A DNA stretch of 64,000 nucleotides, taken from the NCBI RefSeq assembly GCF_013387455.1, contig NZ_VWNC01000010.1, positions 1 to 64,000 on the forward strand. The letters are read 5' to 3'. The stretch comes from Mariprofundus sp. NF (GTDB lineage: Bacteria > Pseudomonadota > Zetaproteobacteria > Mariprofundales > Mariprofundaceae). Positions 1 to 64,000 of this stretch are shown one piece after another (position 1 is the first letter of the stretch; each line of letters begins with the position of its first letter). Below the pieces are notes generated by a model, which did not search any database, had not been told where the DNA came from, and was given only the letters and a program-made list of their open reading frames with translations. The translations under genes and the position numbers were made by a program.

Positions 1-350
1 AGGTTCTTTTTGATGAAGGCGTACCTTACTGGGACTCCTTGGCAAAGTACGCTGCGGCCTTTTTTAGGATATCACGCTCATCCGTTACCCGGCGTAACTC
101 TTTCTTCAGGGCTCGTATTTCCTGCTGTTGAGCTGTCAGTTGATTGTGCTGAGAATCAGGCTTCCCGAATCTATTGATCCATTCGTAAAGACTCTTCGTC
201 GTTATGCCTAATCTCTTTGAAACTGATGAAACCGAATAGCCACGATCAACCACCTGTTTCACTGCTTCAATCTTGAATTCTTCTGTATATCGCTTGCCAC
301 TCATCGTGACCTCCATAGAGCTAATTTGTCACGCTCTTAGGTGTCTAGCA
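1..350 (-). mobile_element. Edge of an IS3-family insertion sequence (orfA plus first codons of orfB)
   Basis: The left edge of the window cuts an IS3-type element read on the minus strand. OrfA is complete. After its AAAAAAG run (positions 65-59) the -1 frame stays open and reaches residues RYAFIKKN, which look like the opening of an IS3 OrfB. This fits the A_AAA_AAG programmed frameshift known for the family. OrfB itself lies outside the window. The outer end is probably near position 345-350, where the sequence before orfA stops resembling IS leader; I could not confirm an inverted repeat or a target duplication because the other end is missing. Confidence 0.6.
26..316 (-). CDS. IS3-family transposase OrfA (helix-turn-helix subunit)
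   Basis: This 96-residue protein matches the IS3/IS911 OrfA layout: an N-terminal HTH_Tnp_1 region (KRYTEEFKIEAVKQV, SVSKRLGITTKSLYEW) that binds the IS ends, then a C-terminal leucine-zipper-like helix (QEIRALKKELRRV) used for dimerisation. The first Met gives five extra residues; the second Met (MSGKRYTEEF, start at 304) is the more usual family start. A heptamer AAAAAAG lies in frame as CTA AAA AAG at 65-59, the classic -1 slip site that makes the OrfAB transposase. Nothing suggests it is broken, but OrfB is not visible. Confidence 0.85.
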   Translation of the reverse strand: MEVTMSGKRYTEEFKIEAVKQVVDRGYSVSSVSKRLGITTKSLYEWINRFGKPDSQHNQLTAQQQEIRALKKELRRVTDERDILKKAAAYFAKESQ

Positions 351-410
351 ATACGGTAGCGATTCACCCATTATTACCTTGAGCATAGACCGGCGATCTG
401 AAATCCGCAA

Positions 411-440
411 AATGAAAAGCCCCCTGCTTTCGCAGAGGGC
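411..440 (-). terminator. Intrinsic terminator after the cyclic-nucleotide-binding gene
   Basis: On the minus strand a nine-pair GC-rich stem (419-427 with 432-440, one G-T pair) around a GAAA tetraloop is followed by TTTT. It sits about 40 bases after the stop of the gene at 481-1173 and closes that transcript. Confidence 0.75.
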
Positions 441-480
441 CTTATCTAGTATACCTTCCCGGAATTCGTGATTACCCCGA

Positions 481-1173
481 TCAGGCAACTCTACCGGCAG
501 CCATGGTTTCCAGCTGCGCTCGCTCCGTAGATCCGCTCACCATCGCCTCCATCAGACAGGAGTCGTCCGTGACCTCTCCTACTGTTTCGCAGGCGTCGGC
601 ATACTGGTTCGAGGTTCGGCGCAGATGCAGGCAGACCACCCGCGCCAGCGCCTTCATAAAGGCGAAGCCCGTTTGCGAATCCACCGCCACAATCTGCTCG
701 AAGTGTTTGCGTTTGAGCGTCAGCATGGTCGTAGCCTCACTGGTGATTGCAGTTGCTGAACGGCAGTAGGAATCGATCATCGCCATTTCGCCAATACTGC
801 GTCCGCGCGACAGCGTCGATACCAATGCATGCTGACCGCCATGTGTCTGCTTAAACACTTTCACCCGACCGGAGACGATAAAACCGGTCTCATCGCCCTC
901 TTCTCCCTCGGTAAAGAGGCACTCCCCCGCCTCCAGGCGGATAATCTGCATATGCGAGACAATCACCCTGAGTTGCATAGGGTCGAAGTTATCGAACAGA
1001 GGAATCACCTGTGTCATTTCAACAATCGCATCGATGATATCTTTTGTGTAGTTAAACGGGCCGAACAGTCGCTGCTGCACGGGCGCTTCCTCTGCTGTGG
1101 CATCATCGAGATCGACAAGCTCTTCAGCATGGATGCCTGAATCCGCAGTCAGGTAAGTCAGCTCTTCCATCAT
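481..1173 (-). CDS. Cyclic nucleotide-binding (cNMP) domain protein without DNA-binding domain
   Basis: A 230-residue cytoplasmic protein. Residues about 55-165 form a Crp-type beta-roll: LFDNFDPMQLRVIVSHM, then GECLFTEGEEGDETGFIVSGRVKVF, then the phosphate-binding cassette-like RGRSIGEMAMID followed by RSATAITSEAT. No helix-turn-helix follows; the C-terminus is a short helical tail. It therefore looks like a stand-alone cNMP sensor or scaffold rather than a transcription factor. The PBC has GEMAMID, so real cAMP or c-di-GMP binding is plausible but unproven. A GAGAGG Shine-Dalgarno sits just upstream of two consecutive ATGs; the second (1170) has the better spacing. It is a single-gene unit with its own terminator. 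Confidence 0.8.
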   Translation of the reverse strand: MMEELTYLTADSGIHAEELVDLDDATAEEAPVQQRLFGPFNYTKDIIDAIVEMTQVIPLFDNFDPMQLRVIVSHMQIIRLEAGECLFTEGEEGDETGFIVSGRVKVFKQTHGGQHALVSTLSRGRSIGEMAMIDSYCRSATAITSEATTMLTLKRKHFEQIVAVDSQTGFAFMKALARVVCLHLRRTSNQYADACETVGEVTDDSCLMEAMVSGSTERAQLETMAAGRVA

Positions 1174-1370
1174 TCACCTCTCCCTGCTCCACAACCTTGA
1201 ATGCATCACCCTGATCAGGAGCAGCGCAAAACGTTACGATATTACTCCGTTAATACGTTGACCCAAATCACAAGATTGGTACTCCACAAACAGGTATTAG
1301 CCAAACTTGATAATAAACAGAGCCATACAAACGACGTTTTGGCCCCATGTACGACAGCTATACGACAGAG

Positions 1371-2258
1371 CTACTCCGCTAACTGAGCCTCTTCACGGTA
1401 ACGCTCCAACCATGCGCTGCTGAACTCTCTCTCTTTGAGCAGTGGCAACCTGACCTGTTCAGCTTCCTGCTTACTACCAAATCCACCAATACGAATGCGA
1501 TAGTATGATTTGCCGCCGATGGTGGCCTGTTTCACTTCACTTGTGATGCCCCTGTTTTTAAGGCCCTGCTGAATCTTCTCAGCCGAAGCCAGCGTAGAGA
1601 CCGATGTCAGATTTACCGCCCAGGAGATCTTACGAGCTTTGGCTGTTACCACCTTAGGCGCGACCGGTTTGACAGCTTGTACCTCTTTGCTGGCAGGGGG
1701 CGCTACAGTTTCTGTCTGCATCTCCGGCTCTTGCTGTTTCACAACAGCTGCCGTCACCTGCTCTGCTTCAGCCGCTTGCAGCTCTTTCTCTGCAGGGGTT
1801 TTGAGAGCAGGCAGAGACGCCTGCTTATCTTTAATAGTAACGGCTACAGGCTGGGCATCGGTTTGTGCATCAATCTGTGCACCAATCCGTGCAGGTGTCG
1901 TGTTTGTCAGCGATTGATCAATAACAGCAATCTTCTCTTCGCCACCCGCGAAATCCTTCCAGATCGCACTGCCGAGCAGGGCTATGGCGACAATGCTGAC
2001 CAGCAGAACAATCATACTGCTATCGTTTCGCTCTATGGGTTCAGACTCTGCAGCCGCTTCAATCGCCGCCGTGCTCTGCGCGGCAGATTCATCCAGTTCA
2101 GATTTCTCTGCGTCGATTGCCACATCTGCTTTGGTTGCCATATCTATATCGCAGTCACCTTCAAACTGAGCGATAAGCGAATCGAGATGAGCGCTCTGAT
2201 CTCCCACCTGTTCAGATGATTGATCCTGATTATCTCTTGCGGAATTGTTTTCGCTCAC
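1371..2258 (-). CDS. SPOR-domain inner-membrane protein (DamX/FtsN-like)
   Basis: This 295-residue protein has an acidic cytoplasmic N-terminus of about 80 residues, one membrane segment (SSMIVLLVSIVAIALLGSAI, about 80-100), a low-complexity Ala/Glu/Val periplasmic linker and a C-terminal SPOR fold (about 210-285, ISWAVNLTSVST through YYRIRIGGFGSKQEAEQ). SPOR domains bind denuded glycan strands at the division septum, so a role in cell division or envelope remodelling is inferred. The GTG start has a strong GGAGGGG Shine-Dalgarno. It lies downstream of ilvD but a terminator separates them. Confidence 0.85.
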   Translation of the reverse strand: MSENNSARDNQDQSSEQVGDQSAHLDSLIAQFEGDCDIDMATKADVAIDAEKSELDESAAQSTAAIEAAAESEPIERNDSSMIVLLVSIVAIALLGSAIWKDFAGGEEKIAVIDQSLTNTTPARIGAQIDAQTDAQPVAVTIKDKQASLPALKTPAEKELQAAEAEQVTAAVVKQQEPEMQTETVAPPASKEVQAVKPVAPKVVTAKARKISWAVNLTSVSTLASAEKIQQGLKNRGITSEVKQATIGGKSYYRIRIGGFGSKQEAEQVRLPLLKEREFSSAWLERYREEAQLAE

Positions 2259-2285
2259 TTATCCCCTCCATCTTCATTCATTATT

Positions 2286-2316
2286 AAAAAAGGCGGCACA
2301 CAAATTGCCGCCTTTT
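2286..2316 (-). terminator. Intrinsic terminator after ilvD
   Basis: AAAAGGCGGCA at 2288-2298 pairs with TGCCGCCTTTT at 2306-2316 around a seven-base loop, and the minus strand continues with a T run. It lies between the ilvD stop (2335) and the SPOR gene start (2258). The stem is symmetric and flanked by A/T runs on both sides. Confidence 0.85.
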
Positions 2317-2334
2317 AAGTTCAAGCAAGCTGAG

Positions 2335-4182
2335 TTATTTCAGCTGATCCAGATTACGTACTGCACCCTTATCGGCTGAAGTCGTCAAAGCAGCATAGGC
2401 CAGCAGCGCTTTGGATACCGGACGCTGACGATCAACAGGTTTCCATGCATCTGATCCCCTGGCTTCCATCACAGCACGACGGCTGACCAGTTCATCATCT
2501 GAGATAGCCAGATGAACCGAACGATTCGGAATATCGATCTCAATCGTGTCGCCCTCTTCCACCAGACCAATGGCACCGCCCTCGGCAGCTTCAGGAGAGG
2601 CGTGGCCGATAGAGAGACCGGATGTGCCACCTGAGAAACGGCCATCGGTGAGCAGTGCGCACGCCTTGCCCATGCCTTTGGATTTAAGGTAGGAGGTCGG
2701 ATAGAGCATCTCCTGCATGCCGGGGCCACCTTTAGGGCCTTCATAGCGGATAATGACGATATCACCGGCCACGATTTTATCATTGAGGATAGCGGTGACT
2801 GAATCATCCTGTGATTCAAACACACGCGCCCGACCTGTGAACTTCCAGATCGACTCATCCACACCTGCGGTTTTTACGATGCAGCCGTTCTCGGCAATAT
2901 TGCCGTAGAGCACAGCGATACCGCCCTCTTTGGAGTAGGCGTTTTCAAGATTACGGATGCAACCGCTCTCGCGATCAGTATCCAGCGATTTCCAGCGCTC
3001 GGATTGTGAGAATGCGGTTTGCGTCGGGATGCCACCGGGTGCAGCGCGATACATCTCACGCGGTGCGGTATTCGACGCATTCATCACATCGTTGGCATCC
3101 AACCCTGCGCCAAGCGTGGCCGCATGCACCGTTGGCACGTCTCTGTGAATGAGCCCGGCCCGATCCAGCTCGGCAAGAATACCGACCACGCCACCGGCGC
3201 GATGCACATCTTCCATGTGGTAGTGTTGTACCGCAGGTGCAACTTTACACAGGTTGGGCACCTTGCGGCTCATGCGATCAATATCAGCCATGGTGAAATC
3301 GACACCGGCCTCCTGCGCACAGGCTAAGAGATGCAGTACCGTATTGGTGGAACCACCCATAGCGATATCGAGTGCCATGGCGTTCTCAAACGCTTCAAAG
3401 GTAGCGATGGAGCGTGGCAGCGCAGATAGGTCTTCATTTTTGTAATAGCGTTCACACAAAGCTACAGCGGTGCGGCCAGCCTCTAAAAACAGCTCTTTAC
3501 GATCCGCATGCGTGGCCAGCAGCGAACCATTGCCCGGCAGTGCCAGACCGAGTGCTTCAGCCAGACAGTTCATCGAGTTGGCGGTAAACATGCCCGAGCA
3601 TGAACCGCAGGTCGGACAGGCAGAACGTTCAACCGCAGCTACATCTTCATCGGACTCATTGGGATCAGCAGCCATTACCATGGCATCAACCAGATCAAGA
3701 TGAACCTCGCGGTTATTGATCGTGATTTTACCGGCCTCCATCGGGCCACCGGATACAAATACCGCCGGGATATTCAGCCGCAGCGCGGCCATCAGCATGC
3801 CCGGTGTGATCTTGTCGCAGTTGGAGATGCAGACCATGGCATCGGCAGTATGGGCATTACACATATACTCAACCGAATCGGCAATCAGATCGCGGGATGG
3901 CAGAGAGTAGAGCATGCCGCCATGACCCATAGCGATGCCATCATCAATGGCGATGGTGTTGAACTCTTTGGCTACACCACCGGCTGCTTCGATCTCGCGC
4001 GCTACCAGCTGCCCCATATCTTTGAGATGCACATGACCCGGCACAAACTGGGTAAAGGAGTTGACCACGGCGATGATCGGCTTGTCAAAATCACCATCTT
4101 TCATACCGGTAGCGCGCCAGAGTGAGCGGGCACCGGCCATATTACGGCCATGGGTGGATGTGCGGGAACGATAAGCAGGCAT
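2335..4182 (-). CDS. ilvD: Dihydroxy-acid dehydratase
   Basis: IlvD dehydrates 2,3-dihydroxy-isovalerate and 2,3-dihydroxy-3-methylvalerate in the third common step of valine and isoleucine synthesis, using an Fe-S cluster. The protein (615 residues from this start) has the IlvD/Edd signatures [26 protein letters not shown] and [12 protein letters not shown]. An upstream extension of 19 codons is open, but [22 protein letters not shown] is the usual family N-terminus and has GGAGAG six bases before the ATG, so I start here. Length fits the family. It is transcribed alone, with its own terminator. Confidence 0.97.
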
Positions 4183-4254
4183 AAAAACTCTCCAGTCAGG
4201 TCTTGTGCGAAGCGTAACCGCAGCAGGCAATTGATGCACGCGCAGACGAAAGAG

Positions 4255-4271
4255 GAACCGCGAATGGACGC
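4255..4271 (+). repeat. Left arm of a 17-bp perfect inverted repeat
   Basis: The 17 bases 4255-4271 are the exact reverse complement of 4382-4398; the arms lie 110 bases apart in the ilvD-nadA divergent gap. The same core, slightly diverged, recurs at 25404-25424, so this is a dispersed intergenic repeat rather than a local hairpin only. Confidence 0.8.
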
Positions 4272-4381
4272 TAATGAACTCGAATAAGAGACAACGAGCG
4301 ATAAAAACTTAAGTTATATCTCTTCGTTGAACTGGGATTCATTATTAGCCACTTTCCTGCTTCCAATATTTGCGTCTATTC

Positions 4382-4398
4382 GCGTCCATTCGCGGTTC
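4382..4398 (-). repeat. Right arm of the 17-bp inverted repeat upstream of nadA
   Basis: Reverse complement of 4255-4271. It contains two nearby ATTCGCG-like half units (4378-4394) and ends about 30 bases before the nadA start. The rest of the gap between ilvD and nadA is AT-rich and must hold both divergent promoters; I could not single out convincing -35/-10 pairs. Confidence 0.8.
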
Positions 4399-4429
4399 AA
4401 ATAGAAAATCGTAATTTGACAAGGGAGCG

Positions 4430-5539
4430 ATGCCGCCGGAAACTTTGGCAATGACTTCACAGGCGCTGCTTAAGCAGCTATACGACACCCCTGAAACAGA
4501 TATTATTGAACAGATCAAATCCCTGAAAGCCGAACTGGGTGATCAGGTGCTGATTCTGGGCCACCACTATCAGCGCGAAGAGGTGTTCGCCTTTGCTGAT
4601 GTAAGTGGTGATTCACTCAAACTGGCCCAGAAGGCAGCCGAAACCGATGCCCCCTACATTATCTTCTGCGGTGTCCATTTCATGGCTGAAACCGCCGACA
4701 TCCTCACATCCGATGAGCAGACCGTGATTCTGCCCGATCTGGCTGCCGGCTGCTCGATGGCCGATATGGCAGATGATGAGCAGGTGCAGCGCTGCTGGGA
4801 TGAACTGGCTACTGTTATCAATCCGGATGAGTGCGTCACCCCTGTCACCTACATCAACTCCACCGCCGCACTGAAATCCTTCTGCGGTGAACATGGCGGC
4901 ATCGTCTGCACCTCCGGCAATGCACGCAGAATTATGGAGTGGAGCTGGAGCAACCGTGAAAAGATCCTCTTCTTCCCCGACCAGCATCTGGGTGAAAATA
5001 CAGCTGTAGCGATGGGCATCCCCGATGAACAGATGATCATCTGGGATCCCGAACTGCCACTGGGTGGCAACACGCCTGAAGCAGTTGAGAATGCGACACT
5101 GATCCTCTGGAAAGGTTTCTGCTCTGTGCACCAGCTCTTCAAACCTGAACATGCTGATACAATGAGAAAGAACCATGCCGGCATTGAGATTCTCGCCCAT
5201 CCGGAGTGTTCACGCGAAGTGTGTGAAACTGCTGATTTTATCGGTTCCACCGAGATGATTATCAAACATGTGGCTGCGGCACCTACCGGTGCCAGTTTTG
5301 CCATTGCTACAGAGTTGAATCTGGTTAACCGACTGCGTCTACAGTTCCCTGATAAACCGGTCTGGTTCCTCTCACCGATGGTCTGCATGTGCTCAACGAT
5401 GTTCCGCACCGATCCGCAGCATCTCTGCGCCGCACTCACTTCAATCAAAAATGGTGAAATCAGCCACCAGATATCAGTGCCTAAGCAGCAACAGCGCTGG
5501 GCCAAACTCTCGCTGGAAAGGATGTTAAACCTTGGCTAA
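4430..5539 (+). CDS. nadA: Quinolinate synthase A
   Basis: NadA condenses iminoaspartate with dihydroxyacetone phosphate to quinolinate, the precursor of NAD, using an oxygen-sensitive [4Fe-4S] cluster. Visible signatures are GHHYQREEVFAFAD near the N-terminus, three conserved Cys blocks (AAGCSMAD, CSREVCETAD, MVCMCSTM) that include the cluster ligands, and FFPDQHLGENTA. About 370 residues is normal. An AAGGGAG lies directly before the first ATG; the next Met (start 4451) is an alternative. The following gene overlaps its stop by eight bases, so the two are probably coupled. No L-aspartate oxidase gene is in the window. Confidence 0.95.
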   Translation: MPPETLAMTSQALLKQLYDTPETDIIEQIKSLKAELGDQVLILGHHYQREEVFAFADVSGDSLKLAQKAAETDAPYIIFCGVHFMAETADILTSDEQTVILPDLAAGCSMADMADDEQVQRCWDELATVINPDECVTPVTYINSTAALKSFCGEHGGIVCTSGNARRIMEWSWSNREKILFFPDQHLGENTAVAMGIPDEQMIIWDPELPLGGNTPEAVENATLILWKGFCSVHQLFKPEHADTMRKNHAGIEILAHPECSREVCETADFIGSTEMIIKHVAAAPTGASFAIATELNLVNRLRLQFPDKPVWFLSPMVCMCSTMFRTDPQHLCAALTSIKNGEISHQISVPKQQQRWAKLSLERMLNLG

Positions 5540-7031
5540 CAGACGCTTTTTTCTTTCTCTATTCTCTACCCTGCTGCTGCTCTCGGCACTGGTCTCACCA
5601 CTGCATGCAGATGAGGCGATGACCCCAAGAGCATTTGAGAAGGAGCTCAAAGCATTTAAACAGAGTGGCCACTCCCGCTATGCCCCGCAAACCACATCAC
5701 GCGTGGAGGCCTACCTCGGTTCCGCCATGCTTACCGCCCATCAACAGAAACATGAAGAGTCTGCTGAGGCACTGAAACAGGCAGCGGTGACGCTCTCTGA
5801 AGCCAGGCTCACTGCTGCAGGTTTTCGCAAACAGTACAGCCCGCTGCTTAAGCTGCGTAAAGAGACCCAGTCTGTCGTGAATATCGTTGCCTCCTCACCG
5901 GAGATCGGCAACAACCTTGTCTCCCGGCAACAGCTGGACAGTGCAGATAAGTTACTGGACCTGGTGATCAGCAGTCGCGAGGAGGGTGAACTCAACAAAA
6001 CACAAGAGTTTGCAGCTCAGGCTGAGGAGGCCTACAACCAGGCGATGAACGCTGCCCTGCCGCAACTCTCTGAGCTGGCTGCCAGAGCGCTTTCAAGTGC
6101 AGCTGCAAGCAGTGCAGCAAAATATGCACCGATCACCTACAGTGCAGCCAAAGAGAAAGTCGCTGCACTGCGCAATTATATTGATGGCTTGAGTTCAACC
6201 ATGCCCACTCAGCCAGCTGATGCCTACAAGCTGGCCATCGAAGCCAAAGATCTCTGTCTGCAGGTTAAAGCGTGGCGCAAGAAAACCGGCAGTCACGAAG
6301 ACAATGCCATCAGATATCGTGAGTTTCGCCAGCAACTGGCAACAGTTCTCGATCTTGAGCCGGAAAATAATGTGCTGCTGGTCAATTATTCAAACAAGGA
6401 GCTGGCAACAGCTGTTCAGAAACTTAAAGATCAGCTTAGAAGTGAACGCAAAGCCCGGGTTGAAGATGCCAAACGGTTGAAACTACAGTATGGTGAACAG
6501 TTGCAGTCCAAACTACAGGCACAAACTGAAGAGATGAAGCAGGCTCAGCATGCCCAGATCACCGATATGAAAGAGGTGTTCCGTGCCAAGCTGGAGCGAG
6601 AGACCTTCGAGAAGAAACGCCAGGCCAAAATACGTTCCCAGTTTAACAAAGGCGATGCGGATATCTTTGTGAATCTCGATGGCTCGCTGCTGGTTCGCAT
6701 GAAAGGACTGCAGTTCCCTCCCGGCCGCAGCAAATTCGATACAAAATCTCATGCGCTGCTTGGTCGCCTGAAAGATGCTCTGGAAACCTATGCCGACAGA
6801 AGCGTGCGCATTGAGGGACACACCGACAACCTCGGAGATGTGAAACCCAATCAGCTACTCTCACTGAAACGGGCTGAATCGGTACGCGACTTTTTGATTG
6901 CTGCCGGCACAGATGGCGGGCGTCTGAAAGCACTCGGTTATGGTGAAGTGCGTCCGATCGCCAGTAATGACTTCCCGCAAGGACGTGCAATGAACCGGCG
7001 TATCGATATTGTTATTGATGCAGCCAAATAG
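5532..7031 (+). CDS. OmpA-family envelope protein with long helical region
   Basis: A 499-residue secreted protein. The TTG start (AAAGGA upstream) gives a clean signal peptide (MANRRFFLSLFSTLLLLSAL, cleavage after LHA). Residues about 30-240 are helical and repetitive in Ala/Leu/Lys; about 290-370 look like a charged coiled coil; the C-terminal 115 residues are an OmpA peptidoglycan-binding domain (RMKGLQFPPGRSKFD, RIEGHTDNLGD, RAESVRDFLI, GEVRPIASN, MNRRIDIVI). It probably links the envelope to peptidoglycan. It overlaps nadA and is followed 18 bases later by the LOG gene. It lacks a beta-barrel, so it is not a classic OmpA porin. Confidence 0.85.
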   Translation: MANRRFFLSLFSTLLLLSALVSPLHADEAMTPRAFEKELKAFKQSGHSRYAPQTTSRVEAYLGSAMLTAHQQKHEESAEALKQAAVTLSEARLTAAGFRKQYSPLLKLRKETQSVVNIVASSPEIGNNLVSRQQLDSADKLLDLVISSREEGELNKTQEFAAQAEEAYNQAMNAALPQLSELAARALSSAAASSAAKYAPITYSAAKEKVAALRNYIDGLSSTMPTQPADAYKLAIEAKDLCLQVKAWRKKTGSHEDNAIRYREFRQQLATVLDLEPENNVLLVNYSNKELATAVQKLKDQLRSERKARVEDAKRLKLQYGEQLQSKLQAQTEEMKQAQHAQITDMKEVFRAKLERETFEKKRQAKIRSQFNKGDADIFVNLDGSLLVRMKGLQFPPGRSKFDTKSHALLGRLKDALETYADRSVRIEGHTDNLGDVKPNQLLSLKRAESVRDFLIAAGTDGGRLKALGYGEVRPIASNDFPQGRAMNRRIDIVIDAAK

Positions 7032-7049
7032 ATTGCGGGACTACAACCT

Positions 7050-8105
7050 GTGAATTCAGAACTGACTGACCCTTCCGGATTAGAGGGACTTCCCGAACAT
7101 ATTCATGAACATGCCCGTAAACTGATTGCCGATTATGCGCACGATTCACCCTACAAACGCGCTATTCTGGTTGAGGCCTTGCGGCTGATCTCTGATGGTT
7201 ACAGCAATGGCGACATCAAGATGCTGGCCAAAATGCTGGGGGAACTACGCAAAGGACTGGATGTATTCCAACCCTATCAGGCACTGCGCAAGGTGACGGT
7301 ATTCGGCTCGGCCCGAACCAAAACCGATGACCCGCGTTATATCCAGACTATGCAGTGCGCTGCTGCACTCAAGGATGAGGGTTTTATGATCATCACCGGT
7401 GGCGGTGGTGGCATGATGCAGGCGGCCAATGAGGGTGCCGGTGAAAAGAACTCCTTTGCCATCAATATCAACCTGCCGATGGAGCAGCAACCTAACCCGA
7501 TCATGGCCGACTCATCCCGTCACTTCTACTGCCAGTACTTCTTTACCCGTAAGGTATTCTTTCTTAAAGAGAGTGATGCGGTGGTACTCACACCCGGTGG
7601 CTTTGGCACACTCGATGAAGCATTTGAAACCCTGACCCTGCTACAGACCGGCCGTAACCCACCGGTGCCTGTGGTACTACTGGAGGCACCCGGTGATGAC
7701 TACTGGGGCCCATTCATGCACTCATGGATGCGCAGACTGGTGAAAGACGGGCTGATTGATGCCGATGATAACAATCTGCTCTTTCATACCGACAGTGTTG
7801 AAGCGGCGACTGACCATATCAAGGAGTTCTATCTCAATTACCACAGCTTCCGCTACGTCGGTAAGGCGGTGCTGCTGCGGATTCTCGAACCTCTTTCAGA
7901 GGATGCGTTATTGCGTCTGAATGCAGAGTTCAGCGATGTGCTTAGTGATGGCAAGATTGATCAGGTATTCCGCTGGCCGAAATCAGATGACCACTGCTTT
8001 GATCATCTGCCACGCTTGCGCCTGCGTCTGGATCGTCACCGTATGAATGTGCTGCCGCAGATTATCCGCCGTATCAATATGCTCTTTCAACAGGATCACG
8101 AATAA
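7050..8105 (+). CDS. LOG-family nucleotide-processing protein
   Basis: A 351-residue member of the LOG / 'lysine decarboxylase-like' Rossmann family. It shows GSARTKTDDPRY, GGGGGMMQAANEGA and the signature PGGFGTLDEAFE. Proven relatives are phosphoribohydrolases that cut AMP-like nucleotides to base plus ribose 5-phosphate (cytokinin-activating LOG, PpnN); none that I know is a true lysine decarboxylase. The protein has a helical N-terminal extension (about 80 residues) and a C-terminal extension after the core, so it belongs to a longer subfamily. GTG start. Third gene of the nadA unit; a role in nucleotide salvage is inference. Confidence 0.8.
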   Translation: MNSELTDPSGLEGLPEHIHEHARKLIADYAHDSPYKRAILVEALRLISDGYSNGDIKMLAKMLGELRKGLDVFQPYQALRKVTVFGSARTKTDDPRYIQTMQCAAALKDEGFMIITGGGGGMMQAANEGAGEKNSFAININLPMEQQPNPIMADSSRHFYCQYFFTRKVFFLKESDAVVLTPGGFGTLDEAFETLTLLQTGRNPPVPVVLLEAPGDDYWGPFMHSWMRRLVKDGLIDADDNNLLFHTDSVEAATDHIKEFYLNYHSFRYVGKAVLLRILEPLSEDALLRLNAEFSDVLSDGKIDQVFRWPKSDDHCFDHLPRLRLRLDRHRMNVLPQIIRRINMLFQQDHE

Positions 8106-8129
8106 GATACCCGCAGCTGTACCCGTTAT

Positions 8130-8783
8130 CTATCTGATAGAGAGTTCTACACGTCTGTTTTTCGCTTCGCCATCATCACTGCTCTCATCAGCAAGCAATC
8201 GGCTCTCACCATAAGCTTCGGCAACCAGACGATCTGCTGATATGCCGTGGGTGAGAAGATAGTTAAGCACCCGCTTTGTACGACGCTGGGATAGCCACAT
8301 ATTATACTTTTCAGATTCAGGGCTACTGGCATGCCCCGCCACCACAAGCTGCAAATCCGGTTGTTGCTTTAATGTAACCACAAGCTGTTTTAACGCAGCT
8401 GCCGAACTGCGGTTTAACCAGGAGCTGTTATTATCAAAATGAATTCTGCTCAAAGCAGGCCCTGCAGCTGTTGGCACCCCGCAATTTAGCCGGCTTAGCT
8501 CCAGTGCCTGTCGTGCTTTCGTTATTGCTCTGTTGATCAAACGCTCTCGCTCATCAGGATGATCTCGCCCTTCAGAGCCGGAGGTCTCAGATGATTCATG
8601 TGCCGCCATATACAGGCTTGCCACAGCCTCAGCCTGCAACTTAGGCGTACAAGACTCAGCGCCGGCAGTTTTTGCTGCGGCTACTGCCAGACGCGCCTCT
8701 GCCAATTCAGCACTATCAATCGTCGTATGCGTTGAACATGCCCCAAGAGAGAGCACAGCTACCGCTAAGATTAAATATTTCAT
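8130..8783 (-). CDS. OmpA-family lipoprotein (Pal-like)
   Basis: The start at 8783 (AAGGGA upstream) gives MKYLILAVAVLSLGAC with a lipobox and Cys16; a longer frame upstream would bury the signal peptide and is rejected. A short Ala-rich helical region with the family's DUF4398-like character follows, then a C-terminal OmpA/MotB domain (IHFDNNSSWLNRSS, VVAGHASSPESEKYN, RRTKRVLNYLL, GESRLLADES, NRRVELSI). Known family members hold the outer membrane to peptidoglycan. It is convergent with the LOG gene with 24 bases between stops. Confidence 0.85.
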   Translation of the reverse strand: MKYLILAVAVLSLGACSTHTTIDSAELAEARLAVAAAKTAGAESCTPKLQAEAVASLYMAAHESSETSGSEGRDHPDERERLINRAITKARQALELSRLNCGVPTAAGPALSRIHFDNNSSWLNRSSAAALKQLVVTLKQQPDLQLVVAGHASSPESEKYNMWLSQRRTKRVLNYLLTHGISADRLVAEAYGESRLLADESSDDGEAKNRRVELSIR

Positions 8784-8887
8784 TTGGGGTCCCTTCCCGC
8801 CACAACACTCATCTTCCCTGCCAATTTCAGTAAGACCAGCTATGGTGCTACGACTTCGCCTCAACAGCAAGGGATACTCTGAAAAAG

Positions 8888-9403
8888 TCAGCGTATCCCA
8901 AGTTTAACTGCTTCAGTCTCACTGCAGAGATGCAAGCCAAGAATAGAGAGGCTGAACAGATCACCATCCATCTCAGCCACATCCGGCAACTCGCCCCATA
9001 TTGAGAAACCCTGCTTCTCAAACAGTCTCAAACTTCCGGCATTATGAGAAAAGATATATGCCAACAGATTCTTCAAGCCCAGTGATGGAGACAGCTTGAT
9101 CGATGCGGTCAGTAGCTTAGAGCCTAAACCTCTGCCTCTACAGGGTGCATCAACGTAGATGCTGATCTCAGCAGTCTGGTGGTAGGCTGCCCTACCATAG
9201 AAACTTTCAAAACTGACCCATGCCACAACAGCCCCATCTATCTCTTCGACAAAAATGGGACGTTTATCTGAGTGGGCTGCAAACCAATCCCGCCTGCTTT
9301 CGACAGTTACCGCCTCAATATCAGCAGTGGCCAACCTGGAGCAGATGGTGGCGTTATAGATCTCAACAATCCGTGGCAGGTCATCTTCATTGGCAACCCT
9401 CAT
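8888..9403 (-). CDS. GNAT-family N-acetyltransferase (phosphinothricin-acetyltransferase-like)
   Basis: A 171-residue GNAT enzyme. It has the PAT/Pat-like N-terminus (MRVANEDDLPRIVEIYNATI), the acetyl-CoA-binding motif A as CRGRGLGSKLL, and HNAGSLRLFEKQGFSIWGELPDVAEMDG, which is typical of the phosphinothricin/methionine-sulfoximine N-acetyltransferase group. The actual amine substrate cannot be read from the sequence. AAAGGGG lies six bases before the ATG. It stands alone, about 100 bases upstream (divergent) of the heme-type kinase. Confidence 0.85.
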   Translation of the reverse strand: MRVANEDDLPRIVEIYNATICSRLATADIEAVTVESRRDWFAAHSDKRPIFVEEIDGAVVAWVSFESFYGRAAYHQTAEISIYVDAPCRGRGLGSKLLTASIKLSPSLGLKNLLAYIFSHNAGSLRLFEKQGFSIWGELPDVAEMDGDLFSLSILGLHLCSETEAVKLGIR

Positions 9404-9507
9404 GCATAGCCCCTTTGCGTAAAACTAACTGTATTGAAGAACATGATTTAGATATTCCCTCTGTTATGCAATCGAGTCAAACATCACAACTTTTTAAGGC
9501 ACGCTAA

Positions 9508-11781
9508 TTGCTTATCTATGTTATGCATCTCTTTAGCAACTCTCGAACCTGGTTGATAGGTCTGGCCATCATCTGGTCACTGCTTCTGGCTTTTCTTCTC
9601 AACGCCAACCTGCAGGGTCACCGGGAGTCTGTTAATACCTTTGCCAAATCTGAGGCAGATGTGCTCATCCAGCACATTAAAGCAGCCCGTGCCTGGAATG
9701 CCCGCCACGGCGGCCTCTATGTAGAGGTGAATGAAAAAACACCACCCAACCCCTATCTGGAGGGGCTGGTAGAAGAGCGCGACATCGTCACACCCACCGG
9801 ACGTAAGCTGACACTGGTCAATCCCGCCTATATGACCCGACTTATCAATGACCAGTTCAATGAGAACAACAGAAGAGTTGCCCATATCACCAGTCTGAAT
9901 CCACTGCGCCCGGAAAATGGTGCCGATGCATGGGAGAGTGATGCACTGCGCTCATTTGAAAAAGGAGTGGCAGAAGCATCAGAGATAACAGTGATGAATG
10001 GTAAATCCTATATGCGCCTGATGCGCCCTCTGGTCGTGCAGCAGGCTTGTCTTCAGTGTCACGCCTCTCAAGGTTACAGAGTCGGTGATATCCGCGGCGG
10101 CATTACCGCCTCTGTACCTTTTGATAAACACGCCCGCTACCTGCAAAAGCTGAATCTAAGTGATTCATTCACCTATGGTGTGATTTGGATACTGGGTCTT
10201 ATTGCTCTGGGCTTCACCTACAAACGCCTCTCCAGAGATGAGCTGAACCTGAAACAGGCTGAAGAGAGTGTTCACATCCTCTCCTCCTCTGTAGAGCAGG
10301 CCAATGAGGCGATCATCATTACCGATAGCAAGGGCTTCATCACCTACGCCAATCCGGCCTTTGCCCAGCTGACCGGTTACAGTAAAGATGAGGCCACAGG
10401 CCATAACTCCAACATCATTAAAAGTGATCAGCACGGTGACCACTTCTACAAAGAGATCTGGAGCACCATCTCATCCGGCCAGGCCTGGCAGGGCCGGATT
10501 GTGAACAGGAGAAAAGATGGCAGCAATTATGCAGCCATGTTAACCATCTCACCGATCAAAAACAGCGAGGGTGAAATCACCCACTACGTAGGCAGCCAGC
10601 AAAACCTTGAAGAGTATGAGAAACTGGAAAAGCAGTTCCATCAATCCCAGAAGATGGAGGCACTCGGCACCCTGGTCGGAGGCATCGCCCACGATTTCAA
10701 CAACACACTGGCAGGCATTACCGGCAATCTCTATCTGGCCAAAAAAGCGATTCAGGATCGCCCAGAGGCTGTGAACAGACTGGAAACAATTGAGGATCTC
10801 TCTTACCGAACCGCAGGTATGATTCAGCAGTTGCTGGCCTTTGCCCGCGAAGATGTGCAGCGCATGAATCCGATGAATATCTCCCTGCTACTGAAAGAGG
10901 CCATCAAGATGCACATGGTCTCTATTCCGGAAAACATCAGATTATCGATTAATATCGAGTCGGATGATCTGCAGATCCATGGCGATATTAACCTTCTTCA
11001 GCAGGCGATTATGAACCTGATCAACAATGCCCGTGATGCTGTGGAGAGTGTAAAAGATCCACTGATCACCATCCGACTTGAAGCGTTTGAAGCTGATGAT
11101 CAATTTATCGACAATCACCCGGAGATCGCAGAGCGGGAGCTGGTCTGCATCTCCATCCAGGATAACGGTTACGGCATTAACAGCGCCGATATTACCCATA
11201 TCTTTGACCCCTTCTTTACAACCAAGGAGGTGGGCAAAGGTACAGGTCTGGGGCTCTCCATGGTCTATGGAGCCATTCAATCCCATGGTGGCGCAATCGG
11301 TGTTCAATCCCAAATTAATCAGGGAACAACCATCTCGATCTGGTTGCCGCTACTGCCATCCAACCAGTGGATCACTGACTCCAGTTCAAGTGAAGTGATC
11401 ATCAACGGGGCGGGTGAAACCATCCTGCTGGTGGATGATGAACTCACAGTTATTGAAACAGGCAAGGCTGTGCTGGAGAGCCTGGGTTACCGTCTTCTAA
11501 CAGCTCAAAATGGTGCAGAAGCAGTAGCCACCTTCAAAGAGCACAGCGGCGAGATTGATCTAATCGTGATGGATGTAGTCATGCCGGTGATGGGTGGTGA
11601 TGAAGCAGCGACTGCCATTCGAAAGATCGAGCCGGAGATGAAAATTATTTTTGCCACCGGTTATGCCAAACCCCGCAGCTCCGATGGCGTATTTGAGATG
11701 GAGTCTGAAACGGTGATCTCAAAACCTTACTCAACAGGACGAATCAGTCAGCTGATCAGGGCCACACTGGATAACAGCTAG
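9508..11781 (+). CDS. Hybrid histidine kinase with heme-c-type Tll0287-like sensor domain
   Basis: A 757-residue membrane sensor. TM1 is at about 13-33; the periplasmic part to about 222 matches the Tll0287-like (DUF3365) sensor fold and contains CLQCH at 181-185, a CXXCH heme-c attachment site; TM2 is at about 222-240. A PAS domain follows (about 255-370), then a HisKA with GGIAHDFNN, a HATPase (DNGYGIN, FFTTKEVGKGTGLGL) and a C-terminal receiver (LLVDDE, phospho-Asp in IVMDVVMP). Related heme domains sense redox state or gases such as NO. The TTG start has AAGG eight bases upstream; ATG at 9523 is an alternative. No cognate regulator is adjacent; it is convergent with the channel gene. Confidence 0.88.
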   Translation: MLIYVMHLFSNSRTWLIGLAIIWSLLLAFLLNANLQGHRESVNTFAKSEADVLIQHIKAARAWNARHGGLYVEVNEKTPPNPYLEGLVEERDIVTPTGRKLTLVNPAYMTRLINDQFNENNRRVAHITSLNPLRPENGADAWESDALRSFEKGVAEASEITVMNGKSYMRLMRPLVVQQACLQCHASQGYRVGDIRGGITASVPFDKHARYLQKLNLSDSFTYGVIWILGLIALGFTYKRLSRDELNLKQAEESVHILSSSVEQANEAIIITDSKGFITYANPAFAQLTGYSKDEATGHNSNIIKSDQHGDHFYKEIWSTISSGQAWQGRIVNRRKDGSNYAAMLTISPIKNSEGEITHYVGSQQNLEEYEKLEKQFHQSQKMEALGTLVGGIAHDFNNTLAGITGNLYLAKKAIQDRPEAVNRLETIEDLSYRTAGMIQQLLAFAREDVQRMNPMNISLLLKEAIKMHMVSIPENIRLSINIESDDLQIHGDINLLQQAIMNLINNARDAVESVKDPLITIRLEAFEADDQFIDNHPEIAERELVCISIQDNGYGINSADITHIFDPFFTTKEVGKGTGLGLSMVYGAIQSHGGAIGVQSQINQGTTISIWLPLLPSNQWITDSSSSEVIINGAGETILLVDDELTVIETGKAVLESLGYRLLTAQNGAEAVATFKEHSGEIDLIVMDVVMPVMGGDEAATAIRKIEPEMKIIFATGYAKPRSSDGVFEMESETVISKPYSTGRISQLIRATLDNS

Positions 11782-11786
11782 CCTGC

Positions 11787-12608
11787 TTACTTCTGATGCA
11801 GCCTCTCCGGTCTGGCCTCGCTTAGTTGCTGGCGCAACTGCTCCAGCGCTTTCTGGGTCTGATCCAGCTCTTTCATCAGACAATCACGCGTTGGCGGCTG
11901 GCGCAGCTCCTTTAAGCGCTCCTCTTTCGCCTCTTCAAGATTGTTCAACACCACAGCGATAAAGAGATTGATGATCACAAAGGTTCCCATAATCACAAAG
12001 CTGACAAAATAGATCCAGCTAAGCGGGTGCATCTCCATCGCGGTATACATCACATCAGTCCAATCCTCGAGCGTGACAATGCGAAACAGTGTCAGCAGTG
12101 AGATACCGAGATTACCCCAGTGCTGCGGATCATGGGCATGGAAGAGCTGCTGCCCGGCCACCCCATAAATATAGAAGATCACCCCCATCAGCAGCATGAT
12201 ATTGCCCATGCTGGGAATCGACTTCATCAGCGTGGCAACAATCAGGCGCAGTTCAGGGATAGCAGAGATCAGGCGCAGAACCCGCAGCAGGCGGGCAAGA
12301 CGGGCCAGCATGGCGAGTTCACCGGTACTCGGAATCAACGCCAGCAGGATGATGGTGAAATCGAAAATGTTCCAGCCACCCCTGAAATAGCGCCCGACTG
12401 TGGGTGCCAGCGCCCACATCTTTAACAGAGCCTCGATGATAAAGATGGTCAGCACCATACGATTACCCCAGAGCAGAAGATTGCCATATTCAGCAAGCAG
12501 TTCCTCGGATGTCTCTATACCGATCAGTACCGCACTGACCAGAATAATAGCGATAATGAAATGCTCGAAAGCACGATGGCTTACGATGCGGTTAGCAAAG
12601 TTCTGCAT
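11787..12608 (-). CDS. Voltage-gated cation channel, single-domain (BacNav/Cav type)
   Basis: A 273-residue six-TM channel subunit expected to form homotetramers. The S4 segment (about 100-122) carries Arg103, 106, 109 and 112 at three-residue steps. The pore helix and filter are SLLTLFRIVTLEDWTD, with TLEDWTD at 179-185, then S6 (FVIMGTFVIINLFIAVVLNN) and a C-terminal coiled coil (about 230-265), the usual BacNav assembly domain. NaChBac and NavAb have TLESW; the extra Asp182 and Asp185 here make a ring of acidic residues. Physiological role is unknown; in related bacteria such channels influence motility and pH response. GGAGAG precedes the ATG. Confidence 0.88.
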   Translation of the reverse strand: MQNFANRIVSHRAFEHFIIAIILVSAVLIGIETSEELLAEYGNLLLWGNRMVLTIFIIEALLKMWALAPTVGRYFRGGWNIFDFTIILLALIPSTGELAMLARLARLLRVLRLISAIPELRLIVATLMKSIPSMGNIMLLMGVIFYIYGVAGQQLFHAHDPQHWGNLGISLLTLFRIVTLEDWTDVMYTAMEMHPLSWIYFVSFVIMGTFVIINLFIAVVLNNLEEAKEERLKELRQPPTRDCLMKELDQTQKALEQLRQQLSEARPERLHQK

Positions 12609-12770
12609 GGGATTCTCTCCGAATGTCTGATGTGTTGATTATTAAGAATAATTATTTCGTGGCCAATTGTGATCAACATAACGGATTCGAGCAACCGATT
12701 GGACTCTTATTGTGGTATTCAAAAATTGCAGTGGCAGGATAAGCAGCATACTTTTTTATTGGAGAATGAG

Positions 12771-13754
12771 ATGGATTATGATGTTTTTGGCGTAGGCAAT
12801 GCCATTATGGATCTGCAGGTGCAGTGCGACGATGCATTTCTGGAGAAGATGGGCATTGAAAAGGGAGTTATGACGTTGGTGGATGAACAGCGCCAACAGG
12901 AGATTCTGGCTGCCCTCTCCGATCATAAGGTGAACTACTGCTCAGGCGGTTCCGCAGCCAACACCATTGTCGGCATTGCTGATATGGGCGGCTCTGCAGC
13001 CTATGCCTGTAAAACCGGCGCAGATGCCTTTGGCCGGCAGTATCTCGATGAGATGAATGAGCTGGGCATCACCATTGAAGTGCCTCAGACCGATGGCCAG
13101 AATGGCACCTGCGTGGTGCTGATTACCCCCGATGCACAGCGCACCATGCTCACCAACCTGGGCATCTCCAGCTCACTTGATGCCGATGACATCCTCGAGA
13201 GTGAAGTTGCCAAAGCAAAATATATCTATGTTGAGGGCTACCTCTTTGCCGGAGATTCCACCAAAGCTGCAGCTCTGCAAGCGATTGAATACGCCAAGAA
13301 ACATAATGTGAAAGTGGCACTGACAGTCTCCGATCCATTCCTGATTCACCTCTTTAAGGATCAGTTCCAGCAACTGATCGAAGGACCGGTTGATCTGCTC
13401 TTCTGTAATGAGGAGGAGGCCAAAGCACTGACCGGATTTGAAGACCCTATCGATTGCGCTCAGGAAATTCACAAACATTGTGAGAATGTTGCACTCACTC
13501 TCGGCAAGAAGGGTTCAATCATTATGCATCAGGGTGAAACACTGCCGATTGAGGGCGTAGAGGCCGAGGCCATTGATACCACCGGTGCCGGTGATATGTA
13601 TGCTGCAGGTGTGCTCTACGGTATCACCAACAACCTCTCGTGGCAGAAGTCAGGCCACCTCGGTTCACATGCAGCAGGTATGGTCGTATCCCAGCTCGGC
13701 GCAAGACTGCCGGGAGCACTGACTGAAGAGGCTATCGCGCAACTGCTCTACTAA
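12771..13754 (+). CDS. PfkB-family sugar/nucleoside kinase (adenosine kinase-like)
   Basis: The start at 12771 ([17 protein letters not shown]) has GGAG seven bases upstream; an open extension of 34 codons upstream has no family similarity. The 327-residue protein has the two PfkB signatures: [20 protein letters not shown] and the ATP/catalytic [16 protein letters not shown], with the catalytic Asp in DTTGAGD. The combination of GNAIMDL and SGGSAANT places it in the adenosine kinase / ribokinase group found in many proteobacteria, usually annotated as adenosine kinase. Exact substrate is inferred only. Confidence 0.88.
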
Positions 13755-13805
13755 AAGCTATAACAAAGAGAATAATAAAAGGATAAAAATTCAGGAGGTA
13801 TCACC

Positions 13806-13994
13806 ATGAAAAAATCCATCACCGCACTATTTGCTCTACTGGCACTCATCTCGCTCTCTGCCTGCTCACCGGATCCGGGTAGCAAAGCCTGGTGCGAATC
13901 GATGAAAGAGAAAGCCAAAGCCGACTGGTCAAGCAGTGACGCAGCCACCTTCACCAAACACTGTGTACTGGGTAACTACAAGAAAGATTACTAA
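13806..13994 (+). CDS. Small DUF3012-family lipoprotein
   Basis: A 62-residue lipoprotein with signal MKKSITALFALLALISLSAC and Cys20 as the lipid anchor. The mature part has the DUF3012 pattern SKAWCESMKEKAKADWS...HCVLG, with two Cys that could form a disulfide. The family is found in marine gamma- and other proteobacteria; no function is known. An ideal AGGAGG precedes the ATG, and a strong terminator follows within 25 bases, so it can be expressed well. Confidence 0.85.
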   Translation: MKKSITALFALLALISLSACSPDPGSKAWCESMKEKAKADWSSSDAATFTKHCVLGNYKKDY

Positions 13995-14015
13995 CTCATT
14001 TAGTAGCTCAAGCAT

Positions 14016-14049
14016 GAGCTCCGCCCTTTCGGGCGGGGCTCTTTTTTTT
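14016..14049 (+). terminator. Intrinsic terminator after the DUF3012 lipoprotein gene
   Basis: GAGC(T)CCGCCC at 14016-14026 pairs with GGGCGG(G)GCTC at 14031-14041 around a short loop and is followed by eight T residues. The T run touches the stop codon of the convergent cupin gene. Confidence 0.9.
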
Positions 14050-14383
14050 ACACAGGCAATCCGAAATAGAGCAGGCTCATATCTTTATCTGAGTTGTTAA
14101 CCACGGCATGCACTTCACCTGCATCAATGCGGATCGTGCTCCCCTCTCCAACTTTAACAGTTTTACCATCAACAATGAATTCACCATCTCCTGAGAGAAC
14201 GTAAAAAACCTCACAAACATGCTCATGATGGTGGGCTGAAACCTGCTGACCCGGAGTCAGTGTCGCTTGCGAGAGGCGAACCGAGCAGGGCAGTTCCGAT
14301 TCATGCAGCAGCACCCTTTTCTTTATTTCAGGATCATGCGCCACAGCCTCTGCTGCAACCGTTTCAAGATTCACCACTTTCAT
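14048..14383 (-). CDS. Small cupin-domain protein
   Basis: A 111-residue single-domain cupin. Motif 1 is HHHEHVCEVFYVLSGDGEF, with the metal-binding His/Glu set; motif 2 around AGEVHAVVNNS supplies the last His. The domain can bind Fe, Mn or Zn, but small cupins have very varied roles (isomerase, dioxygenase, sensor), so no reaction is assigned. GGGGG precedes the ATG at 14383; two upstream in-frame Met codons lack this. Divergent from the AlkC-like gene, 44 bases apart. Confidence 0.8.
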   Translation of the reverse strand: MKVVNLETVAAEAVAHDPEIKKRVLLHESELPCSVRLSQATLTPGQQVSAHHHEHVCEVFYVLSGDGEFIVDGKTVKVGEGSTIRIDAGEVHAVVNNSDKDMSLLYFGLPV

Positions 14384-14427
14384 CACGCCCCCTTTCATCC
14401 GCCACGGCTCTGAACTATTCTGCTGCA

Positions 14428-15516
14428 ATGGCTGAACCGTTTAAGAATCTATTCAATGAAACACTGATCGACAATGTTGCTGCCTCTCTGGTCAAACACT
14501 GCCCTGACTTTGATGCGGTTGCCTTCAAAACATCGGTCTTCGACGCTCACTGGCAGCAGCGGGAACTCAAAGATCGTATCTACCATATCGCCGCCTCGAT
14601 GCAGCCACTGCTGCCAGCAAACTATTCGCAAGCGGTTGCTATCCTGCAACTGGCAGGCACTACATATTCCGGCCTCGAATATCTGATCTTCCCGGCTTAT
14701 GTCGAGCTGTTCGGTCTGGACGATTACGAGCCTTCGGTCAAAGCCCTTGAAGTGATGACCCCCTACTCCTCATCGGAGCTGGCTGTGCGCCCGTTCATCA
14801 TCCGTTATGGAGATCGCATGATGACTCAAATGGAGAGATGGGCTGAGTCAGATAATGAACATGTGCGCAGACTGGCAAGCGAAGGCTGTCGACCACGCCT
14901 GCCCTGGGCGATGGCACTGCCGGAGTTCAAGAGAGACCCTGGAGCTGTACTCAACGTCATTGAAAAACTGATGCATGATGAATCAGAATATGTACGCCGC
15001 AGTGTCGCCAACAATCTCAATGACATCTCAAAGGATCACCCGGACGTTCTGATTGATCTGTTACACGCGCGTTTGGGAGAAAACAGTAGAACCGACTGGA
15101 TTCTCAAACATGCCAGTCGCAGCCTGCTTAAACAGGGAGATTCGCAAGTGCTACAACTGTTCGGCTTCAGCAACCCGGAGCATGTAAAAACAGTGAATCT
15201 TGAAGTCGATAAAAACGTAGCGATCGGCAGACAGCTGGCCTTCTCCTTTCAACTGCACACGGCTGACAAACAGCTGGGCAAGCTGCGCATTGAGTACGCC
15301 ATCGACTTCATGAAAGCCAACGGCAAGCAGGCGCGCAAAATATTCAAGGTGTCAGAAGCCGATTATGCCGATACAACTAAAACAGTCGCTAAAACCCACT
15401 CCTTCAGGCTAATCACCACCCGCCGTTATTATGCGGGCAGACACGATCTTGCTGTGATTGTGAATGGCAAACAGCTGGCCTCAGAAGCCTTTGAACTGCT
15501 GGCTGAACAGCCATGA
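14428..15516 (+). CDS. AlkC/AlkD-like HEAT-repeat DNA alkylation repair protein
   Basis: A 362-residue all-helical protein. Blocks EHVRRLASEGCRPRLPWAM, LMHDESEYVRRSVANNLNDISKDHP and WILKHASRSLLKQGD are HEAT-like repeats seen in the AlkC branch of 3-methyladenine DNA glycosylases; a C-terminal beta domain of about 100 residues follows (NVAIGRQLAFSFQLHT...), as in AlkC but not AlkD. Family members excise N3-alkylpurines. I start at MAEPFKNLFNETLIDNV; the longer open frame overlaps the cupin gene on the other strand. The TfoX-like gene overlaps its stop (ATGA). Confidence 0.83.
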   Translation: MAEPFKNLFNETLIDNVAASLVKHCPDFDAVAFKTSVFDAHWQQRELKDRIYHIAASMQPLLPANYSQAVAILQLAGTTYSGLEYLIFPAYVELFGLDDYEPSVKALEVMTPYSSSELAVRPFIIRYGDRMMTQMERWAESDNEHVRRLASEGCRPRLPWAMALPEFKRDPGAVLNVIEKLMHDESEYVRRSVANNLNDISKDHPDVLIDLLHARLGENSRTDWILKHASRSLLKQGDSQVLQLFGFSNPEHVKTVNLEVDKNVAIGRQLAFSFQLHTADKQLGKLRIEYAIDFMKANGKQARKIFKVSEADYADTTKTVAKTHSFRLITTRRYYAGRHDLAVIVNGKQLASEAFELLAEQP

Positions 15517-15743
15517 GAAACATCGGTAAAGTCTCAAGAACGTGGTTAAGAGCAATCGAACTCCACACACTGGATGATCTGAAGCGTTGCGGCTCAGTGG
15601 CTGCCTACCGCATGATTAAATCGATGCAGCCCAATGCCACGCTGAACCTGCTCTGGGCACTTGAAGGTGCGATTCTCGATATCGACTGGCGAGAAATTCC
15701 AGACACACGCAAGCGTGAGCTACTCTCCCGGCTTGATAGCTGA
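15513..15743 (+). CDS. Stand-alone TfoX C-terminal domain protein
   Basis: A 76-residue protein with the TfoX_C pattern: GKVSRTWLRAIELHTLDDLKRCGSVAAYRMIK, then LNLLWALEGAILDIDWREIP. In TfoX/Sxy this helix-hairpin-helix-like domain is fused behind an N-terminal domain and takes part in competence regulation; here it stands alone, as in many proteobacteria. Its ATG overlaps the stop of the AlkC-like gene in ATGA, so it is translationally coupled to a DNA-repair gene. Function unknown; nucleic-acid binding is inference. Confidence 0.8.
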   Translation: MRNIGKVSRTWLRAIELHTLDDLKRCGSVAAYRMIKSMQPNATLNLLWALEGAILDIDWREIPDTRKRELLSRLDS

Positions 15744-15843
15744 GCCGTTTACAAAACTTTACATAGTAGAAATTTTCCCGAAACAAGGCGCTTCCACTAT
15801 TGCACCCGTGGTTCAGATCGAACCGTAATAACAGGAGGCAACC

Positions 15844-16407
15844 ATGTCTGAAGAGAAAAAAGATGAACTGGAAGAGAATGAAACATCCCACCCCAAACAC
15901 AAATGTAAACGCAACCACTGCGGAAAACGTGGCAGATGCGGCCGGGCCGTTTTCGGAGTCCTGGCTATTGTCGGAGTTGTATGGCTGGCTGGGGCACTGT
16001 TCGGACCCGGATGTGGATATGCAGGATGGCACCATGGAGGTCACCACTGGAGCCAGGCGGATATAACTGAACGCATGGATCGAATGACGGACCACTTGAT
16101 TGATCACGTCGATGCCAGTCAGGCACAGGGCGAGCAGATCAAGGCCATTGTAAATAGCTATGCGCCTCGACTTCAGGCCACGAAAACCTCCCATCTGGAC
16201 AATCGCAGTGCATTTACCCGGGCACTCACTCAACCCTCAGTAGACAGGAGTGAACTGGAGGCCGTTCGCCAGTCTGAATTGGCACTGCTCAACAGTAACT
16301 CTCAGGAGCTGGTGCAGATGATTGCAGATATTGCTGATGTGCTGACACCTGAGCAGCGCCAGGAATTGGCCTCTGATGTTAAAGAGAGATTCCATCATTC
16401 ACGCTGA
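15844..16407 (+). CDS. Spy/CpxP-like periplasmic stress protein with metal-rich N-terminus
   Basis: A 187-residue membrane-anchored protein. The cytoplasmic N-terminus is rich in His, Cys and Lys (HPKHKCKRNHCGKRGRCGR), a TM segment lies at about 36-56 (AVFGVLAIVGVVWLAGALF), then HHGGHHW and a helical periplasmic domain with the Spy/CpxP-type LTPEQRQEL motif near the C-terminus. Relatives are periplasmic chaperones or metal-stress sensors (CpxP, ZraP, CnrX). AGGAGG precedes the ATG. It is directly upstream of a response regulator and kinase, so it probably acts in their signal pathway. Confidence 0.82.
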   Translation: MSEEKKDELEENETSHPKHKCKRNHCGKRGRCGRAVFGVLAIVGVVWLAGALFGPGCGYAGWHHGGHHWSQADITERMDRMTDHLIDHVDASQAQGEQIKAIVNSYAPRLQATKTSHLDNRSAFTRALTQPSVDRSELEAVRQSELALLNSNSQELVQMIADIADVLTPEQRQELASDVKERFHHSR

Positions 16408-16454
16408 TCGGCTGGAATATGGTCATGCTGCCTGTTCAAATATAGGCTGGCAGC

Positions 16455-17138
16455 ATGGCTAAAATCCTGATCATCGAAGATGACATGCAGCAATCGGATA
16501 TGCTCTGCGAATATCTCTCTGAACAGCAGATGCAAGTGATCTGTTGTGCCAACGGAACAGATGGCATTCAGGCACTACAAAGAGATCACTTCGATGCACT
16601 GATTCTTGATGTCGGACTACCTGATATTGATGGCTTTGAAGTGTGTCGAAGGGTCAGGGCTTTCTCTCAAATGCCAATTTTGATGCTTACTGCACGCGGC
16701 GATGAGATGGATCGCATTATCGGACTGGAGATCGGGGCAGATGATTACCTGCCCAAGCCCTTTAATCCGCGTGAACTTTTGGCCCGCATACGCGCCATTC
16801 TGCGTCGGGGAAGCAGGGAGAACAGTTCCACTCAGCTCCGTTTCGGACGACTGGAAATCAACGAATCTGCCCATGTTGCCACGCTCGATGGCAATAACCT
16901 CAACCTTACCGCTTACCAGTTTGACCTGCTCACAGTTTTGGCCAGACACGCGGGTCGCGTTATGAGCCGTGACCAGATTATGGATGCGCTCAAAGGCCAT
17001 GAACTGGACTCCTTTGACCGCAGTATTGATGTGCATATATCGCGCATCCGATCACATATTGAAGATGATCCTAAAAAACCGCGCCGTATATTAACCATTC
17101 GCGGCACCGGTTACGTCTTTGCCCGGCAGCAGGATTGA
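16455..17138 (+). CDS. OmpR/CpxR-family response regulator
   Basis: A 227-residue regulator: receiver domain 1-120 (LIIEDDMQQ, phospho-Asp in LILDVGLPDIDG, conserved Thr in MLTARGDEMD, Lys in LPKPFNPRELL) and a winged-helix DNA-binding domain 130-227 (LTAYQFDLLTVLARHAGRVMSRDQI, SIDVHISRIRSHIEDDP, ILTIRGTGYVFAR). It lies 47 bases after the Spy-like gene and just before its kinase. The CpxR/CopR/ZraR-like role in envelope or metal stress is inferred from the neighbours. Confidence 0.93.
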   Translation: MAKILIIEDDMQQSDMLCEYLSEQQMQVICCANGTDGIQALQRDHFDALILDVGLPDIDGFEVCRRVRAFSQMPILMLTARGDEMDRIIGLEIGADDYLPKPFNPRELLARIRAILRRGSRENSSTQLRFGRLEINESAHVATLDGNNLNLTAYQFDLLTVLARHAGRVMSRDQIMDALKGHELDSFDRSIDVHISRIRSHIEDDPKKPRRILTIRGTGYVFARQQD

Positions 17139-17149
17139 AGGGCCCTAAC

Positions 17150-18394
17150 ATGCGTCATAAACTCTACCTGCAGATCTACTTCGCTTTTCTCGGCGGCCTG
17201 ATCCTGTTTGCACTGCTGGCAGGTCTGGCTTGGAAAACGCTGTCAGAGGGCAACGAACCGGCCCGTTTCAAGGCGGGTCTGAGTCTGCTGGTGAGCCAGT
17301 CACTACCTATCAATGAATCGCCTGAACTGTTGCAGCCTCGACTACAGGGATTGGCAAAAACGTTCGAGGTGACACTGAGCCTCTATAACCGCGATAGTAA
17401 ACATGTCGTTTCCACCGGCTCACCACTGCCACTGCCGAAGAGTCGGCATAACTGGGGCCATGATCATGACCGGGATAACTTCTCTCTGCGTCTGGATGAT
17501 GGCCGCTGGCTTGTTGTCTCACACCAGAGTGGTCACTTCCCCATGCCACTGCTTGTTATCGTACTGCTGTTTGCTGTGCTCGGCATAGCTGCCTACCCGA
17601 TTGCCAAGCGACTCACATGTCGCCTTGAACAGCTACAGACTCAAGTGGATGCGTTTGGTCAGGGTAATCTGAAAGCGCGAGCCTCCATTACCGGCAAAGA
17701 TGAGATTGCCATCCTGGCAAAGCGATTTAATCATACAGCTGAACGCATTGAAAAGTTGATCGAAGCACAAAAGCATATCCTCAGTGGCGCTTCCCACGAG
17801 CTGCGCTCTCCTCTCACACGCATGCGTATGGCCATTGAACTGATGCAGAGCGACTCGATCGAGAGCAGCAAAACCAAACTGGAGGCAGATATTGCAGAGC
17901 TCGATGATCTGGTCGATGAACTCTTGCTGGCCAGCAAGCTTGATGCTGGAAGTGCCGGGACACAGTTTGAAAAGATTGATCTACTGGCTCTGGCTGCTGA
18001 AGTTGCCAGTATTTATGACGCAGAAGTCTCAGGAGATCAGATCAGCATCATGGGTGATGAAACGATGCTGCGCCGCCTACTGCGTAACCTGTTGCAAAAT
18101 GCCCAGCGATACGCCGTTGAAAAACAGATTACTGTTTTCGTCTCGGACAACTCGGAGAGCGCTACCATCAAAGTGTGTGATGATGGACCCGGCATACCCG
18201 AAGCTGAGCGGATAGATATTTTCGAACCTTTTTATCAGCCACGCATTGATGGACACTCTCAAGGCAGTATTGGCCTTGGACTCTCACTTGTGCGCAAGAT
18301 TGCCATGCAGCATGGTGGTGATGTGAACTATATCGATGGTCAGAGTGGTGGTGCCTGCTTTGAGGTCACCATCAAAAGAGGTATCTATGATTAA
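17150..18394 (+). CDS. CpxA-like sensor histidine kinase
   Basis: A 414-residue classical kinase: TM1 (LYLQIYFAFLGGLILFALLAG), a short periplasmic domain of about 100 residues containing SRHNWGHDHDRDNF, TM2 (PMPLLVIVLLFAVLGIAAYPIA), HAMP, HisKA with ILSGASHELRSPLTRM, then HATPase with NLLQNAQRYA, DDGPGIP and GSIGLGLSLV. The His/Asp-rich periplasmic loop could bind a divalent metal. GAAGGG precedes the ATG at 17150; a TTG at 17135 overlapping the regulator stop is the alternative. It overlaps the next gene by eight bases. Confidence 0.92.
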   Translation: MRHKLYLQIYFAFLGGLILFALLAGLAWKTLSEGNEPARFKAGLSLLVSQSLPINESPELLQPRLQGLAKTFEVTLSLYNRDSKHVVSTGSPLPLPKSRHNWGHDHDRDNFSLRLDDGRWLVVSHQSGHFPMPLLVIVLLFAVLGIAAYPIAKRLTCRLEQLQTQVDAFGQGNLKARASITGKDEIAILAKRFNHTAERIEKLIEAQKHILSGASHELRSPLTRMRMAIELMQSDSIESSKTKLEADIAELDDLVDELLLASKLDAGSAGTQFEKIDLLALAAEVASIYDAEVSGDQISIMGDETMLRRLLRNLLQNAQRYAVEKQITVFVSDNSESATIKVCDDGPGIPEAERIDIFEPFYQPRIDGHSQGSIGLGLSLVRKIAMQHGGDVNYIDGQSGGACFEVTIKRGIYD

Positions 18395-19244
18395 AGGCCG
18401 TTGCCTGTGCGGGCAGGTAAAGTACGAGATCACCGGTGAGATGGGGCCGATCAGCCACTGCCACTGCCCGAGTTGCCAGAAGGCTCATGCCAGCGCCTTC
18501 TCCTCTGTTGCAGCGGTGCAGCTTGCTGATCTGAAATTCACGGCCGGTGAAGCGCTGCTCAAATTCTATGAATCATCGCCGGGAAAAAAACGCTACTTCT
18601 GTTCTAACTGCGGCTCACAGATCTATGCCAAACGTGAAGGTCAGAACCACTATATTTTTCGCATGGGAACCATTGATGGTGATCCCGGCACTCGCCCTAC
18701 CCAACACATCTTCACCCGCTACAGAGCAGCGTGGTACAATATCGATGATGATATTCCTGAGTATTCGGAGTGGGCCACTCCAGCTCAGCAGCACAGATCT
18801 TCATCGCCAGAGTATGAACAGCTCTGTTCGATCATGAAAATCACGCTCAATCTGGCTGCAAGAAGAGCTGCCAGCACCTCCCTGCTACTGCTTGAGGTCA
18901 ATGCGGATGAACAGCAAAGCCTGGCGACTGAAATCACTCATGAGATAAAAGGCACTATTCGAGCCTCTGATCTTATCGAGCCACTTGGTAACGGCCGTTT
19001 CGCCGTACTACTCCCCTACACCGATGCCAGGGCTGCACTGATTCTGGCGGAACGCATTCGTAAGAGTGTTAAAACTGTAGCTCATCCTGCCGCCATCAGC
19101 ATTGGCGCAGCCACACTGGCTCCGGATCAACTCAATGAGATAAACCTGAGAGAGAATATCGATCTGTTAATCAATATGGCCGAGAAAGCCTGCCAAAGCT
19201 CAAACAAGAGCGGTGGTGAAAAAGCGATCCATTTTGACAGTTAG
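18387..19244 (+). CDS. GFA (CENP-V) zinc domain fused to a degenerate GGDEF-like domain
   Basis: A 285-residue two-domain protein. Residues 1-130 are a GFA/CENP-V fold with zinc-binding Cys at 6, 8, 25, 27, 30, 72 and 75 (GRCLCGQVKYE, CHCPSC, FCSNCGSQIY). Residues about 145-285 resemble a GGDEF domain (LLLLEVNADEQQS, AERIRKSVKT, ISIGAATL, INMAEKACQ), but the GGDEF site reads GNGRF (201-205), so diguanylate cyclase activity is unlikely. GFA domains were first linked to glutathione-formaldehyde adducts, but that is disputed. AGAGG precedes the ATG; it overlaps the kinase gene, so it is the last gene of the CpxPRA-like operon. Confidence 0.8.
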   Translation: MIKGRCLCGQVKYEITGEMGPISHCHCPSCQKAHASAFSSVAAVQLADLKFTAGEALLKFYESSPGKKRYFCSNCGSQIYAKREGQNHYIFRMGTIDGDPGTRPTQHIFTRYRAAWYNIDDDIPEYSEWATPAQQHRSSSPEYEQLCSIMKITLNLAARRAASTSLLLLEVNADEQQSLATEITHEIKGTIRASDLIEPLGNGRFAVLLPYTDARAALILAERIRKSVKTVAHPAAISIGAATLAPDQLNEINLRENIDLLINMAEKACQSSNKSGGEKAIHFDS

Positions 19245-19480
19245 CGTTTAAACAGCCCTACAATAAAGATCAGGATCACTGCACCGAGCACTGCTGCCAT
19301 CAGCGTGCCGATCATGCCTCCGAAGGAGAAACCGAGAAAACCGAATACGAATTTGCCGATAAAGGCACCGATCACACCGATCACCATGTTACCGATCAAC
19401 CCGTAACCGCCACCCTTCATCAGGTTACCGGCTATCCAGCCAGCCACTGCACCAATAAGTAGAAAAACAAGTAAATCCAT
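19241..19480 (-). CDS. GlsB/YeaQ/YmgE-family small membrane protein
   Basis: A 79-residue hydrophobic protein with three predicted TM segments and the family's glycine-rich pattern GAVAGWIAGNLMKGGGYGLIGNMVIGVIGA. It is usually annotated as a 'transglycosylase-associated' or stress-response membrane protein; the biochemical role is not known. AGG lies before the ATG. Its stop overlaps that of the convergent GFA-GGDEF gene by four bases. Confidence 0.9.
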   Translation of the reverse strand: MDLLVFLLIGAVAGWIAGNLMKGGGYGLIGNMVIGVIGAFIGKFVFGFLGFSFGGMIGTLMAAVLGAVILIFIVGLFKR

Positions 19481-19546
19481 CGCTACCTCCCGTTATTACA
19501 ATGGTAGCCAGCATAGCGTGCCAACAATGTTTCGGCCAACACATGC

Positions 19547-19574
19547 TTGCAATCATGATTTGACTGATTATGAT
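19547..19574 (+). promoter_or_regulatory. Likely sigma70 promoter of the rpsF operon
   Basis: TTGCAA at 19547-19552 and TATGAT at 19569-19574 are 16 bases apart, about 100 bases before the rpsF start. The leader this implies is about 90 bases and GC-rich with repeated GTAC/CCGGG segments, long enough for an S6:S18 autoregulatory leader of the kind known in many bacteria; I could not fold it with confidence. Confidence 0.5.
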
Positions 19575-19673
19575 GCGCCGCCACTGCATGGGAAACTATG
19601 CAAACTACATACCTTGCTCCGGGCGCGCTAATCGTACCGGGGCGTACGTTTGTACACCGAGAGGAGCGCCGTT

Positions 19674-20186
19674 TTGTATTACGAAACTATTTTTATCGTT
19701 AATCCTGATATCTCTCAGGAAAACACCGAAGCATTGACCGAGGATCTGGTCGCTAAAGTCGAAAAGTCCGGTGGCCGCATTGTTAAACGCGAAAACTGGG
19801 GCTCACGTCCGCTATCTTACACCATCGCTAACCGTAAACGTGGCAACTACATGCTGCTGGTAACAGATGGCAGTGCCGATGCGATTAAGGCCCTTGAGCA
19901 TGCGATCAGCCTTGAAGAGCGTGTTATCCGCTCCCTGACCACCAAACTGACTGAACTTTCTGACAAGCCATCTCCACTGCTGCGTCGCGCCCAGGCTGCT
20001 GCCAAGCGTGAAGAAGTTGCTGCTGAAGAGAAAGCTGAAGCTGAAGCTGCTGCAATCGTTGCTGCTGAAGCCGCTGCTGCTGCACCTGCTGAAGAAGCCG
20101 CAGTTGAAGCACCTGCTGAAGAAGCTGTAGTTGAAGAGAAAGTTGCTGAGGCCGCGCCTGCTGATGGAGCAGACGCAAGCGCCTGA
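19674..20186 (+). CDS. rpsF: 30S ribosomal protein S6 with long acidic tail
   Basis: S6 binds 16S rRNA on the 30S platform together with S18. The core (about 1-100) is typical: YYETIFIVNPDISQEN, WGSRPLSYTIANRKRGNYMLL, LEHAISLEERVIRSL. I start at the TTG at 19674, seven bases after AGGAG, which gives the normal S6 N-terminus; the TTG 24 bases earlier would put the Shine-Dalgarno inside the gene. After about residue 105 comes a 65-residue Ala/Glu-rich, strongly acidic low-complexity tail, longer than usual. First gene of a six-gene operon. Confidence 0.96.
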   Translation: MYYETIFIVNPDISQENTEALTEDLVAKVEKSGGRIVKRENWGSRPLSYTIANRKRGNYMLLVTDGSADAIKALEHAISLEERVIRSLTTKLTELSDKPSPLLRRAQAAAKREEVAAEEKAEAEAAAIVAAEAAAAAPAEEAAVEAPAEEAVVEEKVAEAAPADGADASA

Positions 20187-20523
20187 GTTTAACCGCGCCC
20201 GTGTTTCGGGCCGGCTACGCAATTTGCGTAAACGCTGGACACCTGATGGGGCTCTGGCACTGATTGCAGAGGTGGTTACATCACGTCCGCAACTGGGCCC
20301 GGTTCGAGCAGGAGTTCAGGATCAACAACCGATGCCGCTTCGAGCAACCGGCGAGATTTGTAACACGATTTCGGCTCTCGAAGGTAAGTATGTCGTTGTT
20401 GAAGGCTGTTTACGCAGACGATTTTACAGCAGGGACGGTGAACCTTGCTGGGGACAGGTAGAGATCTGGGTTGAATCATGCCGATTGAAAGAGCAATCCG
20501 CAGCTGACCCGGAACAGACCTGA
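20164..20523 (+). CDS. PriB-like single-stranded-DNA-binding OB-fold protein
   Basis: A 119-residue protein between rpsF and rpsR, exactly where priB sits in proteobacteria. The sequence (NRARVSGRLRNLRKRWTPDGALALIAEVVTS, then GKYVVVEGCLRRRFYSRDGEPCWGQVEIWVESCRL) fits a small OB fold with the PriB/Ssb pattern. PriB helps reload DnaB at stalled forks; dnaB is four genes downstream. The sequence is diverged, so the name rests on position as much as on similarity. The ATG lies inside the end of rpsF (23-base overlap). Confidence 0.7.
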   Translation: MEQTQAPEFNRARVSGRLRNLRKRWTPDGALALIAEVVTSRPQLGPVRAGVQDQQPMPLRATGEICNTISALEGKYVVVEGCLRRRFYSRDGEPCWGQVEIWVESCRLKEQSAADPEQT

Positions 20524-20544
20524 GAAGAGATTTAGGAGTAATAG

Positions 20545-20949
20545 ATGAGTGAAGATGTAAAAACAACTGCTGCTGCACCAGCACGTCCACAGGCTGACCG
20601 CGCTGCACGTCCACAGGGTGACCGCCCTGCACGTCCACAAGGTGACCGTCCGGCACGTCCACAGGGTGATCGCCCTGCTCGTCCACAGGGTGACCGTCCG
20701 CGTCGTCCACAGGGTGATGGTGGTCGTTTCCAGCGTCGTCGTAAGTTCTGCAAGTTCTGTGCAGACACGGCTCTGACCATTGACCATAAAGATCCGGATC
20801 TGCTGCGCGGTTTCATTACCGAGCGTTGCAAGATCCTGCCATCACGCGTGACTGGCACCTGTGCTAAGCACCAGCGTTCACTGACCACTGCGGTCAAACG
20901 TGCACGTGTACTGGCACTGCTGGCATTCACCCCGCTACACCACGATTGA
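20545..20949 (+). CDS. rpsR: 30S ribosomal protein S18 with basic octapeptide-repeat extension
   Basis: The C-terminal 75 residues are ordinary S18 ([60 protein letters not shown]), with Cys at 69, 72, 95 and 106, the zinc-binding (C+) form. Residues 13-60 are six copies of an octapeptide close to ARPQGDRP, which adds net positive charge and makes the protein 134 residues instead of about 75. The DNA repeats have a 24-base period. AGGAG precedes the ATG. Confidence 0.96.
20581..20724 (+). repeat. rpsR: 24-bp tandem repeat, six units, inside rpsR
   Basis: The period of 24 bases keeps the reading frame and encodes the ARPQGDRP-type octapeptides. The central four units are nearly identical at DNA level (cacgtccacagggtgaccg core), while the outer units are diverged. 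Copy number could change by slippage without breaking the gene. Confidence 0.9.
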
Positions 20950-20974
20950 TATTTTTTGATCGTAAGGTGATCTG

Positions 20975-21967
20975 ATGCAAGATCAGGCACCTGAACAGCA
21001 GGTCATGCCGCCGCTGGTTGATTTTATTCTGACCCGGCGGCTACCCTGCGCAGCACTGATGAGTTTCATGCTGCTTGGCATGTGGCTTCCGGCCATTGTG
21101 CCGGGTATACCGACTGTCTTTGCCCTGTTGGCGATGACACTGGGTATAGCGCTGCATCTAATGACTCCGGCACTGGTGGCTCTGATCACCTTTGGTGGAG
21201 GCTTGAAATTCGCCCTGCAGGTTGTAGCCATTGCTGCAGCTGTAGTCACTGCCCTGAGTGGTTTCTCGCTCTCGGCCGGTGTGGTGACACTACTGCTTTA
21301 TGGTCTGTTGCCAGCTCTGGCTGCAACAGCTTTGATGCAGCCAGGTGGCGTTCGCCGCAGTGCACAGCAAGTGGCGATGGGTACAGGTATTGCGGTGGTA
21401 GTCGGTCTCATGCTGGCAGCCGGTACGCAGAATCTGGGGTTACAAGCGTGGGTTAACCTGCTTCTGGAGCCACTGTTTGCTGATATGGCTACGCTTCCGG
21501 CTGAACAGGTGCAGGCGATGCAGCTATTCAGAGAATCGATGGTTGCAGTGTTACCGGGCCTGTTGGCGCTGACACTGTGGATGACCTGGTGGGGTAATAT
21601 GGGTTCGGCCCGCCACCTGGCCATGAAATATGGTTTTTATCAAGGTGAAGTGGCAAGCCTGCTCACCCTGAGTTTTGACAAGGCACTGGCGTTTCTGTTT
21701 ACAGGATTGATGCTGCTGATGCTGATTGTCTCGGGTAATCTGTTGTACCTTGTGGCCAATGCCGCGATCGTCACTGGCGGTCTGCTAGCAGCACAAGGAG
21801 TGATGGTTGCCCATAGCTGGTTGAAAGTGAAAGGACTGACTTTCTCGATTGGCCTGATGTATTTGATGTTACTCATCTGGTCTGCAATGATCGTACCATT
21901 CGTCATTGTCGGCCTGATGGATATTTGGTTTGATTTTCGCCGGAGATTTCCGGCTGCTGGAGGATAA
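20975..21967 (+). CDS. YybS/DUF2232-family membrane protein
   Basis: A 330-residue protein with about eight hydrophobic segments (e.g. LMSFMLLGMWLPAIVPG, VVTLLLYGLLPALAATALM, ALAFLFTGLMLLMLIVSG). DUF2232 proteins sit between rpsR and rplI in many bacteria, as here. Relatives resemble the membrane component of ECF-like transporters, but no substrate is known. It ends one base before the rplI ATG, and its last codons contain the rplI Shine-Dalgarno. Confidence 0.8.
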   Translation: MQDQAPEQQVMPPLVDFILTRRLPCAALMSFMLLGMWLPAIVPGIPTVFALLAMTLGIALHLMTPALVALITFGGGLKFALQVVAIAAAVVTALSGFSLSAGVVTLLLYGLLPALAATALMQPGGVRRSAQQVAMGTGIAVVVGLMLAAGTQNLGLQAWVNLLLEPLFADMATLPAEQVQAMQLFRESMVAVLPGLLALTLWMTWWGNMGSARHLAMKYGFYQGEVASLLTLSFDKALAFLFTGLMLLMLIVSGNLLYLVANAAIVTGGLLAAQGVMVAHSWLKVKGLTFSIGLMYLMLLIWSAMIVPFVIVGLMDIWFDFRRRFPAAGG

Positions 21968-21968
21968 A

Positions 21969-22418
21969 ATGCAATTGATTCTTTTGGAACGTGTTGAAGG
22001 TCTGGGTAATGTTGGTGACGAAGTTAGTGTTCGTGCCGGTTATGGCCGCAACTACCTGATCCCTAATGGTAAGGCTTCACTTGCCACTGCCGGTAACCGC
22101 AGTGTGTTTGAACGCCGCCGTGCTCAGCTTGAAGCCAAGCAGGCAGATGTTCTGACTACAGCTAAGGCTGAAGCTGAGAAGCTTTCTCTGCTGACACTGG
22201 AAGTTATTCGTGCAACGTCAGATGGCACACATCTGTACGGCTCTGTGAGCACCAACGAACTGGCTGATCTGTTGAATGCAAACGGTCAGAACGTTGAACG
22301 CCGTAACATCCTGCTCGATGAGCAGATCAAAACTATTGGTGAGCACCAGTTCCGTGTACGTCTGCACCCAGACGTTACTGCTGATGTCACCATCAAGGTC
22401 GAATCAGAGGAACATTGA
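21969..22418 (+). CDS. rplI: 50S ribosomal protein L9
   Basis: L9 binds 23S rRNA near the L1 stalk and helps keep frame. The N-terminal domain is typical (MQLILLERVEGLGNVGDEVSVRAGYGRNYLIPNGKA in short pieces), followed by the long linker helix and the C-terminal domain (GTHLYGSVSTNELADLL, RVRLHPDVTADVTIKV). Length 149 is normal. GGAGG precedes the ATG; an upstream in-frame extension lies inside yybS and is rejected. The dnaB start overlaps its stop. Confidence 0.97.
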   Translation: MQLILLERVEGLGNVGDEVSVRAGYGRNYLIPNGKASLATAGNRSVFERRRAQLEAKQADVLTTAKAEAEKLSLLTLEVIRATSDGTHLYGSVSTNELADLLNANGQNVERRNILLDEQIKTIGEHQFRVRLHPDVTADVTIKVESEEH

Positions 22419-23803
22419 GTCAAGCCATTCCCCTGCGTACCGATACGCTCAGAGAGCGTACCCCGCCGCATGCCTATGATGCTGAGCGGGCGGTACTCGG
22501 GGGAATCATGCTTGATGCCGAGGCACTGGAGCGACTGGAAGGTTCATTAGAACCGGAACATTTCTATGTTGAAGCCAATGCCCGGATTTTTTATGTTATC
22601 CAGGAGCTATCAGCGCGCGGCCAGCCGGTCGATGCCCTGACCATCAAGGATAATCTGGAACGACGCGATGAACTCGCCTCCTGTGGCGGCGAATCCTATC
22701 TGGCCGATCTGGTCACTGCCGTCCCTACCTCCGCCAATGTAAAACATTATGCCGATCTTGTTCGCGAGCGCTCTGTACTGCGCGAACTGCTCTCTGTCTG
22801 CAGCAGCGTAAGCCGCGATGTTTACGAAGAGACCGCGCGTGATGTCAACGAACATCTCGACACCGCTGAGAAGAACATCCTCGCGGTTGCCGAAAAGTTC
22901 AACCGTTCACGCCCCTCATTCTCCAAGATGAGCGATCTGATGCTATCGAGCTACAAAGAGCTTGAAGAGCGTTATGCCAATAAACAACTGGTTACCGGTG
23001 TCTCCACTGGTTTTGATGATCTCGATGAGAAAACCTCGGGCATGCAGCGTGGTGACCTGATTATTGTTGCCGGCCGTCCGAGTATGGGTAAAACCGCCTT
23101 CTCGATGAATCTCGCCCAGAATGCAGCCATGCGCGCTGAGGACAGAAACAGTGGCGTAGTCGCAGTATTCTCGCTGGAGATGTCATGCCAGCAGATCGCC
23201 CTGCGAATGCTTGCCTGTGAAGCACGCGTAGACATGCAACATCTGCGTACCGGTCGCTTCTCCTCTGATGACTGGCGCAAACTGGCAGCGGCCAGTGGTT
23301 CACTGGCTGAATCAAAGATCTTTATTGATGATACCCCGGCCATTTCCGTGATGGAGCTGCGCTCCAAGTGCCGTCGTCTCAAACGTGAAAACAAAGGCCT
23401 TGATATGGTGCTGATCGACTATATCCAGCTGATGAGTGGTCGTTCCAACTCTGAGAACAGAGCCCAGGAAGTTTCCGAAATCAGTCGCTCTCTCAAAGGT
23501 CTGGCTAAAGAGCTGGATGTCGCCGTGATCGCCCTCTCCCAGCTTAACCGCTCACTTGAGCAGCGTGCTGATAAGCGTCCGGTAATGTCGGATCTGCGTG
23601 AATCAGGCGCGATTGAGCAGGATGCCGATGTGATCATGTTCATCTATCGTGATGAAGTTTATAACAAGAAACCTGAGAATGAAGGTCTGGCAGAGATCAT
23701 TATCGCCAAACAGCGTCAGGGTCCAATTGGCGAGGTCAAACTCACCTTCGTGCATCGTTTCACCCGCTTCGAAAATCACATCTCCGCCGGTTTCGACGAC
23801 TAA
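22415..23803 (+). CDS. dnaB: Replicative DNA helicase DnaB
   Basis: A 462-residue hexameric helicase that unwinds DNA at the fork. The N-terminal collar domain starts at PPHAYDAERAVLGGIMLD; the RecA-type motor has Walker A GRPSMGKTAFSMN, Walker B DMVLIDYIQLM, the DnaB motif AQEVSEISRSLKGLAKEL, and the QLNRSLEQRADKRP arginine-finger region. The TTG start overlaps the rplI stop (TTGA) and has AGAGG six bases upstream. No intein is present. Last gene of the rpsF operon; no clear terminator follows. Confidence 0.97.
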   Translation: MSQAIPLRTDTLRERTPPHAYDAERAVLGGIMLDAEALERLEGSLEPEHFYVEANARIFYVIQELSARGQPVDALTIKDNLERRDELASCGGESYLADLVTAVPTSANVKHYADLVRERSVLRELLSVCSSVSRDVYEETARDVNEHLDTAEKNILAVAEKFNRSRPSFSKMSDLMLSSYKELEERYANKQLVTGVSTGFDDLDEKTSGMQRGDLIIVAGRPSMGKTAFSMNLAQNAAMRAEDRNSGVVAVFSLEMSCQQIALRMLACEARVDMQHLRTGRFSSDDWRKLAAASGSLAESKIFIDDTPAISVMELRSKCRRLKRENKGLDMVLIDYIQLMSGRSNSENRAQEVSEISRSLKGLAKELDVAVIALSQLNRSLEQRADKRPVMSDLRESGAIEQDADVIMFIYRDEVYNKKPENEGLAEIIIAKQRQGPIGEVKLTFVHRFTRFENHISAGFDD

Positions 23804-24019
23804 TTCATTATCTCCGAAGGACTGCTTGCGGCCATAACCGGCCAATCAAGCTTGTCTAGGAAATGGGTGGCAATTCACCCGGATATGGATTGCTGTCTTA
23901 ACGCATATCACACGCACCGGAAGGTCGACTATCCCCTCTTGACGGCCGCCGGCTGTTGGGGATGGCAGAACCGCGTGCGAAATGAGCCCGATAACCGGCT
24001 GGGACTGGGACGTGGGCGC
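23804..24019. other. Unassigned intergenic segment after dnaB with several hairpins
   Basis: No convincing gene on either strand. It holds self-complementary pieces: GGCC units in 23829-23846, GGGTG/CACCC around a six-base loop near 23865-23880, and ATCCCC/GGGGAT enclosing a GC-rich insert near 23930-23970. I compared it by eye with RNase P RNA, tmRNA, SRP RNA and common riboswitch motifs and found no match. It could be a structured RNA, a remnant of a mobile element, or a 3' region. Confidence 0.4.
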
Positions 24020-24184
24020 CTAAGAAGGCCCGCTGGCCGGGCCGAAAAAACTTTCTGTCGGGTAGACGAATCCCTTTCCTCCGTGGGTTGCTTCGTTATT
24101 GAGGTTGTTGATTTGGGGTTTTTGCCACTTCAATTTCGCGGGCTCTTGTTGTTTTTTGTCTGGTTGTGTTGCCTCGTCCTGCAT
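24020..24184 (-). CDS. Candidate RiPP precursor peptide (lasso-type leader pattern), 54 aa
   Basis: This small minus-strand gene starts at ATG 24184 with AAAGGGG six bases upstream and its own promoter. The first half is charged and Gln-rich. The middle has W20-x2-P23-x-I25-x2-L28-x4-T33, resembling the leader motif (Y-x2-P-x-L...T) bound by RRE proteins in lasso-peptide maturation; the spacing from P to T matches that of paeninodin-type precursors. After T33-H34 comes a Gly/Ser/aromatic segment starting GGKGFVYPTESFFG and ending SGPS, with Glu44 as possible ring acceptor (position 10 if the core starts at Gly35, 9 if at Gly36). No maturation or transport genes are in the window. A hairpin (24027-24043) overlaps the last codons. 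It is a candidate only. Confidence 0.5.
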   Translation of the reverse strand: MQDEATQPDKKQQEPAKLKWQKPQINNLNNEATHGGKGFVYPTESFFGPASGPS

Positions 24185-24190
24185 GTTGTT

Positions 24191-24249
24191 CCCCTTTGTC
24201 TACGCACTTTGTTACCCTGACATCATATGAATAAGGCGTTCGAATTCAA
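24191..24249 (-). promoter_or_regulatory. Promoter and ribosome-binding site of the small precursor-like gene
   Basis: Read on the minus strand: TTGAAT (24249-24244), 16-base spacer, TATGAT (24227-24222), about 38 bases of leader, then AAAGGGG (24197-24191), six bases, ATG. The signals are good matches to sigma70 consensus and are correctly placed for the 54-residue gene. Confidence 0.55.
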
Positions 24250-24568
24250 CAGGTTCGAAGGCACAGCTTTTGTTTAGGGGTTTTTCCTCGGTGGTTTTGA
24301 TAAGCCAGCTCCCCATACAGGACTCAAGCGAATGACCGGTTGAGACCGCCGCCGAACCTCGTCGTTGGCGACTGAAGTAAAACGACAGTCGAGGGGCAGC
24401 GCATAATTCAATAAATTTGCTCTGAATCGCCTTCAGATTTGGGATAAGAATTCACCTGATCCCCCAGAGGATACTCTCTTTCGCTCACAGCAAAATTCAC
24501 CTGATCCCCCAAGGGATGCCCTTCTCTCCCTTTATGGTTAACATCGCGACTTCGCAGGGGGAAAGGGT
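24250..24568. other. Intergenic segment with an 18-bp direct repeat before the SDR gene
   Basis: No gene seen. An exact 18-base direct repeat (AATTCACCTGATCCCCCA) occurs at 24449-24466 and 24494-24511, 45 bases apart. Between 24330 and 24410 are GC-rich segments such as ACCGGTTGAGACCGCCGCC followed by paired CGACAGTCG-like stretches. The repeat pair could be an operator for the SDR gene or part of a decayed element. Confidence 0.5.
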
Positions 24569-25300
24569 ATGAGTCAGCAGTTTAAAGATCGAATTATTAT
24601 GGTTACCGGTGCATCTGATGGCATCGGCCAGCAGGTTGCAGTAGCACTCGGTGAAGCAGGTGCCAGTATAATTGCACTTGGCCGCAGTGAAGATGGTTTG
24701 CAGCAGACTATGGAGCGCATCGAAGAACTCGGTGGCCGTTGCCTCTGTATCCCGTTTGATCTCAATGATTTCGACAACTACGGTAAGCTGTTCCTCTCCC
24801 TGAAGGATCAGGTTCCACATCTGGATGGGCTGGTTCACTGCGCTGGCGATATGGATCGCTGCACGCCGCTACAGTATGTGAAGGTTAATGATTTCCGTAA
24901 AATGCTCGATATCCATCTTACCGCACCGAATATGCTAACCCAGATCATGTTCCCGCTGCTCAGACGTGCAGAGGCTGCATCAGTGATCTTTACCAGCTGT
25001 GAGATGGTCGATAAGGATATGGCCAACTGGCACGGTTATGGTATGGCCAAGCGTGCTCTCGGCTATGCTGCAGCGATGTGGCAGATGGAGCATCCCGACA
25101 AACCGTTCCGTTTCAACACACTCAATCCGGGACGGGTACGCACCAAACTCTTTAAACGCACCTACGGTGGTGAACATCCCGATATGGTGCCACCAGCCAG
25201 CAGTGTGACCCCTGCCTATCTCTACCTGCTGTCGGATGAATCCAAACAGCTGCGTGGCCAGACCGTGCACGCCAGTGATCTGCTCGCAACAAAGCAGTAA
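24569..25300 (+). CDS. Short-chain dehydrogenase/reductase (YciK-like)
   Basis: A 243-residue Rossmann oxidoreductase. It shows the cofactor motif TGASDGIG near the N-terminus, NADP/NAD-binding Asp in FDLND, the NAG-like HCAGDM, the catalytic Ser in FTSCE and YGMAK (Tyr and Lys). The closing region NTLNPGRVRTKL and DESKQLRGQTVHA resembles the YciK group of uncharacterised SDRs. Substrate unknown. GAAAGGG precedes the ATG. It stands alone. Confidence 0.87.
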   Translation: MSQQFKDRIIMVTGASDGIGQQVAVALGEAGASIIALGRSEDGLQQTMERIEELGGRCLCIPFDLNDFDNYGKLFLSLKDQVPHLDGLVHCAGDMDRCTPLQYVKVNDFRKMLDIHLTAPNMLTQIMFPLLRRAEAASVIFTSCEMVDKDMANWHGYGMAKRALGYAAAMWQMEHPDKPFRFNTLNPGRVRTKLFKRTYGGEHPDMVPPASSVTPAYLYLLSDESKQLRGQTVHASDLLATKQ

Positions 25301-25403
25301 TTAGAAACAAGGTTTTTGATCCCCCGCTAGCAGGCTGCCGAGGATGAGGCGCATAGATGTGCCGAAATACAAGACATGAACATAACTATTCAGAACCACT
25401 CTT

Positions 25404-25424
25404 ATTCGTGTTAATTCGTGGTTC
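25404..25424 (+). repeat. Third, diverged copy of the ATTCGYGT-ATTCGYGG intergenic repeat
   Basis: ATTCGTGTTAATTCGTGGTTC here matches the nadA-upstream arm (4378-4398) with a few transitions and is also followed by a GAAAATC-type segment (in inverted form). The remaining gap (25301-25473) shows nothing else recognisable. Confidence 0.6.
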
Positions 25425-25473
25425 GATTTTCTGTTTATTGTGACAGTGCTGAAAGTGTGATCTACTTTTTTAA

Positions 25474-28400
25474 TTAAGCAGCTCTGACTGCCTGCTCAAC
25501 ACCTTCCAGCAGCAGCAGAGCTGCATCGAAGTCGTAAGCATCGAGATGTTTCTTCATGCGTGGAAGTTTGGCTGCGATGGATGTGCCGGCCAGGGCCGAC
25601 TCAAGCTCATCAAGAAGATCAACGGCATCACCATCATAATCCTCCAGCAGCAGACGCATGCGGCCAAGCACCGCATTGGCCAGATCGCGATCAAACTCAC
25701 CATCCTCTGCCACTACAGCCGGTTCAGCTTTCTCTTCAATCCAGCCACGGATTGCAGCAATAATCTCAACAAGCGTGGTTGCAGCCAGCTGAAAATCATC
25801 CGCATTGATTTCACTGCCACCATCACGAATCAGCATCTCAAGTCGGCCAGCCTCATCATGCAATGCTTTGGCACCGATATTTCCCGCCACAGATTTAAGC
25901 GAGTGAAACAATCGCTGCGCAACAGCAGCATCACCACTCTGCAGAGCACGTAACGCCTGCCCGGTGACATCAGCCTGACTCTCAACAAACTTGCCAACAA
26001 CCTTGCGATAGAGTTGCAGGTCACCGCCCACACGCCTTAAACCATCCTTCACATCAATGCCGTGCAGCTGTGGCAGCATCTCATCCTGAGGTTGATCGTC
26101 CATGCCAACCTCACCAAGCCGGAAGCTGCTCACCCACTTCTCCAGCTTGGCATAGAGATCCTGCGGATCGATCGGTTTGGCGATATGATCATTCATGCCC
26201 GCCTCAAAACAGTCACGTACATCTGAGGGCAGCACATTGGCGGTCATGGCGATAATCGGCAGTGTCGCAAACGCGGCATCGCTACGAATCAAACGGGTCG
26301 CCTCCAGACCATCCATAATCGGCATCTGCATATCCATCAGCACACCATCAAAACTATCCGAGCGCACCGCATCAACGGCCTGTTGACCATTATGAGCAAC
26401 GACCAGGCTGATGCCCGCTTTAGTCAGTAGCCCCTCAGCTACCATCTGATTGATCGGATTATCTTCCACCAGCAGCAGTCTTGCCCCCTGCAGGTGCGCC
26501 ACATTTCCTGCCAGTCCATCCTTGCCGCCAGCCTGTTCATGATCACTGCTACTAAAGCCGAACACACCTGAGATCGATTCGAGAATCGAGGATGAGGTAA
26601 CAGGTTTAAGCAGGGTTGTGGCAAAACCGGCTCTGGCAGCCTCCTCATTGGCCACATTCTGGCCATAGTTGGCAGTCAGAATCGCGGGTGGCAAAGCTTT
26701 TAGTTTTGCTGCCTTGCGAATCAAGGCGTGGCTCTCAAAACCGGTTGTTTCAGCCAGTGTCCAGTCGACAATCAGCAGACCATAAGGATCAGCTGAGGAG
26801 TCCCTCAAAGCTTTGGCAGCCTCTTTCACTGTTGATACATGTGCTGCATGCATGCCAAAGCTCTCAATAAAACGGGCCAGAATAATCTTGGAGGTGGGGT
26901 TATCATCAACAATCAGCGTTCGCAGCCCCTGCAGTGGTTCGGGTACAACGATGATTTTAGAGACACTCTCTGTAGCCGCCTGGAAGCGTGCCGTAAAATA
27001 GAAGCAACTGCCTTTACCCTTGACACTGTCCAGACCGATTTCACCGTCCATCATCTCAACCAGCTGTTTACTGATCGCCAGTCCCAGACCTGTGCCGCCA
27101 TAACGACGGGTAATTGAGCTATCGGCCTGGGTAAAGGCCTGGAAGAGGCGTGACTGCTGCTCTTTACTCAGGCCGATACCGGTATCGGTCACCGTAAAGC
27201 GGATCAGATGACCATTTTCATCGGAGGACTGAATACGGGCACCAACAATAATCTGCCCCTCTTCGGTGAACTTCACAGCATTATTCACCAGATTCAGCAA
27301 CACCTGCCCCAGTCGGTGCGGGTCACCATTCAGACGTGGCATCTGAGGTGGAAAATCGATAAGGAAATCGAGCCCTTTTTCACTGGCGCGAACGCCCCCG
27401 ATATTGGCCAGGTTATGCATCGCCTCATCCATATCAAAATCGATACGATCCAGCTCCATTTTATGCGCTTCAATCTTGGAGAAATCGAGAATATCGTTGA
27501 TGATGGAGAGCAGCACTTCGGAAGCTTCCAGTGTTTTGGTCAGATAGTTGCGCTGCTGTTTGTTTGTTTCACGATCCAGCGTCAGATGGGTCAAACCGAT
27601 CACCGCATTCATCGGTGTGCGAATCTCATGGCTCATATTGGCAAGAAAATCACTCTTGGCTTTCATGGCTGCAATGGCCCTGTCGCGTGCTTCAGCCAGT
27701 TCACGGGTGCGATTTTCAACCTGCTCTTCCAGCGTATGGCTGTGCTCTTCAAGTTTCTCATAGGAGTCGCGCAGACTTGCCGCCATCTCCTCCAGCGAGC
27801 TTACCAGCACACCAATCTCATCTTCAGTGCGGATACTGATATGCGGCGTGGCACTGAAATCGCCACCAGCCAACTCGTGGGAGAAGCGAACCAGTTCCTG
27901 AATCGGACGCGTCCACATGCCGGCCAGAAAATAGACCACGATGGAGCCGACAATCAAAAACAGCAGCGCCGTCAAACTCGCCTGCAGCAGCATATGATTC
28001 ATCTCTTCGGCCACATAGGCTTCCGACTCGTGTAGCGCCTTGTTCAACTCATCAAGGGAGAAGCCGAGTCGCAACACGCCCCACTGCTTATCATCCACCA
28101 GGATCGGAACAATCGACTCCATAAAAGCCAGCTCTCCGACCACAAAATCGTGTTTGGCCTCCAGTTGCTGACTGACGGCAAACTCGGAGACATGGCCGTG
28201 AAGAATCTCCTGTCTCAGCTCACTGCTCAGATTGGCACCATAAGCAATCCTGGGCTGGTCACCCTGCATCAGAATCACATATTTCAGATCATCAATATCG
28301 CGCACCACCTCGCGCACATACTGGTTGGCCAGCGACAGACGGTAGGTGGCGATCAGTTTCTGCAGGTGGCTGGACATCTGTTCAGATGAGCGATCAGATT

Positions 28401-28593
28401 TCTTGGTCATCTGCTCCTTGAGAAAAGAGCTATGGGCATTGAGATTTTTTTTCAGGGCAGTTTTCTGACTATTCACCTGCAACACCGTCAACAGTCCCAC
28501 AATCGCCACGATCATGCCGACCATCGCCACCATCAGTTTCCAGCGAATACCTTTTCGTATCGAGAGCTTACCCATCAACTCTGTATCATTCAT
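25474..28593 (-). CDS. Large hybrid sensor kinase with two receivers and Hpt
   Basis: A 1039-residue BarA/ArcB-type phosphorelay protein: TM1 (about 20-42), a periplasmic sensor of about 170 residues, TM2 (about 208-230), HAMP, coiled coil, HisKA (FLANMSHEIRTPMNAVIG), HATPase (NAVKFTEEG, DTGIGL, GGTGLGLAIS), receiver 1 (LIVDDNPTSK, Asp in LLIVDWTLAE), receiver 2 (LLVEDNPINQ, Asp in LMDMQMPIMDG) and C-terminal Hpt (LFHSLKSVAGNIGA). The internal relay is complete; the output regulator must be elsewhere. The ATG at 28593 has AAGGG six bases upstream; two TTG codons precede it. Single-gene unit. Confidence 0.92.
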   Translation of the reverse strand: MNDTELMGKLSIRKGIRWKLMVAMVGMIVAIVGLLTVLQVNSQKTALKKNLNAHSSFLKEQMTKKSDRSSEQMSSHLQKLIATYRLSLANQYVREVVRDIDDLKYVILMQGDQPRIAYGANLSSELRQEILHGHVSEFAVSQQLEAKHDFVVGELAFMESIVPILVDDKQWGVLRLGFSLDELNKALHESEAYVAEEMNHMLLQASLTALLFLIVGSIVVYFLAGMWTRPIQELVRFSHELAGGDFSATPHISIRTEDEIGVLVSSLEEMAASLRDSYEKLEEHSHTLEEQVENRTRELAEARDRAIAAMKAKSDFLANMSHEIRTPMNAVIGLTHLTLDRETNKQQRNYLTKTLEASEVLLSIINDILDFSKIEAHKMELDRIDFDMDEAMHNLANIGGVRASEKGLDFLIDFPPQMPRLNGDPHRLGQVLLNLVNNAVKFTEEGQIIVGARIQSSDENGHLIRFTVTDTGIGLSKEQQSRLFQAFTQADSSITRRYGGTGLGLAISKQLVEMMDGEIGLDSVKGKGSCFYFTARFQAATESVSKIIVVPEPLQGLRTLIVDDNPTSKIILARFIESFGMHAAHVSTVKEAAKALRDSSADPYGLLIVDWTLAETTGFESHALIRKAAKLKALPPAILTANYGQNVANEEAARAGFATTLLKPVTSSSILESISGVFGFSSSDHEQAGGKDGLAGNVAHLQGARLLLVEDNPINQMVAEGLLTKAGISLVVAHNGQQAVDAVRSDSFDGVLMDMQMPIMDGLEATRLIRSDAAFATLPIIAMTANVLPSDVRDCFEAGMNDHIAKPIDPQDLYAKLEKWVSSFRLGEVGMDDQPQDEMLPQLHGIDVKDGLRRVGGDLQLYRKVVGKFVESQADVTGQALRALQSGDAAVAQRLFHSLKSVAGNIGAKALHDEAGRLEMLIRDGGSEINADDFQLAATTLVEIIAAIRGWIEEKAEPAVVAEDGEFDRDLANAVLGRMRLLLEDYDGDAVDLLDELESALAGTSIAAKLPRMKKHLDAYDFDAALLLLEGVEQAVRAA

Positions 28594-28739
28594 CAACAAC
28601 CCTTATGGTGCAGCAGCACCCGGCAAATTAGATGCCCATCTTCGCCACCTGTCTATGATAATTCTATGGGAAGTATCACAAACCGGCCAAGTTTAAAAAC
28701 GGTGTAGGCTCAAACGGGTGATCCGGTTATCATTGCCTG

Positions 28740-29681
28740 ATGACAAACTCACCTGATCTTTCCGTTTCATTTGCCGGTCTCACACTGCAAACCCCACTTG
28801 TCCTGCTATCCGGCTGTGTCGGTTTTGGCGAGGAGTACACCCGTGTTGAGGGGTGGGATAACCGCAACATCGGCGCGGTTATCCTCAAAGGCACCACACT
28901 TGAGCCGCGCATGGGCAATGCACCGCACCGCGTTTATGAAACACCGTCCGGCATGCTCAATGCCATCGGCCTGCAGAATCCCGGTGCGCGTTATGTGGTG
29001 GAAAATATTCTGCCCGATCTTCCGCATGATGAGACCCAGTTCTGGGCCAATGCCAACGGCACCTCACCCGAAGAGTACGCCGAGGTGGCCCGCATCTTCG
29101 ATGATTCACCGGTCACCGCCATTGAGATCAATATCTCCTGCCCCAATGTCAAAGAGGGGGGTGTCCATTTCGGTAACGATCCACGCATGGCAGCCCGCGT
29201 TGTTGAAGCGATGCGCCCCCACACCAGCAAACCGCTGATCACCAAGCTCTCGCCCAACAGTGCCGATATTGCTGAAACTGCACGTCTGGTGATTGAGGCG
29301 GGTAGTGATGGCCTCTCTGTGATCAATACACTGGTGGGTATGGCCGTTGATATCGAAAGCAGAAAACCAATTATCGACAACATCTCCGGTGGCCTCTCCG
29401 GCCCATGCATCAAACCGGTCGCGCTGTGGAAAATCCATCAGACACGGGCTATCGCTGCCAAACATAACATCCCGATTCTCGGTCAGGGTGGCATCACCAA
29501 CGCCAAAGACGCCGTTGAATTCGCTGTCGTTGGTGCCGATGCCATCGGTATCGGTACGGGCCTCTTCTATGATCCACTGATGTGTGGAAAGCTGCTTGAT
29601 GAACTCTCCGACTATCTCAATCGCCACGACCTGGGCTCCTATGCAGAGCTCGTGGGAAGCCTTGTTACGAACAAAACTTAA
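28740..29681 (+). CDS. pyrD: Dihydroorotate dehydrogenase, class 1 (PyrD 1B-like)
   Basis: It oxidises dihydroorotate to orotate in pyrimidine synthesis with FMN. The 313-residue TIM barrel has the family blocks TPLVLLSGCVGFGEEY, NAIGLQNPGA, EINISCPNVKEGG, GGLSGPCIKPVAL and GQGGITNAKDA. The catalytic base is Cys134 in ISCPN, which marks class 1 (soluble) rather than the membrane class 2 Ser enzyme of most gammaproteobacteria. The class 1B partner PyrK (FAD/Fe-S) is not next to it. No good Shine-Dalgarno is visible. It overlaps the nuclease gene. Confidence 0.9.
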   Translation: MTNSPDLSVSFAGLTLQTPLVLLSGCVGFGEEYTRVEGWDNRNIGAVILKGTTLEPRMGNAPHRVYETPSGMLNAIGLQNPGARYVVENILPDLPHDETQFWANANGTSPEEYAEVARIFDDSPVTAIEINISCPNVKEGGVHFGNDPRMAARVVEAMRPHTSKPLITKLSPNSADIAETARLVIEAGSDGLSVINTLVGMAVDIESRKPIIDNISGGLSGPCIKPVALWKIHQTRAIAAKHNIPILGQGGITNAKDAVEFAVVGADAIGIGTGLFYDPLMCGKLLDELSDYLNRHDLGSYAELVGSLVTNKT

Positions 29682-30408
29682 CCTGCTGCTGATCGCCCTG
29701 CTGCTATGCGTAGCAGGCAGTGCAGATGCCGGCTCTCTCTCTGTTATCGGTCAATCCCGCTGGGTAGAGGTAGGCAGAGTGATTGATGGCGACACATTCC
29801 GCACACGAGCCGGTGAAAAGGTGCGCCTGCTTGGTATCAACACGCCTGAGATCGCCCATGATCGCCAGCCTGCTCAACCTTACGGCATGGATGCCAAGCG
29901 ACAGTTAGAGCAGCTGATCAGTGGTAAAACCGTGCGTCTACAACTGGATCGCGACAAAAAAGACAATTATGGACGCACACTTGCACAGGTTTATCTAAGG
30001 GATGGTAGCTGGATCAACGCACTGCTGGTACGCAACGGCCTGGCCCTTGTCTACACCTTTGCCCCGAATTTCAGGTGGGCACAGCAGCTGTTAAACGAAG
30101 AGGCTGTTGCACGCAGGGATATGCTCGGCATCTGGAAATCAGAGCAGTTTAAAGTGCTTGAGGCTCGGGATGTGACTGCCCGCCTGATCGGCCAGTTCCG
30201 TCTGCTGCGAGGTCGTATAAAGGCAAGTGGCCCATTCCGATTCCAGCTTGGAAAATTAACCATCACTATTCCACGTAGCTCCAGGCAGTGGTTTGCTCCC
30301 TCACACATGCCTAAAGATGGGCAGCAGGTGATTGTGCGCGGTCGCATCCGCACATCAACCGGTGGTGGCCTGTTTCTCGCTTTGCACTCACCCTATGATC
30401 TGGAATAA
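29662..30408 (+). CDS. Secreted thermonuclease-family (SNase) protein
   Basis: With a TTG start at 29662 (GTGGGA upstream) the protein has a clear signal peptide (LRTKLNLLLIALLLCVAGSADA). The staphylococcal-nuclease fold follows: RVIDGDTFRTRAGEKVRLLGINTPE, AKRQLEQLISGKTVRLQLD, DNYGRTLAQVYL, with the Arg/Glu catalytic set. The last 70 residues (RLIGQFRLLRGRIKASG...) look like an extra OB-like domain. It is probably a periplasmic or secreted DNA/RNA nuclease. It starts inside the end of pyrD; the 29641 ATG is another possible start. Confidence 0.85.
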   Translation: MLRTKLNLLLIALLLCVAGSADAGSLSVIGQSRWVEVGRVIDGDTFRTRAGEKVRLLGINTPEIAHDRQPAQPYGMDAKRQLEQLISGKTVRLQLDRDKKDNYGRTLAQVYLRDGSWINALLVRNGLALVYTFAPNFRWAQQLLNEEAVARRDMLGIWKSEQFKVLEARDVTARLIGQFRLLRGRIKASGPFRFQLGKLTITIPRSSRQWFAPSHMPKDGQQVIVRGRIRTSTGGGLFLALHSPYDLE

Positions 30409-30456
30409 TTCGCTTTCAGCCCATATCTCGGGGCTGACTCAATTCGGAGGTCGTTC

Positions 30457-31911
30457 GTGAAACACCGTATAACTCTTCTTCTGATGCTGTTTGTACTTCT
30501 CTCTGCCTGCGCCAAAAACCCGGCCACCGGCAGTCAGGACTTTGTCATGATGAGTGAGACCGAGGAGCTGAAGATCGGCAAGCAGGCCTTTCATGAGATA
30601 AGCAAGAGCATCATTCTGCTGCCTGACAACGATCCACTGGCGCAATATGTGAACCGTGTCGGTCAGAAGGTTGCCGCCACTGCGGATCGTCAGGATCTCT
30701 TCTACCGCTTTTATGTGGTTGATGATGCAACCATCAACGCCTTTGCCCTGCCCGGTGGTTATATCTTTATCCATCGTGGCCTGATCAACCATATGAGCAA
30801 CGAAGCCGAACTTGCTGCTGTACTCGGCCATGAGGTCGGCCATGTCACAGCCAGGCATTCAGTGCAGCAGATATCCAAAGTTCGGGCTTATCAGACTGCA
30901 CTGATGGTCACCTCTGTATTTGTCCCTATTCCACAGGGGGCAACGGTATTTACCGACATGTTGGCCCTGTCGATTATTCAGGGTTACGGGCGCGATGCCG
31001 AATTTCAGTCTGATGATCTCTCTATCCGCTATCTGGCCCAGGCCGGTTATGATCCCAATGCCACCATCGGCATCCTTAAAACACTCAAACGGCTCGATGA
31101 GATCGACACCCGCGAGAAGACCGATGCCGGTGAGAAGGTGGAGAAGTATCACGGTGCCTTCTCCAGCCACCCTGAAACACGAAAACGTATTGAAAAGCGT
31201 GTGGCCGAAGCCTCTGCCGGTCAGGCAAGAAGCGGGCTGACCAATCGCGATGCCCTGCTTGCTGCGATCAACGGTTATGCCTACGGCGACAGTGCCGAAC
31301 AGGGGGCGGTTGTCGGCCGTCGTTTCCTGCATCCCGAACTCGGCTTTCAGCTTGAATTCACTGAGGAGTGGGTGATCAACAACTCACCGCAGGCGCTACA
31401 GGCACGGGTGCGTAAGCAGGAGGTCTATTTCCAGCTTCAGCTTATTGAGCTTCAAAAGCGCTACAGTGTGGAAGAGGTGTTACAAAAGTCATTTCCGAAA
31501 AAGCGCAACCTGCAGATCACCACGGGCAAACAGGCTGGCATGGATTATGCCCATGCCAGGATCAAGCAATCAGCACCCAAGGTCAGCTTTGCCATGATCG
31601 ATGCGCATGTGTTTCTGCAGGGTAGCAAAGCCTATATACTGACCATGTGGTGCCACAGGGATGCGTTCGATAAACACGCGGCCGATTTTGCCACGGTTGC
31701 CAAATCGTTTCGCCCTTATGACAAAAAGCGTGATGGAGATATTCCCCGCATCACAATGCATCAGTGGAGAGGTAGTGACTCATGGCAAGCCCTTGCTGCC
31801 AGAAGTAACAACATTCTCGGTCGCTTTACGGCTGACAGACTGGCCGCACTCAATGGCATGGATATTAAAGAGAGGCCTGCAACAGGTAGCCTGATCAAGA
31901 TTGTGAAGTAA
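30457..31911 (+). CDS. M48-family metalloprotease lipoprotein (BepA/LoiP-like)
   Basis: A 484-residue lipoprotein: lipobox LLSAC with Cys18, then an M48 zinc protease domain with HEVGH at 125-129 (two zinc His and catalytic Glu) and the third ligand region GRDAEFQSDDLSIR. Residues about 290-480 form an extra C-terminal domain of unknown fold. BepA-type proteins act on outer-membrane protein assembly in the periplasm. The GTG start has GGAGG upstream. Only the gene order, not a shared function, links it to the nuclease 48 bases upstream. Confidence 0.88.
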   Translation: MKHRITLLLMLFVLLSACAKNPATGSQDFVMMSETEELKIGKQAFHEISKSIILLPDNDPLAQYVNRVGQKVAATADRQDLFYRFYVVDDATINAFALPGGYIFIHRGLINHMSNEAELAAVLGHEVGHVTARHSVQQISKVRAYQTALMVTSVFVPIPQGATVFTDMLALSIIQGYGRDAEFQSDDLSIRYLAQAGYDPNATIGILKTLKRLDEIDTREKTDAGEKVEKYHGAFSSHPETRKRIEKRVAEASAGQARSGLTNRDALLAAINGYAYGDSAEQGAVVGRRFLHPELGFQLEFTEEWVINNSPQALQARVRKQEVYFQLQLIELQKRYSVEEVLQKSFPKKRNLQITTGKQAGMDYAHARIKQSAPKVSFAMIDAHVFLQGSKAYILTMWCHRDAFDKHAADFATVAKSFRPYDKKRDGDIPRITMHQWRGSDSWQALAARSNNILGRFTADRLAALNGMDIKERPATGSLIKIVK

Positions 31912-31966
31912 AAGCGGCGCTGTTCTTGCTTATCGCTTATACAGCGGCTTAATAGAGGAGGGTCTA

Positions 31967-32050
31967 TTGACCCCTTTGAAACAGATCACCGGCAGCAACG
32001 GCATGCGAAGTCCAACTCCGCAACCACCTGCTGCGATCTATTTTCAATGA
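31967..32050 (+). CDS. Possible 27-codon leader peptide before the PAS kinase gene
   Basis: A TTG at 31967 has an excellent GAGGAGGG six bases upstream and opens a 27-residue frame (MTPLKQITGSNGMRSPTPQP then five more residues and stop) whose TGA overlaps the ATG of the following kinase gene as ATGA. The kinase ATG has no Shine-Dalgarno of its own, so coupled translation is plausible. It may also be chance. Confidence 0.35.
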   Translation: MTPLKQITGSNGMRSPTPQPPAAIYFQ

Positions 32051-33972
32051 TTCACGCCTCCAACTTCCCTCTTCTCGACCGCATCTCCAGTGGTATTCTG
32101 GCTATCGATAGAGAGGGTAGCATCATGCTCTGGAACAGTGTCATGGAAACATGGCACAAAAAAAACAGGGCGGAGATGACCGGAAAAATTATTTTCGAAC
32201 TCTTCCCACACCTGAATAATCCAGTGTTCAAAACAGAATTAGACCGGGTATTTGAAGGCAACAGCACAATCGTGTTTCCAGCCGATGATCAACAGATTAT
32301 CCCCTGCCCTCTCAGCAATGGCGAGTTTCGCAATCAGAAAGTAACTGTCTCACTATTGGAAGAGCATCAACTGGCCCTGTTCACCATCGAGGATCAGAGT
32401 GAACAGCGTAAGATGATCCGAGACTACAGAGAGATGGCAGCCAGCCTTCAGTCTGAACTGGATCAGAAAACCCGCTTAACCAGCGCCATCGATCAGGCTG
32501 CCGAAGCGATCATTATTGCCACGATTGATGGCAAGATCGATTATGTAAACAGAGCCTTCTTCACGCAGACGGGATGGCAGGATAGTGATCTCTCAGAGGC
32601 CACACTGGCACAGCTGTTCAGCCAAGCCGAAAACGATTTTGAAACACATCTGAACCAGGTTTTCAGTGAAGGAAAAACCTGGCAGGGACGACAGAAGATC
32701 AGTACCAGTGACGGTACGCTATTCACCGCTTCGGTCAGCATCGCCCCTATCCATGATGAGCGCGGCACGACCACCCATGTGGTTATCATTCAGGAGGATA
32801 TCAGCCAGCAGATTGCTCTGGATGATCGTTTGCGTCGCTCACAAAAACAGGAGGCACTGGTCACCCTGGTTGGCGGCATTGCGCACGATTTCAACAATCT
32901 TCTCGCCGGCCTGATCGGACAGACCTATCTGGCCAGCCGTGAGGTCAAGGAGATGCCCAAGACACTGGCTCGTATGAAGAAGGTGCAAAAGATCGCTCAG
33001 GAGGCCTCTGAGATCGTCAAGCAGCTGTTAACCTTTGCCCGACAGGGTGACCATACAGCAAGAGAGTTCCCGCTCAGCGCGTTTATCAAAGAGTTCCATA
33101 AACTGGCACAACATACCGTGCCCGAATCGATTCAACTGCGGCTGGATTTTTCCCCAGACGAATACACCTTCAGAGGTGATGCCAATCAGTTGCAACAATC
33201 ACTGCTGAATATGATTCAGAATGCTGTAGAGGCATGCGGCGACAACCATGAGGGCTTGATTGAGCTTACGCTTTACCCTATGGATCCTGCTAAAGATATG
33301 GCGCACATTGTTAAATATCCGGTGCTGCGACATGGCAACTTTGCCCATATCCAGATCAGAGATAACGGCCGTGGCATCAGCAGTGAAAATCTGGAGAAGA
33401 TCTTCGATCCCTTCTTTACCACCAAACAGCTTGGCAGTGGTCTGGGGCTGGCCATCGTGATGGGTTGTATCCGCAGTCACCACGCCATCATCGATGTGCA
33501 GAGTAGTCCCGGAGCAGGCAGCACCTTTCATCTTTTCCTGCCCCTGAAGGTGGCTAAACCCATAACCGCTGCTATTGCTGTAGAGAATACAGTCAACGCC
33601 ACGATACTGCTGGTCGATGATGACCCCAATGTACTGGAACCGACCAAAGAGCTACTGGAGTGCATGGGCCACCATGTCACACTGGCTCGCGATGGTATTG
33701 AGGCATGTGAACGTTTCGAATCCAATCCGGAACAGTGGGATATTGTCATCACCGATATGGTGATGCCACGCATGAACGGGCTGGAGGCAGCACGCAAGAT
33801 GCGCATGCTCGCACCTACTGTTCCGATCATCTTTGCCACCGGTTACGACCGCTCACTGGTGATTGAAGATACCCGAAAAATGGCGCAGACACTGCTGATC
33901 AGCAAACCGTTTAATCCTGACGAACTGGATCAACAGATTATCGAGATGGTGAAAAAGAACCGCGGTAGTTAG
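32047..33972 (+). CDS. Soluble PAS hybrid histidine kinase
   Basis: A 641-residue cytoplasmic kinase without TM segments. PAS domain 1 is at about 8-110 (FPLLDRISSGILAIDREGSIMLWN), a short coiled coil, PAS 2 at about 140-255 (AEAIIIATIDGKIDYVNRAFF), HisKA with GGIAHDFNN (about 277), HATPase (NAVEACGD, DNGRGIS, FFTTKQLGSGLGLAI) and a C-terminal receiver (ILLVDDDPN, Asp in VITDMVMPRMNG). Same architecture as the kinases at 9.5, 39 and 61 kb. No regulator gene adjoins. The start relies on coupling to the upstream short frame. Confidence 0.9.
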   Translation: MIHASNFPLLDRISSGILAIDREGSIMLWNSVMETWHKKNRAEMTGKIIFELFPHLNNPVFKTELDRVFEGNSTIVFPADDQQIIPCPLSNGEFRNQKVTVSLLEEHQLALFTIEDQSEQRKMIRDYREMAASLQSELDQKTRLTSAIDQAAEAIIIATIDGKIDYVNRAFFTQTGWQDSDLSEATLAQLFSQAENDFETHLNQVFSEGKTWQGRQKISTSDGTLFTASVSIAPIHDERGTTTHVVIIQEDISQQIALDDRLRRSQKQEALVTLVGGIAHDFNNLLAGLIGQTYLASREVKEMPKTLARMKKVQKIAQEASEIVKQLLTFARQGDHTAREFPLSAFIKEFHKLAQHTVPESIQLRLDFSPDEYTFRGDANQLQQSLLNMIQNAVEACGDNHEGLIELTLYPMDPAKDMAHIVKYPVLRHGNFAHIQIRDNGRGISSENLEKIFDPFFTTKQLGSGLGLAIVMGCIRSHHAIIDVQSSPGAGSTFHLFLPLKVAKPITAAIAVENTVNATILLVDDDPNVLEPTKELLECMGHHVTLARDGIEACERFESNPEQWDIVITDMVMPRMNGLEAARKMRMLAPTVPIIFATGYDRSLVIEDTRKMAQTLLISKPFNPDELDQQIIEMVKKNRGS

Positions 33973-33984
33973 AAGCTTCTCATG

Positions 33985-34030
33985 AATAGAGCAGTGAGAC
34001 TGAAATAGAGCAGTGAGACTGAAACAGAGC
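33985..34030 (+). repeat. Short 19-bp tandem repeat (2.4 copies)
   Basis: AATAGAGCAGTGAGACTGA occurs twice in tandem (33985-34003, 34004-34022) and a third partial copy (AACAGAGC) follows. It lies between the convergent kinase and hydrolase genes and contains no evident signal. Confidence 0.75.
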
Positions 34031-34034
34031 TGCG

Positions 34035-34682
34035 CTACTCTGCAGACGCCACGTCATCCGAACGCTTCTCAAACAGACCCTCCAGCAAGGCATCACTCAT
34101 CTGCGGCATATGATCGGGGAAAAAGTGTCCCGCGCCCTCAATGGCATGGAATTGGATATGCGCCTTATCTTTGACACTGGCCCGCACCCGGGCAAAGGGC
34201 ACAATCTCATCATCGGTGCCGGATACCACAGTAATCGGTCTTGTCTCGCCACGCATGAATGCAAAGGGCCAGAGGTTTACGGCTGGCGCTACGGCAAACA
34301 TATGTGAAACACGGCTATCAGTTCGGGCCGCCTGCAATCCGGCATAACAGCCAAAAGAGAAACCGGCCATCCAGAGCGGCGCATAGGGGTGCATCTGGCT
34401 CATCCACTCCAAGGCAGCGCGGGCATCATCACTCTCACCTCTGCCCTCATCCCAGACTCCTTCAGACTCTCCCACACCACGGAAATTAAAACGCAGCAGA
34501 GAACAACCCTGCTGCTCAAACGCGCGGCTCATCCAGTAGACCACCTTGTTGCGCATGGTGCCGCCAAACTGCGGATGCGGGTGACAGACCACCACGGCTG
34601 GACTCTCCTCTTCTCCGGGATGGTAGAGCCCCTGCAGTCCACCGACAGGCCCCGGAACAGTAACCTTAATATGCTGGCTCAT
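34035..34682 (-). CDS. Alpha/beta hydrolase (dienelactone hydrolase-like)
   Basis: A 215-residue alpha/beta hydrolase. The oxyanion/turn region is VVVCHPHPQFGGTMRNKVVY, the nucleophile elbow is GFSFGC (Ser), the acid is in GTDDEIVP, and the base His in GAGHFF. This set is typical of the COG2945-type small hydrolases. Substrate unknown. The start at 34682 (MSQHIKVTVPG) overlaps the ArsC-like stop by one base (TGATG), so the two are co-translated; seven upstream codons inside that gene are rejected. Confidence 0.87.
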   Translation of the reverse strand: MSQHIKVTVPGPVGGLQGLYHPGEEESPAVVVCHPHPQFGGTMRNKVVYWMSRAFEQQGCSLLRFNFRGVGESEGVWDEGRGESDDARAALEWMSQMHPYAPLWMAGFSFGCYAGLQAARTDSRVSHMFAVAPAVNLWPFAFMRGETRPITVVSGTDDEIVPFARVRASVKDKAHIQFHAIEGAGHFFPDHMPQMSDALLEGLFEKRSDDVASAE

Positions 34683-35029
34683 CAGCGTCCGAACAGTTGG
34701 CAATAAGCGGCTTCGGAAAAACCCACTTCAATGCGATCCCCGTCTATCAGAACAGGGCGTTTAATCATCGATGGGTAGTCACACATCAATTGTATGGCAC
34801 GATCTCTCTCTATCCCCTCTTTCTGCTGGTCACTGAGTTTCCGCCAGGTCAGGCCGCGCCTGTTCAGCAGCAGCTCCCAGCCAACCTGGTCTGCCCACTG
34901 CGAGAGAAGCTCTTCATTCACACCCTCTTTTTTATAGTTGTGAAAGGTGTAATCAACAGCATGTGTATCAAGCCAGTTGCGCGCCTTTTTCATGGTGTCG
35001 CAATTGGGGATGCCGTAGAGGTCACACAT
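34682..35029 (-). CDS. ArsC/Spx-like thioredoxin-fold protein (YffB type)
   Basis: A 115-residue ArsC-family protein: LYGIPNCDTMKKARNWLDTHAVDYTFHNYKKEG, LLLNRRGLTWRKLSD, and MIKRPVLIDGDRIEVGFSEAAY. The single N-terminal Cys in PNCDTMKKA and the RPVL...G pattern fit the YffB branch rather than true arsenate reductases. YffB-like proteins may reduce via glutathione; function is not established. AAGGAG lies seven bases before the ATG; TTG and CTG codons just upstream are rejected. Confidence 0.87.
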   Translation of the reverse strand: MCDLYGIPNCDTMKKARNWLDTHAVDYTFHNYKKEGVNEELLSQWADQVGWELLLNRRGLTWRKLSDQQKEGIERDRAIQLMCDYPSMIKRPVLIDGDRIEVGFSEAAYCQLFGR

Positions 35030-35067
35030 CAGCAAACTCCTTTATTGTTGGAATAGGTATCGAGAGA

Positions 35068-35664
35068 TCAGTCAGTCTGTTCGCGAATAAATGAGAAGAA
35101 CTCCATCGCACCCTCTGTGGTGAGTGGTGTAACAACCATCTCAATAGAGAACTCAAAACCGTCACGATGCAATCCCTGGGTTCGCATCGGCTTGTACAGC
35201 CACGGCCCGATATTGGTCTCTTTATAGTGCTGAAAACCGCGCCGATGATCTTCGCGCAGCCGTTCAGGAACAATCATCTCAAGTGATTGCCCGATGATCT
35301 TATGGCGTGGCCAGCCAAAGAGAATCTCTGCACTTCTGTTCCACTCAATGATATTACCATCGGCATCGGCACTGACATAAGCATCGTAGGTGTGATCGAT
35401 GATTGCCTGCAGCCGCTCACCCTTCTTCTCCAGCTGTGCCTGTAGTGTCTGCTGACGACCAAAGTCACGCTGGGCATAAAAACCGAAACCGACCAGCGTC
35501 GCAGAGATCAAAACCCGCATCCAGAGTTCATCGGCATCAGCACTAAAGAGATTAGCAAGGAAGCTTTCATCACCGAAAATAAAGACATGCAACAGCGCTT
35601 CAGCGGGCCAGAACAGCACCGCCACAAGAATCCCTAAACCACTAAAGCCCATCCGCTGCAGCAT
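35068..35664 (-). CDS. Membrane-anchored single PAS-domain protein
   Basis: A 198-residue protein with two N-terminal TM segments (GFSGLGILVAVLFWPAEALLHVFIF and LWMRVLISATLVGFGFYAQ), a short coiled linker and a PAS domain at about 82-195 (LQAIIDHTYDAYVSADADGNIIEWNRSAEILFGWPRHKIIGQ). No output domain is present, so it may act as a partner for other kinases or be a shortened sensor. GGGGGA lies just before the ATG. Second gene of a four-gene minus-strand run. Confidence 0.82.
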   Translation of the reverse strand: MLQRMGFSGLGILVAVLFWPAEALLHVFIFGDESFLANLFSADADELWMRVLISATLVGFGFYAQRDFGRQQTLQAQLEKKGERLQAIIDHTYDAYVSADADGNIIEWNRSAEILFGWPRHKIIGQSLEMIVPERLREDHRRGFQHYKETNIGPWLYKPMRTQGLHRDGFEFSIEMVVTPLTTEGAMEFFSFIREQTD

Positions 35665-35744
35665 CAATTCCCCCGTTCAGGCGCATCGCAATGTGCAACC
35701 TGAAAGCGCCATCCATGGCACGATTTGAGTAATATGTACCTCGA

Positions 35745-36563
35745 TCACTGCTGTTGCAACGCATATTGTGCAAAAAGCTGTGAAGTTGAGTCATTCCGAT
35801 CCAGATAGAGAGAGAGCAATTGCAGATCAGCCACCCCTCCAATCTCACCGCTAACAATGGTGTCAAAACCGGTGCCACCAATCAACCTTAATCGGGTTGT
35901 GAGAAACAGTCGATCAAGCACCCGATCAGCTATCAGGGTCCTATGCACCTGCGGTCCGGCAATCATATAAGCAGTGCGATAGCCCTGCGCAATCAATAGA
36001 TCTTTCACTGCAGCACCGGAAACATCAGGGGTATCCATCTCAAACAGTTCAGCTCCGGCAGCTTGAAGTGCAGCAATCTTTTCAGGCTCAGCATGTTTAC
36101 CGGTACAGATCAAAACACGCCGCCCCTGCAACAGTTTCAAGGCGCTTTCTGGGATATCCAGACTATTGGATAGTATAAGAACATCAGGCTGAGCTTTCAG
36201 TCCCTCGGACTCACGCCAGTCGAGAAGATCAGCATATTCATCCTCCTGCCCCACAGGCAGAAGATCCTGAGCTTCACCTTTGGCGAGCTGCCTGAAATAG
36301 CGGGCTGAGGTGATCATCACATCAGCCTGGGCTGCCAGCTCCTGATAGAGCCGCCAATCGCGACGATTGATGATATCCGCAGGCACCTGTGTCTCTGATG
36401 AGTGCTCAGTGGTGAGCGAGATACGCCCATCAACACTGGCGATATAGTTGGAGTAGATCAGAAGATCGCCATCGGCTGCCTGCCTGTGCAGGTTCAGTCC
36501 GAGATAGAGCCCTTGCAGCGGTCTCTCCTCCTCAGCCGTCGGATAGAGTGATAACACGGTCAC
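35745..36563 (-). CDS. RibD C-terminal (dihydrofolate-reductase-fold) family protein
   Basis: A 272-residue protein of the RibD_C family: LLIYSNYIASVDGRISL, the NADPH-site-like DWRLYQELAAQADVMITSARY, PDVLILSNSLDIP and AYMIAGPQVHRTLIADRVLDRLFLT. It lacks a deaminase domain and an obvious rib operon, so it is probably a RibD-like reductase of unknown substrate and not the riboflavin enzyme itself. GTG start with weak ribosome-binding site. First gene of the run to the ArsC-like gene and hydrolase. Confidence 0.82.
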   Translation of the reverse strand: MTVLSLYPTAEEERPLQGLYLGLNLHRQAADGDLLIYSNYIASVDGRISLTTEHSSETQVPADIINRRDWRLYQELAAQADVMITSARYFRQLAKGEAQDLLPVGQEDEYADLLDWRESEGLKAQPDVLILSNSLDIPESALKLLQGRRVLICTGKHAEPEKIAALQAAGAELFEMDTPDVSGAAVKDLLIAQGYRTAYMIAGPQVHRTLIADRVLDRLFLTTRLRLIGGTGFDTIVSGEIGGVADLQLLSLYLDRNDSTSQLFAQYALQQQ

Positions 36564-36664
36564 GCTGGCAGACCCATCTGATCATTTGCTGCGGGCAAAA
36601 TATGAATAATCATAGAATCATAGACTATAATAATAATGAAGCGTGTTCACAACGGAGGTCTGCC

Positions 36665-36910
36665 ATGACTATTGCCATACTTCGCGATCTGCTTTTCTGG
36701 TCTGCCATCATCCATATCGGGCTACTGCTCTGGTGGCTCCTCTTCTTTATCTTTGCCCGCGATCTGATCTATCGCATGCACAGCCGCTGGTTCAAACTCT
36801 CAGATGAGACGTTTGATGCCGTTCACTACGGCGGCATGGCCTTCTATAAAATCTGCATTTGGGTTTTTGCCATCGCTCCCTACTTTGCCTTGCTGATTAT
36901 CAGCCCATAA
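36665..36910 (+). CDS. Small two-TM membrane protein (DUF6868-like)
   Basis: An 81-residue protein with hydrophobic segments LFWSAIIHIGLLLWWLLFFIFA and FYKICIWVFAIAPYFALLII separated by a polar loop (RDLIYRMHSRWFKLSDETFDAVHYGG). The pattern is that of a conserved small membrane protein family in marine proteobacteria; no function is known. GGAGG precedes the ATG. The upstream in-frame extension is noncoding-looking. The next gene starts directly after its stop. Confidence 0.75.
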   Translation: MTIAILRDLLFWSAIIHIGLLLWWLLFFIFARDLIYRMHSRWFKLSDETFDAVHYGGMAFYKICIWVFAIAPYFALLIISP

Positions 36911-37336
36911 ATGACACTCGGGTTTATGCAGGAGAAACTCACCATAACGAAACGACTACGGCAGTGGGCAGCTACCTTGAAAACCAATCTGCAGGCCCTC
37001 TACCTGTGCAGCAGGCATCCCCAAACACCGTGGCTGGCCACAGCCATTGCTATCGTCGTCGTTGCCTACGCCTTAAGCCCGATCGACCTGATTCCCGATT
37101 TTATCCCCGTCATCGGTTATCTTGATGATCTGCTACTGGTTCCGGCAGGTATCTGGTTAGCTATTCACCTGATTCCCGATCCCATCTGGCAGCTCTGTAG
37201 AGAGGAGGCACTTCGCCATCCGATGCAGCTACCGAAAAACCGCAGAGCAGCCATTGCGGTGATCATCTGCTGGCTGCTTCTTCTGGCCCTGCTGTTATGG
37301 CTGTGGCTAGAGCCAAACTCAGCCGCTATCCTCTAA
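36911..37336 (+). CDS. YkvA/DUF1232-family membrane protein
   Basis: A 141-residue protein with the DUF1232 signature ALSPIDLIPDFIPVIGYLDDLLLVP, preceded by RHPQTPWLATAIAIVVVAYA, and a C-terminal TM segment of Leu/Trp. The family is common, membrane bound and uncharacterised. Its ATG abuts the stop of the upstream gene; MQEKLTITKRL (36926) is an alternative start. Confidence 0.85.
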   Translation: MTLGFMQEKLTITKRLRQWAATLKTNLQALYLCSRHPQTPWLATAIAIVVVAYALSPIDLIPDFIPVIGYLDDLLLVPAGIWLAIHLIPDPIWQLCREEALRHPMQLPKNRRAAIAVIICWLLLLALLLWLWLEPNSAAIL

Positions 37337-37355
37337 CCTTCATCAAGGAGCTTTT

Positions 37356-38117
37356 ATGTCCCCATTTCGTTTCGTTCAACCCGGCCTGTTAGCCGCAACC
37401 CTGCTTATCGCCACCCCGGCAACTGCCGGATGGATGGATCAGCTTGGTGGAGCCGTAGACACCTACAATAAAACCACGCAAGACAGCAGCACAACATCCA
37501 CTGCCGCAACTGCGCTGACCAACAGTGATATGGTTGCAGGCCTTAAAGATGCGCTGCGTGTCGGCTCTGAACAGGTAGTAGGACAGCTGAGCAAAAACGA
37601 TGGCTTCAACAGTGATCCGAAAATCCATATTCCACTACCTGAAAGTATGCAAACCGTGAAATCCGCCCTCTCCGCAGTCGGCATGGGTTATATGATGGAT
37701 GATCTGGAGCTGAAACTGAATCGGGCTGCAGAGGTGGCCACCCCCAAAGCCAAACGCATCTTCGGTGATTCGATCAAAGCGATGACCATCTCCGATGCCA
37801 AGAATATCCTCAACGGCCCCAATGATGCAGCCACCCAGTACTTCAAAGGCAAGATGAGCAAACCACTCTCCGCAGAGATGCGTCCGGTTGTAGAGAAATC
37901 GTTGAAAGAGGCTGGTGCAGTACAGGCCTATGACTCCGTGATGGGCCAATACAGTTCACTGCCATTCGTGCCGGATGTTAAAGCCAATCTCACCCAGCAT
38001 GTGCTTGATTTGGGCCTACAGGGCATCTTCCTCTACATGGCCGAAGAGGAGGCTGCAATTCGCAGCAATCCTGCCAAGCGCACCACCGACATCCTGAAAA
38101 AAGTTTTCAGCCGCTAA
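37356..38117 (+). CDS. DUF4197-family periplasmic protein
   Basis: A 253-residue secreted protein with signal peptide (FVQPGLLAATLLIATPATAG) and the DUF4197 blocks: GLKDALRVGSEQVVGQLSKNDGF, IHIPLPESMQTVKSALSAVGMG, DDLELKLNRAAEVATPKAK, DAKNILNGPNDAATQYF. The family is widely conserved in proteobacteria without known function. AAGGAG precedes the start. Third in a plus-strand run of small envelope genes. Confidence 0.85.
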   Translation: MSPFRFVQPGLLAATLLIATPATAGWMDQLGGAVDTYNKTTQDSSTTSTAATALTNSDMVAGLKDALRVGSEQVVGQLSKNDGFNSDPKIHIPLPESMQTVKSALSAVGMGYMMDDLELKLNRAAEVATPKAKRIFGDSIKAMTISDAKNILNGPNDAATQYFKGKMSKPLSAEMRPVVEKSLKEAGAVQAYDSVMGQYSSLPFVPDVKANLTQHVLDLGLQGIFLYMAEEEAAIRSNPAKRTTDILKKVFSR

Positions 38118-38259
38118 TTTTAACTGCATCAAATGCTTATCCCAAAGTTGAGGGACCAGGCAATGCAATTTATGAAGAACACGCTATACTTACTAAACTG
38201 AATGGAAGATCAGTAACCCCCTTTTAAGCAGACAGCAGAGCAGGAGAAGTATCAGGGCT

Positions 38260-38928
38260 ATGGCTAAACAGCGCAGCAGTACGCTTTCCAGTGGATGGAA
38301 AGCGATTTCGACCATCGACTCATCGGTTTCACTTATCAGTTGGGTGGGCATCACGCTGATCACCTTCATCGCTGCCATGGTTGCCGATATGGAACATGCT
38401 TCAAAATCGACTGTAGTAATCATCGGGCTGACTGTATTTATCCTCACCACCCTGGTTGTGATGACCATGCTTGGACGCCGCAAAGTGGTGGAAGAGAAGA
38501 ACCCGATCGACACGACTCCCAAAATATCTCTTCTCCAACTACGCAGCGAAGCACTTCAGAGAGGCTGGAACTTCAGCCGGGGCAGTGAGCAGTCTCTGGA
38601 GTTCACCCTGATAATCAGTCAGGCCGGGCTGGATTGCCAAATCGAGTTCTGGGGCCGCAAAGATATTGACGCGGCAGAAGAGGTGATCCGATCCAATCCG
38701 CTGCAACCGGTTCCCGGTGGCCACTGGTTAGAGTTTGCTGTTGAACCGGTCCGTTTTGTCACCTCAACAGATAACTTTTTCACTCGCAGTTATGAGTTCC
38801 CATCACTGGAGAAGAGAGGTTATCTCGATCTGCATCTAAACCGTGAGCAGGCCCTGAAATGGTTAGATACAACCGCAGAAATTTCCAGAAAGGCGAACCT
38901 TAAAGAGGAGCAAACAGATCCATCCTGA
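38260..38928 (+). CDS. Two-TM membrane protein of unknown function
   Basis: A 222-residue protein with two hydrophobic segments (about 25-45 and 50-70) and a cytoplasmic part of about 150 residues (SLLQLRSEALQRGWNFSRGSEQSLEFTLIISQAG...). The soluble part has a repeated Asp/Glu/Arg pattern suggestive of a mixed alpha/beta fold, but I recognise no family. The codon pattern and length argue for a real gene. AGGAG lies 13 bases upstream of the ATG, a long spacing. Confidence 0.65.
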   Translation: MAKQRSSTLSSGWKAISTIDSSVSLISWVGITLITFIAAMVADMEHASKSTVVIIGLTVFILTTLVVMTMLGRRKVVEEKNPIDTTPKISLLQLRSEALQRGWNFSRGSEQSLEFTLIISQAGLDCQIEFWGRKDIDAAEEVIRSNPLQPVPGGHWLEFAVEPVRFVTSTDNFFTRSYEFPSLEKRGYLDLHLNREQALKWLDTTAEISRKANLKEEQTDPS

Positions 38929-38949
38929 AAAGTGTTTGGCAATCAGCCG

Positions 38950-41850
38950 TCACTCCCCCTCAAGCATGGCGTGTACGGCACGACTCATTTTGGTGATATC
39001 GACAGGTTTATTTAAAACAATACACTTCTGAGGTGTCGATTTTGCTGGCAGCACCTGCTCGCGATCATAACCGGTCATCAGGATTACCGGCAGCTCACTA
39101 TCCTGCTCACGCAGCCACTGCAGCAGCTCCATGCCACCCATCCTCGGCATCACCAGATCAAGAACAGCCAGTCCGATTTCAGATCTGTGCGCGGCATAGA
39201 CCTGTTGCGCATCTATACCATCTTCAGCAGTAAACAGACGATAGCCCATCTCCTGCAGCACCTCGGCATTCACCTCGCGTACCAGTGCCTCATCATCAAC
39301 CAGAAGAATGCCTTCCCCTGCCCCCTGCTTCTCCGGCTCCATCAATGCCATATCTGCTACTGGCTTCGCCTCATCTGGCTGTTGAAGGGGGATATAGATT
39401 TTTACAGTTGTACCGGAATATCTGGCACTCTCGACCTCTATTGCGCCGCCATGGCTTTTAATCGCCCCATGCACCATGGATAGCCCCAGTCCTGAACCTT
39501 TGCCCGCCTCTTTGGTGGTAAAGAATGGTTCAAACACCTTATCAAGGTTCGCTTCAGAGATGCCGCAACCATTATCTGTCACATAGAGAAGTGCCATCTG
39601 CTCTGCATCAACATCTGCATGCACCTGTGTAAAACGCGTATCCGGATGGTAGGCCTTAACACCGAATGTGATATTTGGTTTAGCACAGCCTTCCAGAGCA
39701 TGCGAGGCGTTGGTTATCAGATTAAGCAGCACCTGCTGCAACTGGGTTTCATCACCAAGAGCCAGCAGTTCATGATCAGCGATATCCAACTGCATATCGA
39801 TATTTTCAGGAATGGATGGCCTTGCCAGCTTGAACATCTCCTCCAGAAACGGGGCCAGTGGCAACGGAACCATCTTCACCTTGCCTTTACGGGCAAAGGT
39901 TAACAGCTGGGCAATCATCTCAGCTGCGCGCTGACTGACTGACTCAACACGATTAAGTCGGGCAATCATATCCGGATCATCTTTAGCAGCATTTTTGGCC
40001 AGATAGAGGTTACCCAGCAGGGCTGCCAACATATTATTGAAATCGTGGGCGATGCCACCAACCAGCGTACCGATCGCCTCCATCTTCTGTGCCTGCTGGA
40101 ACCTCGCCTCCAGTTCCTCATATTCTGAGACATCCCTCTGCATCGCCACAAAATGGGTAATCTCACCCGCCTCATCCATAATCGGCGCAACCGTCATCAT
40201 GGTACTGTAAAAGCTGCCATCCTTACGCCTGTCCACCAGTGAACCCTGCCATGCCCGGCCACTGGTAATGGTACCCCACAAGGTCTGATAAAATGCATCA
40301 TCCTGCTCACCGCTTTTCAGCATGGAGGGTTTCTCACCAATCGCCTCATCTACCGAATAACCGGTCATCTGGCTGAATGCCGGATTCGCATATTCGATCA
40401 CCCCATTCAGATCTGTAATAAGAATCGATTCACCGGCATATTCGATAGCACGAGAGAGTTTACGCAGCTGATCCTCAGACCTGCGCCGTTCTGTAATATC
40501 CTGATCCACACCGCGATAACCGGTCAATGCGCCACGCTCATCTAAAATGGGCACACCATTGGTCAACATGCAGATATCCCTGCCATCCTTGGTTCGATTC
40601 CAGTTTTCCAGATTGATGATAGGGGCACGGTTGGCGATAATAGTCTGGAAGCTTGAAGCAACCCTGGCCGCCTCCTCTTCGCTCATCAGTTCAAAGGGAG
40701 TTTTTCCCAGCACCTCTTCAGGTTCATAACCCAGCAACTCTTTCACCTTGCCTGATACAAAGGTGTAACGCCCCTCTGCATCGACCTCCCAGATCCAGTC
40801 GGCCATGCTCATGGAGATGTCACGAAAACGCTCCTCACTCTGCATCAGCTCTTTTTTTGTCTGGTTGCGCTCAGAAAGATCGCGAACCACACTGAAAATC
40901 GCCCTCTCTTCATGGATATCCACAAGGCGGGCACTCACCTCAACAGGCATCACGTCACCATTTTTGTGAAGATGTTCAGCTTCAAAGGTGGCACTACCCT
41001 GACTCATCAGCAGCGCCATGCGTTCAGGTACCCGTACTGCATAACGGGGGGTATCCAGATCAGATATATGCTTGGCAAGCAGCTCTTCCTTGCTGTAGCC
41101 AAGGCGCTCATAAGCTGATCTGTTCACATCAATAAAATTACCCTTCAGATCCAGAATAAAGATCGCATCAGCTACTGATTCATAGAGCAGTCTGAATTTA
41201 CGTTCAGACTTCTCCAGCGCCTGTTCATGCAGGCCACTATCGATACGCAGACGAATATTTTGCAGCGTTGTATCATGGGCACGACGGGCAACCCCGGTCA
41301 TCATCAGCAGGTAGAGTGCAATGATCACCGCCATCGTCCAGGAGATCGTTGTCGCCTCCATCGATAAATTAATAATCAGAGGCACAATGGGCAGATAGAG
41401 ATAGGCCAGCAACGTACGCCATAACTGGGAGAGTGTTGTGATTGCACCGGCAGTCATACCCGCAACGAAGAAGGCCAGCAATGACTGATAAGCAACCGAA
41501 TCACTAACAAAAAGCAGTGCTGTCGCTACTCCCCAGCTCAAAGCTGCCAGATACATGCCAAGGCGGAAGCGGTTTAGCCAGACTTCAGCTTCATCTACGG
41601 ATGGGCAGGCCTTTCTGTACTGCCAGGCGTGAAAGCCACGTAACAGGGAGATGGCCGTGGAAAACAGCCACCAGCAGGTAATCGTTGTATGATCTGCAAC
41701 AGGCCAGAGCAGTACAGCAAGGATCGTGCTGTTAACCAGATTGGCGGCCAATGAAATAGAGATAGAACCATAAGCAAGCGCGGTCTGCTCAGCTTTGAGC
41801 AGGCCGGATGAGATGGCATCCTGTTCTCTCTCTACAGCGGAATCCTTCAT
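38950..41850 (-). CDS. Hybrid histidine kinase with membrane sensor and three PAS domains
   Basis: A 966-residue protein: an N-terminal membrane region of five to six TM segments (about 25-190), three PAS/PAC repeats at about 205-330, 335-460 and 465-585 (FRLLYESVADAIFILDLKGN, FRDISMSMADWIWEVDAEGR, LSRAIEYAGESILITDLNGV), HisKA with GGIAHDFNN, HATPase (NASHALEG, DNGCGIS, FFTTKEAGKGSGLGL) and a receiver (ILLVDDEAL, Asp in AVLDLVMPRMGG). GAGGAG lies four bases before the ATG. Orphan kinase; the 3' end faces the unknown two-TM gene. Confidence 0.92.
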   Translation of the reverse strand: MKDSAVEREQDAISSGLLKAEQTALAYGSISISLAANLVNSTILAVLLWPVADHTTITCWWLFSTAISLLRGFHAWQYRKACPSVDEAEVWLNRFRLGMYLAALSWGVATALLFVSDSVAYQSLLAFFVAGMTAGAITTLSQLWRTLLAYLYLPIVPLIINLSMEATTISWTMAVIIALYLLMMTGVARRAHDTTLQNIRLRIDSGLHEQALEKSERKFRLLYESVADAIFILDLKGNFIDVNRSAYERLGYSKEELLAKHISDLDTPRYAVRVPERMALLMSQGSATFEAEHLHKNGDVMPVEVSARLVDIHEERAIFSVVRDLSERNQTKKELMQSEERFRDISMSMADWIWEVDAEGRYTFVSGKVKELLGYEPEEVLGKTPFELMSEEEAARVASSFQTIIANRAPIINLENWNRTKDGRDICMLTNGVPILDERGALTGYRGVDQDITERRRSEDQLRKLSRAIEYAGESILITDLNGVIEYANPAFSQMTGYSVDEAIGEKPSMLKSGEQDDAFYQTLWGTITSGRAWQGSLVDRRKDGSFYSTMMTVAPIMDEAGEITHFVAMQRDVSEYEELEARFQQAQKMEAIGTLVGGIAHDFNNMLAALLGNLYLAKNAAKDDPDMIARLNRVESVSQRAAEMIAQLLTFARKGKVKMVPLPLAPFLEEMFKLARPSIPENIDMQLDIADHELLALGDETQLQQVLLNLITNASHALEGCAKPNITFGVKAYHPDTRFTQVHADVDAEQMALLYVTDNGCGISEANLDKVFEPFFTTKEAGKGSGLGLSMVHGAIKSHGGAIEVESARYSGTTVKIYIPLQQPDEAKPVADMALMEPEKQGAGEGILLVDDEALVREVNAEVLQEMGYRLFTAEDGIDAQQVYAAHRSEIGLAVLDLVMPRMGGMELLQWLREQDSELPVILMTGYDREQVLPAKSTPQKCIVLNKPVDITKMSRAVHAMLEGE

Positions 41851-41949
41851 GGGCTCCTCATCAACCTGTCTGTTCTGTTTCAGTGGTTTATCTAAACGAT
41901 TATTACATTAAAAAGCAAGCATCAGCCCCTCGGATTCAGGGGGCGGGGT

Positions 41950-42552
41950 TCACCAGAACCAGCTACCATCATCAAGGTCATCCTTGCAGCGTCTTAGTTG
42001 TTTATCATATATCGCAGCCTTGCGTTTGACCTTTTTAGAGACCTTAATCAGCCACGGTTTTTTGTTATAGGTTTTCCGCTTCCAGCCGCCATGGCCTTCG
42101 TGATAGGCGAGATACTGGTTGTAGGCATCCCATTTGGAGATGCCGAGGGTTTTCTGTGAGTAGGTGCCATACCAGCCGATGAAGTCGGTGGCATCCTCAA
42201 AATCATCACGATCCGCACCCCAGTTACCAGTCTGGTCGATATACCAGTCCCAGGTACCATCTTTCACCTGTGCATAACCATACGCAGAAGAGACCCGGCC
42301 ATAGGGGATAAAACCAAGTATCCAGTCACGCGGGGTTTTGGCCTCAGCCTGAAAACGGGACTCCTGCCACATAATGGCCATCTGCACATGCACAGGCACG
42401 CCCCACTTCTCAAAGGAGTCGTTGGCATGCTCATACCAGTCATCTTTCTCTTTGAAAATTGAACAGACATCATTGACGTTTTTGGGTGGCCCACTGGCAC
42501 AGCCAACCAGAGCAAACAGAGAGATAATCAGTAGCAGCCTGGTCAATGACAT
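41950..42552 (-). CDS. SLT-like transglycosylase lipoprotein
   Basis: A 200-residue lipoprotein (MSLTRLLLIISLFALVGC; Cys18) with a lysozyme-like domain: VQMAIMWQESRFQAEAKTPRDW (Glu64 as catalytic acid), GRVSSAYGYAQVKDGTWDWY, and DFIGWYGTYSQKTLGISKWDAYNQYLAYHEG. This is the small SLT family found in many Gram-negatives. The ATG is two bases after the stop of the giant oxidoreductase gene, so coupled. A longer upstream frame inside that gene is rejected. Confidence 0.83.
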   Translation of the reverse strand: MSLTRLLLIISLFALVGCASGPPKNVNDVCSIFKEKDDWYEHANDSFEKWGVPVHVQMAIMWQESRFQAEAKTPRDWILGFIPYGRVSSAYGYAQVKDGTWDWYIDQTGNWGADRDDFEDATDFIGWYGTYSQKTLGISKWDAYNQYLAYHEGHGGWKRKTYNKKPWLIKVSKKVKRKAAIYDKQLRRCKDDLDDGSWFW

Positions 42553-42554
42553 AC

Positions 42555-45500
42555 CTACATCAGCACCCGTTCGATGCCGCCATTTTTGACCTTCTGAATA
42601 AACTGCTTCTGCCAATCGTCACCATGCAGGTGTCTGACCAGTTCAATGACGATGTAATCAGCCTTCACACCACTCTGATCTTCCAGGCGGGAGAGCCCCT
42701 GAAAACATGAAGGACAGGATGTGAGAATCTTCTGCGGGTTTTCGCCGGGCAACTGTGCCTTGGCAAGCTGCATCTGCTCCTCTTTACGTGTACGGATTTT
42801 GCCGGCGATCTGAGGATGTGCGACAGCCATGGTGCCGGCTTCGCCACAACACTCTTCTGATTTTACCGCATCCTGACCCAGCAGCGATTCAATCGCCGCT
42901 TTGGTGCCATGACGTTTTAGCGGCGAGTGACACGGTACGTGGTACATATACTCCACACCTGAAACGCGTTCGGTTTTCACGCCCTGCTCCATCAGGTACT
43001 CATGAATATCGATCAGCGGCGTATCCGGGAACACCTGCCCCAGCTCATACTTGGTCAGCTGATCATAACAGGTGCCGCAGGAGACAATCACCGCCTCAAA
43101 ATCGAGGTAGGAGAGTACCTTCTTCATGCGGTGGAACAGTACCCGGTTATCATAGGTGATCTGATCACCGCGCTCATGATCGCCACCTGCTGTAGAGGGG
43201 TAGCCGCAGCAGAGATAGGAGGGTGGCAATACCACATTGACACCGAGATCATAGAGCATCGCCTGCGTGGCCAGCCCTACTTCAGAGAAGAGTCGCTCAG
43301 ATCCACAGCCCGGAAAATAGAAGACCGCCCGTCCATTGGATTTTTTAGGATCCCGCAGGATCGGAATCATATTTTTATCACTGGATTCAATACCCAGCTT
43401 CTGACGAGCCGTACCGGCCTGCAGGGCTGGCAGTGGTCGCTCAATGAAATTGATCACCTGCGCCTGAATGCCTTCCAGATTACGGCTGGCAGCCGGCTCA
43501 TTTTTTACCAGACCGGCCATTTTACCCAGGCGATTGAGCATACGGTGACCCGCATAACCCCAGCGAATAACAACCTCACGCATCAGGCGAACGGCATTGG
43601 GATTCTGTAGTGTCAGGAACATCAGTGAGAATTTGGAGCCAATATTGAATCTGGCCTGCCCCTTATCTTTCAGCAGTGCCCGCATGCGTTCAGTGACATC
43701 ACCGAAATCGATATTTACCGGGCATGGGCTTTCGCATTTGTGACAGATCGTGCAGTGATCTGCGACATCCTGCATCCCCTCAAACTGCTCAAAAGAGATG
43801 CCTGAGCCGGTCTGTGACTCATAGAGAAACGCCTCAATCATCGCACCACTCGCCTGAATCTTGTTGCGCGGGCTATAGAGCATATTGGCGCGCGGGAAAT
43901 GGGTGTTACATACCGGCTTACACTTACCACAACGCAGGCACGGCGAGATCGCTTCGGAGAGATCGGTGAGATCGGCCGCCTCGAGAATCATCGACTCCAT
44001 CTCCAGCAGATTAAAACTCGGTGTATAACTGAGCTGCAGATCGGTATCGGGCATCAGCTTGCCACGGTTAAAGAGATGATTCGGATCAACGCGTTTGAGA
44101 TACTCGGCTGTCTCGGCCAGCAAGGTTTTGTCCATGTACTCCAGCTTGGTAATACCGATACCGTGCTCACCGGAGATCACACCACCAAGTTCCACCGCTT
44201 TGGCCATCACCTTCTCAACCACGCGGTGGGCCTTTTTCATCATACCATAATCGTTGGAGTTAACCGGAATATTGGTATGCACATTGCCATCTCCGGCATG
44301 CATATGGGTAGCAACCACAATGCGGCTGGAGAGCGCTTTTCTGTGCGCTCTGTTAACGCCATCAATCAGTGAATCGTGACCGCGCAGCATATCGTGTAGC
44401 GGCTTCTGCACCGCTTCGCGATAGGATACGCGCAAAGCAGAGCGCTGAATGACACGGAACAGCGCTTCAGAGCGTTTGTATTTGATACACTCAAGCAGGT
44501 GGGCGACTTCCCAGGCGGGCTCATCCATGCCTTTCAGCAGTCGGCACCAGTTCTCTCTGGTCTCGGCAATCAGCGTGATACATTGATCGAGTTTTTCGGT
44601 CAGATAGGGATCATCATCAAGATCGAGATCACTGGTCTCCAGGCGGTTACCAGTGATACGCGAACGCGCATCGGTGAGATAGGCTGAAATTGCCTCAATG
44701 GCATCTTTCTTATTGAGAATGGAGTTCTCAATATTCAGATGCTCCACGTAGTCGTTATATTCGGAGAGGCGATCCAGCGGAATCACCACATCCTCATTCA
44801 TCTTGAAGGCGCGGGTATGTTTGGCAATGGCGGCCATGCGGCCTCGATCACCCCAGAAACGTTTGCGATCTGCCTCAGTGGTTGCAACAAAGCCTTCACC
44901 ATTACCGTTGGAGGTGATACGGCAGATATCAGCACAGGCTCTGGCAACGGCATGTTCATCATCACCGGAGACATCAATCAACAGCACCACACGTGGCGCC
45001 TGACGACGTGTGGCTTTGGAGATATATTCAATCGCTTTGACATACTTCTCGTCAAAGTGTTCCAACCCCTCCAGATGCGCACCTTCCAGTGCATCAACGT
45101 GGTGTTTGATCTTCACCATCGCTTTGGTCGCTTCACTCAGCTCCTGGCCGAAAAACTCACAGCATACGGTGCGGGTAACATCAAAGGAGCGGTGCAGTAC
45201 AAAGGTAGCTTCGACGATAAAGCCATCGGTACCCTCTTTCTGCACACCGGGCAGTCCGCCCATCGCTTTACGCGTCACATCCTTGCCCAACCCCGGTTTA
45301 CGGAAGACCGAGCCTTTGATGGTCAATATCTCTTCAGAGAGTTGCGCACCGGTCTTGGCATCGGATCGGGTCAGCCTGAAACTGCACTCATCCTCATCAT
45401 GTACCTTGCCCATATTATGGTTGATGCGCTCCACCAGCAGCCAGTTGCCATCAGGTGTCACCATCCTCCAGGAGAGCAGGTTATCAACGCAGGTACCCCA

Positions 45501-46352
45501 GATCACTGCATGTTTACCACCAGCATTGGAGGCGACATTGCCACCAATGGTACAGGCCCAGAGGCTGGTTGGATCGGTGGCAAAGACATGCGGACGACTC
45601 GCTTCCATCACCTTGCCGGTTACCGCACCGGCTCCTGCAGAGATCGTTGCCACCTCACCTTTGCTGCCGACATCCTGAGTCACAATCGGACCGATCTGAT
45701 CCAGTTTCTCAACATTGATAATCACAGCATTATTGGAGAGCGGCACAGAACCACCACACAGACCTGTTCCGCCACCGCGCGGAATCACGACCAGATCAAG
45801 CTTGGCAGTCGCACGCACCAGACCGGCAATCTCTTCAGCTGAATCTGGGGTAAGTACACAAAACGGTGCATGGTGACGCCAGTCAGTGGCATCGGTGGCA
45901 TGGTGACTCAGCGTATAAGCATCAAAATGGACATTGTTGGCGTGGGTGAATTTCGCAAAAGCACGGCGTGCTTTTTTACGTTTAGCCGGCTCCTGATCAA
46001 ACCATGCGTAAAAATCTTCCAGCATGCGCCCTGTGCAGGCAGCCATCTTCTGTGCGCGCGGATTATCCGATGCACCCTCTGTGATACGAGCCAGACGATC
46101 AAAATGGCGCCTGTGCATCTGCTGGCGCCGCTTCTGATTATTCAGCAGATCATTGCGCAGAAATACGTTGCGCTCGACCACCCAGAGGTCACCAAGAATC
46201 TCAAACAGCATGCGCGCTGAACGGCCGGTACGGCGCTGGGTGCGCAATACATTCATATCATCCCAGGCATCCTCACCCAAAAAGCGGATGACAATTTCCC
46301 GATCAGAATACGATGTATAGTTGTAAGGTATCTCGCGAATATTTTCGGACAA
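42555..46352 (-). CDS. Giant FAD-linked oxidase / Fe-S / CCG-domain oxidoreductase
   Basis: A protein of about 1265 residues. It has an N-terminal DUF3683-type region (REIPYNYTSYSDREIV), FAD_binding_4 (VVIPRGGGTGLCGGSVPL), an FAD-linked oxidase C-terminal domain (ATHMHAGDGNVHTNIPVN), two 4Fe-4S motifs (CLRCGKCKPVC, CTICHKCESPCP) and two CCG (HdrD/GlcF-type) blocks (PGCGSERLFSEVG, PCHSPLKRHGTK...ECCGEAG). It resembles glycolate/lactate dehydrogenase chains (GlcD + GlcF) fused into one polypeptide. The likely start is the TTG at 46352 behind GGAG; an ATG at 46364 lacks an SD. Substrate is not established. Confidence 0.85.
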   Translation of the reverse strand: MSENIREIPYNYTSYSDREIVIRFLGEDAWDDMNVLRTQRRTGRSARMLFEILGDLWVVERNVFLRNDLLNNQKRRQQMHRRHFDRLARITEGASDNPRAQKMAACTGRMLEDFYAWFDQEPAKRKKARRAFAKFTHANNVHFDAYTLSHHATDATDWRHHAPFCVLTPDSAEEIAGLVRATAKLDLVVIPRGGGTGLCGGSVPLSNNAVIINVEKLDQIGPIVTQDVGSKGEVATISAGAGAVTGKVMEASRPHVFATDPTSLWACTIGGNVASNAGGKHAVIWGTCVDNLLSWRMVTPDGNWLLVERINHNMGKVHDEDECSFRLTRSDAKTGAQLSEEILTIKGSVFRKPGLGKDVTRKAMGGLPGVQKEGTDGFIVEATFVLHRSFDVTRTVCCEFFGQELSEATKAMVKIKHHVDALEGAHLEGLEHFDEKYVKAIEYISKATRRQAPRVVLLIDVSGDDEHAVARACADICRITSNGNGEGFVATTEADRKRFWGDRGRMAAIAKHTRAFKMNEDVVIPLDRLSEYNDYVEHLNIENSILNKKDAIEAISAYLTDARSRITGNRLETSDLDLDDDPYLTEKLDQCITLIAETRENWCRLLKGMDEPAWEVAHLLECIKYKRSEALFRVIQRSALRVSYREAVQKPLHDMLRGHDSLIDGVNRAHRKALSSRIVVATHMHAGDGNVHTNIPVNSNDYGMMKKAHRVVEKVMAKAVELGGVISGEHGIGITKLEYMDKTLLAETAEYLKRVDPNHLFNRGKLMPDTDLQLSYTPSFNLLEMESMILEAADLTDLSEAISPCLRCGKCKPVCNTHFPRANMLYSPRNKIQASGAMIEAFLYESQTGSGISFEQFEGMQDVADHCTICHKCESPCPVNIDFGDVTERMRALLKDKGQARFNIGSKFSLMFLTLQNPNAVRLMREVVIRWGYAGHRMLNRLGKMAGLVKNEPAASRNLEGIQAQVINFIERPLPALQAGTARQKLGIESSDKNMIPILRDPKKSNGRAVFYFPGCGSERLFSEVGLATQAMLYDLGVNVVLPPSYLCCGYPSTAGGDHERGDQITYDNRVLFHRMKKVLSYLDFEAVIVSCGTCYDQLTKYELGQVFPDTPLIDIHEYLMEQGVKTERVSGVEYMYHVPCHSPLKRHGTKAAIESLLGQDAVKSEECCGEAGTMAVAHPQIAGKIRTRKEEQMQLAKAQLPGENPQKILTSCPSCFQGLSRLEDQSGVKADYIVIELVRHLHGDDWQKQFIQKVKNGGIERVLM

Positions 46353-46568
46353 ACATATCTCCATATTTGGGCGTTATATTACGACGCGCGGACGCAGCAT
46401 AATAAGCATGCGAGATGAATAAAACCTTAATTCTCAAAAGCAGTTATAACAGTTGCGATTTATAGCACACTTCAGCGGCCAAAGCAGGCCTGATCATAGC
46501 CGGGTGTTCATTCACACTTCAGGCCGCTAATATGGCGCGCATAGACCTTTTTTTGTGGAGAGTTGCAG

Positions 46569-46766
46569 ATGAAAACCAATACCCGTGTCATGGATATCAT
46601 TATTTTCGGCATCTGCCTGTTTACCATCCTTCTGATGTTCGAATATAGAGCCGAGGTCGGCCCTAACATGCAGTGGGGTGTCTCCATCCTATTGGGTCTG
46701 ATCGGCCTCTTTTTCGGTTTCCGTGCCGCCAATCCTGATATTGTTAGAGGAGAAAAAGAGGACTGA
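46569..46766 (+). CDS. Small two-TM membrane protein
   Basis: A 65-residue protein: TM1 (MDIIIFGICLFTILLMFEY), TM2 (GVSILLGLIGLFFGFRAA) and a charged tail. GGAG is eight bases before the ATG; the 46563 TTG is too close to it. I recognise no family. Single gene between divergent/convergent neighbours. Confidence 0.6.
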   Translation: MKTNTRVMDIIIFGICLFTILLMFEYRAEVGPNMQWGVSILLGLIGLFFGFRAANPDIVRGEKED

Positions 46767-46797
46767 TTCACAACCCTCTGATCTGTCAGGGCGTTCC

Positions 46798-46816
46798 GAG
46801 CTTCTAAGAGAAGCTC
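46798..46816. terminator. Short symmetric hairpin between convergent genes
   Basis: GAGCTTCT (46798-46805) pairs perfectly with AGAAGCTC (46809-46816) around a three-base loop. It lies between the small membrane gene and the NmrA-like gene stops. No long T run, so a weak or bidirectional terminator. Confidence 0.4.
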
Positions 46817-46817
46817 T

Positions 46818-47450
46818 TCAGTAGGTCAGCAGCGGTGTCTGGTGGATGTATGCCGGATGTTCAAGTTCTTGCAACATAAAGTGGGCAACATCAGCACGGG
46901 ATATTTTCCCCGTTTTAATGCCTGTCAGGTCAGTTAAAACCCGGTATTTGCCTGTAAACTCTGTTCGCGTCAGTAGCGCTGGCCGCACAATAGTCCAGTC
47001 ACAACCACTGGCTCTAATCAACTCTTCCTGACGGTTCTTGTCGTCGTACACATGTCTGAGCAGCACCGGCCTGGTCACTTTGTCGTAAAAGAAACCGCCG
47101 TGACCTTCACTATCCCCCGCTCCGATACCTGTAACGGCCAATAGTCGTTTGACACCAGCTTGCTCCATGCCACCAAGAGCGTTTCTGGTTCCATCGGAGA
47201 AGAGATTGACCGGCTTACTGGATGGCACCATACCAACCGTGATACAGACTGCATCCTGCCCCACGCATGCCCCCTCAACGATCTTCCTGATCATGATATC
47301 GCCCACACGCACCTTGAAATTCTTGTGCGCATGCCCCTCGAACACGCTTTTATCACGAACAAGTGCTGTAACCTTATGCCCTGCATCAATCGCCTGCTTG
47401 ACCAGCTCCAGGCCGATACCACGTGATGCACCGATAATCAGGATTTTCAT
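46818..47450 (-). CDS. NAD(P)-binding NmrA-like / atypical SDR protein
   Basis: A 210-residue Rossmann protein with the motif IIGASRGIGLELVKQ, a VGDI second strand, AVTGIGAGDSEGHGGF and DWTIVRPALLTRTEFTGKYRV, as in the YwnB/NmrA-type atypical SDR family (often called NAD-dependent epimerase). Lacks the classical YxxxK. Substrate unknown. GGAGG precedes the ATG. Confidence 0.83.
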   Translation of the reverse strand: MKILIIGASRGIGLELVKQAIDAGHKVTALVRDKSVFEGHAHKNFKVRVGDIMIRKIVEGACVGQDAVCITVGMVPSSKPVNLFSDGTRNALGGMEQAGVKRLLAVTGIGAGDSEGHGGFFYDKVTRPVLLRHVYDDKNRQEELIRASGCDWTIVRPALLTRTEFTGKYRVLTDLTGIKTGKISRADVAHFMLQELEHPAYIHQTPLLTY

Positions 47451-47451
47451 C

Positions 47452-47688
47452 TCACCCTCCAGCCAGTATACAGAGAGCAGACACTATATATTTGCTATCC
47501 GTTAACACCAGAGCCACTTGAAAAAGTCTGAGTGGATGAGTTGCAATTGCACTTCGTGTGCATTTTTTGGGAGTGGGATGAGGGGCATGGTGGTTCCATT
47601 CCCCGAAATTCCAATTCAAAAATGCGCCGGAGTGGAGAAGTAAATCGCCATTCACGACTTTTACACGTGGCTCACAAGCTTCAGCCAT
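47452..47688 (-). other. Doubtful small open frame between the NmrA-like gene and rpsT
   Basis: A frame of 78 codons begins right at the T run of the rpsT terminator, so an independent gene start is doubtful and no ribosome-binding site is seen. The encoded piece includes WNFGEWNHHAPHPTPKKCT, which I recall as a recurring 'hypothetical protein' segment in other marine proteobacteria. A repeated DNA element is as likely as a gene. Otherwise this 290-base gap holds only the rpsT terminator. Confidence 0.3.
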
Positions 47689-47725
47689 AAAAAAAGCCCG
47701 CCGGACTAAATGTCAGACGGGCTTT
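47689..47725 (-). terminator. Intrinsic terminator of rpsT
   Basis: On the minus strand AAAGCCCG...GTCCGGCGGGC forms an imperfect stem (47696-47720) ended by a seven-T run, 20 bases after the rpsT stop. Confidence 0.8.
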
Positions 47726-47744
47726 AAAACTTGATACTGTTTAA

Positions 47745-48008
47745 TCAGGCGATTGCTTTTACACTCGCATTAAGACGAGATACACGGCGGGAAGCCTGAC
47801 GCGCATGAATCTGATTCTTACGACCAGCACGATCCAGCAGTGAAGTTGCCTGACGCAGTGCTGCAGTTGCAGTCTCTTTGTCACCGGCTTCTACTGCAGC
47901 CAATACCTGCTTGATAACAGTGCGCATAGTAGATTTCTGCGTACGGTTCTGCAGACGTTTTTTCTGATCCTGACGTGCACGTTTCAGTGCTGATGCATGG
48001 TTTGCCAC
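47745..48008 (-). CDS. rpsT: 30S ribosomal protein S20
   Basis: S20 binds 16S rRNA at the bottom of the 30S body. The sequence ANHASALKRARQDQKKRLQN, MRTVIKQVLAAVEAGDKE, ATSLLDRAGRKNQIHARQA and RVSRLNASVKAI is typical; 87 residues is normal. The GTG start (AAGGAG nine bases upstream) gives the standard N-terminus V/M-ANHASA; a much longer open frame upstream is rejected. Own terminator follows. Confidence 0.96.
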   Translation of the reverse strand: MANHASALKRARQDQKKRLQNRTQKSTMRTVIKQVLAAVEAGDKETATAALRQATSLLDRAGRKNQIHARQASRRVSRLNASVKAIA

Positions 48009-48189
48009 GTATTCTTGCTCCTTGCAGCCTCTCAACTGCGCTTGATATGGGCGCGGAACAATACCGTCTCGCAATGCAGTGTCAATAGATTCTTGCCGGA
48101 TAAAGCGGGTGCACAAAATGAAAATTAGGTCTATCCTCGCCGCTGTAATGCCTCGCATTACGCTACGTTTCAAATGTATAGGGGGAATC

Positions 48190-48639
48190 ATGAAAGTTTC
48201 TGATGTCATGTCACAGGGATGCCTTACCTGCAAAGCAGGTGATACGCTGCATGATGCAACACAAAAAATGGTAATGCGCCGTTGCGGTTCACTGCCGGTT
48301 ATCGACGACAACGATGCCAGCAAGTTGATTGGTATTATTACCATCCGCGATACCATGCTGCCACTTTATCCTAACTTCGGTGAATATATTCACGATGCAA
48401 AATCGGCGCGTGATTTTGAAGACATGGAAGAGAACTACAAACGCGTGATGTGCATGAAGATCAAGGATGTTATGACACCTGATCCGATGACTGTCGCCTC
48501 TGATACTCCGCTTCTGAAAGCCGCTTCCTACATGGGCCTGAAGAACCTGCGCCGTATCCCGGTGGTTGATGATGGCAAGCTCACCGGCATGGTCAGCATT
48601 GGCGATATTAATCGTGGCATGTTTATCCACAACGGTTAA
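48190..48639 (+). CDS. Two-CBS-domain protein
   Basis: A 149-residue stand-alone CBS pair: domain 1 MKVSDVMSQGCLTCKAGDTLHDATQ...LPVIDDNDASKLIGIITIRD, domain 2 IKDVMTPDPMTVASDTPLLKAA...IPVVDDGKLTGMVSIGDI. CBS pairs bind adenosyl nucleotides (AMP, ATP, NAD or SAM) and usually regulate other proteins. GGGGG lies before the ATG; an upstream extension is rejected. Terminator follows at 48663. Confidence 0.9.
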   Translation: MKVSDVMSQGCLTCKAGDTLHDATQKMVMRRCGSLPVIDDNDASKLIGIITIRDTMLPLYPNFGEYIHDAKSARDFEDMEENYKRVMCMKIKDVMTPDPMTVASDTPLLKAASYMGLKNLRRIPVVDDGKLTGMVSIGDINRGMFIHNG

Positions 48640-48662
48640 CAGATTGCTGACACACAAATATC

Positions 48663-48695
48663 AGGCTCCGGTTTTTACCGGGGCCTGTTTTGTTT
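48663..48695 (+). terminator. Intrinsic terminator after the CBS gene
   Basis: AGGCTCCGGT (48663-48672) pairs with ACCGGGGCCT (48677-48686) around TTTT (one G-T pair), then TGTTTTGTTT. It lies 24 bases after the CBS stop and just before the next gene. Confidence 0.85.
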
Positions 48696-48711
48696 GCAAG
48701 GCAGATTAAAC

Positions 48712-50208
48712 ATGGAATCAGTTCCAAACCACCTCAAACCATTCTTTGATCCGGCCATCTATCCCCATCCGGCAGAGCAAATCGAGATGATTCAGACCCA
48801 CATCTCATGGGTCTTTCTGGCAGGTGAATACGCCTACAAATTCAAAAAACCTGTTAATTTTAGTTTCCTCGATTTCAGCAGCCTTGAGAAACGCAAATAT
48901 TTCTGTAAACGCGAACTGGAGCTCAATCGTCGTATCTCCCCTGCCATCTATCTCGGTATGCACCACATCTGTCGGCAAGGTGAGAGCTATCAGCTGGATG
49001 GAGATGGAGAGGTGGTTGATTACTGCCTGAAGATGCACCGCTTCAGTCAGTCTGATCTTCTCAATGAGCGACTGAATAATGGCAATTTTGATGCCGCATG
49101 GATGGATGCGCTGGCTTGTGATACGGCAGGCTTTCACCATAGCTCTGCAGCCAACAGGGAGATCGATCATATCGCCCTCTTGCAGAACCATATCGCGCTC
49201 AATCTGGATGCTGCATCCCGCCATATCGGCACCGGGCTAAACCGACAAACCATTCAGAGCCTCACTCAGTTTGCCAGGCGTGAGTTGGCAACGCTGCAGC
49301 CACTGCTTGAAGCCCGCCAATCAGATGGCCATATCCGCCACTGCCACGGTGACCTGCATCTGAAAAACATCACCTTGATCGATGGCTACCCACGCCTCTT
49401 TGATTGCATCGAATTCAATGATGATTTCAGCACCATCGATACGATGAGTGATGTCGCATTCCTGATTATGGATTGCGATGCCCACGGCAGGCCGGATCTC
49501 GGTATGCGTTTTCTCTCCCGCTATCTCGAATTTTCAGGTGATTACAGTGGTCTGAAGCTGCTACCGCTCTACCTCTTCTACCGGGCCACAGTGCGCGGCA
49601 AGGTAGCATGCCTGCTGGCTGATGAGTTGGAGGGAGAAAAGAGGTCGCTTCAACTCTCTGAAGCAGCCGACTATTTCGAACTCGCACTTGCCTGCACCGG
49701 CAGAGAGCAGAGCTCACTGTTTGCCATTGGTGGACTCTCCGGCAGTGGCAAAAGCCACCTTGCACTGCTCGGCTGCGGGGTAGAGCGGGCCATCATGATC
49801 CGCAGTGATGCCACCCGCAAACGCATCGCGGCCAACCACCCTGATCTGGAGCTGTATGGCAATCAGATGCACATCAACACCTACAACGCCATGTTTGCAG
49901 CTGCGAAAACCACCATTGATGCTGGTTTTTCTGTGATTCTCGATGCCACCTTCATCCACCCCGATTCGCGTCTTCATCTTAAACAGCTGACTGACAGCAG
50001 CGCCGCCCCGCTTCATTTTTTCTGGCTGGATATCGAAGAGACCATTTTAAGAGAGCAGATTAAGAAGCGGCAAATCGCTGCCAACGACATCTCCGATGCC
50101 GATCTGCATGTACTCGACCTGCAGCTGGAAGAATATCGGAAACCTGCTGAAACGTGGGTTCAATTTCTCACCTCAAACAGCATCTGGCCACGTAGTCATA
50201 GCCGGTAA
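48712..50208 (+). CDS. APH-like kinase fused to a P-loop kinase
   Basis: A 498-residue two-domain protein. Residues 1-320 belong to the aminoglycoside/choline-kinase-like (COG2187) fold: AYKFKKPVNFSFLDFSSLEKRKYFC, and the Brenner-like HCHGDLHLKNITLIDGYPRLFDCIEF with catalytic Asp. Residues about 335-498 have Walker A GGLSGSGKSHLAL and LDATFIHPDSR, as in AAA/YjdM-like small kinases (COG0645). The two domains are often fused in bacteria; the substrates are unknown. The start follows a long-spaced AAGG. Confidence 0.85.
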   Translation: MESVPNHLKPFFDPAIYPHPAEQIEMIQTHISWVFLAGEYAYKFKKPVNFSFLDFSSLEKRKYFCKRELELNRRISPAIYLGMHHICRQGESYQLDGDGEVVDYCLKMHRFSQSDLLNERLNNGNFDAAWMDALACDTAGFHHSSAANREIDHIALLQNHIALNLDAASRHIGTGLNRQTIQSLTQFARRELATLQPLLEARQSDGHIRHCHGDLHLKNITLIDGYPRLFDCIEFNDDFSTIDTMSDVAFLIMDCDAHGRPDLGMRFLSRYLEFSGDYSGLKLLPLYLFYRATVRGKVACLLADELEGEKRSLQLSEAADYFELALACTGREQSSLFAIGGLSGSGKSHLALLGCGVERAIMIRSDATRKRIAANHPDLELYGNQMHINTYNAMFAAAKTTIDAGFSVILDATFIHPDSRLHLKQLTDSSAAPLHFFWLDIEETILREQIKKRQIAANDISDADLHVLDLQLEEYRKPAETWVQFLTSNSIWPRSHSR

Positions 50209-50307
50209 TCCGGGTCACAGAAACATTCTTCCTCCATCCCATATTTCTTCGTCTATAATATCTATATGAATGTGACGGGACGAGATGATAATCAACAACA
50301 GAGAAAC

Positions 50308-50739
50308 ATGGATATAGATCATATGTCTGTTCGCCACGATATCGATCTGGCCAATCAACTGATTGTTACAACCTGGAGTGGCAAGGCTTCAGACAATGAC
50401 TTCATTGATGCCTTAACCAGCTACCAACAGGAGATCAAAGGTCATCTTGACTATCAGCTGTTTAACGAGCTTCTCGACTTTCGCCACATCACTGATCTCA
50501 ACCTCTCCACAAGAGGTATCATTGAACTCAGCAGAATCGCTCAACGTTCAGATCAACATGAGATCCAGACCAGACTTGCCATCGTCGTAAGCTCCACCCT
50601 GGCCTTCGGTCTGGCACAGATGTACATCACCTATCGAAATCTGGTGCCTAACAACAACAAGAAACTGAGGGTATTCAAAAGCTATGATGATGCCTTTGAT
50701 TGGCTCACTACAACAGTTAATTCAGATCAACCCCATTAG
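50308..50739 (+). CDS. Small protein with SpoIIAA-like pattern, unknown function
   Basis: A 143-residue soluble protein. VRHDIDLANQLIVTTWSGKASDNDFIDALTSYQ and YQLFNELLDFRHITDLNLSTRGIIELSRIA resemble the SpoIIAA/STAS-like fold of small orphan proteins, but similarity is loose. A TATAAT (50254-50259) is about 10 bases before an earlier ATG (50266), so transcription may begin there and the ATG at 50308 (AGAG upstream) is preferred. No known family assigned. Confidence 0.6.
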   Translation: MDIDHMSVRHDIDLANQLIVTTWSGKASDNDFIDALTSYQQEIKGHLDYQLFNELLDFRHITDLNLSTRGIIELSRIAQRSDQHEIQTRLAIVVSSTLAFGLAQMYITYRNLVPNNNKKLRVFKSYDDAFDWLTTTVNSDQPH

Positions 50740-50745
50740 GTTTTC

Positions 50746-52113
50746 TTAAAGCACCTCAACCGCTCTGGATGCCAATCTTGAGCGCTCACTGGCTTTCAGC
50801 GCGATATGACCTGCATGCTCCCAGCCTGCAAAGGCCATCGTTGCCTGTGTCAGGCCATTGGTATGGGCAGTCAGATAAGGCGTATCGATCTGAGCATTGT
50901 TACCGAGCAGTAGAATTTTCGAATCCTCACCCATACGTGTCACAATCGTTTTCATCTGATGTGGTGTCAGGTTCTGTGCCTCATCGACTATCAACCAGGT
51001 TTTGGTGAATGTGCGACCTCGGGCAAATGAGAGGGCCGCGATCTCAATCCTGTGCTGACCAAGAATATCACCGATATTCTGCGCCTCATCACCGAGAAGA
51101 ATGGAGAGGTTATCGGTAATCGCCCCCATCCACGGCTCCAGCTTCTCGCGTTCTGTGCCGGGAAGGAAGCCGATATCCTGCCCCATCGGCACCGTTGCAC
51201 GAGTCACCAGTATCTTCTCATACAGCCCCACATCAAGCGTCTGATGCAGACCACAGGCCAGTGCCAGCAGGGTCTTACCTGAACCGGCAAGCCCGAGCAT
51301 CGCCACCAGATCGAGATCTGCATCCATCAGCAGGTTCATCGCCATGTTCTGTTCCAGATTTCTGGCTTTGATACCCCATATGGCGTGGCGATCATTGCGG
51401 TAGGATGTAATGTCACAGAGGTGAACTCTGCGCCCCTCATCAATCTGTGTGCACTGAACCGCCACCTCGCGCTCACCGGGCAGCACTACAAAACTATTAA
51501 GGAACGGTAGCTCCTTCTCCTCAGGCCAGGTCACGATATAACGGTTGCCGTGGTCATGCTCACCGACATCCATATCCTCAGCCATCAGACTCCACTCCGC
51601 CTCATCCAGTCGCTGTTTGCCGCTGGGCAGGATAGAGAGATCAGTGACCACGCGATCTGAACGGTAATCCTCAGTTCTAAGGCCGAGTGCGCGCGATTTA
51701 ATACGTAGATTGATATCTTTGGATACCAGAATAACGTGACGATCCGGATGCTGCTGCTGCATCGACAGGCTTACCGCAATAATGCGATTATCACCACCGC
51801 TTCTGGCCAGTGAGTCAGGCAGAAGTTTTAGCGATTCAATCGTCGACATCTCGAAATAGAGCCTGCCACCACCGGGCAACAGACAGCCTTTGGAGAGGTC
51901 TTCGCACTCAGCGCTGAGTTCATCAAGCTGGCGCGAGACATCGCGCACGTTGCGGGCCAACTCATCCAGCCCCTTCTTAATCTTGTCCATCTCTTCAAGC
52001 ACGACAATCGGGATAACCACATCATGCTCATCAAAACGCTGCAGCGCGTTGGGGTCGTGTACCAGTACGTTTGTATCTAATATGTAGATCTTGCGCTTCT
52101 CGGTATCGTTCAA
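50746..52113 (-). CDS. PhoH-like ATPase with N-terminal PIN domain
   Basis: A 455-residue PhoH2-type protein. The PIN ribonuclease domain (1-150) starts with IYILDTNVLVHDPNAL (Asp of the active site) and VSKDINLRIKSRALG; the PhoH ATPase follows, with Walker A GLAGSGKTLLALA, ATVPMGQDIGFLPGTEREKLEPW and Walker B TWLIVDEAQNLTP. PhoH2 proteins are RNA helicase/nucleases in some bacteria. TTG start with GGGAGA upstream. It is transcribed away from the tRNA cluster. Confidence 0.92.
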   Translation of the reverse strand: MNDTEKRKIYILDTNVLVHDPNALQRFDEHDVVIPIVVLEEMDKIKKGLDELARNVRDVSRQLDELSAECEDLSKGCLLPGGGRLYFEMSTIESLKLLPDSLARSGGDNRIIAVSLSMQQQHPDRHVILVSKDINLRIKSRALGLRTEDYRSDRVVTDLSILPSGKQRLDEAEWSLMAEDMDVGEHDHGNRYIVTWPEEKELPFLNSFVVLPGEREVAVQCTQIDEGRRVHLCDITSYRNDRHAIWGIKARNLEQNMAMNLLMDADLDLVAMLGLAGSGKTLLALACGLHQTLDVGLYEKILVTRATVPMGQDIGFLPGTEREKLEPWMGAITDNLSILLGDEAQNIGDILGQHRIEIAALSFARGRTFTKTWLIVDEAQNLTPHQMKTIVTRMGEDSKILLLGNNAQIDTPYLTAHTNGLTQATMAFAGWEHAGHIALKASERSRLASRAVEVL

Positions 52114-52238
52114 GATTCGTCTCCCTGAAAATAGATATGAGTCATGCCAAATGTAGTTGAAGCTTTGCGGTTAATATTACTCGTTGGAACCAGATAGTGA
52201 GATATAATCTGACGCAATTGCTACCCGAAAGTCAATGC

Positions 52239-52266
52239 TTGACACTCCCCGCTCATTCGCCATTAT
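52239..52266 (+). promoter_or_regulatory. Promoter of the first tRNA unit
   Basis: TTGACA at 52239-52244, a 16-base spacer and CATTAT at 52261-52266, 11 bases before the first base of the tRNA-Gly. The same elements and spacing recur at 52577-52604 before the second copy. Confidence 0.75.
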
Positions 52267-52277
52267 TCGCGCCGTCT

Positions 52278-52353
52278 GCGGGTATAGCTCAGTTGGTAGA
52301 GCGCGACCTTGCCAAGGTCGAGGTCACCGGTTCGAGCCCGGTTACCCGCTCCA
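52278..52353 (+). tRNA. tRNA-Gly (GCC), copy 1
   Basis: A full 76-base cloverleaf: acceptor GCGGGTA pairs with TACCCGC, D-arm GCTCAGTTGGTAGAGC, anticodon loop TTGCCAA with GCC at 52311-52313, T-arm ending GGTTCGAGCCC, encoded CCA. Decodes GGC/GGU glycine codons. Confidence 0.97.
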
Positions 52354-52357
52354 GATT

Positions 52358-52383
52358 AAAGGGTCCGCAAGGACCCTTTTTTT
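52358..52383 (+). terminator. Hairpin-T terminator between tRNA-Gly and tRNA-Cys, copy 1
   Basis: AAAGGGTCC (52358-52366) pairs with GGACCCTTT (52371-52379) around GCAA, followed by a T run. It lies immediately after tRNA-Gly, yet the tRNA-Cys follows 18 bases later without a promoter. Confidence 0.8.
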
Positions 52384-52401
52384 ATTGCTTCAGGTTCAGA
52401 T

Positions 52402-52477
52402 GGCAGGGTGGCTCAGTGGCTACGGCGGAGGACTGCAAATCCTTTATTCGCGAGTTCGATTCTCGCCCCTGCCTCCA
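52402..52477 (+). tRNA. tRNA-Cys (GCA), copy 1
   Basis: A 76-base cloverleaf: acceptor GGCAGGG pairs with CCCTGCC, anticodon GCA within the loop CTGCAAA, T-arm GCGAGTTCGATTCTCGC, encoded CCA. Decodes UGC/UGU cysteine codons. Confidence 0.95.
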
Positions 52478-52576
52478 ACCTGAACCTGTCTGCTTAACTT
52501 CAAAGCATCCCACCCGATAACTGCAAGCTTCAGAGAACTGCAACCTTCATCTTTTTAATTTCATAACATCCTACCT

Positions 52577-52604
52577 TTGACAATGGCAAAACAGACGGCA
52601 TTAT
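52577..52604 (+). promoter_or_regulatory. Promoter of the second tRNA unit
   Basis: TTGACA (52577-52582), 16-base spacer, CATTAT (52599-52604), same distance to the tRNA-Gly as in copy 1. The spacer differs completely from copy 1 while the boxes are identical, which supports function. Confidence 0.75.
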
Positions 52605-52615
52605 TCGCCCCGTTA

Positions 52616-52691
52616 GCGGGTATAGCTCAGTTGGTAGAGCGCGACCTTGCCAAGGTCGAGGTCACCGGTTCGAGCCCGGTTACCCGCTCCA
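52616..52691 (+). tRNA. tRNA-Gly (GCC), copy 2
   Basis: Identical over all 76 bases to the copy at 52278-52353. Confidence 0.97.
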
Positions 52692-52696
52692 GATTA

Positions 52697-52724
52697 AAAA
52701 GGGAGGAGTTCTCCTCCCCTTTTA
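52697..52724 (+). terminator. Hairpin-T terminator between tRNA-Gly and tRNA-Cys, copy 2
   Basis: AAAAGGGAGGAG and CTCCTCCCCTTTT form a stem with a tiny loop followed by TTTATTTT. Sequence unlike that of copy 1 but at the same place, right after tRNA-Gly. Confidence 0.75.
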
Positions 52725-52742
52725 TTTTAAGTGGTTGTTAAC

Positions 52743-52818
52743 GGCAGGGTGGCTCAGTGGCTACGGCGGAGGACTGCAAATCCTTTATTCGCGAGTTCGA
52801 TTCTCGCCCCTGCCTCCA
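52743..52818 (+). tRNA. tRNA-Cys (GCA), copy 2
   Basis: Identical over all 76 bases to the copy at 52402-52477. No terminator is obvious behind it before the end of the convergent glnE. Confidence 0.95.
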
Positions 52819-52835
52819 ACCTTTCACTACTACAA

Positions 52836-55568
52836 TTAACTATTTAGAAGCTGTTTAAATAACGCATGTACCCTGTTCATGCGTTCAATCAACGTATCAG
52901 GTGTTGTGATTACTGCATGCCTGCGCATGGTCTCCCACTCGGTGGCCGCCGCATCTTTCGGCAGCTTGCCGATTGATCGCCATAATTCGACACGCAGCGC
53001 ATTCTCCATCTGCCGATAGTCAAGGTATGTCCCGGCCAGCCAGCGACCCGCCTCTTGCCACATTTCAGGCGCTGACTCCGGAAGATCATTGAGCAGATCA
53101 ATGGTCCGGCGACCATTTCCGCCGAATGCCAGACGTGCATATTGCGCCAGAAACTCGATATCAACCAGACCACCGGCATCATGTTTGAGATTGATCAGCG
53201 ACTCTGACTTGCTGGCCAGATGATCGATCATCTTACGACGCATCTCCATTACATCTTTAGCCAGCGTATGATGATCCCTTTGCTGATCGAGAATCTCCGT
53301 CACGATATCTTCCACAGCTCTCTTTGCAGCATCAGGGCCTGCCGCAGCGCGTGCTCTACAGAGCGCCTGATGCTCCCAGGTCTGGGCCTCACGCAACTGA
53401 TAATCGTGGAAGCCGATCAGACTGGTCACCAGCACACCGGAACTTCCCGATGGACGCAACCGTGCATCAAACTCGAAGCCCGCCCCGAACGGCGGCGGTG
53501 CAGTCAGATACTGGATGGCACGTCGCCCAATGCGCTGGGCATGCTCACCGGCACTGCGTTTGCCGAACATCTCACGCGGATCGTCATGCACGAAAACAAA
53601 GACCATATCTAGATCGGAGACCAGCCCCATCTCGTGCGAACCATGTTTACCCATGGCCAGCGCCACGAATGGAAAGTCTCTGGGTAGATCCATCTGAAAC
53701 AGGCAGAGACGAATCACCGCAGCCGTTGCAGCATCGGCAATATCCGCCATCCAACCGCCAATGGTCATGGCATCGGATGCATGTGCATCAACTGCCAGCG
53801 CGCATAACAGGCGTCCTTTATCTACGCCACGGCCAATATCAGCCAGTGTCTGTTCAACATCGTCAAAATCGTTCAGTGCATCAAGCTCTGCACAGATAGC
53901 CCTGATATCCACCTCACCATGCTCGGCCATCAGCGGCCACTCCAGCCATGAAGGGTCTCTGGCAATATGATCTGCCAGATAACGGCTGGCAGAGAGCACA
54001 CCGATCAACCAGTCCAGTGCCCCCTGATGGGTAGCCAGAAGATCGATCCAGGTAGCACGACCGGAGATGGCGTGGATCAGGTCGGCAAAGGCCTCCAGTG
54101 CGGAGAGTCCATTCTCATCATCGAGCCATTTCGGCATCGCCTGTTGCAGAATGCGCCCGGTCTGCACCCTGCTACGCTCAGGCAGCAGACCACGCGAAAG
54201 CCACCTGTCAATTCGCTCAAGCGCCAGCCCCATGCGCTCACGCTCTTCCTCTGCCAATTTTTCCATTCCCTGCTGCGAACCGGAGAGCCAATCGATCTCT
54301 TCCACAACATCGTCACCAACCGGTTTGACAAACTTTCTGAATGCATCCTCGACAATGGCAGCGTGATGCACCATCTGCTGCTCGATATGATCGATGCCGG
54401 TCGCAGCAGTGAGATAGTCGGCATAATCCTCGGGCAATTTATGGGTCTGCTCACCACGGCGAGACTGAATCGCATGCTCAATGCGCCGCCAGAAGCGGTA
54501 TGCAGCTTTCAGATCAGCCACATCCTCTTCCCCGATCACACCCGCCTGCATGAGTCGGTCAATGGCGATCATGCTGGGTTGAACCCTTAGCTTCTCATCA
54601 CGTCCTGCATGCAGCAACTGCAATGACTGGATAATAAACTCAATCTCGCGGATACCACCCCTGCCCCGCTTGACATCAAAACCGGGTGCAATGCCGCCTA
54701 ACCCCGCCTGCCCGTCGATGCGCCGCTTCATATCAGCAAGGGCTGATACTGTGGTGTAATCGAGATAACGCCTGAAAATAAAGGGGGAGATACCATCAAT
54801 AAAGGCCTGACCCAGCGCCATATCCCCGGCTACCGGTCGCGCCTTGATCAGCATTGCCCGCTCCCAGGTCTGCCCATACTCCAGATAGTGGCTGAGTGTC
54901 GCCTCCAGATGCAGGGCAATAGCTGCCCCATCACCACCGGGACGCAGGCGCATATCCACCGGCCAGACGATGCCATCGGCTGTACGCTCACTCATCAGAC
55001 GAATCAGCATACGTGAGAGATGCATATAATACTCAGGCGCAGGGATCGACTGACGCCCATCCACCGAGCTGCCTTCGCCCTGCCAGAGAAACAGTGGATC
55101 GACATCCGAACCCAGATTCAGTTCACGTCCACCCAGCTTGCCCAGTCCGATCACACAGAATGAACCGCCTTCGATACGGCCATAACGCGGCGCTATCAGC
55201 CTCTCTGCCATCCTCAAAGCCTCATCCATCAGCCCTGAAGCCAGATCGGCAATGGCGCGGCATGAGTCATCCATATCACCGTTTAATCCCATCTCCCACC
55301 AGATCAGGTGGCGATGACCGCGATGTTTGCAGTATCGAAGGTGCGACAAACAGCTCACCAGATCACTGCTCTCACTACCTGGCACCCAGCTTTCACTGCC
55401 ATCGGGCAAGCGGGCTTCATCAAGCGGTCTGAACAGAGCGCTGCACTCAGCCTCATCAGCGTTGCGCATCAGTGTCGAAAACTGCTGCGATATTGCACAG
55501 AGACGCCGAACATCGGCATGTAAACTTGCGGGGCTATGTTGAAGGATGAAATCGATCTGATCACTCAT
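52836..55568 (-). CDS. glnE: Bifunctional glutamine synthetase adenylyltransferase/adenylyl-removing enzyme
   Basis: GlnE adds or removes AMP on the control Tyr of glutamine synthetase in response to PII and glutamine. The 910-residue protein has two nucleotidyltransferase domains: the N-terminal removing half (IGLGKLGGRELNLGSDVDPLFLW, about 140-165) and the C-terminal adenylylating half (ALAMGKHGSHEMGLVSDLDMVFVF), each with the G-S-D-x-D metal site, joined by a helical regulatory region; the GlnE C-terminal block is present. The Met at 55568 (MSDQIDFILQH) is the better start over an upstream TTG. It lies next to glnA and glnB. Confidence 0.93.
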   Translation of the reverse strand: MSDQIDFILQHSPASLHADVRRLCAISQQFSTLMRNADEAECSALFRPLDEARLPDGSESWVPGSESSDLVSCLSHLRYCKHRGHRHLIWWEMGLNGDMDDSCRAIADLASGLMDEALRMAERLIAPRYGRIEGGSFCVIGLGKLGGRELNLGSDVDPLFLWQGEGSSVDGRQSIPAPEYYMHLSRMLIRLMSERTADGIVWPVDMRLRPGGDGAAIALHLEATLSHYLEYGQTWERAMLIKARPVAGDMALGQAFIDGISPFIFRRYLDYTTVSALADMKRRIDGQAGLGGIAPGFDVKRGRGGIREIEFIIQSLQLLHAGRDEKLRVQPSMIAIDRLMQAGVIGEEDVADLKAAYRFWRRIEHAIQSRRGEQTHKLPEDYADYLTAATGIDHIEQQMVHHAAIVEDAFRKFVKPVGDDVVEEIDWLSGSQQGMEKLAEEERERMGLALERIDRWLSRGLLPERSRVQTGRILQQAMPKWLDDENGLSALEAFADLIHAISGRATWIDLLATHQGALDWLIGVLSASRYLADHIARDPSWLEWPLMAEHGEVDIRAICAELDALNDFDDVEQTLADIGRGVDKGRLLCALAVDAHASDAMTIGGWMADIADAATAAVIRLCLFQMDLPRDFPFVALAMGKHGSHEMGLVSDLDMVFVFVHDDPREMFGKRSAGEHAQRIGRRAIQYLTAPPPFGAGFEFDARLRPSGSSGVLVTSLIGFHDYQLREAQTWEHQALCRARAAAGPDAAKRAVEDIVTEILDQQRDHHTLAKDVMEMRRKMIDHLASKSESLINLKHDAGGLVDIEFLAQYARLAFGGNGRRTIDLLNDLPESAPEMWQEAGRWLAGTYLDYRQMENALRVELWRSIGKLPKDAAATEWETMRRHAVITTPDTLIERMNRVHALFKQLLNS

Positions 55569-55702
55569 TGCATGAGTATACCCATGCAATCGGAAGAGGA
55601 AAACCTTCGCAATCGGCGATTAAATTTCCATCTCTTCAGACCGATATATAAAAGTGAAAAGGTGAAAGCAGTTCATCTGCGATAAGCAAAGGAGACTCGG
55701 TG

Positions 55703-55927
55703 ATGATGCAACAATCAGTCCAGTTAACCGGCATCTCGAGCTTTGGCAGCGACTGGGCTAACAGGATGGGGAATCCATGGATCGTAAGAAAAATCACCGA
55801 TCACGTGCTCTTCTCTGCGCAACCGGGCCCATGGATGCTGGTTGAGCGCGACCATTTTCAACGCTGGGTCAATCTCAGCGCAGATCGCAACTTCCTGATC
55901 AGCTGGGTGGGTTGGTTAAACCGTTAA
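55703..55927 (+). CDS. Small Trp-rich protein of unknown function
   Basis: A 74-residue soluble protein (SFGSDWANRMGNPWIVRKITDHVLF, PGPWMLVERDHFQRW, FLISWVGWLNR). Trp and Arg content is high; I recognise no family. GGAG lies eight bases before the ATG and a bidirectional terminator follows, so expression is likely. It lies between glnE and glnA on the opposite strand. Confidence 0.6.
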   Translation: MMQQSVQLTGISSFGSDWANRMGNPWIVRKITDHVLFSAQPGPWMLVERDHFQRWVNLSADRNFLISWVGWLNR

Positions 55928-55956
55928 GTCTCCCCTTAAGATTTTACCGGACAAAT

Positions 55957-55985
55957 AAAAAGGCCGCCCATTGGGCGGCCTTTCA
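55957..55985. terminator. Bidirectional terminator between the small gene and glnA
   Basis: AAAGGCCGCCCA (55959-55970) pairs with TGGGCGGCCTTT (55972-55983). The minus strand continues with a T run, serving glnA (stop 56008); on the plus strand it also ends the 55703 gene. Confidence 0.85.
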
Positions 55986-56007
55986 GTTTCGATCTGATCA
56001 AGCGTGA

Positions 56008-57441
56008 TTAGACAGAGTAGTAGAGTTCGAACTCTTTCGGATGCGGACGCATACGAACTTCGTTGAGCTCTTCCATCTTCAACTCGATGTAGGCATCAAT
56101 CATATCGTCATCCATGACACCACCGACTTTCAGGAAGTCACGATCTGCATCCAGTGCATTGAGCGCCTCTTCCAGAGAACCACAAACAGTAGGAATCAAT
56201 TTGCCCTCTTCCGGTGGCAGGTCATAAAGATTCTTGTCTGCAGCTTCGCCCGGATCGATCTTGTTAGCAACGCCATCCAGACCAGCCAGCATCATAGCAG
56301 TGAATGCCAGATACGGGTTAGCTGTGCAGTCAGGGAAGCGAACTTCGATACGGCGAGCCGGATCAGAGTTTACAACCGGAATACGGATGGAAGCTGAACG
56401 GTTACGGTTGGAGTAAGCCAGCATAACCGGTGCTTCAAAGCCTGGAACCAGACGCTTATATGAGTTGGTAGAAGCGTTGGTGATGGCGTTCAGTGCCTTG
56501 GCATGTTTGATGATGCCACCGATATACCACAGTGCTTCCTGGGAGAGGTTGGCATACTTGTCGCCAGCAAAGAGGTTCTTGCCTTTGAGCCACAGAGACT
56601 GATGCACATGCATGGCAGTACCGTTATCACCGTAGATCGGCTTAGGCATGAAGGTAGCAGTTTTACCGTGTGCATGTGCCACATTGTGGATTACATACTT
56701 GTACCACTGCACCTCATCCGCCTTCTGGATCAACTCAGCAAACTTCATTGCCAGCTCACACTGACCAGCCGTTGCCACTTCGTGGTGATGGGCTTCAACT
56801 TCGATGCCGATATCAGTCAGAACCAGTGACATGTCGCTACGAATTTCATGCAGGGAATCAACCGGAGGAACCGGGAAGTAACCACCCTTCACGCGTGGAC
56901 GATGACCGGAGTTACGCATCATGCCTTCAGAAGCATCAGCGAAGTTCTTATCGGAGTTCCAGGCCGCCTCTTCAGACTCGATCTGGTAGCCACAACCACC
57001 CATGTCGTTATTGAAGCGTACACCGTCAAAGATGAAAAACTCAAGTTCAGGACCGAAATATGCAGTATCAGCGATGCCGGCAGAACGGATGTAGTTCAGA
57101 GCACGCTGCGCCACCTGACGTGGGCAACGGTTATAATCCTGACCAGTGATCGGATCGATAACCTGGGCGATCAGAACCAGCGTGGAAGCCTCAAAGAACG
57201 GATCGATATTGGCACTTGCCGGATCTGGAATCAGCGCCATGTCTGAATTATTAATATCACACCAGCCAGCAACCGATGAGCCATCGAAGGCAAAGCCGTC
57301 TTCGAATGAATCTTCACTCAACTGATGGATTGGATAGGTTACATGCTGCCATTTGCCACGTGTATCGGTGAAACGTACGTCAACAAATTCGCACTCGTTC
57401 TCTTCGATCAAATCGAAAACTTTTTTGATAGCGTCACTCAC
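56008..57441 (-). CDS. glnA: Glutamine synthetase, type I
   Basis: Condenses glutamate and ammonia to glutamine; dodecameric GSI-beta enzyme. The 477-residue protein has [62 protein letters not shown] and the adenylylation loop [10 protein letters not shown] with Tyr406, the target of GlnE. GTG start behind AGGAGA. It lies 95 bases after glnB on the same strand. I looked for a sigma54 -24/-12 box in this gap and did not see one. Confidence 0.97.
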
Positions 57442-57536
57442 AACTAATCTCCTGTTCTGTTTTTAGAAAGTCCCACCCGGTAAAATGGATGCGCGACTGT
57501 GTCATAATATGGTTAAAAAGGCAATCTCAGAACTTG

Positions 57537-57932
<396 letters not shown>

Positions 57933-59537
57933 CTACTCCCAGAAACCGTGGGTGATCGGATAACGGCGATCACGGCCAAAGGCGCGTTCGGTGATCTTCA
58001 CACCCGGCGGCGACTGGCGGCGTTTATACTCTGCCAGCTGCAACATGCGCACCACCCGCTTGACCTCGGCAACATCATAACCGCGTGCAGCAATTTCTTC
58101 CACGCCCAAACGCTCTTCGATGTGAGCTGCGAGGATTGCATCAAGCACATCATAATCGGGTAGCGAGTCGGAATCTTTCTGATCAGGCCTGAGTTCTGCC
58201 GAAGGCGGTTTGCTGATCGTATTTTCCGGAATAAGTTCGATATCCCGATTTATCCAGCGCGAAAGTGCAAATGCCTGCGTCTTATAAACGTCCTTAAGCA
58301 CGGCAAAACCACCGGCCATATCGCCGTAAAGGGTAGCGTAACCCACGGCCATCTCAGATTTATTGCCTGTAGTGAGCACCATACGCCCTGTTTTGTTTGA
58401 AATCGCCATGAGTAACACGCCGCGAATACGTGCCTGAATATTCTCCTCGGTCAGATCAGGTTCTGATTTACCCCAGCTTGCAAAGGTATCGCTTAGCGTC
58501 TGTTCTATCACATCCACACCATCAGCGATGGGCAGCGTGATCGATTCCATACCAAGATTGTGAACCAGCGCCTGGGCATCAGAGAGCGAGTGGTCGCTGG
58601 AGTAACGTGACGGCAGCAGAACACCGAGCACATTCTCAGCCCCCAGCGCCTCTACAGCGATCACTGCAGTCAGTGCCGAATCGATACCGCCGGAGAGACC
58701 AATAACCACCTGCTTACAACCATTGCGCTGCACATAATCAGCCACACCCAGCACCAGTGCGCTGTGCACCTGCTCCAGATCTTCCGGCAGGGGTGTCAGC
58801 AGTTGGCAACCCACTGCAGCAAGATCAACGACCCCGCTCCAGGTTTCAAACATCGGCGCGCGCAAGAGAAGGTTACCCTGACTATCTGCAACATGAGAAC
58901 CGCCATCAAAAACAACCTCATCCTGACCACCGACCGGATTGAGATAGACCACGGGTGCCGCAAACTCTCTGGCGCGTCGTGCCACCAGCGCCTCACGCTG
59001 CACCTGCTTACCCATATGAAATGGTGATGCATTAAGATTCAGCCAGACGTCACAGCGATTGCCTGCCTGCTCATTTGCCAGTTCATCATGCCAGAGATCT
59101 TCACAGATGCCGACCCCGATGGACCAACCATTGACCTCAAAGATGGTGTTATCACCGAGACCCGCTGAAAAGTAGCGCTGCTCATCAAAGACACCGTAGT
59201 TGGGCAATTTCTGTTTGTCGTAATATCCAACGACTCTGCCGTGGGATGCCAGCACCACACTGTTGCGCAGTTCGGAGCCGTCTCTACGTGGTGCCCCAAA
59301 AGCCACGATGGCATTGCCAGTAGCAGCGACAATCGCCTCTACAGCCAGCTCCACCTCATCCATAAACAGCGGCCGCAGCAACAGATCTTCAGGTGGATAA
59401 CCGGTAACAGCAAGTTCAGGAAATATTGCCAGATCACAGCAGCTCTTTTGCGCCGCTGCCATGGCCTGATGGATCTGGCGCACATTGCCGCTCAGATCAC
59501 CGACCCTGGGGCTGATTTGTGCAATAAAGAGTTTCAT
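57933..59537 (-). CDS. nadE: Glutamine-dependent NAD+ synthetase
   Basis: Turns deamido-NAD+ into NAD+ using ammonia from glutamine. The 534-residue protein has an N-terminal nitrilase/CN-hydrolase domain (LFIAQISPRVGDL, FPELAVTGYPPEDLL, GICEDLWHDE with the nucleophilic Cys) and a C-terminal synthetase (VIGLSGGIDSALTAVIAVEALG, TTGNKSEMAVGYATLYGDMAGG). The start overlaps the queA stop by four bases (ATGA). Probably an operon queA-nadE-glnB-glnA. Confidence 0.95.
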   Translation of the reverse strand: MKLFIAQISPRVGDLSGNVRQIHQAMAAAQKSCCDLAIFPELAVTGYPPEDLLLRPLFMDEVELAVEAIVAATGNAIVAFGAPRRDGSELRNSVVLASHGRVVGYYDKQKLPNYGVFDEQRYFSAGLGDNTIFEVNGWSIGVGICEDLWHDELANEQAGNRCDVWLNLNASPFHMGKQVQREALVARRAREFAAPVVYLNPVGGQDEVVFDGGSHVADSQGNLLLRAPMFETWSGVVDLAAVGCQLLTPLPEDLEQVHSALVLGVADYVQRNGCKQVVIGLSGGIDSALTAVIAVEALGAENVLGVLLPSRYSSDHSLSDAQALVHNLGMESITLPIADGVDVIEQTLSDTFASWGKSEPDLTEENIQARIRGVLLMAISNKTGRMVLTTGNKSEMAVGYATLYGDMAGGFAVLKDVYKTQAFALSRWINRDIELIPENTISKPPSAELRPDQKDSDSLPDYDVLDAILAAHIEERLGVEEIAARGYDVAEVKRVVRMLQLAEYKRRQSPPGVKITERAFGRDRRYPITHGFWE

Positions 59538-60568
59538 AGGCGTTCTGACCCCGGCACAAACATCGCATCGCCATAGGAGTAGAAGCGGTAGTTATGTGCT
59601 TTGGCAAATTCGTAGGCATCCAATACAGCGTCACGCCCGGCAAGCGCAGAGACCAGCATAATCAGGGTCGATTTGGGCAGATGAAAATTGGTTAGCAGCG
59701 CGTCCACAATCTGGAAATGGTAACCCGGATAGATAAAGATGGAAGTCCTGCCTGCACCGGCCTTCAGCTCTCCCCCAACAGCGGCTGCCTCCAGTGTGCG
59801 CAAGCTTGTAGTACCGACAGCAACCACGCGTCGCCCCTCAGCCTTGGCCCGATTCACCAGATCAGCTGTTTCAGCAGGCACAATATACGCCTCCTCATGC
59901 ATCACATGATTGTTCACATCATCCACCTGCACAGGTTGGAAGGTGCCGGGACCGACATGCAGTGTGACATGGGCGAAAACCGCACCTGCATCCTGCATTG
60001 CAGCCATCAGCTCAGCTGTCAAATGCAGCCCTGCTGTGGGAGCAGCCACGGCACCGGCATGCTTGGCAAATACGGTCTGATAACGCTCTTTATCTTCCTC
60101 ACTGTCTGGGCGATCAATATAGGGAGGCAAAGGCATATGACCAAAGGTCTCAATAGCAGCAGCCACATCATCGGCATGCAGCAGCACCTCGATATGCTTG
60201 CCATCGCGCTTCAACACCTCGGCACTGAACTCTTCTGAAAATGTAATGATCATACCCGGTTTCAATGGTTTGTTTGATTTTCCCCAGGCCAGCCATACGT
60301 GATTCTCCCCTGCCGGCTCCAGAAGCAGCACCTCAGCCTTGCCACCACTGGCTTTAGTGCCTATCAGACGGGCTGGGATAACTCTGGTGTCATTGATCAC
60401 CCACACATCGCCGGGTTGCACCAGTCCGGGAAGATCACTGATCTTCGCGTCGGCAGGGCCATCCCCTGTTTCAGGCAGGCAGAGCAGACGCGAAGCATCA
60501 CGCTGCTTAAGCGGCTTTTTGGCTATAAGATGTTCCGGAAGTTCAAAATCGAAATCGCTGACTTGCAT
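59534..60568 (-). CDS. queA: S-adenosylmethionine:tRNA ribosyltransferase-isomerase
   Basis: Builds the epoxycyclopentane of queuosine in tRNA from SAM. The 344-residue sequence has the family blocks FDFELPEHLIAKKPLKQRDASRLL, VINDTRVIPARLIGTKASGG, AAPTAGLHLT, HVTLHVGPGTFQPV and NFHLPKSTLIMLVSALAG. Length is normal. First gene of a minus-strand run to glnA; about 60 bases separate it from the kinase downstream of its promoter side. Confidence 0.96.
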   Translation of the reverse strand: MQVSDFDFELPEHLIAKKPLKQRDASRLLCLPETGDGPADAKISDLPGLVQPGDVWVINDTRVIPARLIGTKASGGKAEVLLLEPAGENHVWLAWGKSNKPLKPGMIITFSEEFSAEVLKRDGKHIEVLLHADDVAAAIETFGHMPLPPYIDRPDSEEDKERYQTVFAKHAGAVAAPTAGLHLTAELMAAMQDAGAVFAHVTLHVGPGTFQPVQVDDVNNHVMHEEAYIVPAETADLVNRAKAEGRRVVAVGTTSLRTLEAAAVGGELKAGAGRTSIFIYPGYHFQIVDALLTNFHLPKSTLIMLVSALAGRDAVLDAYEFAKAHNYRFYSYGDAMFVPGSERL

Positions 60569-60626
60569 GGCGCAGGAGTCTAGAAGCCTGTCGGCTATTT
60601 GGAAATGATCAGCAGTGAAAGCAGCG

Positions 60627-62732
60627 CTAGGCCGGTTTATGCATCACCTCATAGAGTGCGGTTTTCAACTCTTTAGCCTTAAACGGTTTCTGCAGAAAGG
60701 CCTCAGGTCGATCACCACTAACCAGTGTCCCCGCCTCCACTTCACTGTAGCCGGAGACAAGAATGATCGGAACATTCGGATTGATCTGTCGCATCCCTGC
60801 CATCGCTTCAACACCACCGAGCACCGGCATGGTCATATCCAGCAGCACAGCCACCAGATCATTATGATGTTTCCCGAACTGCTCCAGCCCCTCTTTACCA
60901 TCATCAGCAGTTATCACCTCGAAATTGAGCATTTCAATAAATGAGCAGGCCACCGAGCGCACGCGAAGATCATCATCAACCACAAGTACCCTGCCATCAC
61001 CTTGCCACGCCTCCACCTCCATGGTGGTGACCATCTTCTCTTTTACCGCTTGATTGGTAGCAGGAAGATATACGCGGAAGGCAGTGCCTTTACCGGGTTC
61101 ACTGAATAGCTGAATGGCGCCTTTGTGGCCGCAGACAATACCCAAAACAGCCGAAAGACCCAGACCACTACCGGTCTCCTTGGTAGTGAAGAAGGGGTCA
61201 AAAATCTTCGTCTGCATCTCCGGATCAATGCCGCAACCGTTATCACGGATCTCAATGGCGACAAACTCACCCTCATCCAGTTCAGAGCCGTTATACATCC
61301 GATCCAGCACGTTGCGATCAATATGTTTATAACCAGTCGACACCTTGATCTCACCAGTCTCTTTGCCGATCGCATCTGCAGAGTTAACAATAAAATTGAG
61401 AATCAGCTGCTGGATCTGGGCCACATCCCCCTCAATACCGGGAAGGTGGCTATCGAGTTTCATTTTCAGGGAGATATTGCTACTGACCGAGGCTCTGATC
61501 AGTTTACCCATCGATTTCACCATCTCGTTAAGGTTGAGAACCTCCAGCTCATAACTCCCCTTACCGGCATAGGCGAGCATCTGCTTACATAGTTCAGCGG
61601 CATGGTCACAGGTGCCGACTATGTTCTCGATATGGCCGTGCAGTGGCGAATCGGGTTCTGCCTTGGCAATAGCCAGCTCCGCATTACCTGAGATGGCAGC
61701 CAGAAGGTTATTAAAATCGTGGGCAATGCCACCAGCCAGAACACCGAGTGACTCCAGTCGCTGGGCATGCTCCAGCTGCGTCTTGAGATTATAGTGCTCT
61801 TCATCCTGCCGCACCCGCTCAGTTGCATCCTCCAGCGATACCAGGAAGGCAGGGATCCCCTCAATTCTGACAGGTGATGAGAGCAGTGATCCGGTAAAGG
61901 AGCTGCCATCCTTTTTCACGATATGGATATCGTAAAGTGGGATCGGTCGGCCGCTGTCACTCATACGGTTGATATTCTCCAACACCAGGCCGTGATCCGA
62001 GGCATCAATATAATCAAACAGCGAACTGCCAATCACCTCTTCAGCCCCGTCAGCCCCCAGTAATATAGCTGCATTAATATTACAGTAGATCCATCTGCCA
62101 TCACTATGCAGTGCTATGGCATGCGGCATCGCATCAAGCAGTTGACGATGGCTCACCTTGCTTTCGGAAAGTGCAATTTCCCCCTGCCTCAGGCGAGACG
62201 ATGTTTCATTCAGACGAACGCCTTTAAGCTCTTCACTCTTCTCCCTTGAGAGCACTGTGTAGACGGCAACGAGCGTGAAGGCAAAATAACCAAGACCGAT
62301 ATATACCAGCTTCTGCCATGCAACATCCTCAGCTCCGATGCCGAGTGCCACAATGATCAGGGCATAGACCACTGTCCAGGCCAGTCCAATGCGGGAACCA
62401 GCGCTCAGACATGCGACAAAAGGAAGGCCTAAACTCCAGATGAAACCGATATCACTATAACCTCCCTGCAGAAACAGAAACGCAAAGAGGGTCACCGGGT
62501 GTAAAATATAGAGATGTTTTAGAACAGCTGAGGAAGGGTCTCCCCTTCTGGCCCACCAGTAGAGTGCGGAGAGCGTAAGCACCATCAGGAATTCGATCTG
62601 GCTCAGGTCGAAAAGGCCAAGTGTGAAATTGATCGTGGCAAAGATAAATACGAAAGGAATAGAGACAAGCATGGTGAGCAGAAGCGGATCCATCTGCATC
62701 ACACTGCGCTGCATTCTGCTCCAATTCCCCAT
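60627..62732 (-). CDS. Hybrid histidine kinase with membrane sensor and PAS domain
   Basis: A 701-residue protein: six or seven TM segments (about 15-170), one PAS domain (about 205-325, LLDAMPHAIALHSDGRWIYCNINAA), HisKA with GGIAHDFNN, HATPase (NSADAIGKETGE, DNGCGIDPE, FFTTKETGSGLGLSAV) and a receiver (VLVVDDDLR, Asp in VLLDMTMPVLGG). The start MGNWSRMQRS has GAGAGG eight bases upstream; a longer open frame upstream with its own Met (62813) is possible. Close relative of the next gene in layout. Confidence 0.9.
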   Translation of the reverse strand: MGNWSRMQRSVMQMDPLLLTMLVSIPFVFIFATINFTLGLFDLSQIEFLMVLTLSALYWWARRGDPSSAVLKHLYILHPVTLFAFLFLQGGYSDIGFIWSLGLPFVACLSAGSRIGLAWTVVYALIIVALGIGAEDVAWQKLVYIGLGYFAFTLVAVYTVLSREKSEELKGVRLNETSSRLRQGEIALSESKVSHRQLLDAMPHAIALHSDGRWIYCNINAAILLGADGAEEVIGSSLFDYIDASDHGLVLENINRMSDSGRPIPLYDIHIVKKDGSSFTGSLLSSPVRIEGIPAFLVSLEDATERVRQDEEHYNLKTQLEHAQRLESLGVLAGGIAHDFNNLLAAISGNAELAIAKAEPDSPLHGHIENIVGTCDHAAELCKQMLAYAGKGSYELEVLNLNEMVKSMGKLIRASVSSNISLKMKLDSHLPGIEGDVAQIQQLILNFIVNSADAIGKETGEIKVSTGYKHIDRNVLDRMYNGSELDEGEFVAIEIRDNGCGIDPEMQTKIFDPFFTTKETGSGLGLSAVLGIVCGHKGAIQLFSEPGKGTAFRVYLPATNQAVKEKMVTTMEVEAWQGDGRVLVVDDDLRVRSVACSFIEMLNFEVITADDGKEGLEQFGKHHNDLVAVLLDMTMPVLGGVEAMAGMRQINPNVPIILVSGYSEVEAGTLVSGDRPEAFLQKPFKAKELKTALYEVMHKPA

Positions 62733-62869
62733 GACCAACACCTCTCGTTCGCCAACGTAACTCAAGAATACTCTGACTTCTTCAGAGTATTCTTTAGCTT
62801 TAATCCTAGCCATCACACCATATGCTAGTTGTAGCAAATTATCACAGCATATGAAAGTTTTACATTAGA

Positions 62870-64000
62870 TCACTGTAAGTTATCTGTCTCATTGTCAAAC
62901 ATAATACGTATTTTTTCATGTAATGCTTCCGGCGCGTATGGCTTCTGAAGAAAACCTGCCAGCCCCTGACCGACAAAACGGCTGGTTGCATCCTGCTCAT
63001 TATAACCACTGGAAAGTATGACTTTCACCTCAGGATTAATGCGGCGCAGTTCACGGAAGCACTCTTTGCCATCCATTTTCGGCATGGTCATATCAAGCAG
63101 TACAGCCACAATCTCAGACTCATGTTTTCGATATACCTGCAGAGCATCAGAACCATCTACCGCGCTCAGCGTTTTAAATCCCATATCCTCCAGCATCATG
63201 GTAGCAACTTCCCTGACCGTCTCCTCATCATCAACAACCAGAATAGTTCCGTCTGCACGCCAGTTTTGCGCTTCTGCCTGCATGGCCTGCTCTTGAACAT
63301 AATCATGAGATGAGACCGGCAGCAGCACCTTGAATGTGGTGCCTTTACCCACCTCACTGTAGATGCGCAGCGCTCCCTGATGACCGCGCACAATACCCAG
63401 CACAGCACTCATACCTAAACCACGTCCGGTAAATTTGGTGGTGAAAAACGGATCAAACATCTTATGCATCACATCCGCACTCATGCCGCAACCGGTATCG
63501 GAAACTTCGATAAATGCGTAGCGCCCTTCAGGTAGCTCCATATCGGTAATGGTTTGGCTGAGATAGTTCCGATCTGCATGCATCACACCGGTGGCAAATG
63601 AGATCACGCCACTTTTGCTACCTATCGCCTCATTGGCGTTGGTAATCAGATTCAAAATCACCTGCTGCAGTTGTGCCGCATCAGCCTCCACTGGCGGAAG
63701 GTTTTCAGCCATGTGGTATTTGATCACCACATTCTTCTCGATCGAGACCTCCATCAGGCGAGTCATCTCCTCAACCAGATGCGACAGATTAACCGCCTGA
63801 ACCACAAACTTACCCTTACCTGAATAGGCCAGCATCTGCTTGCATAGATCAGATGCCCGCTGGGTGGAGGTCTCAATGCGGGAGAGAAACTCTCTGGCCG
63901 GGGAGATCTCATCAATATTCCGCCCTGCCAGTGCCGCATTACCCATCACCGCAGTGAGAATATTGTTAAAGTCGTGGGCAATACCGCCAGCCAGAATGCC
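62870..64000 (-). CDS. Hybrid histidine kinase, N-terminal part cut by the window end
   Basis: The frame is open to the window edge. Visible from the edge inward are GILAGGIAHDFNNIL, the HisKA helix, HATPase (NANEAIGSKSGVIS, DTGCGMS, FFTTKFTGRGLGMSAV) and a C-terminal receiver (ILVVDDEETV, Asp in VLLDMTMPKMDG). The C-terminal 110 residues match the receiver of the neighbouring kinase at 60627, so the two are probably paralogues, though the visible sequences differ. The sensor region lies outside the window. Confidence 0.9.
   Translation of the reverse strand, partial: GILAGGIAHDFNNILTAVMGNAALAGRNIDEISPAREFLSRIETSTQRASDLCKQMLAYSGKGKFVVQAVNLSHLVEEMTRLMEVSIEKNVVIKYHMAENLPPVEADAAQLQQVILNLITNANEAIGSKSGVISFATGVMHADRNYLSQTITDMELPEGRYAFIEVSDTGCGMSADVMHKMFDPFFTTKFTGRGLGMSAVLGIVRGHQGALRIYSEVGKGTTFKVLLPVSSHDYVQEQAMQAEAQNWRADGTILVVDDEETVREVATMMLEDMGFKTLSAVDGSDALQVYRKHESEIVAVLLDMTMPKMDGKECFRELRRINPEVKVILSSGYNEQDATSRFVGQGLAGFLQKPYAPEALHEKIRIMFDNETDNLQ

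Follow-up and report, generated by a model that had tools for sequence, protein, structure and literature searches.

A 54-codon ORF on the minus strand of the window (the stretch of 64,000 nucleotides of Mariprofundus sp. NF DNA analysed here) is probably a member of a new lasso-peptide precursor family from iron-oxidising Zetaproteobacteria, an assignment supported by in-frame homologues in related genomes. The reading that we favor, at a probability of roughly 0.7, is that the ORF is a lasso precursor by descent that has recently been stranded: it would have arrived in a dispersed cassette with a UG4-like reverse transcriptase (RT) that has since been lost, and no lasso would be made from it here. 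Read in this way, the locus illustrates how precursors become stranded once their cluster is lost. The features on which this reading is based are listed in the table.

Table. Features of the precursor locus, with positions in the window.
Feature	Position	Strand	Remarks
54-aa lasso-type precursor ORF, MQDEATQPDKKQQEPAKLKWQKPQINNLNNEATHGGKGFVYPTESFFGPASGPS	24020..24184	minus	54 codons, ATG start; in-frame homologues
Leader, codons 1-34: W20(-15), P23(-12), I25(-10), L28(-7), T33(-2)	24083..24184	minus	positions common to homologues
Predicted core, GGKGFVYPTESFFGPASGPS; with Thr at -2, E44 is core residue 10; GPS at the C-terminus	24023..24082	minus	
Variable block, codons 29-51	24032..24100	minus	from comparison with the G009 C23 copy
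Shine-Dalgarno-like AAAGGGG	24191..24197	minus	6 bases 5' of ATG; kept in four copies
Sigma-70-like TTGAAT-16-TATGAT	24222..24249	minus	chance-level, unconserved
Conserved upstream segment	24190..24338	minus	also 5' of other precursor copies
Conserved noncoding segment, precursor stop to RT stop	23943..24019	minus	present in G009 C23 and C31
UG4-like RT 3' end, QFTRIWIAVLTHITRTGRSTIPS*	23871..23942	plus	convergent with the precursor; remainder of RT absent

The ORF occupies the gap between two plus-strand genes, at 22415-23803 and 24569-25300, which we take from their sequences to be a dnaB-like gene and a short-chain-dehydrogenase-like gene, respectively. The initial annotation of this locus described the ORF and the AAAGGGG preceding its start codon; the peptide exactly matches that description, and the RBS is where it was placed and is kept across four copies of the cassette. 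The promoter proposed in the same annotation is also present, but a match of this quality occurs at chance frequency (0.6 expected) and is unconserved in homologues. An imperfect direct repeat with GGGGGATCAGGTGAATT, in two copies, lies upstream of the precursor at 24440-24530. Neither the NCBIfam nor the Pfam models matched the window peptide, meaning that the family adds precursors with no match to either collection; Rfam found nothing at the locus, and a plasmid search with the peptide gave no match. A structured RNA downstream of the precursor was considered and rejected, since the segment folds no better than shuffled sequences (z +1.7).

The ORF exceeds chance expectation: searching with its sequence alone recovers a homologue (E 3e-8) from one sister genome. 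Same-frame homologues, which the initial annotation had named as a check, are present in the strain's own genome and in G009, G015, and G016. The own-genome paralogue lies on contig C1 (C1:72686-72856), downstream of an apparent frameshifted copy of the leader. The homologue on G009 contig C23 has the same length and leader as the window precursor; further members are G009 C5, which equals G016 C151, a G009 copy divided between contigs C94 and C31, at their ends, as well as three G015 members, of which the third is visible only from its L28-like position onward. G028, from a more distant genus, encodes two shorter precursors. A profile of five sequences, including copies already found, recovers those copies at 1e-23 to 1e-25 and additional family members at 4e-8 and 2e-4. 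At the split G009 copy, the precursor looks interrupted by an insertion between the end of C94 (L060) and the start of C31 (L145), and both contig ends carry 12-nt CACCTTTGGTGC and GGTGTCGACTTCACCGGAAT-like repeats. Coding constraint, also named as a check, is less clear: the leaders of the window and G009 C23 copies differ at 6, 4, and 7 sites by codon position, i.e., there is no third-position excess, and purifying selection on the window copy is therefore not demonstrated.

Five aligned members share invariant W20, P23, L28, T33, E44, and a final GPS. If the core is set to begin 15 residues past the Trp, W(-15), T(-2), and a Gly or Ala at core position 1 are common to all complete members; these members end in GPS, apart from the G028 pair, which end in VGS. 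The window leader carries W20-x2-P23-x-I25 with the Trp at the same -15 position as in all complete homologues, and T33 and G35 supply the Thr(-2) and the small first core residue. Of the split G009 copy, the 3' half (TFGAKTPLKSEYNSISAGPS, register set by eye) likewise has Thr(-2), Gly1, Glu9, and GPS. Thr(-2) and a YxxPxL leader motif are hallmarks of lasso precursors (PMC10368454). Among complete members, only the window copy (position 10) and the G028 pair (position 12) do not have the ring acid at position 8 or 9, such that an Asp or Glu at core 7-9 is present in the own C1 paralogue and in the G009, G015, and G016 homologues, and absent in G028. The initial annotation had flagged the position of the Glu as a weakness, and the weakness is real: E44 would be at position 9 only if the Thr were at -3. 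In engineering work, changing the ring size by one residue sharply lowered production (PMC13352647). With its ring acid at position 10, the window copy would be a doubtful substrate.

The case for a lasso family comes from the genomic surroundings of the homologues. The window peptide is homologous to precursors encoded beside a lasso-type cyclase in G015 and, weakly (E 0.003), in G028. In G015, two precursors adjoin a gene for a 638-aa asparagine-synthase-type protein, in a cluster that also contains NTP_transf_5, HprK-type kinase, sulfotransferase, and CxxCxxCC genes; about 10 kb farther on are ATP-grasp, ABC transporter, B2, and B1 (PqqD/RRE) genes. The G015 B1 and B2 proteins pass models NF033536 and NF033537, respectively. 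NF033535 is the best NCBIfam model for the G015 cyclase, yet this protein, like the other sister cyclases, scores below the cut-off of that model. In G028, precursor, cyclase, kinase, B1, and B2 genes lie inside about 5 kb, with two precursors beside the cyclase. B1, B2, and C are all found in G009, G015, G016, and G028, with B1/B2 and the cyclase on separate contigs in G009 and G016. A partial cluster was also seen in G002 C3 (L128, 8734-10863), where lon/HU-like genes on one side and a phosphoglycerate-mutase-like gene on the other flank B1 and B2; that genome gave neither a lasso cyclase nor a strong precursor match, an apparent partial cluster loss. In our literature search, no paper dealt with lasso peptides together with Zetaproteobacteria or Mariprofundus.

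The closest described systems are the kinase-bearing lasso clusters (paeninodin, pseudomycoidin, and Bradymonas bsf; PMC9266682, PMC10368454). These share with the present family an aromatic-x2-P-x-L/I leader, the usual Thr(-2), a Gly or Ala at core position 1, and a terminal Ser, and G015 resembles them in having an HprK-type kinase and a nucleotidyltransferase beside separate B1, B2, C, and ABC transporter genes. Unlike these clusters, G015 additionally carries sulfotransferase, CxxCxxCC, and ATP-grasp genes, the precursors are dispersed over the chromosome, the genome with the window gene lacks such a cluster, and the ring acid encoded by this gene comes one residue late. In lasso peptides, PadeK-type kinases act on the Ser at the C-terminus, and a nucleotidyltransferase homologue adds sugars (PMC9266682). 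Phosphorylated lasso peptides would thus fit the kinase gene and the invariant C-terminal Ser of the family. In the sister species, a PqqD-like B1 protein would bind the leader at W-x2-P-x-I/L, the B2 protease would cut two residues past Thr(-2), the C cyclase would close the ring between residue 1 and Glu8 or Glu9, and a PadeK-like kinase and a nucleotidyltransferase may modify the Ser that ends the invariant GPS.

None of this machinery was found in the genome that carries the window. The assembly is 99.78% complete, although it is a draft of 24 contigs from which a plasmid or island could be missing. Searches of the genome gave no PqqD/RRE (B1) match and no true Transglut_core3 (B2) match; the Pfam B1 and B2 models detect the sister proteins at E 1e-18 to 1e-26 and nothing credible here. 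Two Transglut_core3 matches were rejected, one because its ORF appears to encode DNA polymerase III delta' and the other because it contains stops. The sole long asparagine-synthase match is a canonical MCG-type AsnB, with the rest being weak and short. This protein, encoded on C7, was rejected as a lasso cyclase on the basis of its MCG-type start, its place within a polysaccharide locus, and a score similar to that of the canonical AsnB of G012. The initial annotation had proposed maturation in trans and had set the absence of an RRE or cyclase gene from the genome as grounds for refutation; no RRE, B2, or lasso-type cyclase gene was found, leaving that proposal unsupported. Its broader claim of a lasso-type RiPP precursor fares better, since leader-matched homologues adjoin lasso cyclase genes in G015 and G028, but it is qualified by the late ring acid and the missing machinery. 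What these relatives support is a lasso precursor by descent, as judged from sequence.

The gene might still be a live lasso precursor if the strain's own enzymes act in trans and were missed by the assembly or the models, for example on a plasmid, in a gap, or as diverged B1, B2, and C proteins. In favor of this, the genome retains two intact ORFs in which the leader signature is complete, and processing in trans is plausible for the family because precursors and cyclase are not linked in G009. We nevertheless consider a live precursor unlikely here, given the completeness of the assembly, the silence of B1 and B2 models that work on sister proteins, a cyclase model that finds nothing beyond canonical AsnB, and the ring acid at position 10. 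The absence of the family's machinery, together with the ring acid being one residue late, instead leads us to regard the window gene as a stranded precursor: with B1, B2, and C gone and an extra residue before the ring acid, it would yield no lasso. That both ORFs remain intact suggests that the stranding is recent; two intact ORFs without machinery would be unexpected after an old loss, a point that counts against stranding.

Less probable again is a precursor of a non-lasso RiPP class that shares an RRE-type leader. Similar leaders occur in many RRE-dependent RiPPs, the window ring acid is off by one, and the G028 cores lack an acidic residue at positions 7-9. This explanation would, however, have to accommodate a neighbor in G015 and G028 that is a cyclase-type asparagine synthase with a lasso cyclase as its best NCBIfam model, G015 B1 and B2 proteins that pass lasso models, and the combination of G1 or A1, E8 or E9, and T(-2) in all other complete members outside G028. 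A chance ORF without biological meaning is effectively excluded by the homologues, which keep the frame, have W, P, L, T, E, and GPS as invariant columns, and adjoin lasso genes elsewhere. This holds even though chance could yield 54 codons by themselves as well as the promoter match, and one pairwise comparison gave no clear synonymous excess.

The window precursor is part of a larger conserved unit. A region of ~150 bp upstream of it recurs at 72-76% identity 5' of the own (G000) C1, G009 C94, and G009 C23 copies, with other matches in 61 genomes being short fragments. The downstream segment is about 85-86% identical in G009 C23 and C31; a weak match to it in G010 was rejected, as it lies inside a large unrelated ORF. 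Between the window and G009 C23, nucleotide identity is 71% in the upstream region and 80% in codons 1-28, falls to 22-28%, i.e., random, in codons 29-51, and returns to 92% in the GPS and stop codons and 85% from there to the RT stop. This profile indicates block-wise replacement of the core, at equal length, between conserved flanks. Neither this replacement nor the linked RT remnant could have been seen in the initial annotation. A 22-23 bp motif, TCATTCGYTYGAGTCCTGTATGG, was observed at the start of the cassette upstream region, with one copy in the window (24313-24335, minus strand). The motif also occurs in G017 C198 (L115) as an inverted pair 1.2 kb apart (1500-1523, plus; 2725-2746, minus) that brackets an unrelated ORF and resembles mobile-element ends.

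The cassette also includes an RT. In the window, only the last codons remain: QFTRIWIAVLTHITRTGRSTIPS* corresponds to the C-terminus of the RT in G009 C31 (94% over 17 aa, E 1.6e-6), and a separate comparison of the remnant gave 82% over 17 aa (E 0.001). The own C1 paralogue has a broken RT fragment downstream (RIYE*GADSSRIGKYIQN*FRWLMAGELG, E 9e-4), such that RT remnants lie beside both precursor copies of this genome, in which a search for UG4 RTs gave no match. In G009 C31, the RT and the 3' half of a precursor lie tail-to-tail. A full-length RT, 73% identical to that of C31, is found in G009 C58 and G016 C138, where it overlaps the end of the lasso cyclase gene and is convergent with a precursor-like ORF that has lost Thr(-2) and the ring acid. 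G009 and G016 are near-identical over this cyclase-RT locus, which we therefore treat as one observation; counted in this way, precursor and RT are tail-to-tail at four loci in two genomes. The window cassette would have arrived as the upstream region, the precursor, and a convergent UG4-like RT, with the RT later being lost.

The cassette RTs of G009 and G016 have RT_UG4 as their best PADLOC match (E 5e-61 and 9e-55), far above the next class; the score, 204 bits, is well below the 458 bits of a typical UG4 RT. Known UG4 RTs are Proteobacterial enzymes of unknown function encoded near fimbrial genes (PMC4244168, PMC8934634), a neighborhood found for 66% of them (PMC8934634), and the UG4 RT of G211 likewise appears to be fimbria-linked. 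Unlike these, the cassette RT has a lasso cyclase gene and convergent precursors, rather than fimbrial genes, as its neighbors. At 14 further loci whose RTs match UG4 (UG4-like or group-II-like), no lasso precursor was found nearby, nor was one found at the RT loci of G010, G008, and G104; a viral-contig search with the RT gave no relatives. A literature search on lasso peptides with RTs or diversity-generating retroelements (DGRs) returned none combining both among the matches listed. The pairing of lasso precursor and RT thus appears undescribed in the literature searched; it is real at the level of sequence and is the novel part of this locus.

An RT beside a gene with a hypervariable 3' part, followed by a conserved GC-rich segment, is reminiscent of a DGR. 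However, there is no near-repeat of any core in the locus DNA examined, the whole block is unrelated rather than changed only at adenines, and the RT is convergent. With neither a template repeat in that DNA nor adenine-limited change, a DGR was rejected, and a mechanism of that type is unsupported. The RT could be a mover of cassettes, an exchanger of cores, or a mere neighbor spread along with the cassette. We also consider, as a speculative and rather improbable idea, that UG4-like RT and lasso precursor form one retroelement-like unit, in which the RT would copy or re-template the precursor and thereby spread leader-plus-UTR cassettes with exchanged cores. If true, such a unit would be a dedicated, non-DGR generator of lasso-peptide diversity in these Zetaproteobacteria. 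Either way, linking a UG4-like RT class to precursors with wholesale core replacement provides a testable hypothesis on the role of the RT. Elsewhere in the window, a tRNA-Gly(GCC) and tRNA-Cys(GCA) pair is tandemly duplicated on the plus strand (52278-52818).
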